From NCBI RefSeq assembly GCF_002879855.1, contig NZ_PNYB01000018.1:62001-126000 (forward strand): a DNA stretch of 64,000 bases, given 5' to 3'. A model generated the notes under the pieces. That model was not told the origin of the DNA. It did no database searches and was given only the letters and a program-made list of their open reading frames with translations. Shown piece after piece: positions 1 to 64,000 of the stretch. How positions within the stretch are numbered: the stretch's first letter is position 1; every line of letters starts with the position of its first letter. This stretch comes from Trinickia soli (GTDB lineage Bacteria > Pseudomonadota > Gammaproteobacteria > Burkholderiales > Burkholderiaceae). Made by a program: the position numbers and the translations under genes.

Positions 1-680
1 ACGACGTTCACGTTCGACGCTTCGATATACCCCTGCTGGAGCGTGCCTGCGCCGTTCATGCCGGGCGTCGACACATTCGGTGCGCCCGACGACGTCGTTT
101 CCGCCAGCAGGTTTTCGCCCTTCGATTCGAGACCGGCCGGATTCACGAACGTGGCCAGTTGGACCGTGCCGATCGTCTGGTTGTTGGTCGAATTGGGCAC
201 CGTGATGCTGACCGTGCCGTCGCTGCCGACCGTAAACGACGTCGCGTTTTGCGGAATCGTGATCTGCGGCATGATCGGGTAGCCGCTCGAGGTCACGAGC
301 TGGCCTTGCGCGTTCGTTTGGAACGAGCCGTCGCGCGTGTAGGCCGTCGAACCGTCGGGCATCTGCACCTGGAAGAAGCCGTTGCCGTTGATGGCGATGT
401 CCTTCGAGTTGCCCGTCTGCTGCAGGTTGCCTTGCGTGTACAGACGCTCGGTCGCCACTTGCTGCACACCCGTGCCGACTTGCAGGCCGGAGGGCAGCTC
501 CGTTTGCTGCGTCGAGTTCGCACCCGGTTGGCGCAACGTTTGGTAGACCAGATCCTGGAACACCGCGCGCGAGCCCTTGAAACCGGTGGTGCTCACGTTG
601 GCGAGGTTGTTCGAAATCGTGTCCATCTGCGACTGCTGCGCGTTCATGCCGGTAGCGGCGATGTAGAGCGAGCGGTTCAT
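1..680 (-). CDS. flgG: Flagellar distal rod protein FlgG (3' end outside window)
   Basis: FlgG builds the distal rod of the flagellar basal body, between the proximal rod and the hook. The visible N-terminus ([16 protein letters not shown], then [18 protein letters not shown]) is the typical flagellar rod/hook N-terminal motif. The middle part, with [15 protein letters not shown] and YTRDGSF, is the core shared by FlgE, FlgF and FlgG. About 226 residues are visible, where the family usually has about 260, so roughly the last 35 residues lie left of the window. The ATG at 680 is 60 bases downstream of the flgF stop, and the gene reads as the last visible member of the flgBCDEFG operon. Confidence 0.97.
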
Positions 681-740
681 CGTCAATCTCCTGGTTAATG
701 CAATCCGGTTCTGGCGGTTCTTCGTGCTGCGCAGAACCGG

Positions 741-1499
741 TTAAGTGAACGACAGCAATTGATTGGCCGTCTGGTCGTTCTGGTCGGCCGTCTGCAGCAA
801 CTTCGTTTGCAACTGGAACTGACGCGCGTTCGAGATCATCGAGACCATCGCCGCCACGGTGTTCACGTTGCTGCCTTCGAGTGCGCCTTGCTGCACGGTC
901 ACTGTCGGGTCGACGTCGGCCGGCTGGCCATCGCTCGTTCGAAACAGGCCGTCATCGCCGCGCGTCATCGTGGCCGCGTCGGGGTTGACGAGCTTGAGCT
1001 GATCGAGCACGACGATCTGCGAAGGCGAATCGCCCGCGCCAAGCGCCGAAACCGTCCCGTCCTTGCCGATCGTCACGTTGGCGCCGGGCGGAATCGAAAT
1101 CGGACCGCCCGTGCCGAGCACCGGCTGATTCGTAGCCGTCACGAGCTGGCCGTTTTCATCGGTGTGCAGGTTGCCGGCGCGCGTGTAGGCCTCGTTGCCG
1201 TCCGCCGTCTGCACGGCGAGCCAGCCCGGACCTGTGATCGCGACGTCGAGCGGGTTGCCCGTCTGCGAGATCGGGCCCGACGCGAAGTCGGCTCCCGGCG
1301 TCGCCGACAGCACGAAGGTACGCGTCGTCTCGTTGTTGACGGTGGTGCCGTCGCCGAAACTCATCGGCACGTTGCGGAAGTTCGCAAGTTCCGCACGAAA
1401 ACCCGTCGTCGAGGTATTCGCCAGGTTGTTGGCGACGACGGCCTGCTGTTCGAGCGCCTGCGAGGCGCCCGTCATCGCGGTGTAAATCAGTCGGTCCAT
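741..1499 (-). CDS. flgF: Flagellar proximal rod protein FlgF
   Basis: FlgF is a proximal rod subunit, exported by the flagellar type III system. The protein has 252 residues, the usual size. It begins MDRLIYTAMTGASQALEQQ, has the NNLANTSTTGFRAEL rod signature near residue 25, the core ITGPGWLAVQTADGNEAYTR, and ends with the family's C-terminal coiled segment (ALEGSNVNTVAAMVSMI). It lies between flgE and flgG in the usual order, 37 bases downstream of the flgE stop. The assignment as FlgF rather than FlgG rests on length, the MDR start and order. Confidence 0.97.
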   Translation of the reverse strand: MDRLIYTAMTGASQALEQQAVVANNLANTSTTGFRAELANFRNVPMSFGDGTTVNNETTRTFVLSATPGADFASGPISQTGNPLDVAITGPGWLAVQTADGNEAYTRAGNLHTDENGQLVTATNQPVLGTGGPISIPPGANVTIGKDGTVSALGAGDSPSQIVVLDQLKLVNPDAATMTRGDDGLFRTSDGQPADVDPTVTVQQGALEGSNVNTVAAMVSMISNARQFQLQTKLLQTADQNDQTANQLLSFT

Positions 1500-1536
1500 G
1501 GCTCGCCTTCTGTTGCTCTACCGGTGTGCGCTGCGC

Positions 1537-2775
1537 TTACAGGCTGATCAGAGCCTGATCGACGGCCTGTTGCGTCTTGATCGTCTGCGCGTTCGCCTGG
1601 TAGTTGCGCTGCGCCGTGATCAGATCGACGAGCTGGCTCGTCAGGTCGACGTTCGAGTTTTCCACCGCGCCGCCCGTCAGCGTGCCGTGGTTCGTGCTGC
1701 CCGGCGCCGAGATCTGGGGCACGCCCGATGCCGCGGTTTCGCCGAATTCGTTGTTGCCGAGGTTCTGCAGGCCGTTCGGATCGTTGAAGTTCGCGAGCAC
1801 GATCTGGCCGAGCGCTTGCGTGCGGCCGTTCGAGTACGTACCCGAGATCGTGCCGTCCGCGCCGATCGAGAAGTTCGTCAGCTCGCCCGTGGCAAAACCG
1901 TCTTGCGACAGGTTCGTCACACCGTCCTTGCCGCCGTACTGCGTGGAGCCGGTGAGGTTCAGCGTCAGCGGTTGCGGCGTGGTGCTGCCGTCCGTGGTGG
2001 GAATCGTGAAGTTCAGCAGGCCCGTGCTGGGGCTCGTCGCCGGGGCCGTCGCCGTTGTCGACGTCAACGTGCCGGCCGAGCTGAAGCCGACCGAGCCCAC
2101 CTTGCTGATCGTGCCCGATGCGGGGCCGGAATAGACGTCCCACGCATTCGCGGCCGTCTTCACGAAGTACATGTTGACCTGTTGCGAGCCGCCGAGCGAG
2201 TCGTAGGCCTGGATCGAGGTCGAGTAGTTGTACGTCGACGAGTTCGTCGCCGAGAACGGCGTGACGGTCGGCACCGTGTCCTGCGAATTCAGGTTCAACT
2301 GCGCGGTGATGCTCTGCGTCGCGATCGGTGCGATGTTCGTCGTCGGCACCTGGATCGGCACCGTCTGAGCCGAGTTGATGACGCCGTTCGCGTTTGCGCC
2401 GTAGCCCATCAGCTGCAGGCCCTGCGAGTTCGTGATGTAACCGTTCTTATCGAGCTGGAACACGCCGTTGCGCGAATAGGTCAGCGCACCGTTGTTCGAC
2501 ATCTGATAGAAGCCCGTGCCGTTGATCGCGACGTTCAGCGCCTGGCCCGTCGTCTTGAACGTGCCTTGCGTAAAGTCTTGCTGCACGCCCGAGAGCTGCG
2601 TGCCGATACCGATCTGGTTGTTGACCGACGTTGCGATCGTGTTCGCGTACAGATCGGCGAACTCGGCCGTGCTTTGCTTGAAGCCGATCGTGTTGGCGTT
2701 GGCGATGTTGTTGCCGATGACGTCGAGGTCGTTCGACGACGCGGACAAGCCGCTCAAGCCTTGTTGGTAGCCCAT
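1537..2775 (-). CDS. flgE: Flagellar hook protein FlgE
   Basis: FlgE polymerises into the hook, the universal joint between rod and filament. The 412-residue protein starts MGYQQGLSGLSASSNDLDVI and has the hook/rod motif NNIANANTIGFKQSTAEF. The core VAINGTGFYQMSNNG is followed by a Ser/Thr-rich middle domain of roughly residues 150-310 that forms the outer hook surface. The end (ENSNVDLTSQLVDLITAQRNYQANAQTI) is the conserved C-terminal helix that packs with the N-terminus in the tube. It sits directly after flgD, the hook cap gene, with 35 bases between stop and start. Confidence 0.98.
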   Translation of the reverse strand: MGYQQGLSGLSASSNDLDVIGNNIANANTIGFKQSTAEFADLYANTIATSVNNQIGIGTQLSGVQQDFTQGTFKTTGQALNVAINGTGFYQMSNNGALTYSRNGVFQLDKNGYITNSQGLQLMGYGANANGVINSAQTVPIQVPTTNIAPIATQSITAQLNLNSQDTVPTVTPFSATNSSTYNYSTSIQAYDSLGGSQQVNMYFVKTAANAWDVYSGPASGTISKVGSVGFSSAGTLTSTTATAPATSPSTGLLNFTIPTTDGSTTPQPLTLNLTGSTQYGGKDGVTNLSQDGFATGELTNFSIGADGTISGTYSNGRTQALGQIVLANFNDPNGLQNLGNNEFGETAASGVPQISAPGSTNHGTLTGGAVENSNVDLTSQLVDLITAQRNYQANAQTIKTQQAVDQALISL

Positions 2776-2810
2776 TTAGCGGTCTCCCTTCGGATAAATT
2801 CGTTGGTTCG

Positions 2811-3521
2811 TTACAGGATGGCGACGACTTGGGTCGAATCGACCGTCGAGCCGTTGCTGAGCAGGAGCCCCGTGCTGCCGTCGATTTGCCGGACGACGCT
2901 TTGCACTTGGGCGCCCGAGAGCGTCGTCTGAGCCGACGTCGCGCCGGAGCTGTCCGTGCCGGATGCGACGATCGAATACGTGCCGTTGGGCAGCGTATTG
3001 CCCGACGAGTCGACCGGTGTCCATGAAACGGGGATCGTGCCGGCCTGCTGCGCGCCGAGATCGAGCGTGTTGACCACCTGGCCCGACGAGTTCTTGACCG
3101 TCACGGTGACGTCCGACATGTTCGAGGCGAGCGTGACGCCGAAGCCCGACGAGGCGCCGCTGACGACGCTCGTGGTCGAACCCGGAACGAGCACGTTCTG
3201 GCCGATCAGCAGCGACGCTTGCGCGTTCTGGCCAGCCGAGAGTTGCGAGGCCAGCGAGGTCAGCGTCGTGTTCAACTGGCTGATACCCGTCACCGTATTG
3301 ATCTGGGCCAGCTGCGAAGTCATTTGCGAGCTGTCCATCGGATTGGTCGGGTCTTGGTTCTGAAGCTGCGTCGTGAGCAGTCTCAGAAAAGTCGTTTGCA
3401 TGTCGGTGGGCGAATTGCCCGTGCTCGCCGCGGCGCTGCCCGACGACGTGCCGTTGATCGTATCGAGCAGGTTTTGCGAAACGGTGCCGCCGCTCGCGAT
3501 GGTCGTATTGGATGACGTCAC
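2811..3521 (-). CDS. flgD: Hook cap / hook assembly protein FlgD
   Basis: FlgD forms the temporary cap under which FlgE subunits are added. The protein has 236 residues. The N-terminal third carries the FlgD signature (QTTFLRLLTTQLQNQDPTNPMD at about residues 43-64), and the C-terminal part has the beta-rich FlgD Ig-like/tudor region (GTIPVSWTPVDSSGNTLPNG). It lies in the order flgB-C-D-E, 11 bases downstream of the flgC stop. Confidence 0.97.
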   Translation of the reverse strand: MTSSNTTIASGGTVSQNLLDTINGTSSGSAAASTGNSPTDMQTTFLRLLTTQLQNQDPTNPMDSSQMTSQLAQINTVTGISQLNTTLTSLASQLSAGQNAQASLLIGQNVLVPGSTTSVVSGASSGFGVTLASNMSDVTVTVKNSSGQVVNTLDLGAQQAGTIPVSWTPVDSSGNTLPNGTYSIVASGTDSSGATSAQTTLSGAQVQSVVRQIDGSTGLLLSNGSTVDSTQVVAIL

Positions 3522-3532
3522 TAAAACTCTCC

Positions 3533-3955
3533 TCAGGTGCCGATCGTCAAAGTCTTCAGCATCAGGTTCTTGGCGGTGTTCAACGTCTCGACGTTGGCCT
3601 GATACGAGCGCGAGGCCGAGATCATGTTCACCATTTCCTGCACCGGATCGACGTTCGGCATCTTGACGTAACCGTTCGAGTCCGCAGCCGGGTTGGTCGG
3701 GTCGTAGGTGGTCTTCATCGGCGTGGGGTCGTCGATGACGTTCGACACTTGCACGCCGCCCACCTGCTGGCCGCTTGCCGTGTGTGCGCCGCCGATCGGC
3801 TTGACCGCGAACACGACTTGCTTGGCGCGGTACGGCTGACCGTCCGGGCCCGTCGTGCTGTCGGCGTTCGCGAGATTCGACGCGGTGACGTTGAGCCGTT
3901 CGGATTCGGCCGACAGCGCTGATCCCGCAACGGTGAAGATGTTCATCAATGCCAT
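3533..3955 (-). CDS. flgC: Flagellar proximal rod protein FlgC
   Basis: FlgC is a proximal rod subunit. It has 140 residues, matching the family. The N-terminus [34 protein letters not shown] has the rod motif, and the C-terminus ([29 protein letters not shown]) is the typical FlgC terminal helix. The gene begins 84 bases downstream of the flgB stop and is followed by flgD after 11 bases. Confidence 0.97.
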
Positions 3956-4039
3956 GGCTTGAGTGCCTCTTTCGATGGACGCTTAAACAATGCTCGAGGT
4001 GTGCTTTGCAAATTCGTAACCGGGGCGCAACGCGTGCGC

Positions 4040-4534
4040 TTAACCGCCCGACGTGATGGCGGCAAGCATTTGCTTCATCTGCTGCGTCATCACGGTCATG
4101 CCTGATTCGTAATGCAGCGTGTTGTCGGCAAATTGAACGCGCTCGGCGTCGAGATCGACGGTGTTGCCGTCAAGCGCCGGTTGCGTCGGCACCCGGTAGG
4201 CCAGCGTGCCGTAGTCCTGCGTCTGACCGCCGGTCGGAATGAGGGACGCTTTGCCCGTCATATGACCGGCTTCGGTCGAGGCCATCGTCATGCCGCCCGT
4301 CACGCCGGCCGGCTGGGCCATGGCGAGCTGCGCCGTGCCCGAGCTTGCCGTGGCGCTCGTTGCGCCGGTGCGCTTGAGCGCGCCCGCCAGCGACGACGAG
4401 AAGTCGACGTCGCGCGCCTTATAGCCGGGCGTGTCGGCGTTGGCGATGTTCGACGACAGCAGTTCCTGCCGATAGGCGCGTACATCGAGCGCTTCACGGC
4501 CGAAGGCGAATTCACCATCGAGTTTGTCCAGCAT
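4040..4534 (-). CDS. flgB: Flagellar proximal rod protein FlgB
   Basis: FlgB is the rod subunit nearest the MS ring and export gate. The protein begins MLDKLDGEFAFGREALDVRA, followed by SSNIANADTPGYKARDVDF, the rod motif. The end (FADNTLHYESGMTVMTQQMKQMLAAI) fits the FlgB C-terminal helix. The start at 4534 was chosen because GGAG lies a suitable distance upstream and because family members begin MLDKL. An upstream in-frame start at 4603 would add 23 unrelated residues. Length is 164 residues. It is the first gene of the leftward flg operon and is divergent from flgA. Confidence 0.95.
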   Translation of the reverse strand: MLDKLDGEFAFGREALDVRAYRQELLSSNIANADTPGYKARDVDFSSSLAGALKRTGATSATASSGTAQLAMAQPAGVTGGMTMASTEAGHMTGKASLIPTGGQTQDYGTLAYRVPTQPALDGNTVDLDAERVQFADNTLHYESGMTVMTQQMKQMLAAITSGG

Positions 4535-4724
4535 CGGTGTTTCTCCGTACCCAAGCGTAGGCCGCTTGTTGCCGCTTCTTGGCGTCACCCTGGTTCGGGA
4601 CAAGGTGGGCCGCGAAGGCTTTTTTGCATGAGGTGCATCTTAGGGGCGCAGGACAAGAGCCAATCGGACGAATAACCGGGGAAGGCGCCCTCTATTCAAC
4701 GTTTGCGCCCCACGCGCGAGCCCT

Positions 4725-4754
4725 AGAATTCGTTTCGTCGTCAGAATTCGTCTC
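4725..4754. repeat. Direct repeat just upstream of flgA
   Basis: AGAATTCGTTTC (4725-4736) is repeated as AGAATTCGTCTC (4743-4754), one mismatch, with an 18-base period, ending 14 bases before the flgA ATG. The position in the divergent flgB/flgA intergenic region suggests a possible regulator site, but the sequence matches no known box that I can name. It could also be chance. Confidence 0.4.
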
Positions 4755-4768
4755 AATGGAGAAAACCG

Positions 4769-6157
4769 ATGTCCGTGTCCGCCGCTTCCGATCCCGCGCG
4801 CCGCTCCGGCAGGCGTGCCCTCGGCCGGCGGTCTATGCGCCTGGCGGGTTTGTCGCGCCTGATCGCCACGGCTGGCGGTGTGTTGGCGGCCGCACTGCTC
4901 CTGCCGGCCGGCGCGGCGCACGCGCAAACCGCGGGCACGAACGGACGGATTTATATTCCGGGTCCGGGCGAGGCCCGCCCCGCCCAGCAAAGCGGCACGG
5001 TTTCGATTCCGGGCACTGGCGAGCCACAGGCCAGCCAGCAAAGCGCAATGATCTCGATTCCGGGACCCGGCGAGAGGCGCGCCACGGATTCCACCCCAAG
5101 CGGCGCCGCGGCCAACGGCATGATCGTCATCCCCGGCCCGGGCGAGGCCCGCGCCAACGCACCGGCTGCAGCGCTGGCCAATACCGTGGCGGTGCAGCGC
5201 CCCATGGCCAGCGGTACGACCAGCGTCGGCGCAACTGCCGGCAGGTCGATCCCCGTCATCGTGACCGCACCGCAGCGCGCCGCCCGTGCGGTCCAGCCCG
5301 TTGCCGTCGAGCAGCCGGCGAACATGGCTTTCGCGCCCGCTGCGGCGGTTGCGCAGACCGGCACGGCAGTGCAAGCGCCGGTCAGCCCGGCTGCCCCGGC
5401 CAGGGTCGCGCCCCGCGTGGTAGCGCAGGCGGCCGCGGCAACGCCTGCTCCGGCGGCTCCGGCCACTTCGGCCGCTTCGGCGATGACGCCTGCGCCTACG
5501 GCTGCGGCAACCCCGACGACGAACGCGCCGGCCGGCCAGGAAGACGGCGAAACGATTCGCCGCGCGGCGCTCGCTTTTCTGCAACAACAGACGGTCGGAT
5601 TGCCGGGCAAGATCGGCATCAAGGTCATGCGGACGTTCCCGCGCGGCCTGGCCGCTTGCACGACGCTCGAACCGTTCATGCCGACGGGTGCACGGCTCTG
5701 GGGCCGCACCACGGTGGGCGTGCGCTGCGCCGGCGCGAAGCCGTGGACGCTCTACCTCCAAGCGCAAATCTCGATCGAAGCGACCTACTACCTGGCCGCG
5801 CATCAAATCGAGTCCGGTGCGATGGTGACGGCAGAAGATTTGCTCGCCCGCGACGGCGACTTGTCGAACCTGCCGCGCGCAATCATTACCGACCCGTCGC
5901 AGGCGGTCGGCTCGACGGCGCTCGTGCGCATCAACGCCGGTATGCCGTTGCGTCAGGATCTGCTCAAGAGCGCGAGCGCCGTGACGATCGGCCAAACCGT
6001 ACGCGTGGTTGCACAGGGCCAAGGCTTCTCGATTTCGTCCGAGGGCAGCGTGATGAACAATGCCTCGCCGGGGCAGCAGGTGCGGGTCAGGATGGCAGGG
6101 GGTCAGATCATTTCCGGCATCGTCAAAGACGGCTCGACGGTGCAGGTGGAGATGTGA
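4769..6157 (+). CDS. flgA: P-ring assembly chaperone FlgA, enlarged form with N-terminal repeats
   Basis: FlgA is the periplasmic chaperone for assembly of the P ring (FlgI). The C-terminal part, about residues 310-462, is a standard SAF/FlgA domain (AHQIESGAMVTAEDLL, SQAVGSTALVRINAGMPLRQDLL, ending GIVKDGSTVQVEM). The ATG has GGAGAAAACCG in front of it. Residues 1-52 form a twin-Arg-free signal peptide with a hydrophobic core and an AHA cleavage site. Family members are usually about 220-240 residues. This one has 462, because residues 53-250 hold four IPGxGE repeats (at 63, 80, 97, 121) and then an Ala/Pro-rich linker. The function of the repeats is unknown. Confidence 0.93.
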   Translation: MSVSAASDPARRSGRRALGRRSMRLAGLSRLIATAGGVLAAALLLPAGAAHAQTAGTNGRIYIPGPGEARPAQQSGTVSIPGTGEPQASQQSAMISIPGPGERRATDSTPSGAAANGMIVIPGPGEARANAPAAALANTVAVQRPMASGTTSVGATAGRSIPVIVTAPQRAARAVQPVAVEQPANMAFAPAAAVAQTGTAVQAPVSPAAPARVAPRVVAQAAAATPAPAAPATSAASAMTPAPTAAATPTTNAPAGQEDGETIRRAALAFLQQQTVGLPGKIGIKVMRTFPRGLAACTTLEPFMPTGARLWGRTTVGVRCAGAKPWTLYLQAQISIEATYYLAAHQIESGAMVTAEDLLARDGDLSNLPRAIITDPSQAVGSTALVRINAGMPLRQDLLKSASAVTIGQTVRVVAQGQGFSISSEGSVMNNASPGQQVRVRMAGGQIISGIVKDGSTVQVEM

Positions 6158-6258
6158 TGGTCTGAGGGAATTGCTTCGAAAAGCAGGCACATAGGAGCGC
6201 CGAGCGATTCGTCGCCGGATCGACGGAAGCGGTCTGCCGGTAATTTTCCCGATTGCGC

Positions 6259-6285
6259 TAAAGTTTCGATGGGTGTCGCCGTTAT
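6259..6285 (+). promoter_or_regulatory. Sigma-28 (FliA) promoter of flgM
   Basis: TAAAGTTT (6259-6266), then 11 bases, then GCCGTTAT (6278-6285). The -35 element is a perfect match to the FliA consensus and the -10 matches GCCGATAA in 5-6 positions with exact spacing. It lies 35 bases before the flgM GTG start and rules out any start at 6269, which is inside the promoter. Confidence 0.85.
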
Positions 6286-6319
6286 CACACTCAGATCGAA
6301 ATCGTTCGGGAAAGCTATC

Positions 6320-6664
6320 GTGAAAGTCGATTCCACCTCTAGTTCGAGCCTGACTTCGCCCAAGGGCGACGTGCAGGGTACCCGTGCCGGCAGCCAGGCC
6401 GCGGCGAGCGCCGCGCCTGCGGGCGGCAGCACTGCGCCGGCCCAGAGCGCCGCTCCGGGCGACGCCAGCGTCAGCCTGTCGGGGCTGTCGTCGCAACTTC
6501 GTTCGCTCGCTGCGTCGGGCGAAGCCGACATCGACGTCGCGCACGTCGAGTCGATCAAGCAAGCCATTGCCGACGGCACGTTGAAGATGGATGCGGGCAA
6601 GATCGCGGACGGCATTCTGGCCACGGCCCGCGAGCTGTTGAAGAACCCGTCGACGGGCGGTTGA
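6320..6664 (+). CDS. flgM: Anti-sigma-28 factor FlgM
   Basis: FlgM binds FliA and blocks late flagellar transcription until it is secreted through the finished hook. The GTG at 6320 is preferred: GGGAAAGC precedes it, the sigma-28 promoter ends at 6285, and Burkholderiales FlgM proteins begin with a VKVDST-type N-terminus. The product has 114 residues. The N-terminal half is Ser/Ala-rich and likely disordered. The C-terminal half (VSLSGLSSQLRSLAASGEADIDVAHVESIKQAIADG, then ILATARELLKNP) has the helices that contact sigma-28. flgN follows 81 bases later. Confidence 0.93.
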   Translation: MKVDSTSSSSLTSPKGDVQGTRAGSQAAASAAPAGGSTAPAQSAAPGDASVSLSGLSSQLRSLAASGEADIDVAHVESIKQAIADGTLKMDAGKIADGILATARELLKNPSTGG

Positions 6665-6745
6665 GGCGGCGGACATGTCGTCACGCTCGTTCCGTCGGCT
6701 GGATTTTGAGCGCGTGCATGCGCGCACTTGATTTTGGCGGATGAG

Positions 6746-7186
6746 ATGAGAGACGCCCTGTTTGCCACTGTGACCGAAGAACACGCGACGCTCGAAGCGT
6801 TCGCGTCCTTGCTCGCCTACGAGGAAAAAGCGCTCGCGGCCGTGTCGCCGCTCGAGACGCTGCCCGGCATCATCGAGAAGAAGAACGAGCTGACGGAAAA
6901 ACTCGCTTCGCTCGAAAAAACCCGCGACGACCAGCTTCGCCAGATGGGCCTGCCCGCCGGTTGGAAGGGCATGGAGCTCGCCATCGCCGACGACGCGCGG
7001 CTGGCCAAGCAATGGAAGCTCTTGCAAGCCGTCGTGGAACGCGCGCGCCGCGCCAACGCCACGAATGGCCTCATGATCCGGGTTCGGATGAATTACAACC
7101 AAAGCGCGCTCGCGATCCTGCGCGGCACCACCGCGCGCCATGCGGCCACCGTGTACGGCCCGGATGGGCGGATGGCGGCGGTTTGA
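6746..7186 (+). CDS. flgN: Flagellar export chaperone FlgN
   Basis: FlgN is the cytoplasmic chaperone of the hook-filament junction proteins FlgK and FlgL. The 146-residue product is all-helical and charged (EEHATLEAFASLLAYEEKAL, IIEKKNELTEKLASLEKTRD) and ends with the NYNQSALAILRG-type segment of this family. The ATG at 6746 has GGCGGATGAG in front. A TTG at 6728 has no ribosome-binding site. The order flgA-flgM-flgN is standard. Confidence 0.9.
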   Translation: MRDALFATVTEEHATLEAFASLLAYEEKALAAVSPLETLPGIIEKKNELTEKLASLEKTRDDQLRQMGLPAGWKGMELAIADDARLAKQWKLLQAVVERARRANATNGLMIRVRMNYNQSALAILRGTTARHAATVYGPDGRMAAV

Positions 7187-7299
7187 GGCGTTGCGGGTTC
7201 TTTAGCCCGCATTCGGCTCGTCCAAAGCTCAATTTCAGCATTAGCACGCCCTCCATCGGCAGATAGCTCAAAAGCTCGCACAACAAACCGGCTTTCCAG

Positions 7300-7324
7300 A
7301 AGCAGTACTGCTTTGTGGTACCAT
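7300..7324. promoter_or_regulatory. Palindromes in the hicAB promoter region
   Basis: Two perfect palindromes lie just upstream of hicA: AAGCAGTACTGCTT (7300-7313) and TGGTACCA (7316-7323). HicB antitoxins with a ribbon-helix-helix domain bind palindromes in their own promoter, so these are candidate operators. This is an inference from position and symmetry only. Confidence 0.45.
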
Positions 7325-7330
7325 ACCGGC

Positions 7331-7585
7331 ATGAAGCGAGCCAACGCCAAGACCCTCGATCTGATCTTTGCCCGCCCTGTTTCGGCCAACGTCCGATGGA
7401 AAGACATCGAGGCGCTGTTCATCGAACTCGGCGGGAAAATTACGCAGCGAGAGGGGTCGCGAGTGGCGGTTGTCCTATTTGGGCAGGTGCAGGTTTATCA
7501 TCGCCCACATCCGCAGCCGACCACCGACAAAGGCGCCGTAGCCAGCATCCGCAAGTGGCTCGAGTCCAATGGGGTGAAGCCATGA
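7331..7585 (+). CDS. hicA: HicA-type mRNA interferase toxin
   Basis: The 84-residue protein matches the HicA toxin family, double-stranded-RNA-binding-fold nucleases that cut mRNA when not bound by HicB. The segments VRWKDIEALFIELGGKITQREGSRV and the histidine-containing VYHRPHPQ, followed by the basic C-terminus SIRKWLESNGV, are family hallmarks; the His near residue 57 is the expected catalytic residue. The ATG at 7331 was chosen over an upstream TTG at 7313 that overlaps the palindromic region. The stop overlaps the hicB start (ATGA), so the two are translationally coupled. Confidence 0.88.
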   Translation: MKRANAKTLDLIFARPVSANVRWKDIEALFIELGGKITQREGSRVAVVLFGQVQVYHRPHPQPTTDKGAVASIRKWLESNGVKP

Positions 7586-7914
7586 ATCTCTTGACCATCG
7601 GCAATCAACGAGCAGTCGTCACTTATGATCCCGATACGGATATGTTGAGGGGTGAATTCATCGGCCTCAACGGCGGTGCCGACTTCTACGCCAACGACAT
7701 TGCGTCGCTCAAGGCCGAAGGGGCCAAATCGTTAGCTGCGTTTCTCGAAGTCTGCGAAGAAAACGGTATTGAACCGTACCGTCATTTCTCGGGGCGCTTC
7801 AACGCGCGCATCGATCCGCAACTGCACGCGCGTGCCGTGGAAGCGGCCGCGGCCGAAGGGATCAGCCTCAACCAGTTCATCGAGCGGGCGATCGAGCACG
7901 AAGTCAGGGCGTAG
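7582..7914 (+). CDS. hicB: HicB-type antitoxin
   Basis: The 110-residue protein has the HicB layout. The N-terminal partial RNase-H-like fold reads GNQRAVVTYDPDTDMLRGEF. The C-terminal ribbon-helix-helix DNA-binding segment reads ARIDPQLHARAVEAAAAEG, then SLNQFIERAIEHEV. It neutralises HicA and probably represses the pair through the palindromes at 7300-7324. The start at 7582 overlaps the hicA stop by four bases. The pair is inserted between flagellar gene blocks and has no visible mobile-element remnants. Confidence 0.88.
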   Translation: MNLLTIGNQRAVVTYDPDTDMLRGEFIGLNGGADFYANDIASLKAEGAKSLAAFLEVCEENGIEPYRHFSGRFNARIDPQLHARAVEAAAAEGISLNQFIERAIEHEVRA

Positions 7915-7993
7915 CGGCGGGTCTGGCGAAAGCGCCCGGGAACGATCCGCAGCGCGGGTATCCGCACGACGGACTCGCTGCCCCACTCGCGTC

Positions 7994-8015
7994 AGCACGG
8001 ATTCGAACCCGTGCT
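7994..8015 (-). terminator. Stem-loop directly after the hydrolase gene
   Basis: AGCACGG (7994-8000) pairs with CCGTGCT (8009-8015) around an 8-base loop, starting exactly at the stop of the minus-strand gene. There is no T run on either side, so intrinsic termination is uncertain. The loop resembles a tRNA T-arm sequence (GGTTCGAATCC on the minus strand), but no tRNA can be folded around it. Confidence 0.35.
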
Positions 8016-8602
8016 TAACCCCCGTTCAGTGCTTGAACGATCTCTGCGGTTGGCCGCACCGATGCGTAATCCATTGCGATATTGGCCAGGGACAGCGCAT
8101 GCACGTCCTCGGCCGGCCATAGCCGACCGGTCAAATCCCGCTGATCGAAAGTGAATGCGCCGTCGGACACGACGGTCGCCTCGAAGCCCAGACCACCCGC
8201 GCTCCTTGCCGTCGCTTCAACCGAATTGTTCGTGATGACGCCGACGATGACGACCTGCTCAATGTCGCGCACGCGTAGCCAGCGCTCCAACCCCGTCGCC
8301 GCGAAGGCATCAGGGACGTTCTTTTCGACGACGTGCTCATGGGACATCGGCACAAAGCACGGCTGAAATTCGGCGCCGCTTTGGCCTGGCCAAAAGATCG
8401 ATTCGGGGGAACGGGAAATGTGCCGGACGTGGACGATCGGCCGGCGCGTTGCGCGCCAGCCGAGCAGCAGCGTTTCGATGTTGCGTTCGGCATCGGGATT
8501 GTTGCGCCGGCCGAGCGTCGGCCGATTGATCCCGTTTTGCATGTCGATGACGATGAGGGCGGCGTTGGCGGCGAGCAGTTGCATAGTGTGCGAAGCGTTC
8601 AA
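8015..8602 (-). CDS. Isochorismatase-fold hydrolase with Ser at the usual Cys site
   Basis: The 195-residue protein belongs to the isochorismatase/nicotinamidase-like cysteine hydrolase family: AALIVIDMQNG carries the catalytic Asp, and HVVEKNVPDAF the catalytic Lys. At the nucleophile position, where most members have Cys, the sequence reads GVITNNSVEATAR, giving Ser. Such NNSVE variants occur in part of this family, so the protein may use Ser or have another role. Substrate unknown. An alternative start is the internal Met at residue 7. It is a single gene, convergent with hicB. Confidence 0.85.
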   Translation of the reverse strand: MNASHTMQLLAANAALIVIDMQNGINRPTLGRRNNPDAERNIETLLLGWRATRRPIVHVRHISRSPESIFWPGQSGAEFQPCFVPMSHEHVVEKNVPDAFAATGLERWLRVRDIEQVVIVGVITNNSVEATARSAGGLGFEATVVSDGAFTFDQRDLTGRLWPAEDVHALSLANIAMDYASVRPTAEIVQALNGG

Positions 8603-8687
8603 GGTATGAACGCCATGTTAGCGCGCGCCAGCCACGCCGCGCGCGGCCGCAGATGCGGGCGGCCCACCCAGGCGCCGCCATCCCGCC

Positions 8688-9416
8688 TCAATCCACGCTG
8701 GCCCAGGCCATTTCCCGCAGCTTGGCCCGCAGCCGCGCCACCGCCTGGCTATGCAGCTGGCAAACCCGCGATTCGCTCACTTCCATCACCGCCCCGATCT
8801 CGCGCAAATTCATGCCGCGCTCGTAATACAGCGACATCAGCAGCTTCTCGCGTTCCGGCAGCTTTTCGATCGCTTCGACCAGCGCCGAACGCAGGCTATC
8901 GTCGAGCAACGCCGACAGCGGATCCGCATGGTCGACGCAGTAGCGGTCGAGGAACGGTTCGTCGTCGGCCGAGCGATCAAAGTCTTCGTAATAGATCAAC
9001 TGGCTGCCGTGCAGATCCTGCAACATCGACTGATACGAATCGAGCGGCATCTGCAGATGGTCGGCCACTTCCGTCTCGCTTGCCGAGCGACCGAGCCTTT
9101 GCTCGACCTGATGCACGGCCGATTCGACTTCGCGCGACGTCTTGCGCAGGCTGCGCGGCAACCAATCGTTGTTGCGCAGCTCGTCGAGCATCGCCCCACG
9201 GATGCGCTGGCTCGCGTACGTCTCGAACTGCGCGCCCTGATCTTCCTTATAGCGGCTTGCCGCGTCGAGCAATCCGATCATGCCGGCCTGAATCAGGTCG
9301 TCCAGATCGACGCTCGCCGGCATCTTCGCCACGAGTTGCAAACCAAGCCTGCGCACCAGCGGTGCGTACTGCGTCAATACATCCGTCTGGGACATTTTCC
9401 CTTGAGCGTTGTACAT
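8688..9416 (-). CDS. fliA: Flagellar sigma factor FliA (sigma-28)
   Basis: FliA directs RNA polymerase to late flagellar promoters. The 242-residue protein has sigma region 2 (LVAKMPASVDLDDLIQAG, then QFETYASQRIRGAMLDELR), region 3 (SASETEVADHLQM) and region 4 (LPEREKLLMSLYYERGMN, then LREIGAVMEVSESRVCQLHSQ). The ATG at 9416 has AAGGAGAAGG upstream. An in-frame ATG at 9455 lies inside the end of flhG. It is the last gene of the leftward flhB-A-F-G-fliA run, 31 bases after flhG, and its activity is controlled by FlgM. Confidence 0.97.
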   Translation of the reverse strand: MYNAQGKMSQTDVLTQYAPLVRRLGLQLVAKMPASVDLDDLIQAGMIGLLDAASRYKEDQGAQFETYASQRIRGAMLDELRNNDWLPRSLRKTSREVESAVHQVEQRLGRSASETEVADHLQMPLDSYQSMLQDLHGSQLIYYEDFDRSADDEPFLDRYCVDHADPLSALLDDSLRSALVEAIEKLPEREKLLMSLYYERGMNLREIGAVMEVSESRVCQLHSQAVARLRAKLREMAWASVD

Positions 9417-9447
9417 CGAGGGCCCCCTTCTCCTTGTCCCTAACGTT

Positions 9448-10335
9448 TCAAGCATGCTGGCGCGCGGTCACCGTGTCGGCGAGCGCCGACGCCGGCATCG
9501 CCGTGCGCATCTTGGTTTCAGCGCGCGGCGAGCTCATCGCCGGGCGCATCGGCCAATACAACATTTCCGAGGCGACGTGACGGTAGTCACGCGCCGAATG
9601 AGCCGACGGGAAAGCGTCGACCACACAGCGTTTCAGTTCGAGCGATCGCTCCATCAGCGGATCGGCCGCCACACAGCCAGCGTCTTCGATCGACACCGAC
9701 AGGTAGCGCGCCGCGACTTCGGCGAGGTTCTCGAACGTCGTCTGCGCATCCGCAAGGCTCGACACGTGATTGACGAGCACCCGGAATTGCGCGATCGCGT
9801 GTTCGAAGTGCAGGCGCTTCATACAGGCGTAGGCTTCCGTGATCGCCTGCGCCGCGACGCGCGTAACGATCATCACGTCGTGCGCCTGCACCGCGAGCGG
9901 CGAGAGCGCACCGTTTCGATCGAGTCGCGCATCGACGAGCACCACGTCAAACGGGCCAGACAGCAACGCGGCGAGTTGCCCGGCGCTATAGCCGGCGCAG
10001 TTCTCGCGCGACGCGGCCAATACCGAAAAACCCAGTTCGTGGCGCGCGCATGCCTGGCCGAGTTCGACCGTGCCGTCGAGCACCGCGCGCAGCGACCCCG
10101 CTCCGCGCAAGCCGCCGAGCATCGTCGAGACGCAGTTCATGCCGGGACGCTCGTCGATCACGAGCACGTCCTTGCCGAGCGCCCCCAGCGCCGCCGCCAG
10201 ATTCACCACCGTCGACGTACAGCCGACGCCCACCGGGCCGCCCGTCACTGCGACGACGCGCGAACCGCTCTTCGCGAGCAGCCGGCGCAGCCCTTCTGCC
10301 TGATCGGTGACTTGTTTAACCAAAGCGAACCTCAT
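9448..10335 (-). CDS. flhG: Flagellar number regulator FlhG (FleN/YlxH, MinD-like ATPase)
   Basis: FlhG is a MinD/ParA-type ATPase that works with FlhF to set flagellar number and place. The ATG at 10335 (MRFALVKQVTDQAEGLRRLL) was chosen since it matches FlhG N-termini. The upstream alternative would overlap flhF by 120 bases; with the chosen start the overlap is 20 bases. The deviant Walker A is GGPVGVGCTSTVVNLAAAL. Here the usual GKG/GKTS of MinD proteins is VGCTS, so the conserved second lysine is Cys. The membrane-proximal DVVLVDAR motif is present. 295 residues. Confidence 0.9.
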   Translation of the reverse strand: MRFALVKQVTDQAEGLRRLLAKSGSRVVAVTGGPVGVGCTSTVVNLAAALGALGKDVLVIDERPGMNCVSTMLGGLRGAGSLRAVLDGTVELGQACARHELGFSVLAASRENCAGYSAGQLAALLSGPFDVVLVDARLDRNGALSPLAVQAHDVMIVTRVAAQAITEAYACMKRLHFEHAIAQFRVLVNHVSSLADAQTTFENLAEVAARYLSVSIEDAGCVAADPLMERSLELKRCVVDAFPSAHSARDYRHVASEMLYWPMRPAMSSPRAETKMRTAMPASALADTVTARQHA

Positions 10336-12139
10336 GCAGCTCGGCGCTCGTCCGGCTCGACAACGCGGACAGCAGTGCAGGGATTTCATCGTCCTGCGGC
10401 ACGAACGGCGAACCGTCGCGCGGAATGCAGAACGCACTCTTGATCAGGAACCTGCTCGTGGCGACGTACAGGTTCTCCGGCACCTTCTGCCCCGTCGACA
10501 CGTAGTGGACCGGCAGCTTGTAACGGATCACCGTATCGAGCACGCCGCCGAGATTCGTCGCTTCGTCGAGCTTCGTCAGAATGCAGCCGGCCAACCCGGG
10601 TTGCCCTTCGGCGCTGCTGTATGCCTGGACCACTTCGTTGAGCGTGTCGCCGTGGCTCGTCGCGTTCAGCAGCAGCAGACGCTGCACGGGCAGTCCGGCG
10701 CCGCACAGCATCGCAATCTGATCGGAGACCGTGCGGTCGCGCTGACTCATGCCGATCGTGTCGATCAGCACGATGTGCTTGTTGCGCAGTTCGGCAAGCG
10801 CGAGCTGCAGATCCGCCGCATCTTTGACGGCATGCACCGACACGCCGAGGATCTTGCCGAAGATGCGAAGCTGCTCGTGGCCGCCGATCCGGTAGCTGTC
10901 GGTCGTCAGCAGCGCGACCTTGCTCGCGCCGAAGCGCATCACACAACGCGCGGCAAGCTTGGCCGTCGTCGTCGTCTTGCCAACGCCCGTCGGGCCCATC
11001 AACGCGAATACGCCGCCGCGCTCCATCAGCGCGTCCTCGTTCTCGAGCACGGGCAGATTCGCGCCGAGCACGTGATGCACCCACTCCATGCCGGCGTCGG
11101 TGGTCTCCACTTCAGGCATGCGGTCGACGACCATCCGTACGAGCTGGGCCGAGAAGCCCGCCGAGAACAGCGCCTTCGTCACTTCGCCTTCCACCGGGTT
11201 GCGGCGCTGGCGCTCGCCCCACATCAAGCCGGCGAACTGCTCTTCCATCATGCCGCGCATCGCGGACAGTTCGCTCATCACGGTCTGGTTGACGATCTCT
11301 TCCACCCGCGAACGGATCGCGTCGGCCACCGCTTCGGTTTCTTTCTCGCCCAGGCCTTCGAACGCCGGCTTGGTCACTCGCGGCGGCACCGCGCGACGCG
11401 CAGCCACGCGGGCGGCTTCGTGCGCCCAGTCGGGCACTTGCGCCTTCGCCAGTTCCTCGGGCGAGAGCACGCGGCCCGGTGCGCCGAGACCCTTGGCCGA
11501 CGCGGCGGCCGGCGTCATCGCGTGGGCACGCGAGCTGTGCGCGGCGCGCTCGCTTTGCGCCGCGATGCGGCGCGCGTGGTCGATCAGCCAGGGATTCGAT
11601 TCGGCCATCGTGGGCGCGTCGCCCTCTGCCTCGTCGGCGCCCGTGGCGCCGGACGTGGCCGACGTCGGCGCGCTTGGCGACGGGACGTTGGCGGCGGGCC
11701 GCGCGGCGAGACCGGTACGCCCCGTGAGGCGCGGCGCGGCAATCGCGGCGGCATCGGGCAATGCGGGGCGGCCTTCTTCGGCTTTCGCGCCGACTTCCGG
11801 GCTCGCGCCGAATACGGCCGAGAACACGTCGGGCATCCCGTTCGCGTACGGATTGGACGCCATCGCGTTCGGGTAGGGCGCAGCCGGCGCAGGTTGCGTG
11901 CTCGCGCTCAGCGAACCGCCGGGGTACGGATGATCGGGATTGGCCGGCTTGCCGGCCGGCGCCGCGTCGTGCGCGTCGGGTGCGATCTGCGCGAAGTCGG
12001 TATCGGCCAGCGCGACGATTTCGACGGTGCCGTCTTCGTTGGTCCGGTTCGACAACACGACTGCGTCCGCACCGAGGGCCTCGCGCACGAGACGCAGCGC
12101 GTCGCGGCTCGTTGCGCCGATGAATTTACGAATGTTCAA
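10316..12139 (-). CDS. flhF: Flagellar biosynthesis SRP-type GTPase FlhF
   Basis: FlhF is an SRP54/FtsY-like GTPase that recruits the first basal-body parts to the membrane. The N-terminal B domain (MNIRKFIGATSRDALRLVRE) is followed by a long Ala/Pro-rich linker of about 240 residues, and the NG domain starts near residue 315. The P-loop GPTGVGKTTTT is at 382-392; further GTPase motifs are TTDSYRIGGHEQL, VLIDTIGMSQRD and LTKLDEATNLGG. Length 607 exceeds most FlhF proteins because of the linker. The ATG overlaps the flhA stop by four bases. Confidence 0.96.
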   Translation of the reverse strand: MNIRKFIGATSRDALRLVREALGADAVVLSNRTNEDGTVEIVALADTDFAQIAPDAHDAAPAGKPANPDHPYPGGSLSASTQPAPAAPYPNAMASNPYANGMPDVFSAVFGASPEVGAKAEEGRPALPDAAAIAAPRLTGRTGLAARPAANVPSPSAPTSATSGATGADEAEGDAPTMAESNPWLIDHARRIAAQSERAAHSSRAHAMTPAAASAKGLGAPGRVLSPEELAKAQVPDWAHEAARVAARRAVPPRVTKPAFEGLGEKETEAVADAIRSRVEEIVNQTVMSELSAMRGMMEEQFAGLMWGERQRRNPVEGEVTKALFSAGFSAQLVRMVVDRMPEVETTDAGMEWVHHVLGANLPVLENEDALMERGGVFALMGPTGVGKTTTTAKLAARCVMRFGASKVALLTTDSYRIGGHEQLRIFGKILGVSVHAVKDAADLQLALAELRNKHIVLIDTIGMSQRDRTVSDQIAMLCGAGLPVQRLLLLNATSHGDTLNEVVQAYSSAEGQPGLAGCILTKLDEATNLGGVLDTVIRYKLPVHYVSTGQKVPENLYVATSRFLIKSAFCIPRDGSPFVPQDDEIPALLSALSSRTSAELHEVRFG

Positions 12140-14238
12140 GCTTGACCCCCGATGAGGTTAACAACTTTGATCGTGCGCGTCTCGGGCACTTCGGCATACG
12201 AGAGCACTTTCAATTGAGGCAGGCTGCGGCGCAGGAAGCGGGCAAGCATCGCGCGAAGCGCGTGTTGCACGAGCAGCACCGGCGGCAGCCCGGTGTTTTG
12301 TTGACGGGTGATCGCCCTTTGCGTCGCCGTCATCAGCGTGTGCGCGAGGCCTGGCTCGAGGCCCGGGTTCGCGCTCGTCGAGAGCGCTTGCGAGAGCACA
12401 CGCTCGAGATTCGAATCGAGACCCATGACCTGCATCTCGCCGTTGCCCGGATACCACTGCTGCGTGATCGCGCGGCCCAGAGCCAGACGCACAGTCGCCG
12501 TCAGATCGTGCGCGTCGGTCAACCTGCCGGCGTGCTCCGAGAGCGCTTCGAGGATCGTGCGCATGTCGCGGATCGGCACGCCCTCCTCGAGCAGGTTCTG
12601 CAGGACCTTTTGCAGCGTCGTGAGCGACAGCGTTTTCGGCACGAGGTCTTCGACGAGCGAAGGCGCATCCTTGCCGGTGCGCGTGATCAGCGCCTGCACT
12701 TCCTGGCGGCCGAGCAGTTCGGCCGCATGCTGCACGACGAGGTGGTTCAAGTGCGTGGCGACGACCGTGCTTGCATCGACGACGGTGTAGCCGTACACCT
12801 GAGCCTGTTCGCGCAGGTTCGTATCGATCCAGATCGCCGGCAGGCCGAAGGCGGGATCCTGCGTCGGCTGGCCCGGCAGCGCGGCCGTGACCTGCCCCGG
12901 ATTGATCGCGAGCCACTGGCCCGGATACGCCTCGCCCACACCGACTTCGACGCCCTTGAGCGCAATGCGGTAACCGTTCGGACGCAGTTCCAGGTTGTCG
13001 CGAATGTGGATGACGGGCGGCAGAAAGCCGATTTCCTGCGCGAACTTCTTGCGGATGCTCTTGATGCGCTTGAGCAGTTCGCCGTCGGTGTTCTTGTCGA
13101 CGAGCGGAATCAGGCGGTAGCCCACTTCGAGGCCCAGCGTATCGATCAGCGTGACGTCGTCCCAGCTCGCTTCGTTGTTTTCCGCCGGCGCGACGATCGA
13201 CGGCGCGACATCGACGAGCGAGGTACCGGCCTTGGCCGCTTCGGCGCGCTTGTTCATCGTGCGGCCGAGTTGGATCGCACCGCCGCCAAGCAGCAGGAAG
13301 GCGAAGTGCGGCATGTTCGGAATCAGGCCGAGCAGCACGATGATCGTGCCCGTGATCAACAGCACGCGCGGGTTCGTGAAGAGCTGCCCCGTGAGCTGCG
13401 TCCCGATGTCTTCGTCGGTCGCGACACGCGAGACGATCACACCGGCCGCCGTCGAGATGATGAGCGAGGGGATCTGCGCGACGAGGCCGTCACCGATCGT
13501 CAGCAGCGTGTAGGTCTTGCCGGCCGACGCGAAATCCATCCCATGCTGAACGACGCCGACGATCAGGCCGCCGAACACGTTGACGACCATGATGATGAGG
13601 CCGGCGATCGCGTCGCCGCGCACGAACTTCGACGCACCGTCCATCGCGCCGTAGAACTCGGCTTCCTGCGACACGGCCTGGCGACGCTTGCGCGCGCCGT
13701 CTTCGTTGATGAGGCCCGCGTTCAGGTCGGCGTCGATGGCCATCTGCTTGCCGGGCATCGCGTCAAGCGTGAAGCGTGCGGCCACTTCGGCGATACGCCC
13801 CGCGCCCTTGGTGATCACCATGAAGTTGATGACCATGAGGATCGCGAACACGACGATACCGACGGCGAAGTTGCCGCCCACGAGAAAGTGGCCGAACGAT
13901 TCGATCACCTGGCCCGCCGCGCCCGGGCCCGTATGGCCTTGGAGCAGCACGACGCGCGTGGATGCGACGTTCAGCGACAGCCGCAGCAGCGTCGAGAACA
14001 GCAACACCGACGGAAAGGCGGCGAAATCGAGCGGCTTTTGCGTGTACATGCTGACGAGCAGCACCATCACGGACAGCGCGATGTTGAACGTGAACAAGAG
14101 ATCGAGCAGGAACGGCGGCAACGGCAGGATCATCATGCCGAGGATCATGCAGATCAGGATCGGACCTGCGAGTGCGCGCAGGTTCGTGCCGTTCAGCATC
14201 TGCCCCTTGCCGAAGAGGGTTCCGACGCGTGCGTTCAT
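12136..14238 (-). CDS. flhA: Flagellar export gate protein FlhA
   Basis: FlhA is the large membrane and cytoplasmic-ring component of the flagellar type III export gate. The 700-residue protein has about eight membrane segments in its first 330 residues (for example ILICMILGMMILPLPPFLLD), including the FHIPEP-type conserved region ARFTLDAMPGKQMAIDADLN. The cytoplasmic C-terminal domain contains the chaperone-binding platform (QALITRTGKDAPSLVEDLVP). The start overlaps the flhB stop by four bases (ATGA), indicating a coupled flhB-flhA-flhF-flhG-fliA operon. Confidence 0.98.
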   Translation of the reverse strand: MNARVGTLFGKGQMLNGTNLRALAGPILICMILGMMILPLPPFLLDLLFTFNIALSVMVLLVSMYTQKPLDFAAFPSVLLFSTLLRLSLNVASTRVVLLQGHTGPGAAGQVIESFGHFLVGGNFAVGIVVFAILMVINFMVITKGAGRIAEVAARFTLDAMPGKQMAIDADLNAGLINEDGARKRRQAVSQEAEFYGAMDGASKFVRGDAIAGLIIMVVNVFGGLIVGVVQHGMDFASAGKTYTLLTIGDGLVAQIPSLIISTAAGVIVSRVATDEDIGTQLTGQLFTNPRVLLITGTIIVLLGLIPNMPHFAFLLLGGGAIQLGRTMNKRAEAAKAGTSLVDVAPSIVAPAENNEASWDDVTLIDTLGLEVGYRLIPLVDKNTDGELLKRIKSIRKKFAQEIGFLPPVIHIRDNLELRPNGYRIALKGVEVGVGEAYPGQWLAINPGQVTAALPGQPTQDPAFGLPAIWIDTNLREQAQVYGYTVVDASTVVATHLNHLVVQHAAELLGRQEVQALITRTGKDAPSLVEDLVPKTLSLTTLQKVLQNLLEEGVPIRDMRTILEALSEHAGRLTDAHDLTATVRLALGRAITQQWYPGNGEMQVMGLDSNLERVLSQALSTSANPGLEPGLAHTLMTATQRAITRQQNTGLPPVLLVQHALRAMLARFLRRSLPQLKVLSYAEVPETRTIKVVNLIGGQA

Positions 14239-15440
14239 GCCGATGCTCCTTCGTTCGCGTCGCCGAGTGCGTCCTCGGCCTCTTCACGCTCGTCGGCCTC
14301 CGAAATCGGGCCCTTCTTGTCCAGTTCGGCCGGGACGTCGAGTTCGGTCGGCGCAGCCGGAATATCGCCGCCTTCCTCGCGGAACTTGCGCAGCTGGTAG
14401 ACCCAGGCCAGTACTTCGGCCACGGCGTTGTAGAGGACGCCCGGAATTTCGCGATTCAGTTCGACGTTGTGATAGAGCGCTCGCGCCAGCGGCGGCGCTT
14501 CGAGCAGCGCGACGTTGTTTTCCGCTGCGATTTCGCGAATGCGGGCAGCCACGAGGTTCACGCCCTTGGCGACGACCTTCGGCGCGCGCATTTCGCCGTC
14601 GGCGTACTGCAGCGCCACCGCGTAGTGCGTCGGGTTCGTCACGACCACGTCGGCCTTGGGCACCGCGGCCATCATGCGGCGGCGTGCGATGGCGCGCTGC
14701 TGCTGGCGAATCTTGCCCTTCACGTGCGGATCGCCCTCGTTTTCGCGGTGTTCGCGCTTCACTTCTTCCTTCGTCATGCGCAGCTTCTTGTGGTACTGCC
14801 AGAGTTGATAAGGGACGTCGGCGGCGGCGATCAGGAACATGCCGGCAACGGTCGTTGCGCAGCAGGCGGCGACGATCGACATACCGTGCCCGATCGCCTT
14901 GTGCAGCGGCTCGGTCGCGAGCCCGAGGATTTCAGCCTTGCGATGCCACACGGCCGTGCCGCCGATCGCGCCGACGAGCAGCGTCTTGGCCAGCGACATA
15001 CCGAGTTGGATCACGCCGTTGATCGAAAACATCCGGCCCACGCCGGCGACGGGGTTGAGCCGCTCGAACTTGAATTCGAAGACGTTCGGCGAAAGCAGCC
15101 AGCCGCCCAGCGCCATCGGCGCCGCGACCGCGGCCAGGGCTGTCAGCCCGAGGATCGGCGCCACCGCCAGCAAGCCCTCGCGGCCCGCGTTGCCGGCGCC
15201 GATCAGCATCCGGTTGGTGTCGACGAGCGCCGCGTGGTTGAAGGTGAACGCGCCGCGCAGCATGTGCTGCAAATGCAGACCGATTGGGCCCGAGAGGCCC
15301 CACACGCCAAAAAAGCCCGCCCCGAGCAGCGCGAACGTCGCCAATTCCCGCGAGCGTGCAACCTGGCCCTCCGAGCGCGCCTTCTCCAGGCGCCGGGGGG
15401 TTGCTGCTTCGGTTTTGTCGAGGTCGCTATCCTCTGCCAC
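14235..15440 (-). CDS. flhB: Flagellar export switch protein FlhB
   Basis: FlhB switches export from rod/hook to filament substrates. It has 401 residues, with N-terminal basic segment (DKTEAATPRRLEKARSEGQV), four membrane segments, and the cytoplasmic domain containing the NPTH autocleavage site at residues 269-272. The C-terminal tail (after about 370) is acidic and Pro/Asp/Glu-rich. The start is a GTG (residue V-A-E-D) preceded by CGGAGAAATT. It is first in the leftward flhB-A-F-G-fliA operon. Confidence 0.97.
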   Translation of the reverse strand: MAEDSDLDKTEAATPRRLEKARSEGQVARSRELATFALLGAGFFGVWGLSGPIGLHLQHMLRGAFTFNHAALVDTNRMLIGAGNAGREGLLAVAPILGLTALAAVAAPMALGGWLLSPNVFEFKFERLNPVAGVGRMFSINGVIQLGMSLAKTLLVGAIGGTAVWHRKAEILGLATEPLHKAIGHGMSIVAACCATTVAGMFLIAAADVPYQLWQYHKKLRMTKEEVKREHRENEGDPHVKGKIRQQQRAIARRRMMAAVPKADVVVTNPTHYAVALQYADGEMRAPKVVAKGVNLVAARIREIAAENNVALLEAPPLARALYHNVELNREIPGVLYNAVAEVLAWVYQLRKFREEGGDIPAAPTELDVPAELDKKGPISEADEREEAEDALGDANEGASA

Positions 15441-15638
15441 GGGAAATTTCTCCGAAAGAATCCCGGCGACATGCCGTTATCCAGTGAGAGCGATTATTCC
15501 CGCACAGGTCAATGGATGATCGGCGGATAAGGCGGGGGAAACGGGTGCATTTCGAGTGATCGGCGGTTGGCCTCCCGCGATGCGCCGCCGCGGCGGCCTC
15601 AACGAGAATCGATGCCGATTGCCGTCCCGAGCGGGAAC

Positions 15639-15670
15639 AAAAACGGCGGACCCCGACACGGGCCCGCCGT
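15639..15670 (-). terminator. Rho-independent terminator after DUF3443 copy 1
   Basis: Read on the minus strand, a GC-rich stem (ACGGCGG.CCC against GGG.CCGCCGT, one mismatch, loop about 6) is followed by five T residues (15643-15639). It lies 49 bases past the stop of the leftward DUF3443 gene and also insulates it from flhB. Confidence 0.75.
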
Positions 15671-15692
15671 CTGAAAGCAGGTCAACTGATAA

Positions 15693-15713
15693 GGCCCCGA
15701 TAATTTCGGGGCC
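15693..15713 (-). terminator. Second stem-loop after DUF3443 copy 1
   Basis: GGCCCCG (15693-15699) pairs perfectly with CGGGGCC (15707-15713) around an AT-rich 7-base loop, 6 bases after the stop. A weak T-rich stretch follows on the minus strand (TTATCAG). It probably acts with the stronger terminator at 15639-15670. Confidence 0.5.
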
Positions 15714-15718
15714 GTCGA

Positions 15719-16972
15719 TCAGAAAGCGACGAACGGATTCGAGCCGCCCGAACCCGACTGATCCATACCGTAATAGACGGTGTGGCCATAGAAGAACGGC
15801 ATGCCGAGATCGACGAACGTTGCGCCGTTGCCGAGGCTGCCGGCCAGGTTATTGAGCGCGAAATTGCCGTTCTGCAGCAATTGGGATGCGTTCCCGATCG
15901 ACATCGTCAGCGTCATGCCGCCGGGCGCACCGGTCGTGTTCGCGTTGTAGCTCGCCACCGATACGTTGCGCGTCACGGTCCCGGCCGGGCAGTAGAACGC
16001 CGACGCGTTACCCGTGCAATTGGGCAGCGTGGGATCGGTGAAGAAGTAGGCATTGGACCCCGAATCGAAGAATGCGGTGATCGGGCCGCCGTTGAATGTC
16101 GCGTTGACGTCGCCGAATGCGTTGGTGGTTAGTTTCGTCACGGTGCTTGGCAACGCATTGTTCGTCTGTGTGTTGATGCCGAACGTGAGCGTGCCGGTGA
16201 CCGTCGATTGGCCGCTCGGGGAAATGCCGGGCATCGACAAAATGACGCCGTTATTGTCATTGGCGAACTTCGAGACGGGATTGGTGACCTGCTGCGACAC
16301 GGCAACGAGGGTTTGGACGCAATTGGCGCCGTTCGGGCACGCGTAATAGCTGCTGTTGCCCGCCGATCCGGCGGCGCACACCCCGCCGCAGTCATTGGGC
16401 GCCACGCCCACGCCCAGAATGCCGTTCGCGCCCAGCGCGGCCGGCGTCAGTTCGAGCGAGCCCGACGAGCAGTTGCCCGTGAGCACGGCGCCCTGCGGCA
16501 TGTCGCCGACGATCTGAATCGGCAAACCCGCCGCTGTCTCGCCACTGATCTTGACGTCGGCCGTGCGGATCGAGCCCCAGGTGAACCCGTCCGCGAAGGC
16601 CGTGCATTCGGCCAACTGGGCGCCCGCCACGGCTTCCTTCGGCAAGGAGCCCAGGACTTGGCTGGCGGCGGAACTGGCCACCCTGAGCCCGAACGATTCG
16701 GTATCGACCTGGATATTGTCGACCGTCTGACACACGGTCGTCCCGGGCGCGCAGATCGTCACGCTGACGGTTGGAATGTTCGCCACGTTTTCCACGCCCG
16801 AGCCGACGGTCACGGTTGCCTGGTTCGCTGCGGGCGGTGTCCCACCCGAACCGCCGCCTCCGCTCCCGCCGCCCCCGCCGCCGCAGGCGGCGATGAGCGC
16901 CGTCACGACAGCCAAACCGAGCGCACCAAGCACTCGAAATACGCTGCTGTGTTTGCTGTGAGTAAGCGACAT
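15719..16972 (-). CDS. DUF3443 lipoprotein, pepsin-like fold, copy 1 (altered active site)
   Basis: Recognised as a DUF3443-type protein of 417 residues. The N-terminus is a lipoprotein signal ending LIAAC (Cys30), then a Gly-rich linker, so it should sit in the cell envelope. I see pepsin-like landmarks in order: first-lobe motif IQVDTESFGLRV (Asp90), a flap-like loop FADGFTWG, ANGILGVG at 182-189, LTFGINTQT, second-lobe motif AFFDSGSNAYFF (Asp303), and DLGMPFFYGHTVYYGMD near the end. In this copy the first motif is DTES instead of DTGS, so catalysis may be lost. It follows its DUF2844 partner by 21 bases. Family function is not established; the protease reading is my inference. Confidence 0.85.
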   Translation of the reverse strand: MSLTHSKHSSVFRVLGALGLAVVTALIAACGGGGGGSGGGGSGGTPPAANQATVTVGSGVENVANIPTVSVTICAPGTTVCQTVDNIQVDTESFGLRVASSAASQVLGSLPKEAVAGAQLAECTAFADGFTWGSIRTADVKISGETAAGLPIQIVGDMPQGAVLTGNCSSGSLELTPAALGANGILGVGVAPNDCGGVCAAGSAGNSSYYACPNGANCVQTLVAVSQQVTNPVSKFANDNNGVILSMPGISPSGQSTVTGTLTFGINTQTNNALPSTVTKLTTNAFGDVNATFNGGPITAFFDSGSNAYFFTDPTLPNCTGNASAFYCPAGTVTRNVSVASYNANTTGAPGGMTLTMSIGNASQLLQNGNFALNNLAGSLGNGATFVDLGMPFFYGHTVYYGMDQSGSGGSNPFVAF

Positions 16973-16993
16973 GGCGCTCCCTTCCTTCGCTCG

Positions 16994-17503
16994 TTATTTG
17001 ATGTCCGCGCCCGTGATGCCGGCCGGCAATGCGCTCGGCAGCCATGCCTGGCCGAAGAACGAACCCATGTGCCCACCGGAATGCACGACCAGATTCGATT
17101 GCTCGACCGCGACCGGCCTGCGGCCTGGGCGCGCCGCCCGCTGCGCTTGCACGCTGCTCGCGTACTGCGGGAAATAGCCGCCGAGCAGGCTCTGCAGGTC
17201 GGGCATGCGCGGGCCATTCCACGCAATGCCGAAGACGTTCCCGTCGGCGCCGACGTACTCGCTCACCCGTGTGCCGGTGGCGAACGTCGTGGCTCGGACG
17301 GAATAGGCGGCCGCCGCCGCTGGCGATGCGCCCTGCATGGTCGAGGCCGCTCGGGCCGTGGGCTGGAGTGTGGTGGTGGTGGCGTCGGCGGGCGTGGACA
17401 TCGGGCTGCCGCCTAGCGCGGCGCTGGCTGGCCGGGAGAGCGCCCCCAACGCGCAAAGGACGAACGCCGCGGACACGGCGGCGCAAACAGGACGATTCGA
17501 CAT
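16994..17503 (-). CDS. Secreted DUF2844 protein, copy 1
   Basis: A 169-residue protein recognised as DUF2844. It has an N-terminal signal peptide (AAVSAAFVLCALGALSRPAS, cleavage after ASA), then a Thr/Ala-rich segment. The conserved core is YSVRATTFATGTRVSEYVGA, NVFGIAWNGPRMPDLQSLLG, and VVHSGGHMGSFFGQAWLP. It lies 21 bases upstream of the DUF3443 gene and probably forms one transcript with it. The same pair recurs at 17915-19758. A role as partner, propeptide-like factor or substrate of the DUF3443 protein is possible; nothing in the sequence decides. Confidence 0.85.
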   Translation of the reverse strand: MSNRPVCAAVSAAFVLCALGALSRPASAALGGSPMSTPADATTTTLQPTARAASTMQGASPAAAAAYSVRATTFATGTRVSEYVGADGNVFGIAWNGPRMPDLQSLLGGYFPQYASSVQAQRAARPGRRPVAVEQSNLVVHSGGHMGSFFGQAWLPSALPAGITGADIK

Positions 17504-17914
17504 CGGATCGGTTCCTCCGGGTTGGAGTGATCGGTCGCGTGACCGTGCCTGGACGGGCGGCGAGCGCCGTCGTTGCCGGCATTCCTCAGTGCAAATTTAG
17601 TACATAGACAGCGTGTGCGTAAGGACAATGAAGGCGCAAGTCGCGTGCCTGGACGATTCGAATCGTCCGTCCCTCGATGCGGGGAGCGTGGCCAAGGGCC
17701 AAGGGGCGTAAGGGGAAGCGCCGGGCGGTTCCCGGCGACGCGGCGCGATGGGGCTGGCCATCTGCCGTCAATAGAGCGGCGAAAGGGAATGGAAAGGAGC
17801 GAGGCAACTCGCAGAAACGGCGCGGCGCCAGCCGTCGATGGCTGGCGCCGCGCCGTTTTTCATCCGCGAGCGGCCGAGGTCGCCGCACGCCTACGGCGCG
17901 CGGACAGCTTCGCG
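17504..17914. other. Intergenic region between the two DUF2844-DUF3443 cassettes
   Basis: This 411-base stretch holds the strong hairpin at 17817-17860 and presumably the promoter of the downstream cassette. I see no convincing gene; the open frames here are Arg-rich antisense-type frames typical of GC-rich DNA. Confidence 0.6.
17817..17860. terminator. 17-bp perfect hairpin, bidirectional terminator type
   Basis: ACGGCGCGGCGCCAGCC (17817-17833) pairs without mismatch with GGCTGGCGCCGCGCCGT (17840-17856) over a 6-base loop. A T run (17856-17860) follows on the plus strand, and TTTCT follows on the minus strand. It lies 55 bases past the stop of the minus-strand DUF3443 copy 2, so its expected job is to end that transcript. 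Confidence 0.8.
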
Positions 17915-19228
17915 CTAGAACGCGACGTATGCCGACGAGGCAACGCCGGCGCTGCCGCTGGAGGCGATGTCGTAACCGATGTAGACGGAGCGGCCGTAGA
18001 AGAACGGCATGCCGAGGTCGAGATCGCTGATCGCCGAGATCGAGCCGCCCAGATCGTCGAACGCGTAGTTGTTGCTGCTCAATAGTTGCGTGGCGTTGGC
18101 GATGTTGAGCGTGAGTGAACCCGTCGTACCGTTGAACCCTGTTACGGTCGCACCGCGCTGGACGGTGGACGACGGACAGAAGAAACCGCTACTACACTGC
18201 GCAATCGAGTTGTCGACGAAGAACAGGCCGTTCGAGCCCGAATCGAAGAACGCCGTCAGCCCGCCCGTGCCGGCCAGCGTCGCGCTTTGCACGTCGCCGT
18301 AGTGGTCCGTCGTGTAGCTGTTGATGCCGGAACCCGGCAAGGCATTGTTCGTCTGCGTGCCGATGCCGAACGTGATACTGCCCGTGACGCTCGTCGCACC
18401 CGCCGCCGCAACGGCGGGCATCGCGATCACGATGCCGTTGTTGTCGGTGGCGAAGCTGCGGATCGGATTCGACACTTGTCCGGCGAGCGGCATCAACGAA
18501 CTGCTGCAGCTCGTGGAAGTCGGGCAGACGTAGTAGGCGCCGTTCGCGATTGTCGTGGCGCAATAGCTGCCGCAGTCGTAACGAGCGGTCCCCACGCCGA
18601 GAATGCCGTTCGCCGCCAACCGCGACGGCGTATTGTTCAGCGTGCCGGTTGCGCAGTGGCCGCTCGCCACAGCCGACTGCGACAGATCGTCAAGCACATG
18701 CACGGGTACGTTCGATGCCGTCTCACCGTTCATCTTCACGTCGGCCACGTGGACATAGCCCCAGGTGTACCCGTCTGCGAAGCCCGCGCATTCGGCCACC
18801 GCCGAGCCGCTGAGCGTTTCCTTCGGCAGCGAACCGAGGAACGTGCTCGCGGCGGCGCTCGCGAGCCGCAAACCGAACGAGCCCGTATCGAGTTGAATGT
18901 GATCGATCGTCTGGCATGTCGTGGTGCCCGGCACGCAGAGCGTGACGCTGACCATCGGCATGTTCGGGGCCGCGCCCGTCAAACCCGACGATACGGTGAT
19001 CGCTGTCTGGTTGGCGGCGAGCGTCGGTGTGCCCGTGCCGCCGGTCGATCCGGTCGAAGTGCTGCCGGTGCTGGTGCCGCCCGTGCTACCTGTACCGCTC
19101 GTGCTGCTGTTTGTGCTGCCCTCCGAGACGCTGCTCGAACCACCGCCCCCGCAACCCGCCACCAACGCTACGGCCGTCGCCAGGATGAACGCGCCGAGCG
19201 TTCGGCCCCATTTGCTGTCGATTCGCAA
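17915..19228 (-). CDS. DUF3443 lipoprotein, pepsin-like fold, copy 2 (intact DTGS/DSGS)
   Basis: A 437-residue paralogue of the gene at 15719. Lipoprotein signal ends LVAGC (Cys26), followed by a Ser/Thr/Gly-rich linker to about residue 70. Pepsin-like landmarks are complete: IQLDTGSFGLRL (Asp114), flap-like GFADGYTWGYVHVADVKMNG, ANGILGVG near 206-213, SITFGIGTQTNN, AFFDSGSNGLFF (Asp329), and DLGMPFFYGRSVYIGYD near 404-420. The Asp-Asp distance is 215 residues, against 183 in pepsin. Six or more Cys in the middle suggest disulfides. It sits 26 bases after its DUF2844 partner. The family function is unassigned; an aspartic protease is inferred. Confidence 0.86.
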   Translation of the reverse strand: MRIDSKWGRTLGAFILATAVALVAGCGGGGSSSVSEGSTNSSTSGTGSTGGTSTGSTSTGSTGGTGTPTLAANQTAITVSSGLTGAAPNMPMVSVTLCVPGTTTCQTIDHIQLDTGSFGLRLASAAASTFLGSLPKETLSGSAVAECAGFADGYTWGYVHVADVKMNGETASNVPVHVLDDLSQSAVASGHCATGTLNNTPSRLAANGILGVGTARYDCGSYCATTIANGAYYVCPTSTSCSSSLMPLAGQVSNPIRSFATDNNGIVIAMPAVAAAGATSVTGSITFGIGTQTNNALPGSGINSYTTDHYGDVQSATLAGTGGLTAFFDSGSNGLFFVDNSIAQCSSGFFCPSSTVQRGATVTGFNGTTGSLTLNIANATQLLSSNNYAFDDLGGSISAISDLDLGMPFFYGRSVYIGYDIASSGSAGVASSAYVAF

Positions 19229-19254
19229 GATCGTTCTCTCCTCGATCTCATTCG

Positions 19255-19758
19255 TTATTGGATATCGGCGGCGCTGACGCCGGCCGGCAGCGACTGGGGC
19301 AGATAGGCCTGCCCCGAGAACGCACCCATATGGCCGCCCGAGCGCACGACGAGCCCCGGCACTTCAAGGTTCAGCGGCCCGCGACCCGGATGCGCCGCGC
19401 GCAGTGCGTTGCGCGCGCTGTCAAATTGCGTGAAGTAGCTGCCGAGCAACGTCGGCAGGTCGGGCATCATCGGCCCACGCCAGGCGATGCCGAACACCGT
19501 TCCCGCCGTCGAGACGTACTCGCGCACGACGGTGCCCGACGACAAGGTCGTTTGCGTGACGGAATAGGAGGCACTGGGGGTGGCGCTCGCGGCACCCGAT
19601 GCGGCGCGAGCCACCGGTGCAAGCAAGCGTGACGTCGCGCCCTCGGGCGGCGGGGTCGGCGTGCCGCCGAGCGCGGCGTGAGCTGACGGCAGTGCGTACA
19701 ACACGCCGCCAGCGGCGAGCGTCGCGACCAACGTGGCGCGAATCGATCGACTGGGCAT
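19255..19758 (-). CDS. Secreted DUF2844 protein, copy 2
   Basis: A 167-residue DUF2844 protein with signal peptide (ATLVATLAAGGVLYALPSAH, cleavage near AHA-A). The core is YSVTQTTLSSGTVVREYVST, TVFGIAWRGPMMPDLPTLLG, and VRSGGHMGAFSGQAYLPQSL. It is closely similar to the protein at 16994 over the last 110 residues, showing duplication of the whole two-gene cassette. It is the first gene of the cassette. Confidence 0.85.
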   Translation of the reverse strand: MPSRSIRATLVATLAAGGVLYALPSAHAALGGTPTPPPEGATSRLLAPVARAASGAASATPSASYSVTQTTLSSGTVVREYVSTAGTVFGIAWRGPMMPDLPTLLGSYFTQFDSARNALRAAHPGRGPLNLEVPGLVVRSGGHMGAFSGQAYLPQSLPAGVSAADIQ

Positions 19759-19928
19759 CTGTAGTCCTCGGAGGGTTCGTTTTCTTGGTTGTCACGCGTG
19801 TGGAGAGTCGCGTGCCGCCGCAGATCGGCCGGCACGTAACGCTATCACAGGCGCACCCGGTAAAAACAGGAGGCGTCGTTCGATTTTCAGAGTCCGAACC
19901 CCGAAATCGAAGTCGGAAAACAGTGCGT

Positions 19929-20633
19929 TCAGAACCCCAGGCTGGCGAGCAGATCGTCGACGTCCGATTGATCCTGCACGACGTCGGCGCGCCCTTCGGG
20001 ATTGATCTGCGGGCCATTGAGCAGGTGATCGGGCGTACCGGTCGCGCTCGGTTCGGCGGCCAGCGCCGCCGCCGTTTGCGCGAACTGCTCGCGCCGCTCG
20101 GGCGCGATGTTCTCGACGAGCACCGTCAGCAACTGCTGCTCGATGATATACACGACGTCCATGATCTTCTTGATGACCTGTCCGGTCAGATCCTGGAAGT
20201 CCTGCGCCATCATAATGTCGAGCAGTTTCTGATTCGTGGCCGAAGTCGCATCGGGCACGCGCCCGAGGAAAGCGCGCGTATCGGTCATCAACGTGCGAAC
20301 CTCCTCGCGCTCGATCGGGGCCGCGTACCAACGCTCCCAACGGCTGTCGAGTTCGGCCGCATCGGCCTGCAACTTCTCTTGCAGCGGCTTGGCGATATCG
20401 ATGGCCGTCAGCACGCGTTCGGCGGCCTGCTCGGTCATGTTCGCGACATACTTCAGGCGGTCGCGCGCGTCGGGCACCGCCTCGGCGGCTTGCTCGACAT
20501 GCTTGTCCAGACCGAGCTCGCGCATCGAGTCGCGCAGCGTCTTCGTCAATTGCCCGATGCGGGCAAGAATACGATCGGTCGTCAGATCGGGGCCTTCCGC
20601 GCCATCCGATTGGAAATTGCTGGCCTCGTCCAC
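19929..20633 (-). CDS. cheZ: CheY-P phosphatase CheZ
   Basis: CheZ speeds dephosphorylation of CheY-P. The 234-residue protein has a long helical hairpin, with the catalytic motif MMAQDFQDLTGQVIKKIMD (the Gln in DLTGQ region inserts in the CheY active site). The C-terminal helix DQSDVDDLLASLGF is the CheY-tether, matching the E. coli C-terminal CheY-binding tail. It is the last gene of the mot-che operon and starts one base past the cheY stop. Confidence 0.96.
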   Translation of the reverse strand: MDEASNFQSDGAEGPDLTTDRILARIGQLTKTLRDSMRELGLDKHVEQAAEAVPDARDRLKYVANMTEQAAERVLTAIDIAKPLQEKLQADAAELDSRWERWYAAPIEREEVRTLMTDTRAFLGRVPDATSATNQKLLDIMMAQDFQDLTGQVIKKIMDVVYIIEQQLLTVLVENIAPERREQFAQTAAALAAEPSATGTPDHLLNGPQINPEGRADVVQDQSDVDDLLASLGF

Positions 20634-20634
20634 A

Positions 20635-21030
20635 TCAGCTCCCGGTCTTCGCCATCTTCTCGAGAATCTTCGTCAGTTTCTCGTCGAGCGTGGCGGCAGT
20701 AAACGGCTTCACCACGTAGCCGCTCGCACCGGCCTGCGCCGCCGCGATGATGTTTTCCTTCTTCGATTCGGCCGTCACCATCAGCACCGGCAAATGCGAC
20801 AACGCCGCGTCGGCACGGATGCGCTTGAGCATTTCCAGACCGTCCATGTTCGGCATGTTCCAGTCGGAAATCACGAAATCGAAGCCGCCGCCCTGCAGGC
20901 GCGACAAGCCCGCCGCGCCGTCTTCGGCTTCGTCGACGTTCCCGTAGCCAAGCTCCTTCAACAGGTTGCGGACGATCCGGCGCATCGTCGGAAAGTCGTC
21001 CACCACCAGGATTTTCATACTTTTGTCCAT
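20635..21030 (-). CDS. cheY: Chemotaxis response regulator CheY
   Basis: CheY-P binds FliM and changes motor direction. 131 residues with all receiver-domain landmarks: [12 protein letters not shown] (acidic pocket), [11 protein letters not shown] (phospho-Asp), VLMVTAES (Thr), GYVVKPF (Lys). The [12 protein letters not shown] helix and EAEDGAAGL segment are typical of the enterobacterial-type CheY. Together with CheZ directly downstream it is the probable motor-binding CheY of the system. Confidence 0.97.
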
Positions 21031-21082
21031 CTTCGTTCCCTTTAACCTTGATTGGTCGGCGCAAGATACCGGGCTGGCCCGA

Positions 21083-22174
21083 TCATACGCGCTGCACTCG
21101 ATCGCCCATCGCCGCGAGACGTGCCATCACCCTGCGGCTCATTTCCGATAAAGGCGCGACCTCGTCGGCGCCGCCGAGCGCAATCGCCTCGCGCGGCATG
21201 CCGAAGACGACGCAGCTCGCCTCATCCTGCGCGAGAGTGTATGCGCCCGCATTTCTCATGTCTAACAATCCGGCCGCCCCGTCGCGGCCCATCCCCGTCA
21301 GGATCACGCCCACGGCGTTCTTCCCGGCGTGCTGGGCGGCGGAGCGGAACAAAACGTCGACCGACGGACGGTGGCGGTTGACGGGTGGGTCGTCCGACAA
21401 GTGCGCAATGTAATTCGCGCCACTACGTGCAAGCAACAGATGTGCATGGCCAGGCGCAATGTAAGCATGGCCCGGCAAGACGCGTTCGCCATGCTCCGCT
21501 TCCTTCACCGTAATCCGGCACAAACCGTTCAGGCGCTGCGCGAACGACTTCGTGAAGCCGGGCGGCATGTGTTGCGCGATCAAGACGGCCGGTGCATCGG
21601 GCGGCAACGGAGTCAGCACTTCGCGAATCGCTTCGGTGCCGCCCGTCGAAGCGCCGACGATGATCAGCTTTTCGGTACTGACGAGCGGATTGTTGAGCAT
21701 CGGCGCATGGGCCGCGGCCGCTTGCGCAGCGCCAGCCCCGGCGGCGGCCGGCACTGCCGTACGCGCACGCACGCGGGCGCGCGCGGCGGCGCGAATCTTG
21801 TCGGCGAGCTTTTCGGCGTAATCGAGCATCCCCTCGCGAATGCCGACCTTCGGCTTCGTGACGAAGTCGACGGCGCCCAGTTCCAGCGCACGCAGCGTGA
21901 TTTCCGAACCGCGCTCGGTCAGCGAAGACACCATCACGACCGGCATCGGCCGTAGACGCATCAGCTTCTCGAGGAAGTCGAGTCCGTCCATGCGCGGCAT
22001 TTCGACGTCGAGCGTCAGCACATCGGGGTTGTGCTGCTTGATCAGTTCGCGCGCGACGAGCGGGTCCGGCGCCGTCGCGCAGACCGCCATATCGGGTTGA
22101 GCGTTGATGATCTCCGTCATCAGGCTGCGAATCAGCGCCGAGTCGTCGACACACAATACTTTGATTTTCTGCAC
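21083..22174 (-). CDS. cheB: Chemotaxis methylesterase/glutamine deamidase CheB
   Basis: CheB removes methyl groups from chemoreceptors. N-terminal receiver domain ([14 protein letters not shown], then [15 protein letters not shown] with phospho-Asp), an Ala/Arg-rich linker, then the esterase domain with [10 protein letters not shown] (catalytic Ser), [16 protein letters not shown] (His) and [11 protein letters not shown] (Asp). The GTG at 22174 (VQKIKVLCV) fits family N-termini, with GGGAGG ten bases upstream; the ATG at 22183 is the other option but would touch the ribosome-binding site. Lies 55 bases after cheD. Confidence 0.95.
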
Positions 22175-22229
22175 AGCGATCATGCCTCCCTGGCGAGGCA
22201 ACGAACGAAGTGAGCTTGGGGGTTGTCCA

Positions 22230-23006
22230 TCATGCCTCCTCTACGGTCTTGGCGCTGTTGCTCGGGGCCGGCGCGACACCGCGTGCGCCCGCGCCGAACA
22301 ACTCGACGCGCGGCTTTTGCGCGGCCGGCGTGCCGAACAACTCGATTCGTGGTTTTTGCGCGGCTGCCTGGCCGGCGCCTGCAAACAATTCGACATGGCC
22401 GTGCTCGCGCGCCGCCCTCGCATGACGCGCCGCGCGCGCTTCGGCCACCTGCTTTGCGAGCGCCTGCTCGCGCTCGGCCACGCTCGGCTCTTGCTGCAAG
22501 CGCAGCTTTTTGACAAGCGCCTGCCCCGTGTCGGGCATGAACGCGACCTTGCGCGGATGCACGCCCTGCAAATCCTCGGCGATGATGCGGATCTTCTCCA
22601 GCCCCAGATAACGGCGCACGAACTCGGCGTTGCGATCGCCGATGTTGATCGTCGTCATGCCGGCCAGCACGGCCGCGCCGCCGAATACCTTCGCTTCGAA
22701 ACGCTCGCGCCGGCCGCCCATTTTGATGAGCTCGTTGATGAGCACTTCCATCGCATAGGCACCGTAACGCATCGAATCGGATGCGGCCTGCGACGGTTGC
22801 TCGCCGTCGTCGGGCAGCATGAAGTGGTTCATGCCCCCGATGCCGGCCGTCCGGTCGTGAATGCAGGCGGCGACGCACGAGCCGAGCACGGTCACGAGCA
22901 CCATGTCCTCGCGCGTCGTATAAAACTCGTTCGGCAGCAGCTTCACGCCGCGCCGGCCGAAGTGATTGTCGAAATACAGGTTCGTCGCAATCGGAAGGGC
23001 GCTCAT
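22230..23006 (-). CDS. cheD: Chemoreceptor glutamine deamidase CheD with repeated C-terminal tail
   Basis: CheD deamidates chemoreceptor glutamines. The first 170 residues are a standard CheD domain: [11 protein letters not shown] (catalytic Cys44), GGMNHFMLP (His61), [21 protein letters not shown]. The protein has 258 residues. After a helical Ala/Arg/Glu-rich stretch it ends with repeats VELF (205), IELF (221), VELF (234), the last two inside AAQKPR[IV]ELFG units with a 13-residue period. This tail is not part of the CheD domain and its role is unknown. The ATG overlaps the cheR stop by four bases. Confidence 0.95.
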
Positions 23007-23989
23007 GCAGTGGCCTCCTGCTGAACGGGTGAGGCGCTCGATGCGCGCGAGCCGCTCTGCCCGCGGCCGCCCGCCTGCGCGTCGCGCGCAAGCTCGTACA
23101 CCGTTTGTCCGCGCAGCCGGAACGACTGCGTGACATACGTGAAATTCTCGGAATGGCCGGCGAACAGCAGGCCGCCCGTCTTCACGAGCGGCTCGAAACG
23201 CGAGAGCACTTGCGACTGCGTCGGCTTGTCGAAGTAGATCATCACGTTGCGACAGAAGATCGCGTCGAACGGCTGGCGCAGGCCGTAATCGGCGTCGGTC
23301 AGGTTCAATTGTGCGAAGCGGATCATCGAGCGCAGCTCGGGCCGTACTTTGACGAGCCCCGCATGCGGGCCCGTTCCTTTCAGGAAGAAGCGCTTCAGAC
23401 GCTCGGGGCTCAGCTGCTTGACCTGGTCGAGCGAGTAGATGCCCGCCTCGCCCTTTGCGAGCACCTGCGTGTCGAGATCGGTCGCGAGCACGGTCGCCTG
23501 ACGCGCTTGCGATTCGCCGAGCGCCTCGACGAGCGTCATCGCAATCGAGTACGGCTCTTCGCCGGTCGAAGCGGCCGAGCACCAGATTGAAACCGGCTGC
23601 TGCCGGCGCTTGACGAAGTCCGCGAGGATCGGAAAGTGATGCGACTCGCGAAAGAAGGCCGTGAGGTTCGTTGTCAGCGCATTCGTGAAGGCTTCCCACT
23701 CCGCTGCGCTGTTTTCGGATTCGAGCAGATCGAGATAGCGACGAAACGTATCGAGCCCGCGCGCGCGCAAACGCCGCGCGAGCCGGCTGTAGGCCATGTC
23801 GCGCTTGTGTTCGGACAGGGATATACCCGCGCGCCGGTGAATGAACTCGCGGATGCGGGCGAAATCGGCGGCGGTGAACTCGAAATCGCGATCGGCAAAG
23901 CCGGGGCGATCGCCCCGGTCATCGGACCGATCGCCTGGGCCGCCGGGCTCGGCCCGTTCGGGCCGAAGCAATGCGCGCGCTGTCGTCAT
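23003..23989 (-). CDS. cheR: Chemoreceptor methyltransferase CheR
   Basis: CheR adds methyl groups from S-adenosylmethionine to receptor glutamates. 328 residues: N-terminal helical domain ([19 protein letters not shown], then [20 protein letters not shown]), SAM-binding domain ([51 protein letters not shown]). An Arg/Asp/Gly-rich 35-residue N-terminal leader and a Gly/Ser-rich tail flank the domain. The receptor gene upstream ends in DWETF, a CheR-binding pentapeptide. Confidence 0.96.
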
Positions 23990-24162
23990 GGTGCTTCTCT
24001 CACTTCGTGGATGCCGAGCAGCGCCAATGCGTCAGCAGCGCCCCGCTCGCGCGGGCCACGCGCGGCGCAATGAGTCGCCCGGTTGCGGGCGGGGTGCCGA
24101 AACGCCACATGCTCGTCTGCCTTTCCTGCTGGCGGCGCGTGAGATAAGCACGCGCCGCGGGT

Positions 24163-26082
24163 TTAAAACGTTTCCCAGTCGTCGTCGGACTTGCTGCTCG
24201 ACGCCGTCACGACCGGCGCCGCAGCAACCGGGGCCGGTGCGCTCTTCAACGCGGGCTTCGTTGCAACCGGCGCACTTTGCGTGACCGGCGCCGCCTTGAC
24301 GGCTGGCGCAGCCAGCACAGCAGGCGCGGCATCCGCCGCCGGCGCGGCCGACGCTGCGCTCGGCGCGCTGGCCGTTCGGCGCGGGAGCGACGCCGCGCGC
24401 GGGGTCGCGGACACCTTGGAAGCCACCTGCGCCGTCTTCCCGCGCGGCGCTTGCGAACTCGTGGAGATCACCTTGGCCGCAGGGGCGGCAACGACCTTTG
24501 CCGGCACGCTACGCACTGTCTGCGCCGAGCCGTCGATGCGCCATTGGCCGACGACAGACTTCAACTGACGCGTCTGCTCTTCGAGCGAAGCCGCAGCCGC
24601 AGCCGCCTGTTCGACGAGCGCCGCATTCTGCTGCGTCACGTCGTCCATCTGCGTGAGCGCGCGGTTCACGCCTTCGATACCGGTCGATTGCTCTTCCGAT
24701 GCCGCGCTGATTTCGCCCATGATGTCGGTCACGCGGCGCACGGCTTGAACGATTTCGTCCATCGTCGTGCCGGCGCGGCCGACGAGTTCCGAGCCGCTCG
24801 CCACCTTGTCGGCCGAATCGCCGATGAGCGCTTTGATTTCCTTCGCGGCCGCGGCGCTGCGCTGCGCAAGGCTGCGCACTTCGCCTGCAACGACCGCAAA
24901 GCCGCGGCCCTGCTCGCCCGCGCGCGCCGCTTCGACGGCTGCGTTCAACGCGAGAATGTTGGTTTGGAACGCGATGCCTTCGATCACGCCGATGATGTCG
25001 ACAACCTTGTTCGAGCTCGTCGCGATGTCCTGCATCGTCGTCACGACCTGGCTCACGACCTCGCCGCCGCGCGTCGCGATATCCGACGCGTTGACGGCGA
25101 GCTGGCTCGCCTGCCGCGCGTTCTCGGTGTTCTGGCGAACGGTGCCGGTCAGTTGGCCCATGCTCGTCGCAGTTTGCTGCAGCGAAGCCGCCTGCTCCTC
25201 GGTGCGCTGCGAAAGATCGGTGTTGCCGATCGAGATTTCGCGCGCGCCGAGATCGATCGACTCCGTGCCCGTATGCACGGCCTTGACCATCGTCGTGATC
25301 GCACTTTGCATGCGCAGGATGGCCGCGTAGAGCCGGCCGATCTCGTTCGTGCCGTGGGCGCGCACCGGGCGCGTCAGATCGCCGTCGGCGATGCGCTCGA
25401 AATGCGCGATCGCATCGTTGATCGGTTGCACGATGAGCCCGCGCAGCGCAAAGCGAATGAAGACGACGACCACGATGGCGAGCGCCGTGACGGCGATAAT
25501 CAGCGAGTTCATCAACGTGATGCGCGAGGCCGATTCGTCACGCTGCGACTCGGCGTGCGCCTGGCGCGCCTTCAGCACATTGGCCGCAGCGTTGTCGAAG
25601 GCGACGAACATCGGGCTGATCTTCGTATCGGCGATCGCGTGATACGCAGCCAGATCGCCCGCTTGCGCCGCCGCGAACTCCGGCTCGACGCCGTCGTGCA
25701 GCAGCGACGCATGTCGTGCGTTCAGTTCGTCGACGAGCGCGGGATCGATACCTTCGCGCGGCGTGCTCGAAAACGCCTGCCAAGCCTGATTCGACGTCGC
25801 GAGCAACTCCTGCGCACGCGCGAGCACCTTCTTCGCTTCGTCGGCATTGCCGGCTTCCGACAATGCGCGGAAGCGATCGAGCGCGACGCGCGAGCGCAGC
25901 AGATAGGCGCTCGCCTGGTCGAGCGAATGAATGGTCGTCAAGTCGCCGTGCGCGAGCGTATCGAGCGAGCGGCTCGCGCTCGAGAGTGCCGTGAGCCCGA
26001 GCACGCCGACCGCAATGGTCAGCGCCACGAGCACGGCGCCGATCGCCGTCAACGTCGTGCGAATCGACCAGTTCTGCAGCAT
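24163..26082 (-). CDS. Methyl-accepting chemotaxis protein with CheR-binding C-terminus
   Basis: A Tsr/Tar-type transmembrane receptor of 639 residues. TM1 is about residues 11-33, a periplasmic four-helix-type domain lies between, TM2 is about 192-214, then HAMP ([21 protein letters not shown]). The signalling tip is [20 protein letters not shown]. Methylation helices flank it. A 110-residue Ala/Pro-rich linker leads to a terminal DWETF pentapeptide, equivalent to the NWETF tether of E. coli Tsr and Tar that recruits CheR. Ligand unknown. It is within the che operon between cheW and cheR. Confidence 0.95.
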
Positions 26083-26117
26083 CGTAAATCTCCGTTGGGT
26101 ACGCTCGAGCCGTCGCC

Positions 26118-26645
26118 TTACTGCGCGAACGTTTCGATGAGCGCCATTTCCTTGCTGACCATCAGTTTTTCGATGTCCATCAGGATCAGCATTCGTCCTT
26201 CGACGGTGCCAAGGCCCGTCAGATATTCGGCCGTCAGCGTCGCGCCGAATTCGGGCGCGGGCATGATCTGGTCGGCCGTCAGCGTCAGCACGTCCGACAC
26301 GCCGTCGACGACCATGCCGACCACGCGATGCGCGACGTTCAGGATGATCACGACGGTTTGATGGTCGTACTCCACGCGGCCAAGATGGAACTTGATCCGC
26401 ATGTCGACGATCGGCACGATGATGCCGCGCAGGTTGATGACGCCCTTGATGAAATCGGGCGCATTCGCGATGCGCGTCACGCTGTCATAGCCGCGGATCT
26501 CCTGCACCTTCAGAATGTCGATGCCGTACTCTTCCGCGCCGAGCGTGAAGATCAGGAATTCCTGACCGGTCGCATCGGCCTGCAGCGCGTCGCGACGACC
26601 GGCCGCGACGAGCGCGTTTGCATTGTTGGATTGGACTTCTGCCAC
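26118..26645 (-). CDS. cheW: Chemotaxis coupling protein CheW
   Basis: CheW links receptors to the kinase CheA. The 175-residue protein is a single CheW domain: [65 protein letters not shown]. The GTG at 26645 (VAEVQ) has GGGGG five bases upstream and fits family N-termini; the TTG four codons earlier is less likely. Starts 23 bases after cheA. Confidence 0.96.
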
Positions 26646-26668
26646 GTTAGCCCCCAAGCGGTTGGGAA

Positions 26669-28876
26669 TTACGAAAAATTCACGGCGCCGTGCGATACAC
26701 GGGCCTCACGGTTCAATGCCGCAACGTCGACGATCAGGGCGACGCTGCCGTCGCCGAGGATGGTCGCCGCCGAAATGCCGCGGACCTTGCGGTAGTTCGT
26801 TTCGAGGTTCTTCACGACCACCTGCTGCTGGCCGACGAGTTCGTCGATCAACATGGCGAAGCGGCGGCCCTCGGTCTGCATGATCGTCACGATGCCCTGC
26901 GTCGGCTCCGTGCGAGCACCCTCGACCGAGAACACTTCGTGCAGGGCGACCAGCGGCAGATATTCGCCGCGCACCCGCACGACGCGCTCGCCGCCGGCCA
27001 CCGTGTAGATGTCCTCGGCGACGGGCTGCAGCGATTCCATGACGAAGTTCAGCGGCAGGATGAAGATTTCGTTGCCGACCTTCACCGACATGCCGTCGAG
27101 GATCGCCAGCGTGAGCGGCAGGACGATGCGCGTCGTCGTGCCTTTGCCCGCGTGCGAGGTGATCTCGACATGGCCGCCCATCGATTGGATGTTGCGCTTG
27201 ACGACGTCCATGCCGACGCCGCGACCCGAGACGTCCGTCACCTGCTCGGCCGTCGAGAAGCCCGGCATGAAGATGAGGTTCCAGACTTCCTCGTCGCTCA
27301 TCGACTCGCTCACCTGCATGCCTTGCTTCATGGCTTTGGCGAGAATCTTGTCGCGTCGCAGGCCCGCGCCGTCGTCGGATACTTCGATCACGATGTTGCC
27401 GCCGTGGTGGGCGGCCGACAGCACGAGTTGCCCCGCACCGTCCTTGCCGGCTGCGCGACGCGCTTCGACCGTTTCGATGCCGTGGTCGAGACTGTTGCGC
27501 ACAAGGTGCGTCAGCGGATCGATGATTCGTTCGATCAGGCTCTTGTCGAGTTCGGTCGCCTGACCAAACGTGACGAGTTCCACTTCCTTGCCGAGCTTCG
27601 CCGCGAGATCGCGCACGAGGCGCGGGAAGCGGCTGAAGACGTAATCCATCGGCATCATGCGGATCGACATGACGGTTTCCTGCAGATCGCGCGCGTTGCG
27701 CTCGAGCTGCGCCATGCCGTTGAAGAGCCGGTCGTGCAGCGCCGGATCGAACGTGCTCGTCGTCTCGGCCAGCATGGCCTGCGTGATGACGAGTTCGCCG
27801 ACGAGGTTGATCAGCTGATCGACCTTTTCCACGCCGACGCGAATCGAGCTGCCTTCGCCCGCTGCCGCGGCCGCAGCCGGACGCGCCTTCTTGTCCTCGG
27901 CGCCAGACGCCGTGGCCGCCGCGGCGACAGCCTTGGGCGGCTCGGCCTTGGGCTCGGCTTTCAGCTCAGGCGTCGCGGCGCTTGAAGTCGCGCCCGCAGT
28001 CACGCTTGCAACCGGTGCCGCCGCGACCGGCGCAGCCGCCGGCGCGCTCGCTTGGGAGACGCTGGCGAACGGCACCTCTGCGCCCGGTGCGATGCCGGCC
28101 GGCGCGGTGCCGCGGCCGATCAGAATCTGACTTTCGTCGATCACGAAGCAGCACACGGCGGTGATATCGTCGGACGGCACGTCGGTCTCGAGGTAGACGA
28201 CCAGGTCGCCGCCGCTCTTCACCTGTCCGGCGATGGTGCCCAGGTTCCCCAATTCTTCGATCAGGAGCGCCTGGTCCTTCTCCCCCACCCCCCGTAGCGT
28301 AACTTTCAGGTGAGGCCCTTCATTGTTCGTATCGCTCGTCGCCGCGCCGGCCGAAGCCGCACCATGCGCAACCTCGACGGCCTGCTGGACCACGTGCTCG
28401 GGCGTGCCGCCCGCGGCGCTATCGATGGCGACCGGTGCGGGCTCGGCCGTCGCTGCGGCCGGCGCCGGCTCCGCGATCGCGCCGTTGCCTTCGACATGCA
28501 GCCGTTCGAGCTTCGCGCAAATGGCGGAAGCGGCGGCCGCATCGGGCTCGGTGCTCGAACGATAGGCGGCGAGCTGGTCGGCCAGCACATCCTTCGTTTC
28601 GAGGAACGTGTCGATCATGTCCTTGCGCAGCGTCAACTCGTTATTGCGCGCGCGATCGAGCAGCGATTCGAGGATGTGCGTCGTCTCGGTCAATGCCGTG
28701 AAGCCGAACGTGGCCGCACCGCCCTTGATCGAGTGCGCCGCGCGGAAGATCGCCGCCAGATCTTCGGGATCGGGCGTGCCGACATTCAGGTTCAGCAGCA
28801 GCTGCTCCATCTGCGCGAGCAGCTCGTCCGCCTCGTCGAAGAAGGTCTGATAAAACTGTGTAATGTCGAGTGTCAT
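26669..28876 (-). CDS. cheA: Chemotaxis histidine kinase CheA
   Basis: CheA phosphorylates CheY and CheB in response to receptors. 735 residues from the ATG at 28876 ([20 protein letters not shown]). Domains in order: Hpt P1 with [15 protein letters not shown] (phospho-His48), a P2 response-regulator-binding domain around residue 190-260, Ala/Pro-rich linker, dimerisation P3 ([17 protein letters not shown]), ATPase P4 with [11 protein letters not shown] (N box) and [11 protein letters not shown] (G1), and CheW-like P5 at the end. The nearby upstream ATG at 28936 has no matching family sequence. Confidence 0.97.
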
Positions 28877-28990
28877 GCGTAAGTACCGCCAAGAGTCGTG
28901 TGCCCGCTGCTTCGCGTCGCCGATCCGTGTTGTCAATGCACGCGGCTTGCGCCGCCTGTTATCTGTATCGCGCCTCTGCGCTCACGCGTC

Positions 28991-29356
28991 TTATGCGTTG
29001 AGCGCGTCGACGAGTTCCGTCAACGTATCGGGGTCGAGCGGCTTTTCGATCCAGCCTGTCGCACCCGCTGCGCGCGCCGCATCCTTGAATGCGACGCCGT
29101 CTTCCGTCGTCAGCACGAAAATCGGCGTGGTCGCGTAAGCCGGCTGCGCGCGTAGCGCCGCGATCACGTCGAGCCCGCTGCGGCTGGGCATATACTGGTC
29201 CGTCAGCACGAGGTCGAACGTCTGCGACAAGGCGCTCGCGAGCCCTTCGTCGCCGTCGGCCGCCACGGTCACCTCGTAGCCCGCCGTGCGCAGCGTCGCC
29301 GCAAGGATTTCACGCATCGCGACCGAATCGTCGATCGCCAAAATGTGTTTGATCAT
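28991..29356 (-). CDS. CheY-like response regulator (first CheY of the operon)
   Basis: A 121-residue receiver domain: MIKHILAIDDSVAMREILA, VLTDQYMPSRSGLDV (phospho-Asp), FVLTTEDG, GWIEKPLDPDTL. Burkholderiales often carry such a second CheY between motB and cheA (often called CheY1). Compared with the CheY at 20635 it has DQYMPSRSG instead of DWNMPNMDG. It may act as a phosphate sink or modulate CheA. Start at ATG 29356, chosen because the N-terminus then begins at the first receiver beta-strand. Confidence 0.93.
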   Translation of the reverse strand: MIKHILAIDDSVAMREILAATLRTAGYEVTVAADGDEGLASALSQTFDLVLTDQYMPSRSGLDVIAALRAQPAYATTPIFVLTTEDGVAFKDAARAAGATGWIEKPLDPDTLTELVDALNA

Positions 29357-29435
29357 GAATGCCTCACACCGCCATGCCTCACCCCGCCCACCTGCCGCGC
29401 GCCTGCACCGGATACGAACGCGCGGCGAGCCTGTC

Positions 29436-30458
29436 TCATTGCCTGCCTGCCTGCCCCGCTGCGCCCTGCGGCGGCACAACCGCCGCCGGCGCCGCCTGCG
29501 GGGCGATCTTGCCGACCAACGGCGCTGCGCTCGGGGCGTTGTCCGACAGCGTGGTCGCCGTCGAGTCATCATGCATCAATGCATCCTCGGACTTTTTGTT
29601 GAGAACGATGATGCTTATGCGTCTATTCTCCGGATCGAGCGGGTCTGCCTTGTTCAGGTTCTGCGTCGACGCGAGGCCGAGCACGCGCATGACCTTGTTC
29701 TCGTCCATGCCCCCGGCGATCAATTCGCGCCGCGATGCGTTCGCGCGGTCGGCCGACAGCTCCCAATTGCTGTAGCCCTTGCCGCCACCGGCATAGGGCA
29801 CGGCGTCGGTATGCCCCTGAACCACGATCCGGTTCGGTACGTCGTTCAGCGTCTGGCCGATCGCACGCAAGATGTCGCGCATGTAAGGCTGTACCTCGTC
29901 GCTCGCCGTCGCGAACATCGGCCGCTTCTGCGTATCGACGATCTCGATGCGCAGGCCCGTCAGCGTCGAATCGATGCGAATCTGCTGCTTGAACTGGCGC
30001 AATACGGGATTCGATTCGATCGCGGCCATCAGCTTGACCTGCAGATCGTGCAGACGCGCCTGCTCGCGCCGCTCGAGCGCGCCTTCCAACATGTTCAATG
30101 ACTGATCGTCGGCTTTGGCGATCGTGTGCGTGGCCTGCGACGTCGTCCCGTCGGAGCGGCGCGTCACACCGTCCGTATCGGTCGAAATATCGCGCCCGCC
30201 GCCCTTGATGATGCTCGACTCCTGCGCGCTGCGATCGCCGCTGCCCAGCAGCGCGGCCTTCAACGGCTGGTTGAAGTATTCGGCGATCCCCTTGAGCTGA
30301 ACCGGCGTGACGGCGCTGAGCAGCCACATCAGCAGAAAAAACGCCATCATCGCGGTCATGAAGTCGGCGTACGCGAGCTTCCATGCACCGCCGTGGTGCC
30401 CCTTCTTCGAAGGCGCCACGCGTTTGACGATGATTGCTCTGTCCTTGCCCTTGGTCAT
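29436..30458 (-). CDS. motB: Flagellar motor stator protein MotB (system 1)
   Basis: MotB anchors the stator to peptidoglycan and carries the proton-binding Asp. 340 residues: cytoplasmic N-terminus (KRVAPSKKGHHGG), transmembrane segment with YADFMTAMMAFFLLMWLLS holding the conserved Asp32-type residue, plug region, and the OmpA-like domain (VVQGHTDAVPYAGGGKGYSN, ELSADRANASRREL, ENRRISIIVL). The segment ends with an Ala/Pro/Gln-rich tail. H+ type by its TM sequence. The start lies 34 bases downstream of the motA stop. Confidence 0.97.
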   Translation of the reverse strand: MTKGKDRAIIVKRVAPSKKGHHGGAWKLAYADFMTAMMAFFLLMWLLSAVTPVQLKGIAEYFNQPLKAALLGSGDRSAQESSIIKGGGRDISTDTDGVTRRSDGTTSQATHTIAKADDQSLNMLEGALERREQARLHDLQVKLMAAIESNPVLRQFKQQIRIDSTLTGLRIEIVDTQKRPMFATASDEVQPYMRDILRAIGQTLNDVPNRIVVQGHTDAVPYAGGGKGYSNWELSADRANASRRELIAGGMDENKVMRVLGLASTQNLNKADPLDPENRRISIIVLNKKSEDALMHDDSTATTLSDNAPSAAPLVGKIAPQAAPAAVVPPQGAAGQAGRQ

Positions 30459-30492
30459 GCTTGCGCGCCCTCGCTTTCCCGGCCCTTACCGC

Positions 30493-31353
30493 TCACTTCG
30501 CCTTGACGCGGCGCACGTGCTCTTCGAGCTCGGCGAACGACGGACGCTCGGGCGAGAACAACACCTTGCGGCCGAACTCGACGGCGATCGCCGGCGCGTA
30601 GCCGTTCAGGCTCGCCAGAATCGTGACCTTGATGCACTGGAACATCTTCGTCGACTCGGCCACGCGCTGTTCGGCGAGGCTCGCGAGCGGACCGATGAGG
30701 CCGTACGAAAGCAAGATGCCGAGGAACGTGCCGACCAGCGCCTGCGCGATCATCGCGCCCAGCACCGCGGGCGGCTTGTCGGCCGACGCCATCGTATGGA
30801 CGACGCCCATCACCGCGGCGACGATCCCGAACGCCGGCATGGCGTCGCCCACGCGGCTCAACGCGTGCGCCGGGCCTTCGCCTTCGGCGTGGTGCGTCTC
30901 GATCTCCTCGTCCATGAGGCTTTCGATCTCGAACGCATTCATATTGCCGCCCACCATCAAACGCAGGTAGTCGGTCAGAAATTCGACGATGTGGTGATCA
31001 GCGAGGATCTTCGGATACTGGGTGAAGATCGGGCTCTTCTCGGGGTCGTCGATGTCGGCCTCGAGCGTGAGCGTGCCTTCCTTACGTGCCTTCGCAAGCA
31101 AAACGTAAAGCAACGCCATCAGCTCCATATACGTGTCCTTCGTATACTTCGAGCCCTTGAATAGCGTCGGCAGCAACCTGATGGTCGCCTTGATCGTCTT
31201 CATGCCGTTGCCGAGGATGAACGCTCCCAGCCCTGCGCCCGCGATCATCAACCCCTCTTCGGGTTGCACTAGCGCGCCCAGATGGCCGCCCGCGAGCGCA
31301 TAGCCGCCGAAGACGGACAATACGGTAACGAGTGTTCCAACGAAAATCAGCAC
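30493..31353 (-). CDS. motA: Flagellar motor stator protein MotA (system 1)
   Basis: MotA with MotB forms the proton channel that drives rotation. The 286-residue product has four membrane helices (LIFVGTLVTVLSVFGGYAL, AGAGLGAFILG, MPAFGIVAAVMGVVH, GTFLGILLSYGLIGPLAS) and the cytoplasmic loop with PTLFKGSKYTKDTYMELMALL. A GTG at 31353 gives the canonical MLIFVG start with GAGG nine bases upstream; an upstream GTG at 31368 adds five residues. It is the first gene of the mot-che operon and has a sigma-28 promoter at 31399-31425. Confidence 0.96.
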   Translation of the reverse strand: MLIFVGTLVTVLSVFGGYALAGGHLGALVQPEEGLMIAGAGLGAFILGNGMKTIKATIRLLPTLFKGSKYTKDTYMELMALLYVLLAKARKEGTLTLEADIDDPEKSPIFTQYPKILADHHIVEFLTDYLRLMVGGNMNAFEIESLMDEEIETHHAEGEGPAHALSRVGDAMPAFGIVAAVMGVVHTMASADKPPAVLGAMIAQALVGTFLGILLSYGLIGPLASLAEQRVAESTKMFQCIKVTILASLNGYAPAIAVEFGRKVLFSPERPSFAELEEHVRRVKAK

Positions 31354-31398
31354 AGCCGGTGTCCTCACAAGAGCGACGGGGGACCGTCGTTAAACTGG

Positions 31399-31425
31399 TT
31401 TACGGCAGGGACGCCGAAAACTTTG
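31399..31425 (-). promoter_or_regulatory. Sigma-28 (FliA) promoter of the mot-che operon
   Basis: On the minus strand CAAAGTTT, 11 bases, GCCGTAAA. The -35 element matches TAAAGTTT in 7 of 8 positions and the -10 element GCCGATAA in 6 of 8, with exact spacing. It lies about 46 bases before the motA GTG at 31353 and explains late-class expression of motAB and all che genes to 19929. Confidence 0.8.
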
Positions 31426-31566
31426 GGGGCAAAAGGGGGCCGGGGACGCCGTGTAAACCAGAACGGCGCGCGCTCGGGCTGGGTATTGCGCCGGCTGGGC
31501 ACTATTGAAAGTAAATTGAAAGCAAGATCGCGCGATCGCAGGGAGGCGGACGAATCCGCCGGCGGG

Positions 31567-32148
31567 CTAGGCAGCGAGCTCCGAGATGCCGGATTGCACG
31601 CCCGCCGCGGCTTGTTCCGCCTTGGCGGCAGCCGATTTCCGGGTCTTGCCTGCCCGCGATGGAGGCTGGCAAAGACCGCACACGAAGCCGTGCTGCGGAT
31701 CATGCGCATGCGCGACAAACTGCCCGCGGCAACGCGCGCAGGACGTCAGTTGCAGCATCTCCGATTCGAAGAAGCGCACTAATGTCCAGGCGCGCGTCAG
31801 ACTCAAAAGCGCCTCGTCGCCATTGAGCGCCGTGTGCTCGAGATAGAGCCGGTAGCTTTTGACGATCGACTGAATCGTCTCGCAGCCGCCGTGCTCGGCC
31901 ATGAAGCGGTAAATGTTGTAAAAAAGGGATGAATGGATGTTCGGCTGCCAGGTCATGAACCAGTCCGTCGAGAACGGCAGCATGCCCTTGGGCGGCGAAG
32001 CCCCCTTCAACTCCTTATAGAGCTTGATGAGCCGGTCGCGCGACAGGCTCGTTTCCGCTTCGAGCAATTGCAGGCGTGCGCCCAATTCGATGAGCTCGAT
32101 CGCCAGCGTGATTTCCTTGACTTCGAGCACGACGCTCTTGGTTGCCAT
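31567..32148 (-). CDS. flhC: Flagellar master regulator subunit FlhC
   Basis: FlhC with FlhD forms the D4C2 activator of class 2 flagellar promoters. The 193-residue protein has the four-Cys zinc site CARC and CGLC, with the preceding segment [14 protein letters not shown], and the conserved [21 protein letters not shown]. After residue 165 follows an Ala/Lys-rich tail. It begins 86 bases downstream of the flhD stop. Confidence 0.96.
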
Positions 32149-32234
32149 ATCGGCCGTGCGCCCCGGTTACTTGAGATTCGGCCGCCTCGAACGTCCGAAC
32201 GACGTCCGATTGCGGCGAAAAATGATAGAACGCG

Positions 32235-32555
32235 TCAATTCAGCGCTTCGACGTTTTGGCCGGCCATGAGAATGGCCGAATGCGCCTGAGCCAACGACGC
32301 GGTTTTGCCCTTGTCGGCCAACGAAGACAGCACTGCGTGGTCGTCGAAGCGGAACCGGCACAGAAGTTGATTCGAGGCAGCCAGCTTCACCGTTTGAGCA
32401 AATGAGAGGTTGGCGAGGACATCGGCCAGTTGATCGCCGATGCCCATGCGGAACATCCCCATCGCCTTGTCCTCCCGCAACAGACGCTGCGCAAGCAACA
32501 GGTACGAGAGGTTGACTTCCTTGATCTCGCTGAGCATTTCGCTTGTGGCGCTCAT
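32235..32555 (-). CDS. flhD: Flagellar master regulator subunit FlhD
   Basis: FlhD is the second part of the master activator. The 106-residue product starts MSATSEMLSEIKEVNLSYLL and contains AQRLLREDKAMGMFRMG, with the helix-turn-helix-like segment LADVLANLSFAQTVKLA. The ATG at 32555 has GGGGAAATC upstream. The position of flhDC just upstream of motA is the same as in E. coli and is normal for Burkholderiales. Confidence 0.95.
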   Translation of the reverse strand: MSATSEMLSEIKEVNLSYLLLAQRLLREDKAMGMFRMGIGDQLADVLANLSFAQTVKLAASNQLLCRFRFDDHAVLSSLADKGKTASLAQAHSAILMAGQNVEALN

Positions 32556-33076
32556 GATTTCCCCGGGCTGATGGTCTGTCGTTCGGAAACGTTTGCTCGG
32601 CAACGCGCCGCATCAATGCGTGTTGCCGCCCGTTTTGGTCGTGAGCAAATTGTGTCGAATTGTAAAAGGGGTGGAAATAGGAAGAGCACCGCCGGTCTGT
32701 GCCGGAAATGTCTAGAAAGCGTGTAGGAATTTTTCTGACACGGTCCGCCCGGCCGGGTTTCGCCGCATCGGGGCAGTTTCCCGGAGAGGTCTCGACGAAA
32801 GTAAGCCCGACCGATCCGTGGCGCGACACCAACGGGCGCGATTTTCGAAGGCGGCCGTCATCACGTCGCAACAAATGCCGGCTTTTTAAACAGACAAGGC
32901 CCGTTCTTACCGGATTGATACGTTGTTGTCAGGCCCAGCTGTTGCTGCGTGTAACAAGGATTAAGGGTTTGAAAACCCGCTCTTGTGGAGCGGACCCACT
33001 CCCGATAATGGCAGGGCAGCACGAAAGTCATCGGCGGCGAAGTCGCGCACGCCGCTCATCGAAAGGAGATTGATGC
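32556..33076. other. Divergent intergenic region of flhD and a GT4 gene
   Basis: 521 bases without a convincing gene. It should carry the flhDC promoter (minus strand) and the promoter of the glycosyltransferase (plus strand). A possible sigma-70 promoter for the latter is TTGTGG (32983-32988), 15 bases, GATAAT (33004-33009). No clear operator was recognised for flhDC. Confidence 0.5.
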
Positions 33077-34144
33077 ATGCGAATCGCTCAAATCGCACCG
33101 CTTTACGAAGCCGTACCGCCGAAATTCTACGGAGGCACCGAACGCGTCGTGTCGTATTTGACCGAAGCGCTTGTGGAGCTCGGACACGATGTCACGCTGT
33201 TCGCCAGCGGCGATTCGATCACATCGGCGACACTCGATGCGGCATGGCCCAAGGCGCTGCGACTGGACCCGACAATCCGCGATCCGCTTGCGCCGCATAT
33301 GCTGCTGCTGGAAAAAGTGCGTCGGCTTGCCGGTGAATTCGACGTGCTGCATTTTCATCTGGATTATTTGCCGTTCTCGCTATTCGCCGAAGCCGGTACG
33401 CCTTCGTTGACGACCCTGCACGGCCGGCTCGATCTGCCCGAACTGCAGCCCGTATTCGATGCGTTTTCCAAAGCGAACGTCGTGTCTATCTCGCAATCGC
33501 AACGCATGCCTTTGCCGCAGGCGCGTTGGCGCGATACGGTCTACCACGGATTGCCTGAGGGTCTGTTGACACCGCAACCGCATTGCGAGCCCGAATATCT
33601 GGCATTCCTTGGACGGATCTGTCCGGAAAAGCGAGTCGACACCGCCATCAAAATCGCCGCGATGAGCGGCTTGCCGCTCAAGATCGCGGCCAAGGTGGAT
33701 AAGGTCGATCGCGATTACTTCAAGGAACAGATCGAGCCGTTGCTCTCGCAGGCGCATGTCGAGTTCGTCGGCGAGATCGACGAAGCGCGCAAGCCCGAGT
33801 TCTTGTCGCGCGCGAAGGCGCTGCTGTTTCCGATCGATTGGTGCGAGCCGTTCGGCCTTGTCATGATCGAAGCGATGGCGTGCGGCACGCCTGTAATCGC
33901 CTTCAATCGAGGCTCGGTGCCCGAAGTGATCGACCACGCGGTAACCGGCTATATCGTGGAAGACGTCCAAGGCGCGGTAGCGGCGCTGGAACGCCTCGAT
34001 GAGTTGTCACGAAACGAAATTCGCGCGCAATTCGAACGCCGCTTTACGGCGCAGACAATGGCGCGCAACTACGTCAAATGCTATGAGACTCTGCTCGAAC
34101 ACGGCAGGGGACGTCCGCAACTGCGCAGTGTGGCCGCGGGATAA
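33077..34144 (+). CDS. GT4-family glycosyltransferase
   Basis: 355 residues with a GT-B fold of the GT4 (former group 1) type. The N-terminus MRIAQIAPLYEAVPPKFYGG, then TERVVSYLTEALVELGHDVTL, is typical of trehalose-synthase-like and UDP-glycosyl transferases. The EX7E nucleotide-sugar site is in CEPFGLVMIEAMACGTPVI (about residues 256-274), and VPEVIDHAVTGYIV follows. GT4 members of this kind are often annotated in stress or exopolysaccharide contexts; donor and acceptor cannot be told from the sequence. It is not close to the flagellar glycosylation island. Confidence 0.88.
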   Translation: MRIAQIAPLYEAVPPKFYGGTERVVSYLTEALVELGHDVTLFASGDSITSATLDAAWPKALRLDPTIRDPLAPHMLLLEKVRRLAGEFDVLHFHLDYLPFSLFAEAGTPSLTTLHGRLDLPELQPVFDAFSKANVVSISQSQRMPLPQARWRDTVYHGLPEGLLTPQPHCEPEYLAFLGRICPEKRVDTAIKIAAMSGLPLKIAAKVDKVDRDYFKEQIEPLLSQAHVEFVGEIDEARKPEFLSRAKALLFPIDWCEPFGLVMIEAMACGTPVIAFNRGSVPEVIDHAVTGYIVEDVQGAVAALERLDELSRNEIRAQFERRFTAQTMARNYVKCYETLLEHGRGRPQLRSVAAG

Positions 34145-34430
34145 CCCGGAAGGAATGCAAATAGGCGCCAGGCCCGATCGTCGGATTGCCGCAATCGGGC
34201 TGGGCTTGCAACGGCGGCAAGCCGCTGCAAGCGGCCGCAATCAAGGCCGAAATCGGGCAAACCTCGGAGCAGCAATCCGGGCGTGAAGCCGTAGCTGAAA
34301 TAATTCGCAAAAAACCGCTATCCGCATTGCCTGGCGAGTCGCAAAGACAATGCGCCATGGCATCCAGACAGACAGCCGACGATGCGAAAAGCGCGCCACG
34401 CGGCGCGCATCGCATCGACCGCCAAACGCC
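34145..34430. other. Convergent intergenic region
   Basis: 286 bases between the GT4 gene and hns. GCCCGAT (34172-34178) pairs with ATCGGGC (34194-34200), a possible stem-loop after the GT4 gene without a T run. The hns terminator is at 34380-34417. Confidence 0.45.
34380..34417 (-). terminator. Terminator after hns
   Basis: Read on the minus strand, GCGCGCC (34408-34402) pairs with GGCGCGC (34397-34391) over 4 bases and is followed by TTTT. An outer stem CGATGCG/CGCATCG (34380-34386 with 34411-34417) extends it. It lies 14 bases beyond the hns stop. Confidence 0.65.
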
Positions 34431-34730
34431 TTACTGGGCGATCAGGAAACGGTCACGGTTTTTGCCCGCGATCCACTTCGGCGGCTTACCGCGCCCACTC
34501 CACGTATTTCCCGACTTCGGATCCTGATACTTGGCCGGCAACGGCGCCTTCTTGGCCGGACGGCCGCGCCGCGCGGCTTCCGCGAATCCGAGGTCGTGTG
34601 CGCCCAGGCCGAATTCCGCGATCTTCTGCTTGATTTCGGCAATCACATTGACGACTTCCTGGCGACGCGCCTCGTCTGCCTGTGCCTGCAGTTTTGCGAT
34701 CTGTGCCTTCAGTTCTGCGTATTGGGACAT
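34431..34730 (-). CDS. H-NS family nucleoid-associated protein
   Basis: 99 residues. The N-terminal coiled coil (MSQYAELKAQIAKLQAQADE, then ARRQEVVNVIAEIKQKIAE) oligomerises. The C-terminal DNA-binding domain has the family core TWSGRGKPPKWI with AAKYQDPKSG-type lead (AKYQDPKSGNTWSGRG). Burkholderiales carry several such short H-NS (Bv3F-like) paralogues. The ATG at 34730 has GGGAGACCACG upstream, so an in-frame start at 34787 is not needed. It may silence AT-rich acquired DNA. Confidence 0.92.
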   Translation of the reverse strand: MSQYAELKAQIAKLQAQADEARRQEVVNVIAEIKQKIAEFGLGAHDLGFAEAARRGRPAKKAPLPAKYQDPKSGNTWSGRGKPPKWIAGKNRDRFLIAQ

Positions 34731-35338
34731 CGTGGTCTCCCTTGAATGAAAAAGAGTTTGTTCGGAGGTTAGTCGGAAGTTTACCAACTGGCAATGCCGA
34801 ATTTACCCGAGATCGGGCGAAATGATATCGTATGATAATTCTTAAAAATGTCCGTACCGTGCGTAAAGCCTCATTATGGGACCAATAGCCGGTCATCATG
34901 CCCTGACTAAAGGTCCGAATACGCATGAATGCGACGACGAACCGGGCTGGCGACGTATGTCGAATGGCCCCGAATATAAGACACATTCGGCAAGCGTACG
35001 CGTTTGCGCCGCCCGTTCATTCGCCCTTTTCCGGCCTGCTGAGTGCGATTACAACGGCATTCGCCCGTCGACATTCAACGGGCATTCAGCGCGATTTGGC
35101 GACAACCGGCCACGCCGGACACGGTGAACCACTGCAAGCCATCTCGCTGCGAGGGAAATGAGATGAGAGCACGCATGCGGGCGCAGGCCCCGCGCCGCGG
35201 GCCAGCTTCGCGCTCGATCGCGAGGGCCTTGACGGACGCGCTGCGGATTGCCCCTGCGCCGCGCTGCCCGATGCGCCCGCATCACCCGCGTCGTCTGCGC
35301 GATGAGCGACGCATCGCACGACGCGTCCCTTCCCCAGA
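34731..35338. other. Intergenic region upstream of hns
   Basis: 608 bases. The part 34780-34880 is clearly AT-rich and contains runs such as GATATCGTATGATAATTC, suitable for H-NS autoregulation and promoter activity on the minus strand. From 34980 onward the sequence is GC-rich. A small frame at 35163-35342 (59 residues, Arg-rich, GAGGGAAATGAG upstream) is not supported by any recognisable sequence. Confidence 0.5.
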
Positions 35339-36163
35339 CTAGGAAGCGGTGATTTCGTCCGTGAGGGAAAACAATTTACGCAGATGATGCGCGACGCCGG
35401 CCTCGAAATTGTTGCCGATGCGCGGCACGAACGGCAAGCGGGCGATCAGATCGGGATTGGCGTTATTCATCATGAACGGATGCCCGGCCGTTTCGAGCAG
35501 ATCGATATCGTTCATGTTGTCGCCGAATGCGACGCAGTGGGAAGCATGCATCTGCAGACGCCCGAGCACGAACCGCAGCGCACGCCCCTTCGACACGTTC
35601 GACGTCATCACTTCCAGGCAGTCGGGCAACGAATAAGTGACGTAGAGCGCATCGCCGAATTCGCTTTCCAGACGCGCCGCGATGGGCGCGAGATCCGACG
35701 GGTCGCCGATATAAAGGACTTTCGCTATATCGAAGCCGTCATGCGCACACATATCGATGATTTCATAGCGAAAACCCGAATCCTGATGGAATGCGAGCAA
35801 TTCGGGCGCATCCCGGTCGATTAGCCAGGCATCGTCGGCAAACAGATTGACGATCACGCGGCCATGGTCGCCGACGATTTCCGGTTGCACGAGCCGACGC
35901 ACTGCCTCATCGGACAGATTGCGCGAATGGATCATCGTGTCATCGGGCGCATGCACGCGCGCGCCGTTGGACGTGACGAGGTACGGCCGAATACCGAGCA
36001 CGTCGCGAATACCGGCGACGTCGCAATAGTGGCGCCCCGTCGCGATCACGAATTGAACGCCCGATTCGGCGAGCCGACGGACAGTGGCCACCGTGAACGG
36101 GTCGAGTTGATGGTCGCTGTTGAGCAGCGTTCCATCGAGATCGGTAGCGACGAGCTTATACAT
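35339..36163 (-). CDS. Cof-type HAD-IIB phosphatase
   Basis: 274 residues. HAD motif I is VATDLDGTLLNSDHQL (Asp8, Asp10), motif II FVIATGRHY, motif III Lys near SNVSKGRALRFVL, motif IV VAFGDNMNDIDLL. The C2B cap between residues 85 and 185 is that of Cof/YbhA-type sugar phosphatases. Typical substrates are sugar phosphates, pyridoxal phosphate or FMN; the exact one cannot be named. It stands 51 bases downstream of the BadF-type kinase gene. Confidence 0.9.
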   Translation of the reverse strand: MYKLVATDLDGTLLNSDHQLDPFTVATVRRLAESGVQFVIATGRHYCDVAGIRDVLGIRPYLVTSNGARVHAPDDTMIHSRNLSDEAVRRLVQPEIVGDHGRVIVNLFADDAWLIDRDAPELLAFHQDSGFRYEIIDMCAHDGFDIAKVLYIGDPSDLAPIAARLESEFGDALYVTYSLPDCLEVMTSNVSKGRALRFVLGRLQMHASHCVAFGDNMNDIDLLETAGHPFMMNNANPDLIARLPFVPRIGNNFEAGVAHHLRKLFSLTDEITAS

Positions 36164-36214
36164 GGCGGACGGCGGGCGATGGGCCCACGCAAAGTAAGTG
36201 AGGCGAGACGATCG

Positions 36215-37099
36215 TTATTTTATGCCGCTTGCCGCGCCGGCGCGCCGCGCAAGTTCGAGCGCACCGTGGGCCGAATCGGCCAATGGCGGCCGCAGCCGCG
36301 CGCGGTGTGAGGCGGGCACGTACTCGGCAAGCGGCGCGGCAAGCCCGCCGCAGAGCGCGATCGGCGCCGCGCCGCTTGCGTCCAGCGCATCGACGAGCTT
36401 CGCGATGTCGGCTCCAGCCTGTGCGAGCAGCGCCTTCGCGACAGGGTGCGCGCGATGCTGCAGTACGACGGGCGCCAATTCGGCGTACTTCGCTTGCGTC
36501 GCTTCGCAAAGCCAAACAACGAGTGCGTCTCGATCGGCCGCATGCAGGTGTGCGAGCAGGGCCTCGGAGAAGGCATCCGGGCGGGCGCGGCCGTCGAGCG
36601 CCTGCTGCGCATGGACGACGGCGCGCAATCCGAGCCACGCGCCGCTCGCTTCGTCGCCGGACGGAAACCCATAGCCGCCCGCGATGCGATAGGCGCCGCT
36701 GCGATCGAGCGAAGCCGCGATGCTGCCCGTGCCGACGGCGACGATGACACCCGCTTCGCCGCCATGCGCGCCGAGCAGCGTCGTATAAGCATCGCTTTGC
36801 ACGTCGAACGCGGCGAGCTTGGGCGCACCGGCTACGAACGCCGACAGCCAATCGCGGTTGTTGACGCCGGCAAGCCCGCACCCCAATGCGCAGCGCGCCC
36901 AATCGAGCGGGAGCCCGGCCGACGCGAACGCCTGACGACAGGTCGCCTCGATCGCGCGCCAGGCGCGCTCGGCGCCGAGCGCAAGGGCCGAAGCCTCGCC
37001 GGCTGCTTGCGCGAATTCGACGCATCGAGCATCGGCCAACACGACGCGCGTGCCCGTGCCGCCCCCGTCGACCCCAATCAAAAACTCCGCTGCTTCCAT
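36215..37099 (-). CDS. BadF/BadG-type ATPase, probable N-acetylhexosamine or glucosamine kinase
   Basis: 294 residues of the ASKHA kinase superfamily. The phosphate-1 motif FLIGVDGGGTGTRVVLAD is near residue 10, GCGLAGVNN in the middle, AVGTGSIAAS (phosphate-2) near 120, and IALCGGLAAPLAE (adenosine motif) near 258. These are features of the BadF/BadG/BcrA/BcrD family, whose stand-alone members in proteobacteria are mostly GlcNAc/glucosamine kinases. The ATG at 37099 has GGAAGG upstream. Followed by the HAD phosphatase gene, suggesting a shared sugar-phosphate context. Confidence 0.82.
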   Translation of the reverse strand: MEAAEFLIGVDGGGTGTRVVLADARCVEFAQAAGEASALALGAERAWRAIEATCRQAFASAGLPLDWARCALGCGLAGVNNRDWLSAFVAGAPKLAAFDVQSDAYTTLLGAHGGEAGVIVAVGTGSIAASLDRSGAYRIAGGYGFPSGDEASGAWLGLRAVVHAQQALDGRARPDAFSEALLAHLHAADRDALVVWLCEATQAKYAELAPVVLQHRAHPVAKALLAQAGADIAKLVDALDASGAAPIALCGGLAAPLAEYVPASHRARLRPPLADSAHGALELARRAGAASGIK

Positions 37100-37296
37100 G
37101 CTTACCTTCCGCGCGGCGCTGAGCCGCATGTCCTGATCGTTGCGCGCGCGACGTCGCGCAAGGTTATCCGCTTCCGCCGATTCACCGATTGGCCGAACGG
37201 CAAAGTTTCTCTTCGATGCCGATCCGCTATCCTAATCGAACTACCAACACCGGCATTTGCCCGCTCACGTGGGGCGCGCCGGGCCAGCGAGGAACT

Positions 37297-37878
37297 ATGA
37301 CCGAGCGCTGCAACTGGGTGAAAACGCCCGCCGACGAGCACTATCACGACACCGAGTGGGGCGTGCCTTCGCACGACGATCGTCATCTGTTCGAGATGTT
37401 GGTCCTCGAAGGTGCGCAGGCCGGCCTGTCGTGGTCGACCATTCTGAACAAGCGCGAGAACTATCGCCGCGCGTTCAAGAACTTCGATGTCGAAGCGGTC
37501 GCGCGCTTTTCCCCCGCGAAGGTCGACGCCCTGTTGCAAGACGCCGGCATCGTCCGCAACCGCGCCAAGATCGAAGCCGCCATCGCGAACGCACGCGCCG
37601 TCTTGCGCATCCGGGCCGAACACGGCTCGCTGGCCAACTTCGTCTGGTCGTTCGTCGACGGCAAACCCGTGCAGAACGACTGGGCGCTGTACAAGCAACA
37701 TGCGCCCGCCTCCACACCGCAATCGGATGCGCTCAGCAAAGCGCTCAAAGACTATGGCTGCAAATTCGTCGGCTCGACGATCTGCTACGCGTTCATGCAA
37801 GCGGTCGGCATGGTCAACGATCATCAAACGAACTGCGGTTCGCGCGAACGGTGCGCCCTGCTGGCCGGCGCGAAATAG
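37297..37878 (+). CDS. tag: DNA-3-methyladenine glycosylase I (Tag)
   Basis: Tag removes 3-methyladenine from alkylated DNA. 193 residues: MTERCNWVKTPADEHYHDTE with the first zinc ligands (Cys and His), WGVPSHDDRHLFEMLVLEGA, GLSWSTILNKRENYRRAF, and HQTNC with the other zinc ligands near the end (VNDHQTNC). The ATG at 37297 has GAGGAACT upstream; 36 more residues from an upstream start would be unrelated. Confidence 0.95.
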   Translation: MTERCNWVKTPADEHYHDTEWGVPSHDDRHLFEMLVLEGAQAGLSWSTILNKRENYRRAFKNFDVEAVARFSPAKVDALLQDAGIVRNRAKIEAAIANARAVLRIRAEHGSLANFVWSFVDGKPVQNDWALYKQHAPASTPQSDALSKALKDYGCKFVGSTICYAFMQAVGMVNDHQTNCGSRERCALLAGAK

Positions 37879-38017
37879 CACTTAGACGGAAAGAGGTACG
37901 GGAACGCGAAAAAGACGTAGGGAATATCCCCGAATCGCTGTAACTTTTTCTCGCCGAGGCCGTTATAACCATCATGAACAACGACCTCATCGCTGAAGAC
38001 CAACAGCGAACCCGGAC

Positions 38018-38446
38018 ATGAAGACCCAGCGTTTCCTGACGCACCAGGAGTTATTCGATCACGCCGTCGATCACCTTTTCGTCCAACGGCAGGCAGCGCT
38101 GCTGCCACGCGGCGGCGGCGCCTACCACGGTTATCGTGGCGGCTGCCCGATCGGCCGGTTGATTCACCCGCGCGATTACATGACCGCGATCGAAGGCGTG
38201 CCGGTGCGCTATATCGACAAACCGGCCACGATGGTCCCGGCTTATATGGACGCCGGTGTCACGGCGCTCCGGAAAGCGCTGTTGAAGGCACGCGTGAACA
38301 TTTACGATCCCACCACGGTCGACCTGCTCAGCTGTCTACAAAACGTGCACGACGCGTTCGGCGTCTGGGAATGGCGCGAACGGCTGGCATCGATCGCACG
38401 GCAATTCAGCCTATCGACCGTCCGGCTCGAGAAGCACGCGGCTTGA
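38018..38446 (+). CDS. Conserved hypothetical protein, 142 residues
   Basis: I cannot name a function. The product has a YHGYRGGCPIGRLIHPRDY segment and VDLLSCLQNVHDAFGVWEW near the end; the combination of a Cys-centred C-P-I-G-x-L-I motif and L-x-x-L-Q-x-x-H-D resembles small uncharacterised proteins that are widespread in Proteobacteria, often in phage-linked settings. Codon use is like its neighbours and the reading frame is intact. The start at 38018 is the only ATG near the first conserved residues. Confidence 0.6.
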   Translation: MKTQRFLTHQELFDHAVDHLFVQRQAALLPRGGGAYHGYRGGCPIGRLIHPRDYMTAIEGVPVRYIDKPATMVPAYMDAGVTALRKALLKARVNIYDPTTVDLLSCLQNVHDAFGVWEWRERLASIARQFSLSTVRLEKHAA

Positions 38447-38613
38447 CGCGGGCGCGGCGGGTCCGGCGCCACTGCAGCGCCGGCACATCGGCACGGTAGC
38501 GGCACGCGCCGCGGTGCATCCTCGCGCACAGGCACGCGTATGCGCACCAGCAGCACCCGCTCGCTCCGCTTGCGCGTCGACACGCCGCACGCAGCCTTCA
38601 CGCCACCAAAGCA

Positions 38614-38650
38614 AACGGCGGTGCTGCTTCTTTCGAAGCACACCGCCGTT
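38614..38650. terminator. Long hairpin between the unknown gene and rpsU
   Basis: AACGGCGGTG (38614-38623) pairs with CACCGCCGTT (38641-38650); within it TGCTTC and GAAGCA extend the stem to a TTTC loop with one bulged base. On the minus strand TTTGCTTT follows, on the plus strand CGTTTT. It probably ends rpsU and may also serve the gene at 38018. A second 9-bp hairpin GCACTGTCG/CGACAGTGC lies at 38664-38684. Confidence 0.7.
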
Positions 38651-38694
38651 CGTTTTCGCAGCCGCACTGTCGCGCCGACAGTGCCGCGCGACTT

Positions 38695-38907
38695 TCAGTG
38701 CAGCTTCTTCGGCAGCATTTGGCTGCGCAGGCGCTTGTGCAGGCGCTTGACCGCAGCTGCCTTCTTGCGCTTACGAACAGCCGTAGGCTTTTCGTAGGAT
38801 TGGCGCTCGCGCAGTTCGGCGATCAGGCCGTTCTTTTCGATAGCACGACGGAAGCGGCGAATCGCCACTTCGAACGGCTCGTTTTCCTTCAGAAGAATGG
38901 TCGTCAT
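38695..38907 (-). CDS. rpsU: 30S ribosomal protein S21
   Basis: S21 is the small basic protein of the 30S platform near the anti-Shine-Dalgarno site. 70 residues, [23 protein letters not shown] typical, with [20 protein letters not shown]. No dnaG or rpoD follows here, so this is a solitary rpsU. Burkholderiales commonly have more than one rpsU. Confidence 0.97.
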
Positions 38908-39527
38908 GGATTTCCCAAAGTTACGTTCAAATGCGTAGCGCGCTTTCGCGCACGCGCCCGTCCGCTAGAGGCCACCACGCAACCGTACGATAGACGGCGC
39001 GGACATTGCCACGTTCGGACTGGCCTGAAAAGAGAGAGCGGAGAGTTCACCGCGCACGCCGGCCGGCTACCTTACCGACGCCGCGTTTGACTGCCGGAGC
39101 TGAACCTGCCCGTGCCGCTCGCGAAGTGACCGCGAGCCCGCCGCAGGACGACCGATGATGCCTGGCCGGTGCAACGAAAGGGCAGCAGATCTCAAATGAA
39201 AACGGCAGCGATCTCAATTCGACCCGAGATGATAGCAGGTAAACCGCGAGCGGGCCACTTTTTGCGCCGGGCGATCTGCGTGCAGACGTCGAAACAACAG
39301 CCGGATCGCACGATTTCGCAAACGTTTTGTTTTTCTCTCAGCCCTGTCCGACAAGACTTCCAAGCCAATTTCCCCGTCTGAACACACGAATTCGTCGGTC
39401 AGTCCCTAAAGTTTTTTCTCACCCTCGCCGACAACCAGGACAGGCGGGCAGCGCCAATCGCGAAAGCGCGACGCCGAACCCCAAACCAGCCAAGACCCTG
39501 GACCGTTTTTCCCAACGAGGAAGCAAA
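38908..39527. other. Intergenic region upstream of fliC
   Basis: 620 bases between rpsU (leftward) and fliC (rightward). It contains the sigma-28 promoter at 39407-39434 and presumably the rpsU promoter. A small tandem echo occurs near 39180 (GCAGATCTCAAATGAAAACG and GCAGCGATCTCAATT). No gene is supported. Confidence 0.55.
39407..39434 (+). promoter_or_regulatory. Sigma-28 (FliA) promoter of fliC
   Basis: TAAAGTTT (39407-39414) followed after 12 bases by GCCGACAA (39427-39434); 7 of 8 matches in the -10 element, spacing one base longer than the 11-base optimum. It leaves a leader of about 85 bases before the fliC ATG. Confidence 0.8.
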
Positions 39528-40346
39528 ATGCTGAACATCAACACCAACATTCTGTCGCTGCAGACGCAAACGAACCTCGAAGGTTCACAAGGCGCCCTGT
39601 CGCAAGCCATCAACCGTCTGTCGTCGGGCAAGCGGATCAACACGGCTGCTGACGACGCTGCCGGCTTGGCGATCGCCACGACGCAAACGGCGTCGATCAA
39701 CGCGCTGAACCAAGGCGTGGCCAATGCCAACGACGGTATTTCGATGGTGCAAACCGCCGCCGGCGCGATTTCGTCGACGGTCGCCAACTTGCAACGTATC
39801 CGCCAGCTCGCCGTGGAATCGGGCGACGGCTCGCTCGGTACCGCCGCTCAAGCGAACCTGCAAACGGAAGTGACGACGCGTCTGACGGAAATCAACCGCG
39901 TTGAATCGCAAACCACGTTCAACGGCCAAGCCGTGCTGGGTGGCCTGGGCAGCGTGAACTTCCAGATCGGCGCAGCCGCCAACCAAACGCTGACGGCGAA
40001 CTTCGGTACGACGTCGTGGACGACGACGGGCCTGGGCGTGTCGGGCGTGGACATCTCGACGACGTCGGGCGCGCAAAACGCGATCACGGCAATCGACGCA
40101 GCGCTGTCGCAAGTGAACAACTTCCAAGCAACGCTGGGTGCAACGCAAAACACGTTCTCGGCCGCGATCATGAACACGCAAACGGAATCGACGAACCTGT
40201 CGGCTGCTCAATCGCAGATCGTCGACGCCAACTTCGCGCAAGAAACGGCGAACCTGTCGAAGGCTCAAGTGCTGCAACAAGCCGGTATCTCGGTGCTCGC
40301 ACAAGCGAACTCGCTGCCGCAACAAGTGCTCAAGCTCCTCGGCTAA
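39528..40346 (+). CDS. fliC: Flagellin FliC, short form
   Basis: Flagellin forms the filament. The ATG at 39528 has GAGGAAG in front and gives MLNINTNILSLQTQTNL, the canonical N-terminus. Residues 1-140 form the D0/D1 helices (RLSSGKRINTAADDAAGLAI), and about 205-272 the returning helices (ending AQANSLPQQVLKLLG). Only some 60 residues lie between, Thr/Ser/Gly-rich, where most Burkholderia flagellins (about 384 residues) have a full D2 domain. Codon use is extreme: 25 of 29 Gln codons are CAA in this GC-rich genome. A glycosylation island follows. Confidence 0.98.
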   Translation: MLNINTNILSLQTQTNLEGSQGALSQAINRLSSGKRINTAADDAAGLAIATTQTASINALNQGVANANDGISMVQTAAGAISSTVANLQRIRQLAVESGDGSLGTAAQANLQTEVTTRLTEINRVESQTTFNGQAVLGGLGSVNFQIGAAANQTLTANFGTTSWTTTGLGVSGVDISTTSGAQNAITAIDAALSQVNNFQATLGATQNTFSAAIMNTQTESTNLSAAQSQIVDANFAQETANLSKAQVLQQAGISVLAQANSLPQQVLKLLG

Positions 40347-40356
40347 AAGGAAGCCG

Positions 40357-40463
40357 CGCGGCGAGTCCCAGTTGATCTCGCCGCGCCGCCGGGCCCTCTC
40401 GAAGCAATCGCGTCGCGTGGGCCCGCCAACACGGTTTGAACGCAGCGGGAGGCATGCCTCCCG
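40357..40463 (+). terminator. Two stem-loops after fliC
   Basis: GCGCGGCGAG (40357-40366) pairs with CTCGCCGCGC (40378-40387), and CGGGAGGC (40446-40453) with GCCTCCCG (40456-40463). Neither has a long T run. They may reduce read-through into fliD or protect the abundant fliC transcript from 3' decay. Confidence 0.55.
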
Positions 40464-40544
40464 TTACGTATTGATAGCAGGCCGTCTCTTCGATGAGCGG
40501 CTCGGTTCAGATTCATCATCGCGCCGCAGCACAAGGAGCCAAGC

Positions 40545-41957
40545 ATGAGTACGGTATCTTCGAGCAGCACCAGTTCAGTTCTTCAGCAAGCGGCACAGTC
40601 GATTCTGAGCGGCGTGACGAACTCGCAACTCGATGTGAACACGCTCGTTTCCGCCCTTGTGACCGGCGCGACGGCTGCACAAGCGTCGACGATCGCCGTC
40701 GCCGCGAACAGCGACAATACGCAGTTGTCCGCGCTCGGCTCGATGCAATCGTCGATGTCCAATCTGCTGAACTCGCTCGGCGGCCTGGCCGACGGCAGCA
40801 TCTTCACGAAATTGTCGGCCTCCATGAGCGGCACGGGCATCACGGCCACGACGTCCACGGGCGCGGCCGCGGGCACGTATTCGGTGAGCGTGCAGCAAAT
40901 CGCCACCGCCAATCAGATTTCCTCCAAAGCCTATGCCAGCAATGCCACGCTGGGCACGGGCAACCTGAACATCGGCGTCGGCACGGGCACGATGACGATC
41001 GCGCTGACTTCGTCGAACAATACGCTCTCAGGAATTGCATCGGCCATCAACAGCGCGACGAACAACCCCGGCGTGACGGCTGCGGTCGTCACGGGCACCG
41101 ACGGCCAGCACCTCGTGCTCACGTCGACCCAGACGGGCTCGGCCAACACCGTGTCGGTCAGCGCCGATCCGACCGTCGACGCAGGCATGGCCACGGCGAA
41201 CTTCACGCAGGTGACGGCCGCCCAGGACGCCAAGTTGACGGTCAGCGGCACGTCAGTCGTCAGCGCGAGCAACAACGTCACGACCGCGATGTCGGGCGTC
41301 ACGCTGAGCCTGACTTCGGCGTCCGTCGGCACAAGCCAAACGCTTTCGGTTGCGACGAACACGTCGTCGATCTCGACCGCGCTGCAAAACTTCACCACGG
41401 CCTATAACTCGTGGATCTCGACGGTGAAATCCCTGTCCAGCTACGACTCGACCTCCCATGCGGCGGGCCCGTTGCTCGGCGACGCGATGCTGAACTCGGC
41501 GGTCAACGGCATCGCCTCGATCATGGCGAGCGGGGTCACGGTTGGCGGAACGACCTACAGCCTGGCGCAGTTGGGCGTGAACCTGAACGACGACGGCACC
41601 TTGGCGCCGCTCGATGCGACGACGCTGCAATCGACGCTCGCATCGTCGCCCTCGATGGCCTCGAACGTATTCAACGGCACGAATGGCATCGGCGAGCAAT
41701 TGAGTTCGTTCATCAGTTCGTACACCACGGCCGTGACCGGTCAGATTGCGCAACGCAACTCGACGTTGCAATCCGACCTGACGGCGCAGCAGCAGGCGGA
41801 AACGAATCTGGTGGCCTACCAAGCGGCGCTGACGTCGCAATATCAGGCCGAATTCACGCAGTTGAACACGATCATGTCACAGACGCAGAACAACACGACG
41901 TACCTCAATCAATTGTTCGGCGGTAACGGCAGCGCCGGTACGATCAACAAGAAATAG
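40545..41957 (+). CDS. fliD: Flagellar filament cap protein FliD
   Basis: FliD is the cap under which flagellin folds onto the growing filament. The 470-residue protein has the N-terminal FliD segment (ILSGVTNSQLDVNTLVSALV), a Ser/Thr-rich middle and the C-terminal FliD domain (AVNGIASIMASGVTVGGTTY, LAQLGVNLNDDGTLAP), ending in a heptad-type helix. The start has AAGGAG upstream. Follows fliC and precedes fliT, normal order. Confidence 0.97.
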   Translation: MSTVSSSSTSSVLQQAAQSILSGVTNSQLDVNTLVSALVTGATAAQASTIAVAANSDNTQLSALGSMQSSMSNLLNSLGGLADGSIFTKLSASMSGTGITATTSTGAAAGTYSVSVQQIATANQISSKAYASNATLGTGNLNIGVGTGTMTIALTSSNNTLSGIASAINSATNNPGVTAAVVTGTDGQHLVLTSTQTGSANTVSVSADPTVDAGMATANFTQVTAAQDAKLTVSGTSVVSASNNVTTAMSGVTLSLTSASVGTSQTLSVATNTSSISTALQNFTTAYNSWISTVKSLSSYDSTSHAAGPLLGDAMLNSAVNGIASIMASGVTVGGTTYSLAQLGVNLNDDGTLAPLDATTLQSTLASSPSMASNVFNGTNGIGEQLSSFISSYTTAVTGQIAQRNSTLQSDLTAQQQAETNLVAYQAALTSQYQAEFTQLNTIMSQTQNNTTYLNQLFGGNGSAGTINKK

Positions 41958-41986
41958 TCACGAAGCATTGAAGCGAGAGTAGTGTC

Positions 41987-42286
41987 ATGTCGAACGAATC
42001 AGTCACGCGCGCCCATGAATTGACGCGCACGCTTCTCGCCGCGCTCGACGCCGGCGACTTCGCGTTCGCGGCCGATCTGGCCGATCAGCGTTCGCCGCTG
42101 TTGATGTCGCTCGAACGCGAGCAGACCGACGCGGACCTCGCGCTGATTCGCGAAATCATCGCGATGAACGCGACGATCATGAACAAGGCTTCGACCGCGC
42201 GCGACGCTGTCGCCGACCACCATGGCGAAGCGCGCCAGCGCGTGTCGGCGGCCCAGCAGTATCTGGCCGCGGGGCAAATGCGCTGA
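41987..42286 (+). CDS. fliT: Flagellar export chaperone FliT
   Basis: FliT is the chaperone of FliD, and in enterobacteria also an FlhDC antagonist. The 99-residue product is all-helical with LLMSLEREQTDADLALIREI and NATIMNKASTARDAVADHHGE. The position 29 bases after fliD and the size fit FliT; sequence alone is weak in this family. Confidence 0.85.
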   Translation: MSNESVTRAHELTRTLLAALDAGDFAFAADLADQRSPLLMSLEREQTDADLALIREIIAMNATIMNKASTARDAVADHHGEARQRVSAAQQYLAAGQMR

Positions 42287-42605
42287 TCGATCGGTCGCAC
42301 AGAATCGAATAACGAAAAACATCCGCATGAAGTCGATGCGGTGCGTGACCCTCGAAAGCCGCAGCGACGCGGCTTTGTTTTTTTTGGGTGCGGCGATACG
42401 TGGGCTACCCGCATCTGACGCAAGCTACGCGTCCCACGATGCCACAGAACGCAAATTTTTGACCTTAAATTAAACGGCGATTCGGGCGCTTTTCGAGCAA
42501 TGCGATCGCCGTGCTCACTGGCACACTGTCTACTCGTCGTAGTGCGCGCGCATCGCTGCGACGCAACACAACGGCACGCCAAGTTCAAACGATCGGGATC
42601 CATCC
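42287..42605. other. Intergenic region with the fliT terminator
   Basis: 319 bases. The first part holds the terminator at 42355-42385. The remainder has no gene that I can support and should contain the promoter of the 286-residue protein. Confidence 0.6.
42355..42385 (+). terminator. Rho-independent terminator of fliC-fliD-fliT
   Basis: AAAGCCGC (42355-42362) pairs with GCGGCTTT (42369-42376) over a 6-base loop, followed by a G and eight T (42378-42385). It is the clearest intrinsic terminator of the window and ends the late flagellar unit. Confidence 0.9.
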
Positions 42606-43466
42606 ATGCAAGCACCGTCGAGTTCACCCGCTGGCCCTCGCCGCGTCGAGATTCGCCAGATCTTCTACTCGGAGGCGACCCGTCAGCAGCTCGATCCCGG
42701 TTTCATGGCGCTCGACAATTGCGGTCAGCGCCCCGATTGGCGTGAGTACTGGCCGATTCGCACCTTCCTGCAGAACAATACGCTCGACGAAAACACGCTA
42801 TACGGGTTCTTTTCGCCGAAGTTCCGCCAGAAGACGACGCTCACGTCGGTAGCCGTGAATGAATTTCTCGCCACTGTGCCACGCGACATCGACGTCATCG
42901 GGTTTTCGCCGTTCTTCGATCAAGGGGCGGTTCACCTGAATACGTTCGAGCAGGCGGCCACCAATCATGCGAACAGCTGGCCGGTGTTCGAGCAGGTCGT
43001 TGCGTTCGTCGCCCCGGGCATCGATCCGCACAACGTCGTCATGGATTCGCGCCACAGCATCTTCTGCAACTACTTCGTGGCGACGGCCGCTTTCTGGCGG
43101 CGGTGGCTGGCGGTGAACGAGGTGTTGTTCTCGGTCGCGGAAGCCGGCACCAGTGCGCTCGCGCAACTGCTCAACGGGCCGATTCCCTATGCGAGCGGCT
43201 TCGTGCCGGCGAAGGTCTTCGTGCAGGAGCGCGTCGTGTCGCTGCTGCTGCTCGGCGAAAAACAATGGCGCGTGAAGCATTACGATCCGCTGCGCCTACC
43301 GATGTCGGGTTCGATCGTGAGCGGCTATCCGGCCGATCTGCTCGTGCTCGATGCACTGAAGACCGCTGCCATCGAAACCGGGCATGACAACTACCTGAAG
43401 ATGTTTCAGCAGATCAGAAACACGCTGCTCGATACGGCGCGCCGGGCCAAAGGGATGCAGGCCTGA
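42606..43466 (+). CDS. Conserved hypothetical protein at the edge of the glycosylation island
   Basis: 286 residues, function not recognised. Conserved-looking blocks are VEIRQIFYSEATRQQLDPGF, GQRPDWREYWPIRTFL, and YGFFSPKFRQKTTLTSVAV; the last resembles proteins found in polysaccharide and glycan loci. Several aromatic-rich stretches (VIGFSPFFDQGAVHLNTFEQ) recall glycosyltransferase-like or carbohydrate-linked proteins with a DxD-free active site. The position between fliT and the OGT genes suggests a part in flagellin glycosylation. It is convergent with the OGT-A gene. Confidence 0.6.
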   Translation: MQAPSSSPAGPRRVEIRQIFYSEATRQQLDPGFMALDNCGQRPDWREYWPIRTFLQNNTLDENTLYGFFSPKFRQKTTLTSVAVNEFLATVPRDIDVIGFSPFFDQGAVHLNTFEQAATNHANSWPVFEQVVAFVAPGIDPHNVVMDSRHSIFCNYFVATAAFWRRWLAVNEVLFSVAEAGTSALAQLLNGPIPYASGFVPAKVFVQERVVSLLLLGEKQWRVKHYDPLRLPMSGSIVSGYPADLLVLDALKTAAIETGHDNYLKMFQQIRNTLLDTARRAKGMQA

Positions 43467-43508
43467 AGCGTTAGCCATGCGGGTGCGGCGGCCGGGGCGC
43501 GCGTAGCC

Positions 43509-45479
43509 TCAAAGATTCCGTGCGCGCCACATGCGCTCGAATTCGCCTTCGAGCGTGCGCGCGAAGCGATCGGGGTTGCATAGCGACGAGTTCAATACCC
43601 GCTCACGCAATTGCCGGCGCAATGCCGCCAGAGCGTCCCGCTCGCTTGCAGCCGCGAGCGCCCGTGCGACATAGGCGTCGTCGTCCGCTGCAATCCAATC
43701 GCCGAGATCGGCGCTTTGGAGCACGCTTTCACACAAGTGCCCGAGAAAACGATCGCCGTGACGGCACAGCACGGGCACGCCCATCCACAGGCTTTCGGCC
43801 GTCGTCGTCCCGCCCGGATACGGGAACGGGCTCAACGAAATATCGACGCGGTTGTAGGCCGAGAGGTACTCGGCCCGCGGCGACGGACCTTCCATCAGCA
43901 CGCGCTCGGGTGCGATGCCATGGGCGGCGAAGCGCTGGAGCGTCGCCGCGCGTTGCGCCTCGTCGGCCAGCTGCTGCGCTTTCAAGAACAGGCGCGCGCC
44001 GGGGACCGCATGCAGGATGCGCGCCCATACGGCCACGACGCGGTCGTTGACTTTCACGAGATCGCTGAAGCAACCGAACGTCAGTGGGCGCGTCGCATCG
44101 GTCGCCGCGTTCACATCGATCGCGACTGCCGGCTCGGGCGGCGTGAAGCAAAGATAGCCATGCGGTAACCGCCACGGCCGTTCGACAAAATGTTCGGCCT
44201 CGACAGGCGGCAGCACCCATTGATCGCCGAGGACGTAATCGATCGCCGTCAATCCGGTCGACGCGAAGTAGCCGATCCAGCTCGCTTGCACGGGCGCCGG
44301 CTTCCAGGCGAACACGGGCAGGCGATTGCTATCCGTGTGGCCGGACATGTCCAACAGGATGTGTATGCCGTCGTTGCGTATCGTCGCTGCCGCCGCTTCG
44401 TCGGTCAGGCCGACGAGCGTGCGCCATTGCGCGAAGCGCGGCTTCAAGCGTTGCGTCAATTCGTCTTCGTAAGGCCGCGTCGAATACGCGAACAACTGGA
44501 CGCGCGCGGGGTCAAGCTGGGTCAGCACGCTTTCGAGGAAGAATCCGACCGGATGAGTGCGCAGATCGCCCGACACGAAGCCGATCCGCAATGGCGCCCC
44601 GGGCGCTCGCGCGACGAGCCAATCGGTAAACGGTCGCGCCTGCGCGGCAGCCATGCGCCCGAATGCGAGCGCTTCGGTCAGGTAATCAAGCGGCGCGACA
44701 TGCTGCGCGAAACTCAACGTGAACAGCAGATTGCTCCAGGCTTCGCCCCACGTCGGCCGCAACGCAATTGACCTTCTGAATGCTTCGATCGCCGCCGCAT
44801 GATCGCCCAACTCGCGCCGCACGATGCCGAGATTCAGCGCGACTTGAGCTTCGTGCGGCAGCAGTCGCAGCGCTTCCTCGTAACAGGCCGCAGCCTCGGT
44901 CAGCTGGCGCTGCATCTTCAACGCATTGCCGAGATTGTTGTGCGCCTGGCCGAACCCGCCCTGCAAGGCAATGGCCTTGCGGCAGTGATCGGCCGCCGCC
45001 TCGAATTCGCCCAGCTCGCGCAGCACGTTGCCAAGGTTGCTATGCGCTTCCGCAAACTCGGGATTGATTGCCAGCGACTTACGAAAACCCGCCGCGGCCG
45101 CGGCAGGCAGCCGCATGTCCATCAGCGCCAAGCCGAGATTGTTGTGCGCGCGAAAGTGATGCGGGTCGAGCGCGAGGGCCTGCTCGTGGCTCTCCACGGC
45201 CGCCGCCAGCTTGCCCCAACTTCTGAGCGCGCAGCCGAGATTGTCGAAGTACGTCGCCTGCGGACTGATTTCGATGGCGCGGCTGATGAGATCGAGCGCA
45301 TCGGCGTGACGCTGCTCCTGCATCGCGACGACACCGAGCAAATGCCATGCATCGGCATGGCGCGGCATCCGCGCAAGCGCGGCTTCGTAACGCGCGCGCG
45401 CCTCTTGCAGACGCCCGCTCCGGTGATGAACGAGCCCGTCTTCGACGAGTGCGTATGCACCTTGATCGACCGCGCTCAT
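43509..45479 (-). CDS. TPR/O-GlcNAc-transferase-like glycosyltransferase (GT41), A
   Basis: 656 residues. About eight tetratricopeptide repeats (residues 1-280, for example FAEAHSNLGNVLRELGEFE) are followed by a GT41 catalytic domain. Landmarks of human OGT are recognisable: HPVGFF (His309), DMSGHTDSNRLP (His381), FLKAQQL (Lys500, UDP-phosphate contact) and PFPYPGGTTTAESLWMG (551-567). Bacterial enzymes of this type glycosylate Ser/Thr, in several species on flagellin. The ATG at 45479 overlaps the stop of gene B by four bases, giving the order C-B-A on one transcript. Confidence 0.92.
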   Translation of the reverse strand: MSAVDQGAYALVEDGLVHHRSGRLQEARARYEAALARMPRHADAWHLLGVVAMQEQRHADALDLISRAIEISPQATYFDNLGCALRSWGKLAAAVESHEQALALDPHHFRAHNNLGLALMDMRLPAAAAAGFRKSLAINPEFAEAHSNLGNVLRELGEFEAAADHCRKAIALQGGFGQAHNNLGNALKMQRQLTEAAACYEEALRLLPHEAQVALNLGIVRRELGDHAAAIEAFRRSIALRPTWGEAWSNLLFTLSFAQHVAPLDYLTEALAFGRMAAAQARPFTDWLVARAPGAPLRIGFVSGDLRTHPVGFFLESVLTQLDPARVQLFAYSTRPYEDELTQRLKPRFAQWRTLVGLTDEAAAATIRNDGIHILLDMSGHTDSNRLPVFAWKPAPVQASWIGYFASTGLTAIDYVLGDQWVLPPVEAEHFVERPWRLPHGYLCFTPPEPAVAIDVNAATDATRPLTFGCFSDLVKVNDRVVAVWARILHAVPGARLFLKAQQLADEAQRAATLQRFAAHGIAPERVLMEGPSPRAEYLSAYNRVDISLSPFPYPGGTTTAESLWMGVPVLCRHGDRFLGHLCESVLQSADLGDWIAADDDAYVARALAAASERDALAALRRQLRERVLNSSLCNPDRFARTLEGEFERMWRARNL

Positions 45480-47758
45480 CGTGCGATCTCCTTCAGTTTC
45501 GCTTGCCACATCTGTTCGATTGCCGTCATCCAATGGCCGGCGAAGCGGCGTGCGTCCGTCAACGGCGAGCGTTCGACGCGTTCGCGCAAGGTTGCGCGCA
45601 GCCGGGCCAGTGCCGGCAGATCGGTCGTCGCGGCCACGGCGCGTGCGATGTAATCATCGGTATCGGCCGCGATCCATTCGGGCAGGCCCACCGTCTTCAA
45701 TACGAGCTCGCCGAGATGCGACAGGAATCGATCGCCGCGCCGCGTCAACACGGGCACCCCCATCCATAGCCCTTCGACGCTCGTCGTTCCGCCCGGGTAC
45801 GGAAACGGATCGAGTGCAAGATCGACGCGATCGTAAGTGGAAAAGTACTGCTCGCGCGACGACGGTCCTTCGAGCAATAGACGCGACTCGTCGATGCCAT
45901 GCCCGGCGAAGCGCGCGAACGTTTCGCGCCGTATCGACGGCTCGCCGAGCTGATGATTCTTCAGCAGCAAACGCGTCCGCGGCGCCGCATGCAGAATCTG
46001 CGACCAGACTTCGAGCACGCCGTCGTTGAGCTTCTTGTGATTGTTCAGGCAGCCGAACGTGAAGCAGCCGTTCGACAGCGCGGGCAGCGTACCAACTGCA
46101 ACGGGCTCCGTGGGCAGCGTGAAGCACAGGTAGCTGTCGGGCAAACGCCAGATCCGTTCCGTGTATTGCGCTTCTTCGCCAGGCGGCACCACGTGCGGGT
46201 CGGCCAATACATAGTCGATCTCGCTGAGCCCCGTCGTCGCAAAGTAGCCGAGCCAGCTGATCTGCAGCGGCGCCGGCCGCCACGCGAACATCGGCAGCCG
46301 GTTGCGTCCCGTATGACCCGACAGGTCGACGAGCACGTCGATGCGGTCGTCGCGGATACGTTCGGCCAGCGCTGCGTCGTCGAGCTCAGCCACATGCCGC
46401 CAAAGCGCGAAGCGCGGCTTGATGCGCGCCGTCAACTCGTCGCTGTGCAATGCGTTCGAGTAAGCGATCGGCTCGATGCGCGTCCGATCCAGTTGCGTCA
46501 GCACCGATTCGAAGAAGTAGCCGACCGGATGTTTGCGCAAATCGGCCGAGACGAAGCCGACGCGCAACGCGCGTCCCGTGCGGGTCGAATCGGCCAGCGC
46601 GGGCCAGTCGGTGAAAGGTTTCGCACGTGCGCGCATCCTTTCGCCGAAATAGCGAGCATCGGCCAGATGCACTTGCGGCGACCAATCGGGCACATACGAC
46701 TGACCGAACAGCACGCAGGTATGCGATTCGCCGAAATCGGGGTTCAGCGCCAATGCTTCGCGGTAACAGGCCAGTGCGCCTTCGGGTTCGCCAAGATCGG
46801 CGAGGATCGTGCCGAGATTGTTGTGGAACGACGGCATGTCCGCGCGCAACTCGATTGCGCGCCGTGCGAAGGCGAGTGCACGCTCGGGCGCGTTCAACCG
46901 GCGCAATGCGTTGGCGAGGTTGTGATACGCATCGGCGAAATCGGGTTCGAGCGCAATCGCACGCTCGTAGCAAGGCACGGCCTCGGGCACGCGCCCCGCG
47001 CCGTTCAGCGCATTGCCGAGCGTGTTGTAAGCCAGCGCCGAAGTGGGCGAGAGCTCGACTACGCGTCGATAGGCGTCGATCGCATCGGCGATCTCGCCGC
47101 GATGCATGAGCATGCCGGCGAGTTTGTCGTGGGCCGCGGCCAACTGGGGCGCGAGCTTGACGCTCTCGCGCAGACACTCGAGCGCCGCATCGCCATGGCC
47201 CTTCGCTTGCAAGGCGACGCCCAGGTTCAGGTGCGCTTCGGCGGACGCAGGCTTTGCGTCGATCGCTTTGCCGTAGGCGGCAATCGCGGCGTCGGGTTCA
47301 CCCAGATCCTTCAGCGCATTGCCGAGATTGTTGTAAGCCTCGGCGTAGCCGGGCCGCAACTCGATCGCACGCGCACAGCTCGTCAGCGCCGCCGCGGCGT
47401 TGCCCGACTCGCGCAAGGCGTTGCCCAGATTGTTGTGCGCTTCGAAGTAGTCGGGCTTCAGACCGACCGCACGTCGATAGGCTTCGATTGCGTCGTCCAG
47501 CGCGGCCAGCTCGCGTAGCGCGTTGCCGAGATTGTTGTAGTAGATCGGGCTCGCATGCATGGCGATCGATTCGCGCATCAACGTGATGCCCGCCTCGCTC
47601 TGCCCGATCTGACAGGCGAGCAGCCCCATGAAATGCAGTGCATCGGCGTGCTGGGGCTGTTGCGCGAGAATGCGCGTATAGAGCGCTTTGGCATCGGCAA
47701 GCCGCCCGGCCTGATGATGCGCCAGTGCCGCGTTGAGCAATTGGGCGAGGTCTTGCAT
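45476..47758 (-). CDS. TPR/O-GlcNAc-transferase-like glycosyltransferase (GT41), B
   Basis: 760 residues, the longest TPR part of the three paralogues: about ten repeats to residue 350 (YAEAYNNLGNALKDLGEPD). Catalytic domain: VGFVSADLRKHPVGYFF (His410), DLSGHTGRNRLP, LLLKNHQLGE, DPFPYPGGTTSVEGLWMG. All OGT landmarks are kept, so it should be active. The repeat number differs from A and C, which in OGT enzymes affects protein substrate choice. Starts 24 bases after gene C. Confidence 0.92.
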   Translation of the reverse strand: MQDLAQLLNAALAHHQAGRLADAKALYTRILAQQPQHADALHFMGLLACQIGQSEAGITLMRESIAMHASPIYYNNLGNALRELAALDDAIEAYRRAVGLKPDYFEAHNNLGNALRESGNAAAALTSCARAIELRPGYAEAYNNLGNALKDLGEPDAAIAAYGKAIDAKPASAEAHLNLGVALQAKGHGDAALECLRESVKLAPQLAAAHDKLAGMLMHRGEIADAIDAYRRVVELSPTSALAYNTLGNALNGAGRVPEAVPCYERAIALEPDFADAYHNLANALRRLNAPERALAFARRAIELRADMPSFHNNLGTILADLGEPEGALACYREALALNPDFGESHTCVLFGQSYVPDWSPQVHLADARYFGERMRARAKPFTDWPALADSTRTGRALRVGFVSADLRKHPVGYFFESVLTQLDRTRIEPIAYSNALHSDELTARIKPRFALWRHVAELDDAALAERIRDDRIDVLVDLSGHTGRNRLPMFAWRPAPLQISWLGYFATTGLSEIDYVLADPHVVPPGEEAQYTERIWRLPDSYLCFTLPTEPVAVGTLPALSNGCFTFGCLNNHKKLNDGVLEVWSQILHAAPRTRLLLKNHQLGEPSIRRETFARFAGHGIDESRLLLEGPSSREQYFSTYDRVDLALDPFPYPGGTTSVEGLWMGVPVLTRRGDRFLSHLGELVLKTVGLPEWIAADTDDYIARAVAATTDLPALARLRATLRERVERSPLTDARRFAGHWMTAIEQMWQAKLKEIAR

Positions 47759-47781
47759 GTTCGATCCGGTCTTGTGTGTCG

Positions 47782-49899
47782 CTACGCGGTAGACGCCGAT
47801 TCAGCTGCGCTCAAACGCGCGAGGCCGTCACGCCACATCGCTTCGAACGCGTCTTCCAAATTGCGTGCATAGCGCTTCGCATCGCATAGCGGCGACGCAA
47901 GCATGGTCGCACGCAGGCGCGCGCGCAGTGCGGCAAGGTGCGAGACATCGCCCGCGAAAGCAATCGCCTTCGCGACATAGTCGTCGTTGTCCTGTGCGAT
48001 CCAATCGGCCAGCCCCGCCGAGTGCAGCATGCTCGCGCAAATGTTCGACAAGAAGCGATCGCCGCGCCGGCACAACACAGGCACGCCCATCCACAAGCCT
48101 TCGACGCTCGTCGTGCCGCCCGGATAGGGAAACGGGCTCAACGCGATGTCGACGCGGTTGTAGGCCGCGAAGTATTCGGTCCGCGGAGAACGCCCTTCCA
48201 GCGTCAGACGCGACGAGTCGATGCCGCGCGCGGCAAAGCGTGCAAGCGTCGTAGCGCGCGTGGCCGCGTCGTCGAGTTGCTTCGCTTTAAGGAACAAGCG
48301 CGAGTGCGGCACCGCTTGCAGAATGCGCGCCCATACGTCGACCACACCATCGTTCATCTTCATCAGATGATTGAAGCAACCGAACGTCACATGGCCCTGT
48401 GACGACAACGGCAACGGCCCCACCTCGATCTGCTCGAGCGGAGGCGTGAAGCAAAGGTAGCTGTCGGGCAACCGCCATAGGCGCTCGGTGTACCAGGCTT
48501 GCGCATCGGGCGGCAACACGTGGGCGTCGCCGAGCAGATAATCCATCGCCGGCAAACCCGTGCTCGCAAAATAACCGAGCCAGCTAGCTTGCACCGGTGC
48601 GGGACGCCACGCGAACATCGGTAGGCGATTGAAGTTCATATGCCCCGACAGATCGAGCAGCAGATCGATGCGATCGTCGCGGATGCGCGCGGCTGCCTGC
48701 TCGTCGTTCAGTGAGGCAAGCTGCGTCCAAGCGGCGAAATAGGGCTTGATGCGTGCGGTCAGGGCGTCTTCGAGGCGGCGCGTCGGATAAGCGACGAGTT
48801 CGATCCGGCTACGATCGATATGCGCGAGGATGCTTTCGAGGAAATGACCCGTCGGGTGAATCTTCAAGTCGCCGGATACGAGTCCGACGCGCAACGGCCG
48901 CGTGCGCTGATCGGCGCTTAGCACAACATGCCAGTCGCGCCATGCTCGCGCTTTCGCCGTCGCGACACGACCGAACCCAACGGCTTCGTTCAGATAGTCG
49001 GCCTGATTCAGATCATCGCGATAACTGAGAATGAACAGCAGATTGCTGCGTGCTTCGACGAGATCGGGCTTGAGCGCGATCGCACGGCGATAGGCTTCGA
49101 TCGCGGCATCGAGATCGCCCAAGTCGACGAGGGCGTTGGCCAGGTTGTTGTGGGCTTCGGCGTAGTCGGGCTTCAGCGAAATCACCACGCGAAAGCATTG
49201 CACCGCATCGGCATAACTGCCCTGCTCGCGCAGCATATTGCCGAGGTTGTTGTGCGCCTGGATGTAATCGGGCTTGAGCGCGATCGCTTGGCGGAAGCAT
49301 TCGACCGCGGCCGCGCGCTTGCCTTGCGCCGCAAAGGCATTGCCGAGGTTGCCGTAGAAGATTTCGCTTTCGTGACGACCCAGCGCACGCATGATCCAAT
49401 CGACTGCCGATGCGTAATCGCCCTCGTGATAGGAGACTAACCCCATCAAGTGCAGAGCATCGGGGTGTTCGGGAACTGCCGAGAGGATTTGGCGATAAAC
49501 AGCTGCCGCTTCGGCATACCGGCCCGCATGTTGGAGGGCGAGGCCCGATTCGATCGGCAGCACGGACGCTGGCGCGAGAGCCGGAGCAAGGCCCTTAGGT
49601 CCGTGACGGAGTCTATCGCCGCCAGGAATCGTCGTTGCCGCGGAAGAGTTGCGCACGACGGGCGACACTAGCGCGAACCCCTGCCCAAGCGTAAAGGCCG
49701 GCTCACGCCCCTCGGCAACACGTGTCGGCGAAACGCCTTCAATGCGGCGCGCAGCCACGATCGGCGGCGTCACAAAACGCACGCCGCCTTGCGCCGAGCC
49801 CGCAGCCGAAAGCGCCGGCCGCGCTAACTTCGCCGGCGGCGGCACATCTTCCGACTGCTGCAATTGTTCTATCGGATTCGTAAACAGCCGACCTGACAT
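47782..49899 (-). CDS. TPR/O-GlcNAc-transferase-like glycosyltransferase (GT41), C
   Basis: About 705 residues (ATG at 49899; GTG at 49917 would add six and overlap the upstream stop). The first 115 residues are non-repetitive and Ala/Pro/Arg-rich, then about six TPR units, then the GT41 domain: VSGDLKIHPTGHFLESIL, DLSGHMNFNRLP, LFLKAKQLDD, SPFPYPGGTTSVEGLWMG. HPTG differs from HPVG of A and B. The family contacts are otherwise intact. Sits directly behind the three-domain fusion gene. Confidence 0.9.
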   Translation of the reverse strand: MSGRLFTNPIEQLQQSEDVPPPAKLARPALSAAGSAQGGVRFVTPPIVAARRIEGVSPTRVAEGREPAFTLGQGFALVSPVVRNSSAATTIPGGDRLRHGPKGLAPALAPASVLPIESGLALQHAGRYAEAAAVYRQILSAVPEHPDALHLMGLVSYHEGDYASAVDWIMRALGRHESEIFYGNLGNAFAAQGKRAAAVECFRQAIALKPDYIQAHNNLGNMLREQGSYADAVQCFRVVISLKPDYAEAHNNLANALVDLGDLDAAIEAYRRAIALKPDLVEARSNLLFILSYRDDLNQADYLNEAVGFGRVATAKARAWRDWHVVLSADQRTRPLRVGLVSGDLKIHPTGHFLESILAHIDRSRIELVAYPTRRLEDALTARIKPYFAAWTQLASLNDEQAAARIRDDRIDLLLDLSGHMNFNRLPMFAWRPAPVQASWLGYFASTGLPAMDYLLGDAHVLPPDAQAWYTERLWRLPDSYLCFTPPLEQIEVGPLPLSSQGHVTFGCFNHLMKMNDGVVDVWARILQAVPHSRLFLKAKQLDDAATRATTLARFAARGIDSSRLTLEGRSPRTEYFAAYNRVDIALSPFPYPGGTTSVEGLWMGVPVLCRRGDRFLSNICASMLHSAGLADWIAQDNDDYVAKAIAFAGDVSHLAALRARLRATMLASPLCDAKRYARNLEDAFEAMWRDGLARLSAAESASTA

Positions 49900-49909
49900 C
49901 GCCCTACGC

Positions 49910-52423
49910 TCACTCACCGTACTTACGCAGATACCGTTCGTAGCCGGCGCGCCAAGGGGGTGTATTGAATGCGCCCGCGCTCTCGTGAACTACGCTGATC
50001 GGCCACGTACCCATGGTCAGTCCTTTCAGTTCCGCCTGTCGGCAGAAGTCCATGTCGTAGAAGTGGAAGTCGAACTGCTCGTCGAAGCGCACACCGCTCT
50101 CGATCAGGCGCTCACTGTCCGCAACGAGCATGAGCCCGTCGAGGAGCTTGCATTCGACACCGGCCGGACCGAAGTACGAAACGCCTTCACTGGCGAGACC
50201 TTTACCGTGTCCGACGGAGCCGCTCAGATATTCCGGGCTGTCCCATGTAAAGTGCGGTGTCGCGAAAGCCCAGGCCGGCTGCTGAGGCGATCGGCGTCGA
50301 TTGCCGGCTAAGCCGAGTACGTTGAACTCTCGAAGCCCTTCGCGGACGCGCTCAGTCCAGAAAAAGTCGTTGATCGACACGTCGTCATGCACGAACACGA
50401 GGATGGCCGGATTGTCCGCGGCTTGTTCGATAGCTGCGTTATAGAGAGCCGGCAGGCCCGTCGTATTGTCGTCGAACAACAGCAACTCGGGCGCTCTTGC
50501 TTGGCGCTGAACGGACAGCGAGCGGCCCAGCGCCGTCTCGCGCAGGAAACGGTCTTGCGAATGGCGTGTCGCGCACACCAGGCGAATGGGTTTCTCTGCA
50601 ATATCGACCGAGTTGCCGCCCAACACCACAGGCGCGCAGGCGCACGTCTCGCGCCGTGGCGATTTCCCCGACCGAACAGCGGCGCGCGGCGCCCCGGTCT
50701 TGGTGAAGAGGAAGAACGGCTCACGCGCGTTGCACCCCACCGCATCGGCGTCAATACCGGAGAGCACCGATGCGTGTGGAAGCAACTCGCCGCTAAACCC
50801 CGCCTCGCGAAAATGATCGGCGATATCGGAGCCGAAGAAGCGGACGTGGTCCGATTGCCCGAAGTAACGCGTCGCGAACTGCGCTGTCGGGGCCTTGATC
50901 AACTCGAAAGTGTATTTGAGTACCGGCGAATACGGCGTTTGCGCAATCAAACGCCCACCCGGCTTCAGGCAGCGATTGAACTGCTCGAGCGCCGCATGGG
51001 GCTGCTCCACGTGCTCGAGCACATGGTTGCAGATGATCAGATCGAAAAAGTCGTCTGGAAAGTCGAGAGCCTCGACATCGAGCCTACGGTGCGCGGGCGA
51101 GCGCGGATGCAGGTCTCCTGCGATATATTCGAGCGGCGCGAGCCGGCGAATCCGCTGCTCGATTTGCGGCTCAGGCGCGACGTGCAAAATCCTCAACCCA
51201 GAAGCCTGTTCGAGCACGCCTGTGAAGGCGATATAGAGCCAAAGGTGCCGATCGCGGTCATTACTGTGGCAGTGCGGGCACAAGTGCCGTTCGAGCGTCG
51301 AGCCGACGGATTCGATTTGCTCAAGAAACTCAAGATCGACCGGATGAGGAAACGGCAGCCACCGATCGACCGGCCTCTCGCACACTACGCAGGTATTTTG
51401 CGCAGCAGGCGCCGGCATCTGCGCCGCGGCAACGGTCGCAGCCGAAGCTGCGGCGCTGCGCTGCGCAATGCGGGCTGCCACTGCGCTGCGCGCGTGCTGA
51501 AGGTTAGCTTGGAAACTCGGAGAATCGAATAGTTCGCTCGGAGCGCGTTGGACGAGTTCCGGCAGATTGGCGAGGAACCGTTCGATCTCAGGTAGTTCGG
51601 GCTGGGCGCCTGCCGAAAGACGGCGCGCGCTGGCATAAAGCCCCGCCAGACGTCGGCCTGCCTCCGCGATTTCCGCAGTCGTAAGGTTGCCTGCCGCAGC
51701 CTCCGCTCGCAGGAACAGTTCCCACTCGTACATGCCCGCACTGAAATTGGCGCTGTGGACGTTCGACTGCTGCGCGCCATGGCGACGAAACCCGCTGAAA
51801 TAGCCGCCCACCGCAACCAGCGGGGCCCGCTCAGCCAAGTTCAAGTACATCGCGACATCGTTCAGAAAGTCCAGCTTCAATGCTCGATAGTCGAGCACCC
51901 GCATACCGTCAACGTACTCTCTTCGGAGCAGCACGTTAGTCGGCTCTCCAATGAAGTTTTCCACCAGCCCGATCATGTGGCGGACGAGCAGACTGCGATC
52001 GATGAGGGCGAGTTCGCCAACCTCGAGCAGCGGCGCCGGGACCTCGATCACCGCGTCGTTTCCATCGATGATCACGCGCTGGTGGAACGCCAGCGCCGCC
52101 TGAGGGTAGGACTCCAGCGCACTGACGAGCGACTCCACCGACTCCGGCATCAAGATGTCGTCGTCGTACAACCACTTTACGTAAGTGCCTGTTGCACGCT
52201 CCCACAAGCGTTGCGAGTTGCGCAGCCCGTTTTGGCAGCCGTGGTGGAAGTAGCGAATACGTGCATCGTTCTGCTGCGCGACGATGGGCGCAAGGGATCC
52301 GTCGACGGTATCGTCACCGACCAGAATTTCGATGTCCGGGAATGTTTGTTGCCGTGCGCTCAGCAGCGCCCGACCAAGATACTCGGGCTTGTAAGCTGGG
52401 ATGAGAATGCTGACGATTGCCAT
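49910..52423 (-). CDS. GT2 glycosyltransferase - SAM methyltransferase - GT2-like fusion
   Basis: 837 residues in three parts. Residues 1-250 are a GT2 glycosyltransferase (MAIVSILIPAYKPEYLGRAL; DDD at 87-89). Residues 340-575 carry two CxxC pairs (345-348 and 382-385) and a class I methyltransferase (FDLIICNHVLEHVEQPH, LKPGGRLIAQTPY). Residues 610-837 are a second GT2-like domain with FVHDDVSINDFFW (HDD at 679-681) and FHFYDMDFCRQAE. The ATG at 52423 has AGAAGGA upstream; a longer frame to 52606 adds an unrelated leader. It heads the transcript of three GT41 genes, so it likely builds or finishes the flagellin glycan. Confidence 0.88.
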   Translation of the reverse strand: MAIVSILIPAYKPEYLGRALLSARQQTFPDIEILVGDDTVDGSLAPIVAQQNDARIRYFHHGCQNGLRNSQRLWERATGTYVKWLYDDDILMPESVESLVSALESYPQAALAFHQRVIIDGNDAVIEVPAPLLEVGELALIDRSLLVRHMIGLVENFIGEPTNVLLRREYVDGMRVLDYRALKLDFLNDVAMYLNLAERAPLVAVGGYFSGFRRHGAQQSNVHSANFSAGMYEWELFLRAEAAAGNLTTAEIAEAGRRLAGLYASARRLSAGAQPELPEIERFLANLPELVQRAPSELFDSPSFQANLQHARSAVAARIAQRSAAASAATVAAAQMPAPAAQNTCVVCERPVDRWLPFPHPVDLEFLEQIESVGSTLERHLCPHCHSNDRDRHLWLYIAFTGVLEQASGLRILHVAPEPQIEQRIRRLAPLEYIAGDLHPRSPAHRRLDVEALDFPDDFFDLIICNHVLEHVEQPHAALEQFNRCLKPGGRLIAQTPYSPVLKYTFELIKAPTAQFATRYFGQSDHVRFFGSDIADHFREAGFSGELLPHASVLSGIDADAVGCNAREPFFLFTKTGAPRAAVRSGKSPRRETCACAPVVLGGNSVDIAEKPIRLVCATRHSQDRFLRETALGRSLSVQRQARAPELLLFDDNTTGLPALYNAAIEQAADNPAILVFVHDDVSINDFFWTERVREGLREFNVLGLAGNRRRSPQQPAWAFATPHFTWDSPEYLSGSVGHGKGLASEGVSYFGPAGVECKLLDGLMLVADSERLIESGVRFDEQFDFHFYDMDFCRQAELKGLTMGTWPISVVHESAGAFNTPPWRAGYERYLRKYGE

Positions 52424-52773
52424 TAATGCGAATCCTTCTGTAGTCGGTAACGGCCAGGCATACCAAACGCCCCGCCGGCCATGCGGCGGGGCGCGAGCTG
52501 TCGCCAGCGGCCCCTCCCGTACATGACGGGACTTCTTCGATTGCCGCAAGCTTACCGGCCGCCGTTGCGATTCGATTTGCTGAACAGGGGCGGTTTTACG
52601 GGCCAATTTCGATGTCTACGCCACATTCATCCGAAATGGCGGGCAATCCGCCTCTTGATCGGCAGATCACCCCCCCGGAGCGGCGACTAGACTTGAAGCC
52701 GAATGGTCGCGGACCGCATCCGCGCCGCGTCGACCGACTGCATCGATCTCAAATGCGCCTAGGCATACAACCC
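52424..52773. other. Divergent intergenic region of the glycosylation island
   Basis: 350 bases between the GT2 fusion (leftward) and the VioA-like aminotransferase (rightward). It holds the hairpin at 52468-52493 and presumably both promoters. The plus-strand open frame from 52612 continues into vioA, but the extra residues do not fit the family. Confidence 0.6.
52468..52493 (-). promoter_or_regulatory. Stable hairpin in the leader of the GT2-GT41 operon
   Basis: CGCCCCGCCG (52468-52477) pairs perfectly with CGGCGGGGCG (52484-52493) over a GCCATG loop, 45 bases ahead of the GT2 fusion ATG; on the minus strand TTTGG follows. It may be an attenuator or terminator in the leader, or just a GC-rich palindrome. 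Confidence 0.45.
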
Positions 52774-53904
52774 ATGGACAACCTGATCCCTGTTACCCAG
52801 CCCTACATGCCACCGCTGGAGGAATTCGTCCCTTACTTAGAGGCAATCTGGGATAGCAAAACGGTTACGAACGGCGGCAGGTTTCACGCACAACTCGAAC
52901 GCGAGCTTTGCGCGTACCTCGGCGTCGAATTTCTTTCGCTTTTTTCGAACGGCACGCTCGCGTTGATTACGGCATTGCAAGCCATGAAAATCACGGGCGA
53001 GGTGATTACCACACCCTTCAGTTTCGTTGCAACTACGCATGCGTTGCACTGGAACGGAATTCGTCCCGTATTCGTCGACATCGACCCGGTGACAATGAAT
53101 ATCGATGCGAAGAAGATAGAGGCGGCGATCACCCCGCAAACCACCGCTATCTTGCCTGTGCATGTCTACGGCTCACCCTGTGAAGTTGAAGAGATCGAGC
53201 GAATCGCCGACACTTACGGCCTGCGCGTGCTGTATGACGCCGCACACGCGTTCGGCGTGCGCAAGAACGCCCGCTCCGTGCTCGAGTTTGGAGATATGTC
53301 GGTGCTGAGTTTCCACGGCACAAAGGTCTTCAATACGTTCGAGGGTGGCGCGATCATCTGCCGGGACGCCAAGACGAAGCGCCGCGTCGACCAGCTCAAA
53401 AACTTCGGCTTCGTGGATGAAGTCACCGTCGTCGCACCCGGTATCAACGGCAAGATGAACGAAGTGCAGGCGGCGTTCGGCCTGCTGCAATTGCAACACA
53501 TGGAAAAGATTCACACGGAGCGCGCACGCGTCGACGAGCGCTATCGCGCAGCTCTGGGCAATGTGGGCGGCCTGCGGTTGCCCGTTACGCCAGACGGTTG
53601 CACGCGGAACCATTCGTACTTTCCGGTCCGGATCACCCGCGATTTCCCGATCACGCGCGATGCGCTCTACGAGAGATTACGCGCACACAATATCGCTGCA
53701 CGGCGCTACTTCTATCCGCTCATCAGCGAATTCCCGACTTATCGCGGACTACCGTCGGCCACGCGCTCGAACCTGCCTGTCGCGAGCGAAATCTCGCAGC
53801 AGGTGCTTTGTCTCCCGATCTATCCAGCGCTGACTCCGAATGTGCAAGACCGCATCATTGATATCATCCTGGCCGCGGCCGGCCTGCAGCAATATGCAAG
53901 CTGA
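52774..53904 (+). CDS. DegT-family sugar aminotransferase, VioA-like
   Basis: A PLP-dependent sugar-nucleotide aminotransferase of the DegT/DnrJ/EryC1/StrS family, 376 residues. MDNLIPVTQPYMPPLEEFVP and NGGRFHAQLERELCAYLGV match the group that contains VioA (dTDP-4-amino-4,6-dideoxyglucose, viosamine). Asp155 lies in LYDAAHAFG, and the PLP-lysine is Lys184 in SFHGTKVFNTFEGGAI. Start at ATG 52774; an ATG at 52753 is the other option. First gene of a six-gene rightward sugar operon with overlapping genes. Viosamine-type sugars decorate flagellin of Pseudomonas syringae and Burkholderia cenocepacia. Confidence 0.85.
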   Translation: MDNLIPVTQPYMPPLEEFVPYLEAIWDSKTVTNGGRFHAQLERELCAYLGVEFLSLFSNGTLALITALQAMKITGEVITTPFSFVATTHALHWNGIRPVFVDIDPVTMNIDAKKIEAAITPQTTAILPVHVYGSPCEVEEIERIADTYGLRVLYDAAHAFGVRKNARSVLEFGDMSVLSFHGTKVFNTFEGGAIICRDAKTKRRVDQLKNFGFVDEVTVVAPGINGKMNEVQAAFGLLQLQHMEKIHTERARVDERYRAALGNVGGLRLPVTPDGCTRNHSYFPVRITRDFPITRDALYERLRAHNIAARRYFYPLISEFPTYRGLPSATRSNLPVASEISQQVLCLPIYPALTPNVQDRIIDIILAAAGLQQYAS

Positions 53905-54604
53905 ACGCCGGCTGGCCGTCATGCAGCCTTACTTCTTTCCGTACATCGGCTACTTCCAGTTGATGGCGAAAGTTGACAGGTTCGTGATTTTTGACGATGT
54001 CAATTTCATCAACAAAGGCTGGATCAACCGCAACAGAATCAACATCGGCGGTACGGCCCACATGGTTACGATCCCGCTGCAACAAGCGAGTCAAAACCGG
54101 CTGATCAGCGAAATTGAAGTCGACTCGTCCTCGAACTGGCGGGAGAAGATGCTTAGATCCATCGAGCAAAGCTATGCGCGCGCACCGCAGTTTTCGCACG
54201 TGTTCCCTCTCGTGGACGCCATCATTCGACATGGCGCGTCGAATCTCGCGGATTATCTCTGCCATGGACTGACGACGCTGCGCGACCACTTGCGCATCGC
54301 GACCGAAATCCTTCCTACGTCGCGCCGGTACGCAAACGCCGACCTCAAAGGCCAGGAGCGGATCATCGACATCTGCCTCAAGGAAGATGCGAGCGTTTAC
54401 GTCAACGCGATCGGCGGCAAGGAGCTTTACTGCCGCGCCACATTCGCCGATCGCGGGCTCGATCTGAAATTTCTTGAACCCGTGCTCCCGCCCTACGCGT
54501 GCGGTCGGCTTGCGTATGTGCCCGGACTCTCGATCATCGACGTGCTCATGTGGAATGAGCCGTCACTCGTCGATCACATGCTCCATAGCGCCACCTTGAC
54601 ATGA
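53894..54604 (+). CDS. WbqC-like family protein
   Basis: 236 residues. AVMQPYFFPYIGYFQLMAKV, then FVIFDDVNFINKGWINRNRI, is the hallmark of the WbqC-like family found in O-antigen and glycan loci; GGKELYCRATFADRGLDLKF lies in the C-terminal half. The family is thought to work in glycan or sugar-nucleotide modification, possibly with an amino acid; the reaction is not established. The start at 53894 overlaps the aminotransferase stop by 11 bases. Confidence 0.85.
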   Translation: MQAERRLAVMQPYFFPYIGYFQLMAKVDRFVIFDDVNFINKGWINRNRINIGGTAHMVTIPLQQASQNRLISEIEVDSSSNWREKMLRSIEQSYARAPQFSHVFPLVDAIIRHGASNLADYLCHGLTTLRDHLRIATEILPTSRRYANADLKGQERIIDICLKEDASVYVNAIGGKELYCRATFADRGLDLKFLEPVLPPYACGRLAYVPGLSIIDVLMWNEPSLVDHMLHSATLT

Positions 54605-55233
54605 GCACAGATTACCAAACCCTGATTCGCCATTATGAAGATTGCCTCGCGCGTCACGGCGATACTCACCGGGGCGTAGATTGGCCCAATGCGGATGATG
54701 CCGCAAAGCGTTATCGCGTCATGCTCGACTTGATCAAGCCGAGCCACGATGGATGTACGCTGCTCGACTTCGGCTGCGGCGCCTCGCATCTCTATCAGTA
54801 CATGCTCGATCGCAGCGTTACAGGGATTCGCTACGCCGGGCTCGATGCATCGCCGGCCTTCTGCGAACTTTCGCGTAAGAAATATCCGCAGAACGAGTAC
54901 ATCTGCCTCGACGTGATCGAGCAGCCCGAGCGGCTCGGTAAGTTTGACTACGTTGTCATGAACGGCGTATTTACCGAAAAACGGGAATTGTCTTACGAAG
55001 CCATGTGGGAGTACTTTAAGCGCATGCTGCTCGTGGTCTTCGCCAAGACGCGCCGTGGAATAGCTTTCAATGTGATGTCGAAAGAGGTCGATTGGGAACG
55101 CGACGATCTTTTTCACGTACCGCTCACCGACCTGACGCATTTTCTTGCTCGGGAGCTTTCGCGCCATTACGTCGTGAGGCATGACTATGGACTGTACGAG
55201 TACACGACGTACGTCTACAAGGAGTCCAACTGA
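54601..55233 (+). CDS. Class I SAM-dependent methyltransferase
   Basis: 210 residues with the SAM-binding motif CTLLDFGCGASHLYQYML (about residues 52-69), then YAGLDASPAFCELSRKKYP and FDYVVMNGVFTEK. The ATG overlaps the wbqC-like stop by four bases, and it overlaps the next gene's start by one base, so it belongs to the operon. Likely substrate is the sugar or the acyl group on it, as in modified viosamine pathways; this is inference from context. Confidence 0.85.
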   Translation: MSTDYQTLIRHYEDCLARHGDTHRGVDWPNADDAAKRYRVMLDLIKPSHDGCTLLDFGCGASHLYQYMLDRSVTGIRYAGLDASPAFCELSRKKYPQNEYICLDVIEQPERLGKFDYVVMNGVFTEKRELSYEAMWEYFKRMLLVVFAKTRRGIAFNVMSKEVDWERDDLFHVPLTDLTHFLARELSRHYVVRHDYGLYEYTTYVYKESN

Positions 55234-55892
55234 TGGCAAACGTCGTCATCTTCGGCATTCAGGACTACGCCGAACTCGCACATTACTATCTTGAGCACGA
55301 TTCGCCGCACGAGGTCGCGGCGTTTTGCGTCAACCGCGCCTATCTGCCGGAGGGCGCGACGTTCAGGGGTCTACCCGTCGTCGCATTCGAAGAGGTCGCG
55401 CGGTCGCATCCGCCGTCGGCTTTCAGTTTCTTTGCGCCGATGTCGCCCAAGCATATGAACCGGGATCGCGAGCGCGTCTACCTTGAAATCAAGGAGCACG
55501 GCTACGAACTCATTAGTTATGTGAGCTCCAAAGCCACGCGATTCGACAACCCGATCGGCGATAACTGCTTCATCCTCGAAGACAACACGTTGCAGCCGTT
55601 CACGTCGATCGGTAACAACGTCGTGCTCTGGAGCGGCAACCACATCGGGCACCACGGGCGTATCGAAGATCACGTGACGGTCACGTCGCACGTCGTCATG
55701 TCCGGGCATTGCACAATCGGCGCGTACAGCTTCCTGGGCGTCAACGCGACCTTGCGCGATGGCATAAGTATCGGCCAAGGCTCATTCATCGCCATGGCGA
55801 CGGCAGTCACAAAAAGTACTGAACCGTGGTCGGTCTATAAGGGCAATCCCGCCACGAAGCTCGCGATGTCGAGCACCGACCTGAAGATCTGA
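55233..55892 (+). CDS. NeuD/PglD-like sugar acyltransferase (left-handed beta helix)
   Basis: 219 residues. An N-terminal Rossmann-like half (MANVVIFGIQDYAELAHYYL) with a C-terminal hexapeptide left-handed beta-helix (for example NPIGDNCFILEDNTLQPFTS, TIGAYSFLGVNATLRDGISI) is the layout of NeuD/PglD O- or N-acyltransferases, and His149-type residues (NHIGHHGRI) lie in the helix. In VioA-containing loci the partner acyltransferase VioB has the same fold, so it may acylate the amino sugar. Starts on the last base of the methyltransferase stop. Confidence 0.85.
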   Translation: MANVVIFGIQDYAELAHYYLEHDSPHEVAAFCVNRAYLPEGATFRGLPVVAFEEVARSHPPSAFSFFAPMSPKHMNRDRERVYLEIKEHGYELISYVSSKATRFDNPIGDNCFILEDNTLQPFTSIGNNVVLWSGNHIGHHGRIEDHVTVTSHVVMSGHCTIGAYSFLGVNATLRDGISIGQGSFIAMATAVTKSTEPWSVYKGNPATKLAMSSTDLKI

Positions 55893-55903
55893 GGGGCGAG
55901 CGC

Positions 55904-56863
55904 GTGGCAGGCATCCGTTGGGAAAAGCGTGGGCTCATCTATACCGTCGACGAGCGGCTGCCGTGGGCGACGTCGCATGCGCAGATCCCCACCGTTGCGG
56001 GCACCCGGGACGGTGCGCTGCAGCTCCTGTTCAGCAGCCGCGACGCAAACAACCGCAGCGCGATCGCATCGCTCGACGTTGCGGCATGCAACCCCGCCCA
56101 AGTACTGCAGGTCCAGCGCTCGGCGGTGATGGAATTGGGCAAGCTCGGTACATTCGACGACTGCGGCATGATGCCCTCATCGGTCGTGGAGCACGACGGC
56201 ATCCGCTATCTGTACTACATCGGCTGGAACGTGCGCAATACCATCCCGTATCACAACTCGGTTGGTCTCGCGACTAGCGAGGACGGCGGGCGCACCTACC
56301 GGCGGATGTTCGACGGGCCTGTAATGGACCGCACGGCAGAAGAACCGTATTTTTGCGGCACGACATGCGTACGCATCGAGAACGGTGTCTGGCGAAATTG
56401 GTACCTGTCCTGCACGGGCTGGATAAAAGTGGACGGCAAACCCGAGCCTCGTTACCACTTGAAGTACGCGGAGTCCCGCGACGGCATCCACTGGTTGCGA
56501 GAGGGCGTCGTCGCGATCGATTACGCCGACGAGGCGGAAGGCGGGCTCGTTAGGGCATCCATTCACCATGACGGCCGCCTCTATCGCATGTGGTACTGCC
56601 GACGCAATCACACGGGTTACCGGGAAACCAGCGTGGGCAGCTACCGGATAGGTTACGCCGAGTCGACCGACGGCATCGTTTGGAGGCGGCTCGATGAGCA
56701 CGCCGGTTTAGACGTATCGGCCGCCGGCTGGGATTCGTTCATGGTTGCCTATCCGGAAGTGACGCAGTGTGGCGATCGCCTTTACCTCTTCTATAACGGC
56801 AATGGCTTCGGCGCGAGCGGCTTCGGTTACGCGGACGCGGTTATCCATTCGAACCAGGAATAG
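55904..56863 (+). CDS. Five-bladed beta-propeller protein, glycosidase-like
   Basis: 319 residues. Repeating blades of the type YAESRDGIHWLREGVVAIDY and GYAESTDGIVWRRLDEHAG, with WYLSCTGWIKVDGKPEPRY and LYRMWYCRRNHTGY between, fit a five-bladed propeller of the GH43/GH32/GH130-like superfamily. Such proteins occur in glycan loci with glycosidase or sugar-binding roles; a catalytic assignment is not possible from the sequence alone. GTG start at 55904 with GAGGGG upstream, 11 bases after the acyltransferase. No signal peptide, so it is cytoplasmic. Confidence 0.75.
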   Translation: MAGIRWEKRGLIYTVDERLPWATSHAQIPTVAGTRDGALQLLFSSRDANNRSAIASLDVAACNPAQVLQVQRSAVMELGKLGTFDDCGMMPSSVVEHDGIRYLYYIGWNVRNTIPYHNSVGLATSEDGGRTYRRMFDGPVMDRTAEEPYFCGTTCVRIENGVWRNWYLSCTGWIKVDGKPEPRYHLKYAESRDGIHWLREGVVAIDYADEAEGGLVRASIHHDGRLYRMWYCRRNHTGYRETSVGSYRIGYAESTDGIVWRRLDEHAGLDVSAAGWDSFMVAYPEVTQCGDRLYLFYNGNGFGASGFGYADAVIHSNQE

Positions 56864-56871
56864 GAATCAGG

Positions 56872-57588
56872 ATGGAACCAATGCACATCGTCGCCGGCCA
56901 TTTCGCGAAGCTTGGGTACCTGGTCCTCGCATGCGAGTCTCTGCAGGAGAGGATGCGCGCTGTGCGCGTGAGGTTCGAGCAACGCTTCCTTCCCCGATTT
57001 AGTGCGGACGCCACGCGCAATCGCAACATCGTCAAGCTGGTGGCCGAAGACATCGACGTGAAGCGATTCTTTTGCTCCGACGAACTGATCGAAGCGCTCC
57101 GCGTACAGCTCGACATTATCGAGCCTGTCCAAACGGGTCCGATCGTGACGCATTACACTGCAAGCGATCTGACCGGCAATAACTACGGGCTCCCCTATCA
57201 CCAGGACTGGCCGAGCATGGGTACGTCGACGAGAGGTGTCATCGCTTGGACTTCAATCGGAGATATTGGCCCCGGAGGGCCCGGTCTGCGTATCGTCCCA
57301 GGCAGTCAGTTGCGCGGATTGTGGCCTGGCACGCAAACGGACTCAGGGTACGTACTCGATGATCAAAACGTGGCGGGTGCGCTCGATCTCGAAGTCGAGG
57401 CCGGTCAAATCTTGTTGATGTCGCCGTTTCTCGTGCATAAGACAAAGACGTCTCACGAACCCAAGTGGAAGCTGTCGCTATCTTGCCGCTTTGATGACCT
57501 GGCTTGCGAGGCATGGGATCGTCGCAACTTCGTCAGCGCATATCGGACGACAGTGGATCGCAGCGTTTACCTTGCCGGGAGCTATTAA
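56872..57588 (+). CDS. PhyH-type Fe(II)/2-oxoglutarate dioxygenase
   Basis: 238 residues. The iron site is the HxD motif in LPYHQDWPSMG (near residues 106-108), with the distal His in FLVHKTKTS (near 183) and the 2-oxoglutarate-binding Arg in LSLSCRFDD. The segment GPGGPGLRIVPGSQLRGLWP is typical of the phytanoyl-CoA dioxygenase superfamily. It probably hydroxylates a sugar or an acyl group on the glycan; the hydroxyacyl groups on viosamine-type sugars make this an attractive idea. Starts 8 bases after the propeller gene and is last in the operon. Confidence 0.85.
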   Translation: MEPMHIVAGHFAKLGYLVLACESLQERMRAVRVRFEQRFLPRFSADATRNRNIVKLVAEDIDVKRFFCSDELIEALRVQLDIIEPVQTGPIVTHYTASDLTGNNYGLPYHQDWPSMGTSTRGVIAWTSIGDIGPGGPGLRIVPGSQLRGLWPGTQTDSGYVLDDQNVAGALDLEVEAGQILLMSPFLVHKTKTSHEPKWKLSLSCRFDDLACEAWDRRNFVSAYRTTVDRSVYLAGSY

Positions 57589-57637
57589 CCGGTTGAAGCG
57601 CTGGGCCGCAGCCGAGCGACAGGCGGCCGGCTTTTGC

Positions 57638-58420
57638 TCACCGGCTGAAGATGCAATTCCAAAGGCCAGCGTAGTTTTGTACTTGGTGCTGGCGGGTCAG
57701 CTTGAATCCGAGCGTGCGAAACTGGCTCGCCAGCTTGTCCATCTTCGCATCTTCGATTTCGATAAAAATCTCCTTGCAGCGTCGCAGCGATTCGCTTGCG
57801 CCAGCAATGACTGGCAGTTCGTGCCCATCGACGTCGATCTTGACGTATTCGGGCTCGCGCAACCCCATCTGTGCGCGCCACCGATCGAAATGGACGAGCT
57901 GAATCGGATGCACGTGCTGCGGGGCGAACTCGCCGCCTGACACGGCAGTTGGCGACCCAACGATCTTTTCGTGCGCACCCAGTTCCATCTTGCGAATGAA
58001 AAGCTCGCCCACGCCAAAGCGATCGGAAGCGGCTACGTTAAATGCGGCGAGTGCGCCGTCGTCCGCTCGATTGAGAAACGCGTTCCATGAAAGCAGGAAA
58101 TAGTTGGACGGGTCGGGCTCGATCGCGGTGACTCTCAGGCCTCGCTTTGCCGCATAGATCGCGAAAATTCCATTGCTTGCGCCGAAGTCGTAGTAGGCGG
58201 CACCGCGCGGGATGCCATCTATCCAATCAAGGAGTTCCGGTTCGATGTATTCGAGGCCCGCGGCCATCCACAACAGCCGTTTGCTGGGAGCGAGCCATCG
58301 TAGCGTGAGACCGCGAATCTCGGCTTCGTAAATGTGGCTGTCGAGATTGAACGCCTCTGCATGCTCGATGGCCTTGGGGCCGACCAATGTTTCGAGAGGA
58401 ACAAACTTCCATGTGTCCAT
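57638..58420 (-). CDS. FkbM-family methyltransferase
   Basis: 260 residues, class I methyltransferase: YYDFGASNGIFAIYAAKRGL, VTAIEPDPSNYFLLSWNAFL, and the FkbM signature YVKIDVDGHELPVIAGASES. FkbM-type enzymes often O-methylate sugars or polyketides, and are common in glycan loci. ATG at 58420, chosen over an in-frame start at 58441 because the family begins close to MDTWKF. Convergent with the dioxygenase gene and divergent from the TPR-GT9 gene. Confidence 0.85.
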   Translation of the reverse strand: MDTWKFVPLETLVGPKAIEHAEAFNLDSHIYEAEIRGLTLRWLAPSKRLLWMAAGLEYIEPELLDWIDGIPRGAAYYDFGASNGIFAIYAAKRGLRVTAIEPDPSNYFLLSWNAFLNRADDGALAAFNVAASDRFGVGELFIRKMELGAHEKIVGSPTAVSGGEFAPQHVHPIQLVHFDRWRAQMGLREPEYVKIDVDGHELPVIAGASESLRRCKEIFIEIEDAKMDKLASQFRTLGFKLTRQHQVQNYAGLWNCIFSR

Positions 58421-58803
58421 TGCTGGCCCTTGTGGTTGCAATCAAGCGAGATGAGAGCCCCGGAAGGCAAGAACGTCTGAAGGAACTCGGTCTGCAAGCC
58501 TGCATTGTAGCGAGCCGGCGGCCGGCTCTAACCGAAAGAAAGACCCCATATTGGCGCTCAATTCGCCCCGCCAGAGAGCCGGGTTCGTTATTTCACCCGG
58601 CAGTCACGGCCGGATCTACCGCGAGGACAGCTTCGCCCTCGGACCTGACAACCCAACGACAAACCCAGACGAGCCCGCTCAAAGCAAGGAATAGCGCCCA
58701 GCAATGCGCGTTGTTCCGGCCATTGCAGTGCACCCGTTGCCCGTATGCTGGGCGCGATAACCTGCTCAACCTGCCCAAAACGCCCCACGCGCGTGGGCAA
58801 CTC
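58421..58803. other. Divergent intergenic region
   Basis: 383 bases between the FkbM gene and the TPR-GT9 gene. A plus-strand open frame runs through it to 58387, but residues before 58804 look random and low in family signal. Both promoters should lie here; none is clear. Confidence 0.5.
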
Positions 58804-60666
58804 ATGCAACAGCACCCGCCCACGCTAGCTCAGTCCGGGCCGCCGCCCGCAAAACCGACCATGTCCCAGCCACGTGCCGACCGCGCCGTTTCACCGCAGA
58901 GCGTGCTTGCGCCATGCGCCGACAGCCGGCTTGCCGATGCGCCGTCCGACGCGCAGCCGTCGGACGATGCCGCGTGCGCGGCACCCACGAACAGCGATCC
59001 TCATGCGTTGGCGGAAGCCTTGAACGGCGTGGCGGCGGCGCTCGCTGCACGCGGCGATCCGAATGCGACGCAGGCTTATAAGTCGCTCGGCGATGTCCTG
59101 CTGCAACTCGATCGCCCCGCCGAGGCGGAGCAGGCTTACGGTCAAGCCTTGACGCTGCGCCCGCAGGATCCCGAAGCGTTATTCGGTCTCGGCCGCCTGC
59201 TCTACGCACAGCAGCGCTTGCCCGAAGCGGCGCTCGCCTCGCAATTGGCCATCATGGTCAAGCCCGATCATGCGCAGGCGCGCGTCAACCTGGCTTGCGT
59301 GTTGCTCGATCTCGGCCGCCCGGCCGAGGCCGAAGCGACGCTGCGCGAGGCGCCGGCACACAACGGCGGCGATGCCGACGTGCATTTCACGCTGGGGCTC
59401 GCGTTGGAAAAGACGGGGCGCTATGTCGAAGCTGAAGCGGCTTACCGGGAAACGTTGAAGCTGAGCCCCAACGCGGTCGCGGCGCACATCAATCTGGGCA
59501 ACGTACTGCAGCAATCGGGGCGTTTGCACGAAGCCGTGAGTGCCTACCGGCAGGCGCTCGCGCTGAACCCGTCGGTTGCGCCAAGCCACTACAACCTCGC
59601 CACCCTGTTGCGCGCGCTTGATCGGCCGCACGAAGCCGAGCCGCTCTATCGCCGCGCGCTCGAACTCGCGCCCGACTATCACGATGCCCGATTCGGCCTC
59701 GGCACTTTGCTGCTCAGTCTCGGTCGCTTCGATGAAGGCTGGCGGCTCTTCGAATCGCGCTATGCGTTGCCGCGTTTTCTGCATTGCCGAACCAAGGCGA
59801 TGCTGCCGCTGCCGCAATGGCAGGGTGAACCGCTGACAGGCCGCTCGTTGCTCGTCTGGCAGGAAGACGGCCTTGGCGACATGATCCAGTTCGGCCGCTA
59901 CCTGCCGTTGTTGAAAGCGGCGGGCGCCGCGCGGGTCGATGTCGTCTGCGAAAGCGCGCTGCATCGTTTGTTCTCGACCGTCGAAGGTGTGGACGGCGTG
60001 CTCACGCACGAGACGGCGAAGTCGCGCTACAACGACTACGACTGTTGGACGAGTCTGCTGAGCGCGCCGCTGCATGTGCAGACGACGCTCGACTCGATTC
60101 CATCCGCCGCTTATCTGAAGGTCGATGCCTCACGCGCCGCTTACTGGCGCGAGCGCCTCGCGCACCTGCCGCCGGGGCCGCGCGTCGGCGTGGTGTGGAA
60201 AGGCAACCCGCGCCATCACAACGACGCGCATCGGTCGATGACGTCGCTCGCTGCGTTGTTGCCGCTCTGGGGTTGGCCCGGCGCATCGTTCGTGAGCCTG
60301 CAAAAAGGGCAAGACGAGGAAGAAGCGCAGCGGCCGCATGCTTATCAGCCGTTGCTCGCGCTCGGGCATGAGCTGACCGACTTCGCCGACACGGCCGCGT
60401 TGATCGATGGATTGGATCTGATCGTATCGGTCGATACGTCTACCGCGCATCTGGCTGCTTCGCTCGGCAAGCCATGCTGGGTGCTGTTGCCGCACCACGA
60501 TCCGGATTGGCGCTGGCTGCACGGGCGCAGCGACTCGCCGTGGTACCCGGGCACGATGCGCGTGTTCTGGCAACCGCGCGCCGGCAATTGGTCGGCGCCT
60601 CTCGAGGCGATGCTGCAAGCCGGTCTGCAGCGATTTGCTTTAACGCAGCCCGTTTCGGCGACGTAA
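58804..60666 (+). CDS. TPR protein with GT9-like glycosyltransferase domain
   Basis: About 620 residues from ATG 58804 (a Met at 58861 would also serve). Ala/Pro-rich leader to about residue 75, then about seven TPR units (for example NAVAAHINLGNVLQQSGRLH), then from about 360 a GT9/heptosyltransferase-like domain: SLLVWQEDGLGDMIQFGRYL, GPRVGVVWKGNPRHHNDAHR, and DLIVSVDTSTAHLAASLGKP. GT9-type domains after TPRs are found next to flagellar glycosylation loci in Burkholderiales; the acceptor is unknown. It lies at the end of the island, convergent with motB2. Confidence 0.82.
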   Translation: MQQHPPTLAQSGPPPAKPTMSQPRADRAVSPQSVLAPCADSRLADAPSDAQPSDDAACAAPTNSDPHALAEALNGVAAALAARGDPNATQAYKSLGDVLLQLDRPAEAEQAYGQALTLRPQDPEALFGLGRLLYAQQRLPEAALASQLAIMVKPDHAQARVNLACVLLDLGRPAEAEATLREAPAHNGGDADVHFTLGLALEKTGRYVEAEAAYRETLKLSPNAVAAHINLGNVLQQSGRLHEAVSAYRQALALNPSVAPSHYNLATLLRALDRPHEAEPLYRRALELAPDYHDARFGLGTLLLSLGRFDEGWRLFESRYALPRFLHCRTKAMLPLPQWQGEPLTGRSLLVWQEDGLGDMIQFGRYLPLLKAAGAARVDVVCESALHRLFSTVEGVDGVLTHETAKSRYNDYDCWTSLLSAPLHVQTTLDSIPSAAYLKVDASRAAYWRERLAHLPPGPRVGVVWKGNPRHHNDAHRSMTSLAALLPLWGWPGASFVSLQKGQDEEEAQRPHAYQPLLALGHELTDFADTAALIDGLDLIVSVDTSTAHLAASLGKPCWVLLPHHDPDWRWLHGRSDSPWYPGTMRVFWQPRAGNWSAPLEAMLQAGLQRFALTQPVSAT

Positions 60667-60789
60667 CGACGATTGCAGCGGACCGCTGCAGCGGCGCATT
60701 CGGGCGCATCCGATCATCAACGCCCTCCTGGCCTCAATCCGGCGCGTCGACGCATCGCACCCGATGCGCCGCCTTGCGCTACGACGCTT

Positions 60790-61767
60790 TCATCGGGCGG
60801 CTACGGGCCGCATCGCCACGGGCTTCACCGCGTTTTGCAGCGTCGGCGCGGCCGGCTGCGTATCGTCGATGGAAGTCGCCCTGCCGCCATCCTTGAAGAA
60901 CGCCTGCTCGGCTGCCTTGTTCATCACGAGGATGCTGATGCGCCGGTTCGTCGGTGCGTTGGTATCGTTCCCCTGCAGCGGCTGCACGTCGGCCAGCCCG
61001 CGCACTTGCAGCACCTTATCGAGCCGCATGCCGCCCGTGACGAGCGCGCGACGCGCCGCATTGGCCCGTTCGGAGGACAGCTCCCAGTTCGTGTAGCCGT
61101 CCTCGCCCCCGCCGTACGGGACATCGTCGGTGTGCCCGGCGATCGAAATAGGGTTCTCGACGTCGTTCAGCGTCCCGCCGATCTGCGAGAGAATCGTCAC
61201 GGCATACGGTTGCAGCTTCGTGCTGCCGAGCGCGAACATCGGCCGCTTCTGCGAATCGACGATTTCGATGCGCAGCCCTTCGGCCGTAATCGAAATGCGG
61301 ATCTGGTCCTTGTACGCGTTCAGCGCCGGCACATGCTCGATCAGCGACGTCAGCTTCTGCTTCAACTGCTGTAATCGCTGCGAATCGTCCTGAACGGGCT
61401 GCACGGTCGGGGCCTGCACGGCGGGATTGGGCTGCGCCATTGCAGCCACGCCCGGCCGGGTATCGGAAATATCATGCCCGCCGCCCTGAACGATGCTCGG
61501 GCGCGTGGCATCGGAGCTTTCCTTGCCCGAGAACAACGCCGACAGCGGCGTATTGAAGTATTGGGAAATGCCTTCCTTGTCGTACTTCGAAGTCGATCCA
61601 AGCAACCACATCAGCAGAAAGAACGCCATCATCGCGGTGACGAAGTCGGCATAGGCGATCTTCCATGCGCCGCCGTGATGGCCTTCATGGTCGCCGCCCT
61701 TCCTGCGTCGAACGACGATGCTCATCGGCCGCTTGTCGGCGGCCTCTTTGGAGAGTCTGTCACCCAT
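60790..61767 (-). CDS. Second MotB-type stator protein
   Basis: 325 residues with the same plan as the MotB at 29436: GGAWKIAYADFVTAMMAFFL (TM with proton-binding Asp), OmpA-like domain SIAGHTDDVPYGGGEDGYTN, ELSSERANAARRALV, TNRRISILVM. It is a paralogue, not a copy: HEGHHGG replaces KKGHHGG and the linker differs. It starts 18 bases after the motA paralogue stop. H+ type by TM sequence. Possible alternative stator for other viscosity or load conditions. Confidence 0.93.
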   Translation of the reverse strand: MGDRLSKEAADKRPMSIVVRRRKGGDHEGHHGGAWKIAYADFVTAMMAFFLLMWLLGSTSKYDKEGISQYFNTPLSALFSGKESSDATRPSIVQGGGHDISDTRPGVAAMAQPNPAVQAPTVQPVQDDSQRLQQLKQKLTSLIEHVPALNAYKDQIRISITAEGLRIEIVDSQKRPMFALGSTKLQPYAVTILSQIGGTLNDVENPISIAGHTDDVPYGGGEDGYTNWELSSERANAARRALVTGGMRLDKVLQVRGLADVQPLQGNDTNAPTNRRISILVMNKAAEQAFFKDGGRATSIDDTQPAAPTLQNAVKPVAMRPVAAR

Positions 61768-61785
61768 CGCTGCATGCGCCCTTGA

Positions 61786-62664
61786 TTATGACGAAGTGGC
61801 CGGCTTCGAGACCTTGGTCGCGCGCACCGTGTCGTCGAGTTCCTTGAAGGTCGGGCGATCGTTCGTGAACAACACCTTGCGGCCGAACTCGACGGCCACC
61901 GAAGGCGCATAGCCGCTCAGCGATGCGAGCAGCACAGCCTTCACGCACTGGAACGGCTTCGAAGCGGCGCGCCCCTTCGCATGCAACAGATCGGCCAGGG
62001 GCCCGATGAATCCATACGACAGCAAAATGCCGAGGAACGTGCCGACGAGCGCGGCTGCGATCATCTCGCCGAGAATGGCCGGCGGCGCGCCGACGGACCC
62101 CATCGTATGCACGACGCCCATGACGGCCGCTACGATGCCGAATGCCGGCAGGCCGTCGGCCATTTTTTGCAGCGCGTTGGCGACGACCGATTCTTCGGCG
62201 TGATGTGTCGTCAGTTCCTCGTCCATCAGGTCCTGCATTTCGAGGACGTTGATGTTGCCCGTCGACATCATGCGCAGATAGTCGGTGATGAAATCGAGCA
62301 GATGATGATCGCCCGAGATCGTCGGATACTTTTGGAACAGCGGACTCTGTTCGGGCGCATCGACATCGCCTTCGAGCGCCATCATCCCTTCCTTGCGGGC
62401 CTTCTGCATGAGTTCATAGAGCAGCGCGATCAATTCCAGGTATTTGGCCTTGTCGTAGCGCGGGCCTTTGAAGCACGCCGGCAAGCTGGCGATGGTCTTC
62501 TTCAACGTGGTGACCGGGTTGGCCACGACGAACGCGCCGAAGGCCGCGCCGAAAATACACATGAGCTCGAACGGCTGAAGCAGTGCATACAAGTGCCCGC
62601 CCTCGCCGACGAAGCTGCCGATCACGGCGCCGAGCACCAAGAGCCACCCAATTGCGACAAACAT
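61786..62664 (-). CDS. Second MotA-type stator protein
   Basis: 292 residues, four membrane helices: MFVAIGWLLVLGAVIGSFVG, IFGAAFGAFVVANPVTTLKK, LPAFGIVAAVMGVVHTMG and GTFLGILLSYGFIGPLADL. It carries the same cytoplasmic-loop motif (DKAKYLELIALLYELMQKAR) as MotA. ATG at 62664 has GGGAGAAATT upstream. Together with the MotB paralogue it forms a second stator pair at the right end of the flagellar region, with no che genes behind it. Confidence 0.93.
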   Translation of the reverse strand: MFVAIGWLLVLGAVIGSFVGEGGHLYALLQPFELMCIFGAAFGAFVVANPVTTLKKTIASLPACFKGPRYDKAKYLELIALLYELMQKARKEGMMALEGDVDAPEQSPLFQKYPTISGDHHLLDFITDYLRMMSTGNINVLEMQDLMDEELTTHHAEESVVANALQKMADGLPAFGIVAAVMGVVHTMGSVGAPPAILGEMIAAALVGTFLGILLSYGFIGPLADLLHAKGRAASKPFQCVKAVLLASLSGYAPSVAVEFGRKVLFTNDRPTFKELDDTVRATKVSKPATSS

Positions 62665-62924
62665 AATTTCTCCCAAAGCGCCAAGCTGCGCTTCGCACGG
62701 GGCGCCGGCGCGGGTGCGCACGGGCGCGATGCAAGGCGAACGAATCGTTCGTAGTCCTATCGATTGTTCGAACGCAAGCAGCTCGACGAAGGCGGTAGGT
62801 TTTTACCGATGCCGATTTCGGCGATCCTGCGACGACACCGCGAGGTCAGATATTCGTTCATGCCTTGCTAACGGCGTGGGGAGGCGATAGCTAAAGGGCA
62901 GGCATCACTGAATAAACGGGGACG

Positions 62925-62951
62925 TACCGAACAGTCGACGCGCGTTCGGTA
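62925..62951. repeat. Inverted repeat, candidate operator
   Basis: TACCGAAC (62925-62932) and GTTCGGTA (62944-62951) are perfect reverse complements with an 11-base spacer. This size suits a dimeric regulator; no matching regulator gene is in the window. Confidence 0.45.
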
Positions 62952-62974
62952 TCGATGACCGATCCGCCAAGATC

Positions 62975-62988
62975 TTGATTTGGGTCAA
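62975..62988 (+). promoter_or_regulatory. FNR/Anr-like box ahead of the PBP2 gene
   Basis: TTGAT-TTGG-GTCAA differs from the FNR/Anr consensus TTGAT-N4-ATCAA in one base. A class II FNR promoter would place the start near 63023; a weak -10 (TTATTG) lies near 63010. This leaves a leader of about 210 bases before the PBP2 ATG. Low-oxygen control is suggested but not shown. Confidence 0.45.
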
Positions 62989-63236
62989 TGGCGATACAGG
63001 GACACCCGGTTATTGGCGTCGAACCGGATTCCGCTTCTGCGCGTAAATCGGTCTGAGTTTCGCTTCGTCTTGCTCGTGCATGGCCAAATCATGTCGAGAA
63101 TCGCGCAACCTTGACCATCGACGTCACCGTCATTGATGTGGACGCCCTATTTGGGCAGTCACCATCCGCATTTCCTGTCGCTTAATCCCGTTACCAGCCC
63201 CGCCACAACCACCCCGATTCAAAAGGACCCGCATCA

Positions 63237-64000
63237 ATGCACGAGAGAGCGCCATCGCCGATTCATCACCACGCCGATGCGCAATCCCGCCCCGCATCGT
63301 TCCGCACGCGCCTCGTCCTCGCCGGCTTGTTCGCGCTCGCGGGTTTCGCGTTGCTTGGTTGGCGCATGCTTCATCTTCAACTCGTGCACGGCGCCCGATA
63401 CGCGCTGCAGGCAGACGGCAATCGCATTGCCGTTGCGCCGATCGAACCCGCCCGCGGCGCGATCCTCGATCGCAACGGTGTGGTCCTCGCGCACAATCAA
63501 TTCACGCATACGCTGGAAATCACGCTGTCGCAACTCGATGACACCGTCGACCACGTCATCGATGAATTGGCGACGCTCGTTTCCATCAACCACGCCGATC
63601 GCGCCCGTTTCCACAAGTTGCGCAACGACTATAAGCGCATGGACGCCGTGCCGATTCGCTCCGGGCTCACCGACGAGGAAGTCGCTCGTTTCACCGCGCA
63701 GCGTTTCCGCTTTCCCGGCGTCGATGTCGGCGTGCAAACCTTTCGGCACTATCCCCTCGGCAGCACGGCCGCCCACGTCGTCGGTTACGTCGGGCGAATA
63801 TCGGACCCCGATCGCACGCGAATCGCCGCGCTCAGCGACAAGAACGGAACGACATCCGATGCTTACGATCCCCGCCGCGACGCAAACAATTACAGCGGCG
63901 CAGACAGCATCGGCAAAATCGGCGTCGAGCAACACTATGAGACCGAACTGCGCGGGTTGACCGGCTTCGAGCAAGTCGAAACGACCGCCGGCGGCCGCCC
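63237..64000 (+). CDS. PBP2-type peptidoglycan transpeptidase, N-terminal part (3' end outside window)
   Basis: The first 254 residues of a class B penicillin-binding protein like MrdA/PBP2. One N-terminal membrane segment (LVLAGLFALAGFALLGWRML) is followed by the pedestal region (VAPIEPARGAILDRNGVVLA), with PLGSTAAHVVGYVGRISDPD and KIGVEQHYETELRGL. These are PBP2 signatures. The transpeptidase domain lies right of the window. There is no mreBCD or rodA nearby on this side; its left neighbours are motAB paralogues, so it may be a second PBP2. ATG at 63237 with AAAAGGA upstream. Confidence 0.9.
   Translation, partial: MHERAPSPIHHHADAQSRPASFRTRLVLAGLFALAGFALLGWRMLHLQLVHGARYALQADGNRIAVAPIEPARGAILDRNGVVLAHNQFTHTLEITLSQLDDTVDHVIDELATLVSINHADRARFHKLRNDYKRMDAVPIRSGLTDEEVARFTAQRFRFPGVDVGVQTFRHYPLGSTAAHVVGYVGRISDPDRTRIAALSDKNGTTSDAYDPRRDANNYSGADSIGKIGVEQHYETELRGLTGFEQVETTAGGR

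Follow-up and report, generated by a model that had tools for sequence, protein, structure and literature searches.

DUF3443 proteins as probable exported, lipid-anchored aspartic peptidases with a predicted two-lobed pepsin fold and a DUF2844 partner

The two DUF3443 proteins encoded in a 64,000-nucleotide stretch of Trinickia soli DNA (NZ_PNYB01000018.1; hereafter the window, whose numbering is used throughout) belong to a family that probably consists of exported, lipid-anchored, two-lobed aspartic peptidases, the copy with a DTGS motif being catalytic and a DUF2844 protein serving as partner in trans. In the proposed mechanism these would be disulfide-rich enzymes with a two-lobed pepsin fold, in which one aspartate per lobe (Asp114 and Asp329 of the DTGS/DSGS copy at 17915-19228, the most likely catalytic one) would activate water in the cleft beneath a Phe-tipped flap; the lipid on the lipobox cysteine and a Gly/Ser/Thr-rich tether would hold the enzyme at the membrane, and the co-exported DUF2844 protein would bind to the enzyme and act in trans, as a propeptide, an inhibitor or an aid to folding. 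The fold, the motifs, the lipobox and the pairing are established at the level of prediction. On the strength of the structural model a pepsin fold is very likely, and it is likely that DUF3443 is a peptidase and that its DTGS members work like pepsin; that the DTGS members are catalytic is, by inference, quite probable, and the substrate would be an envelope or extracellular protein.

All four genes lie on the minus strand, and in both pairs the DUF2844 gene is immediately upstream of its DUF3443 gene. Pair b (17915-19758) comprises a DUF2844 gene (19255..19758, 167 aa; Pfam E 1.4e-41) and, after a gap of 26 bases, a DUF3443 gene with a TTG start (17915..19228, 437 aa, DTGS/DSGS; Pfam E 5.8e-124); pair a (15719-17503) comprises a DUF2844 gene (16994..17503, 169 aa; Pfam E 1.3e-42) and, after 21 bases, a DUF3443 gene (15719..16972, 417 aa, DTES/DSGS; Pfam E 1.2e-126).

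Structure prediction, which the sequence-only reading had named as the check on its claim of a two-lobed pepsin-like fold, bore that claim out: the AlphaFold2 model of residues 68-437 of the pair b DUF3443, built from an alignment of 16 sequences, is bilobal and pepsin-like along the whole single chain, with each Asp at the end of the expected strand. In pair b each lobe has a D[ST]G[ST] motif, DTGS (Asp114) at 18878..18889 and DSGS (Asp329) at 18233..18244, and between them lie the flap tip FADG predicted from model and alignment (Phe150; 18770..18781) and the N-lobe psi-loop motif NGILG (residues 207-211; 18596..18610). The first motif of pair a reads DTES (Asp90; 16694..16705), with Glu replacing the usual Gly, and is followed by the predicted flap tip FADG (Phe126; 16586..16597) and DSGS (Asp303; 16055..16066). 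The motifs originally named for both lipoproteins are present and in the order given, and the Asp-Asp spacings of 213 residues in pair a and 215 in pair b were reproduced. The flap residue was reassigned: it had been placed at the Y/F of FADG-Y/F-TWG, and the Phe that opens FADG, four residues earlier, is the likelier equivalent of pepsin Tyr75, because the modelled hairpin turns at F-A-D-G between strands 75-83 and 86-99. The register was set by eye against YGTG, the flap sequence of pepsin.

Conservation was counted in MAFFT alignments of 88 distinct full-length DUF3443 domains, many of which come from one bacterial family, so that the sequences are not independent. Identical sequences were merged and the partial L036 and weak L016 excluded; L050, which is cut and comes from the same place as L010, is outside the 88 and inside the 89 genes and 33 pairs considered below. 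Invariant in all 88 are both active-site Asp residues, the Gly of the second motif, the Ser that follows the Gly position of the first motif, and the Gly of the N-lobe psi-loop; the C-lobe Gly is found in 87, with one gap. The residue following the first Asp-Thr is Gly in 70, Glu in 7, Met in 6 and Ala in 5. The position of pepsin Trp39 is occupied by Arg in 87/88, the preferred flap position by Phe in 83 and Tyr in 5, and the position of pepsin Thr218 by Ser in 75, Thr in 11 and Ala in 2. Among 34 aligned sequences both hydrophobic places of the N-lobe hydrophobic-hydrophobic-Gly motif are hydrophobic in 32, and the C-lobe counterpart deviates: it opens with Asp in 27 sequences and retains the Gly. 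Nine domain cysteines are conserved in at least 31 of the 34, and a tenth is invariant in the 16-sequence alignment.

These substitutions bear on a rival reading, in which DUF3443 is a pepsin-fold binding protein and no enzyme, its cleft holding a ligand or DUF2844; family A1 does include non-enzymes, namely the xylanase inhibitors and the pregnancy-associated glycoproteins. The flap is altered by Arg in place of Trp39 and by Phe where pepsin has Tyr75, and the first-motif Gly is missing in 18 of the 88 domains, in a clade that is conserved rather than decaying. The invariance of both Asp residues argues the other way, since it spans several classes and Acidobacteria-labelled bins and extends to L063 and L064, which are plasmid-borne and have no DUF2844 partner; moreover, the inactive A1 proteins are those with unconserved active-site Asp, as far as the available part of PMC2761423 describes them. 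For the family as a whole a binding protein is thus unlikely, and for the DTES copy of the window taken by itself the chances are about even.

That copy belongs to a well-defined group. In a midpoint-rooted FastTree tree of DUF3443 domains the 18 sequences without the first-motif Gly all fall in a single clade of 31 members (local support 1.0). DTES is always the same member of two tandem copies in seven genomes of the genus, including that of the window, and four further genomes of the genus have DTMS in all copies seen. The seven DTES copies have a mean identity of 76.0%, vs 62.2% among their seven DTGS neighbours, and a pN/pS of 0.29 at a pS of 0.51 (computed for the DTES copies only), values that point to a maintained paralogue and not to a decaying gene. 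Judged from its sequence the pair a copy may be non-catalytic, and it would then be a conserved specialised paralogue in which catalysis is altered or lost.

Export as lipoproteins, as originally claimed for both copies, is supported by a lipobox in each, VAG-C in pair b (Cys26; 19151..19162, with the Gly/Ser/Thr-rich tether downstream) and IAA-C in pair a (Cys30; 16883..16894), and by a pattern match to a strict lipobox with hydrophobic run in 82 of the 88 domains' proteins; the remaining six, judged by eye, have Cys-Gly-Gly behind a hydrophobic run. The stretch from this Cys to the domain has a median length of 36 residues and is 92% G/S/T/P/A/N/Q, compared with 60% for the domain, and is therefore a low-complexity tether that gives no sign of a structured propeptide in cis. 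The residue after the lipobox Cys is Gly in 77, Thr in 2, Ser in 2 and Ala in 1. By the E. coli rule the residue at +2 indicates the membrane, Gly directing to the outer one, which suggests that DUF3443 is anchored at the outer membrane.

The fixed DUF2844 partner is supported too, as its gene is the neighbour in all but 3/89 DUF3443 cases; of these three, L058 ends at the locus edge and duplicates the L060 gene, and L063 and L064 are truly solo. Both window DUF2844 proteins have a signal-peptide-like N-terminus, ending ...AHA-ALGG in pair b and ...ASA-ALGG in pair a, and the predicted structure is a compact domain (pLDDT 87, pTM 0.80). At the start of the predicted mature protein x-Leu-Gly is conserved. 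Neither a structural search nor a PDB profile search with DUF2844 gave a clear relative, the structural matches being at noise level and including a few periplasmic DUF2874-type structures, and of 17 members tried, two had a weak PepSY_2 match (E 0.025). DUF2844 and DUF3443 co-diverge (33 pairs), and DUF2844 may, tentatively, be a propeptide, inhibitor or chaperone of DUF3443. Strict pairing and co-divergence would equally suit a dedicated substrate or carrier that DUF3443 processes; however, the DUF2844 gene lies upstream, and the compact predicted domain offers no obvious cleavable linker save model residues about 26-44, so that this role is improbable. Returning to DUF2844 as a propeptide, a more elaborate picture can be drawn of an envelope pepsin system, in which an outer-membrane-anchored, disulfide-rich protease would be folded or kept inactive by its separately encoded propeptide, the catalytic Gly would have given way to Ala, Met or Glu in one clade, and beside a catalytic copy a paralogue without catalysis would have become fixed; taken whole, this picture is rather doubtful.

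Of 150 genomes sampled from the family to which the window belongs, 67 have DUF3443 (10/25 genera); across the phylum it occurs in 10/398 genomes. Named relatives come from, among others, Caballeronia, a Caulobacterales bin and bins labelled as Acidobacteria. The window pairs lie between CheZ, CheB and a CheY-like regulator to one side and FlhB and FlhA to the other, and in Burkholderia glumae a single pair occupies this flagellar position between cheZ and flhB. A role of the pair in flagella or chemotaxis is nevertheless quite unlikely, as relatives elsewhere adjoin unrelated genes, a third DUF2844/DUF3443 pair of the same genome is on a different contig, and each window pair is closed by hairpins. 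The hairpin between pairs b and a (17805..17870, minus strand; 18-bp stem, -55 kcal/mol, z -8.2, short T tail only) is a possible terminator of pair b, and the two behind pair a (15635..15730, minus strand; z -4.4 and -4.6, with TTTTT after the second) are likely terminators, so that each pair looks like a separate transcription unit. A terminator scan of the region gave 4 candidates vs 3.8 in shuffles, i.e. no enrichment, and a sigma-70 scan of the region found no promoter. A conserved third gene was not found among 79 neighbour proteins, which matched 141 Pfam families, none recurring more than three times.

The assignment to the pepsin family A1 made in the sequence-only reading held for the predicted fold; membership of the family itself is not established, as several defining features are absent. 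Pfam Asp (PF00026) matched 0/16 DUF3443 members at E up to 10 and nothing anywhere in the window's own genome, a PDB sequence-profile search with DUF3443 had no protease among its matches, and the PROSITE aspartyl-protease pattern matched 2/34 DUF3443 sequences; the flap Tyr75 of A1 (mostly Phe in DUF3443), Trp39 and the C-lobe Gly motif all deviate. Comparison of the N-lobe with the C-lobe aligned the two Asp motifs alone (probability 2.3), and global hhalign of DUF3443 to A1 sets gave nothing useful. With bacterial A1-type proteins from other genomes as hhalign partners, weak matches were obtained to L045 (46.0; 60 shuffles <=24.4), to L037+L040 (31.9; shuffles <=20.6) and to L043+L037+L040 (30.3; shuffles <=22.4). 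Among the classical or shewasin-like A1 sets, one of six proteins gave 26.9 (shuffles <=20.2), but with the C-lobe motif of DUF3443 paired with the N-lobe motif of the others, and L043 alone (17.1) and L038/L039/L044 (16.6) were within the shuffle range of the other sets. Because the profile alignments are weak and only partly above shuffles, homology of DUF3443 to A1 is probable mainly on the basis of the fold. That the pepsin-fold match is a prediction artefact, to which an alignment of only 16 sequences might lend itself, is highly improbable. A retropepsin-like one-lobe dimer (A2, RimB/Rlo) does not fit the two predicted lobes and two Asp motifs per chain.

Activity of DUF3443 would mean that the few pepsins so far described from bacteria, which are cytoplasmic, have an exported counterpart and, given its frequency in the window's family and across the phylum, that exported two-lobed aspartic proteases are much commoner in bacteria than thought. 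The genetic partner suggests control of DUF3443 in trans, turning two families whose labels have so far been functionless into a testable enzyme-regulator pair, and DUF3443 is relevant to the origin of two-lobed pepsins. No paper naming DUF3443 or DUF2844, and none on a pepsin-like aspartic lipoprotein of Burkholderia, was found in the open-licence PMC literature; an automatic fold assignment for DUF3443 may already exist in MEROPS, Pfam clans, ECOD or AlphaFold DB.

Among known systems, DUF3443 shares with family A1 (pepsin) the two-lobed single chain, an Asp motif per lobe, an aromatic flap residue and the N-lobe hydrophobic-hydrophobic-Gly, and differs from it in the lack of a sequence-profile match, Arg for Trp39, a Phe at the flap, the Asp of the C-lobe Gly motif, another set of cysteines, a lipobox and tether instead of a propeptide, and a partner gene. 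DUF2844 may in turn be compared with PepSY-type domains, given the weak PepSY_2 profile match of two members and the periplasmic DUF2874-type structures among its noise-level structural matches. Bacterial pepsin homologues are described as rare and cytoplasmic: a 2009 survey records them from seven species, none with a signal peptide, and lists Phe at the place of Tyr75 for some (PMC2761423); shewasin D is mainly cytoplasmic according to the available text of PMC4814920. As these two sources present them, shewasins and the other bacterial homologues are bilobed, as DUF3443 is predicted to be, but they have Asp for Thr218 and no signal peptide, whereas DUF3443 has Ser, Thr or Ala at that position and is exported and lipid-anchored (PMC2761423, PMC4814920). 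A parallel in export and operon partners is offered by Rlo/RimB of Pseudomonas, likewise exported bacterial aspartic proteases with partners in their operons; these are, in the available portion of PMC12239564, retropepsin-like and have different partners, whereas in DUF3443 a single chain contains the two lobes with their two Asp residues.

Three tandem pairs of a DUF2844 gene and a gene for DUF3443, the predicted lipid-anchored pepsin-fold protein, lie at one locus collected from another genome (L102, G749:C1:376300-384500), and in two of its three DUF3443 copies the second active-site motif is DSGA. DUF3443 also occurs without DUF2844 on a Caballeronia sp. SL2Y3 plasmid and on one from B. 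vietnamiensis (L063 and L064); both active-site Asp residues are retained in these solo proteins, and in each case a TAXI-family TRAP solute-binding gene immediately precedes the DUF3443 gene. At two paired loci (L025 and L032) a lytic transglycosylase (SLT) gene is found just downstream of DUF3443, after the pair.

A pepsin-type LLVDTGSDSLLLF stretch (L016, G137:C33:30355-30594) lies within a 4118-residue open frame. The classical Asp match of a protein from a bacterial genome bin (L043, G404:C279; Pfam Asp, E 6.2e-69) is much stronger than those of the remaining bacterial A1-type proteins, and its contig could be foreign to that bin. The A1-like protein of L045 (G595:C1, near 1332383; Pfam Asp, E 6.5e-5) contains both VDTGSTGLYIL and FDSGA motifs; it comes from another class and appears to be secreted. 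Among the bacterial A1-type proteins compared by profile, it provides the strongest link between DUF3443 and family A1, the pepsin peptidases.
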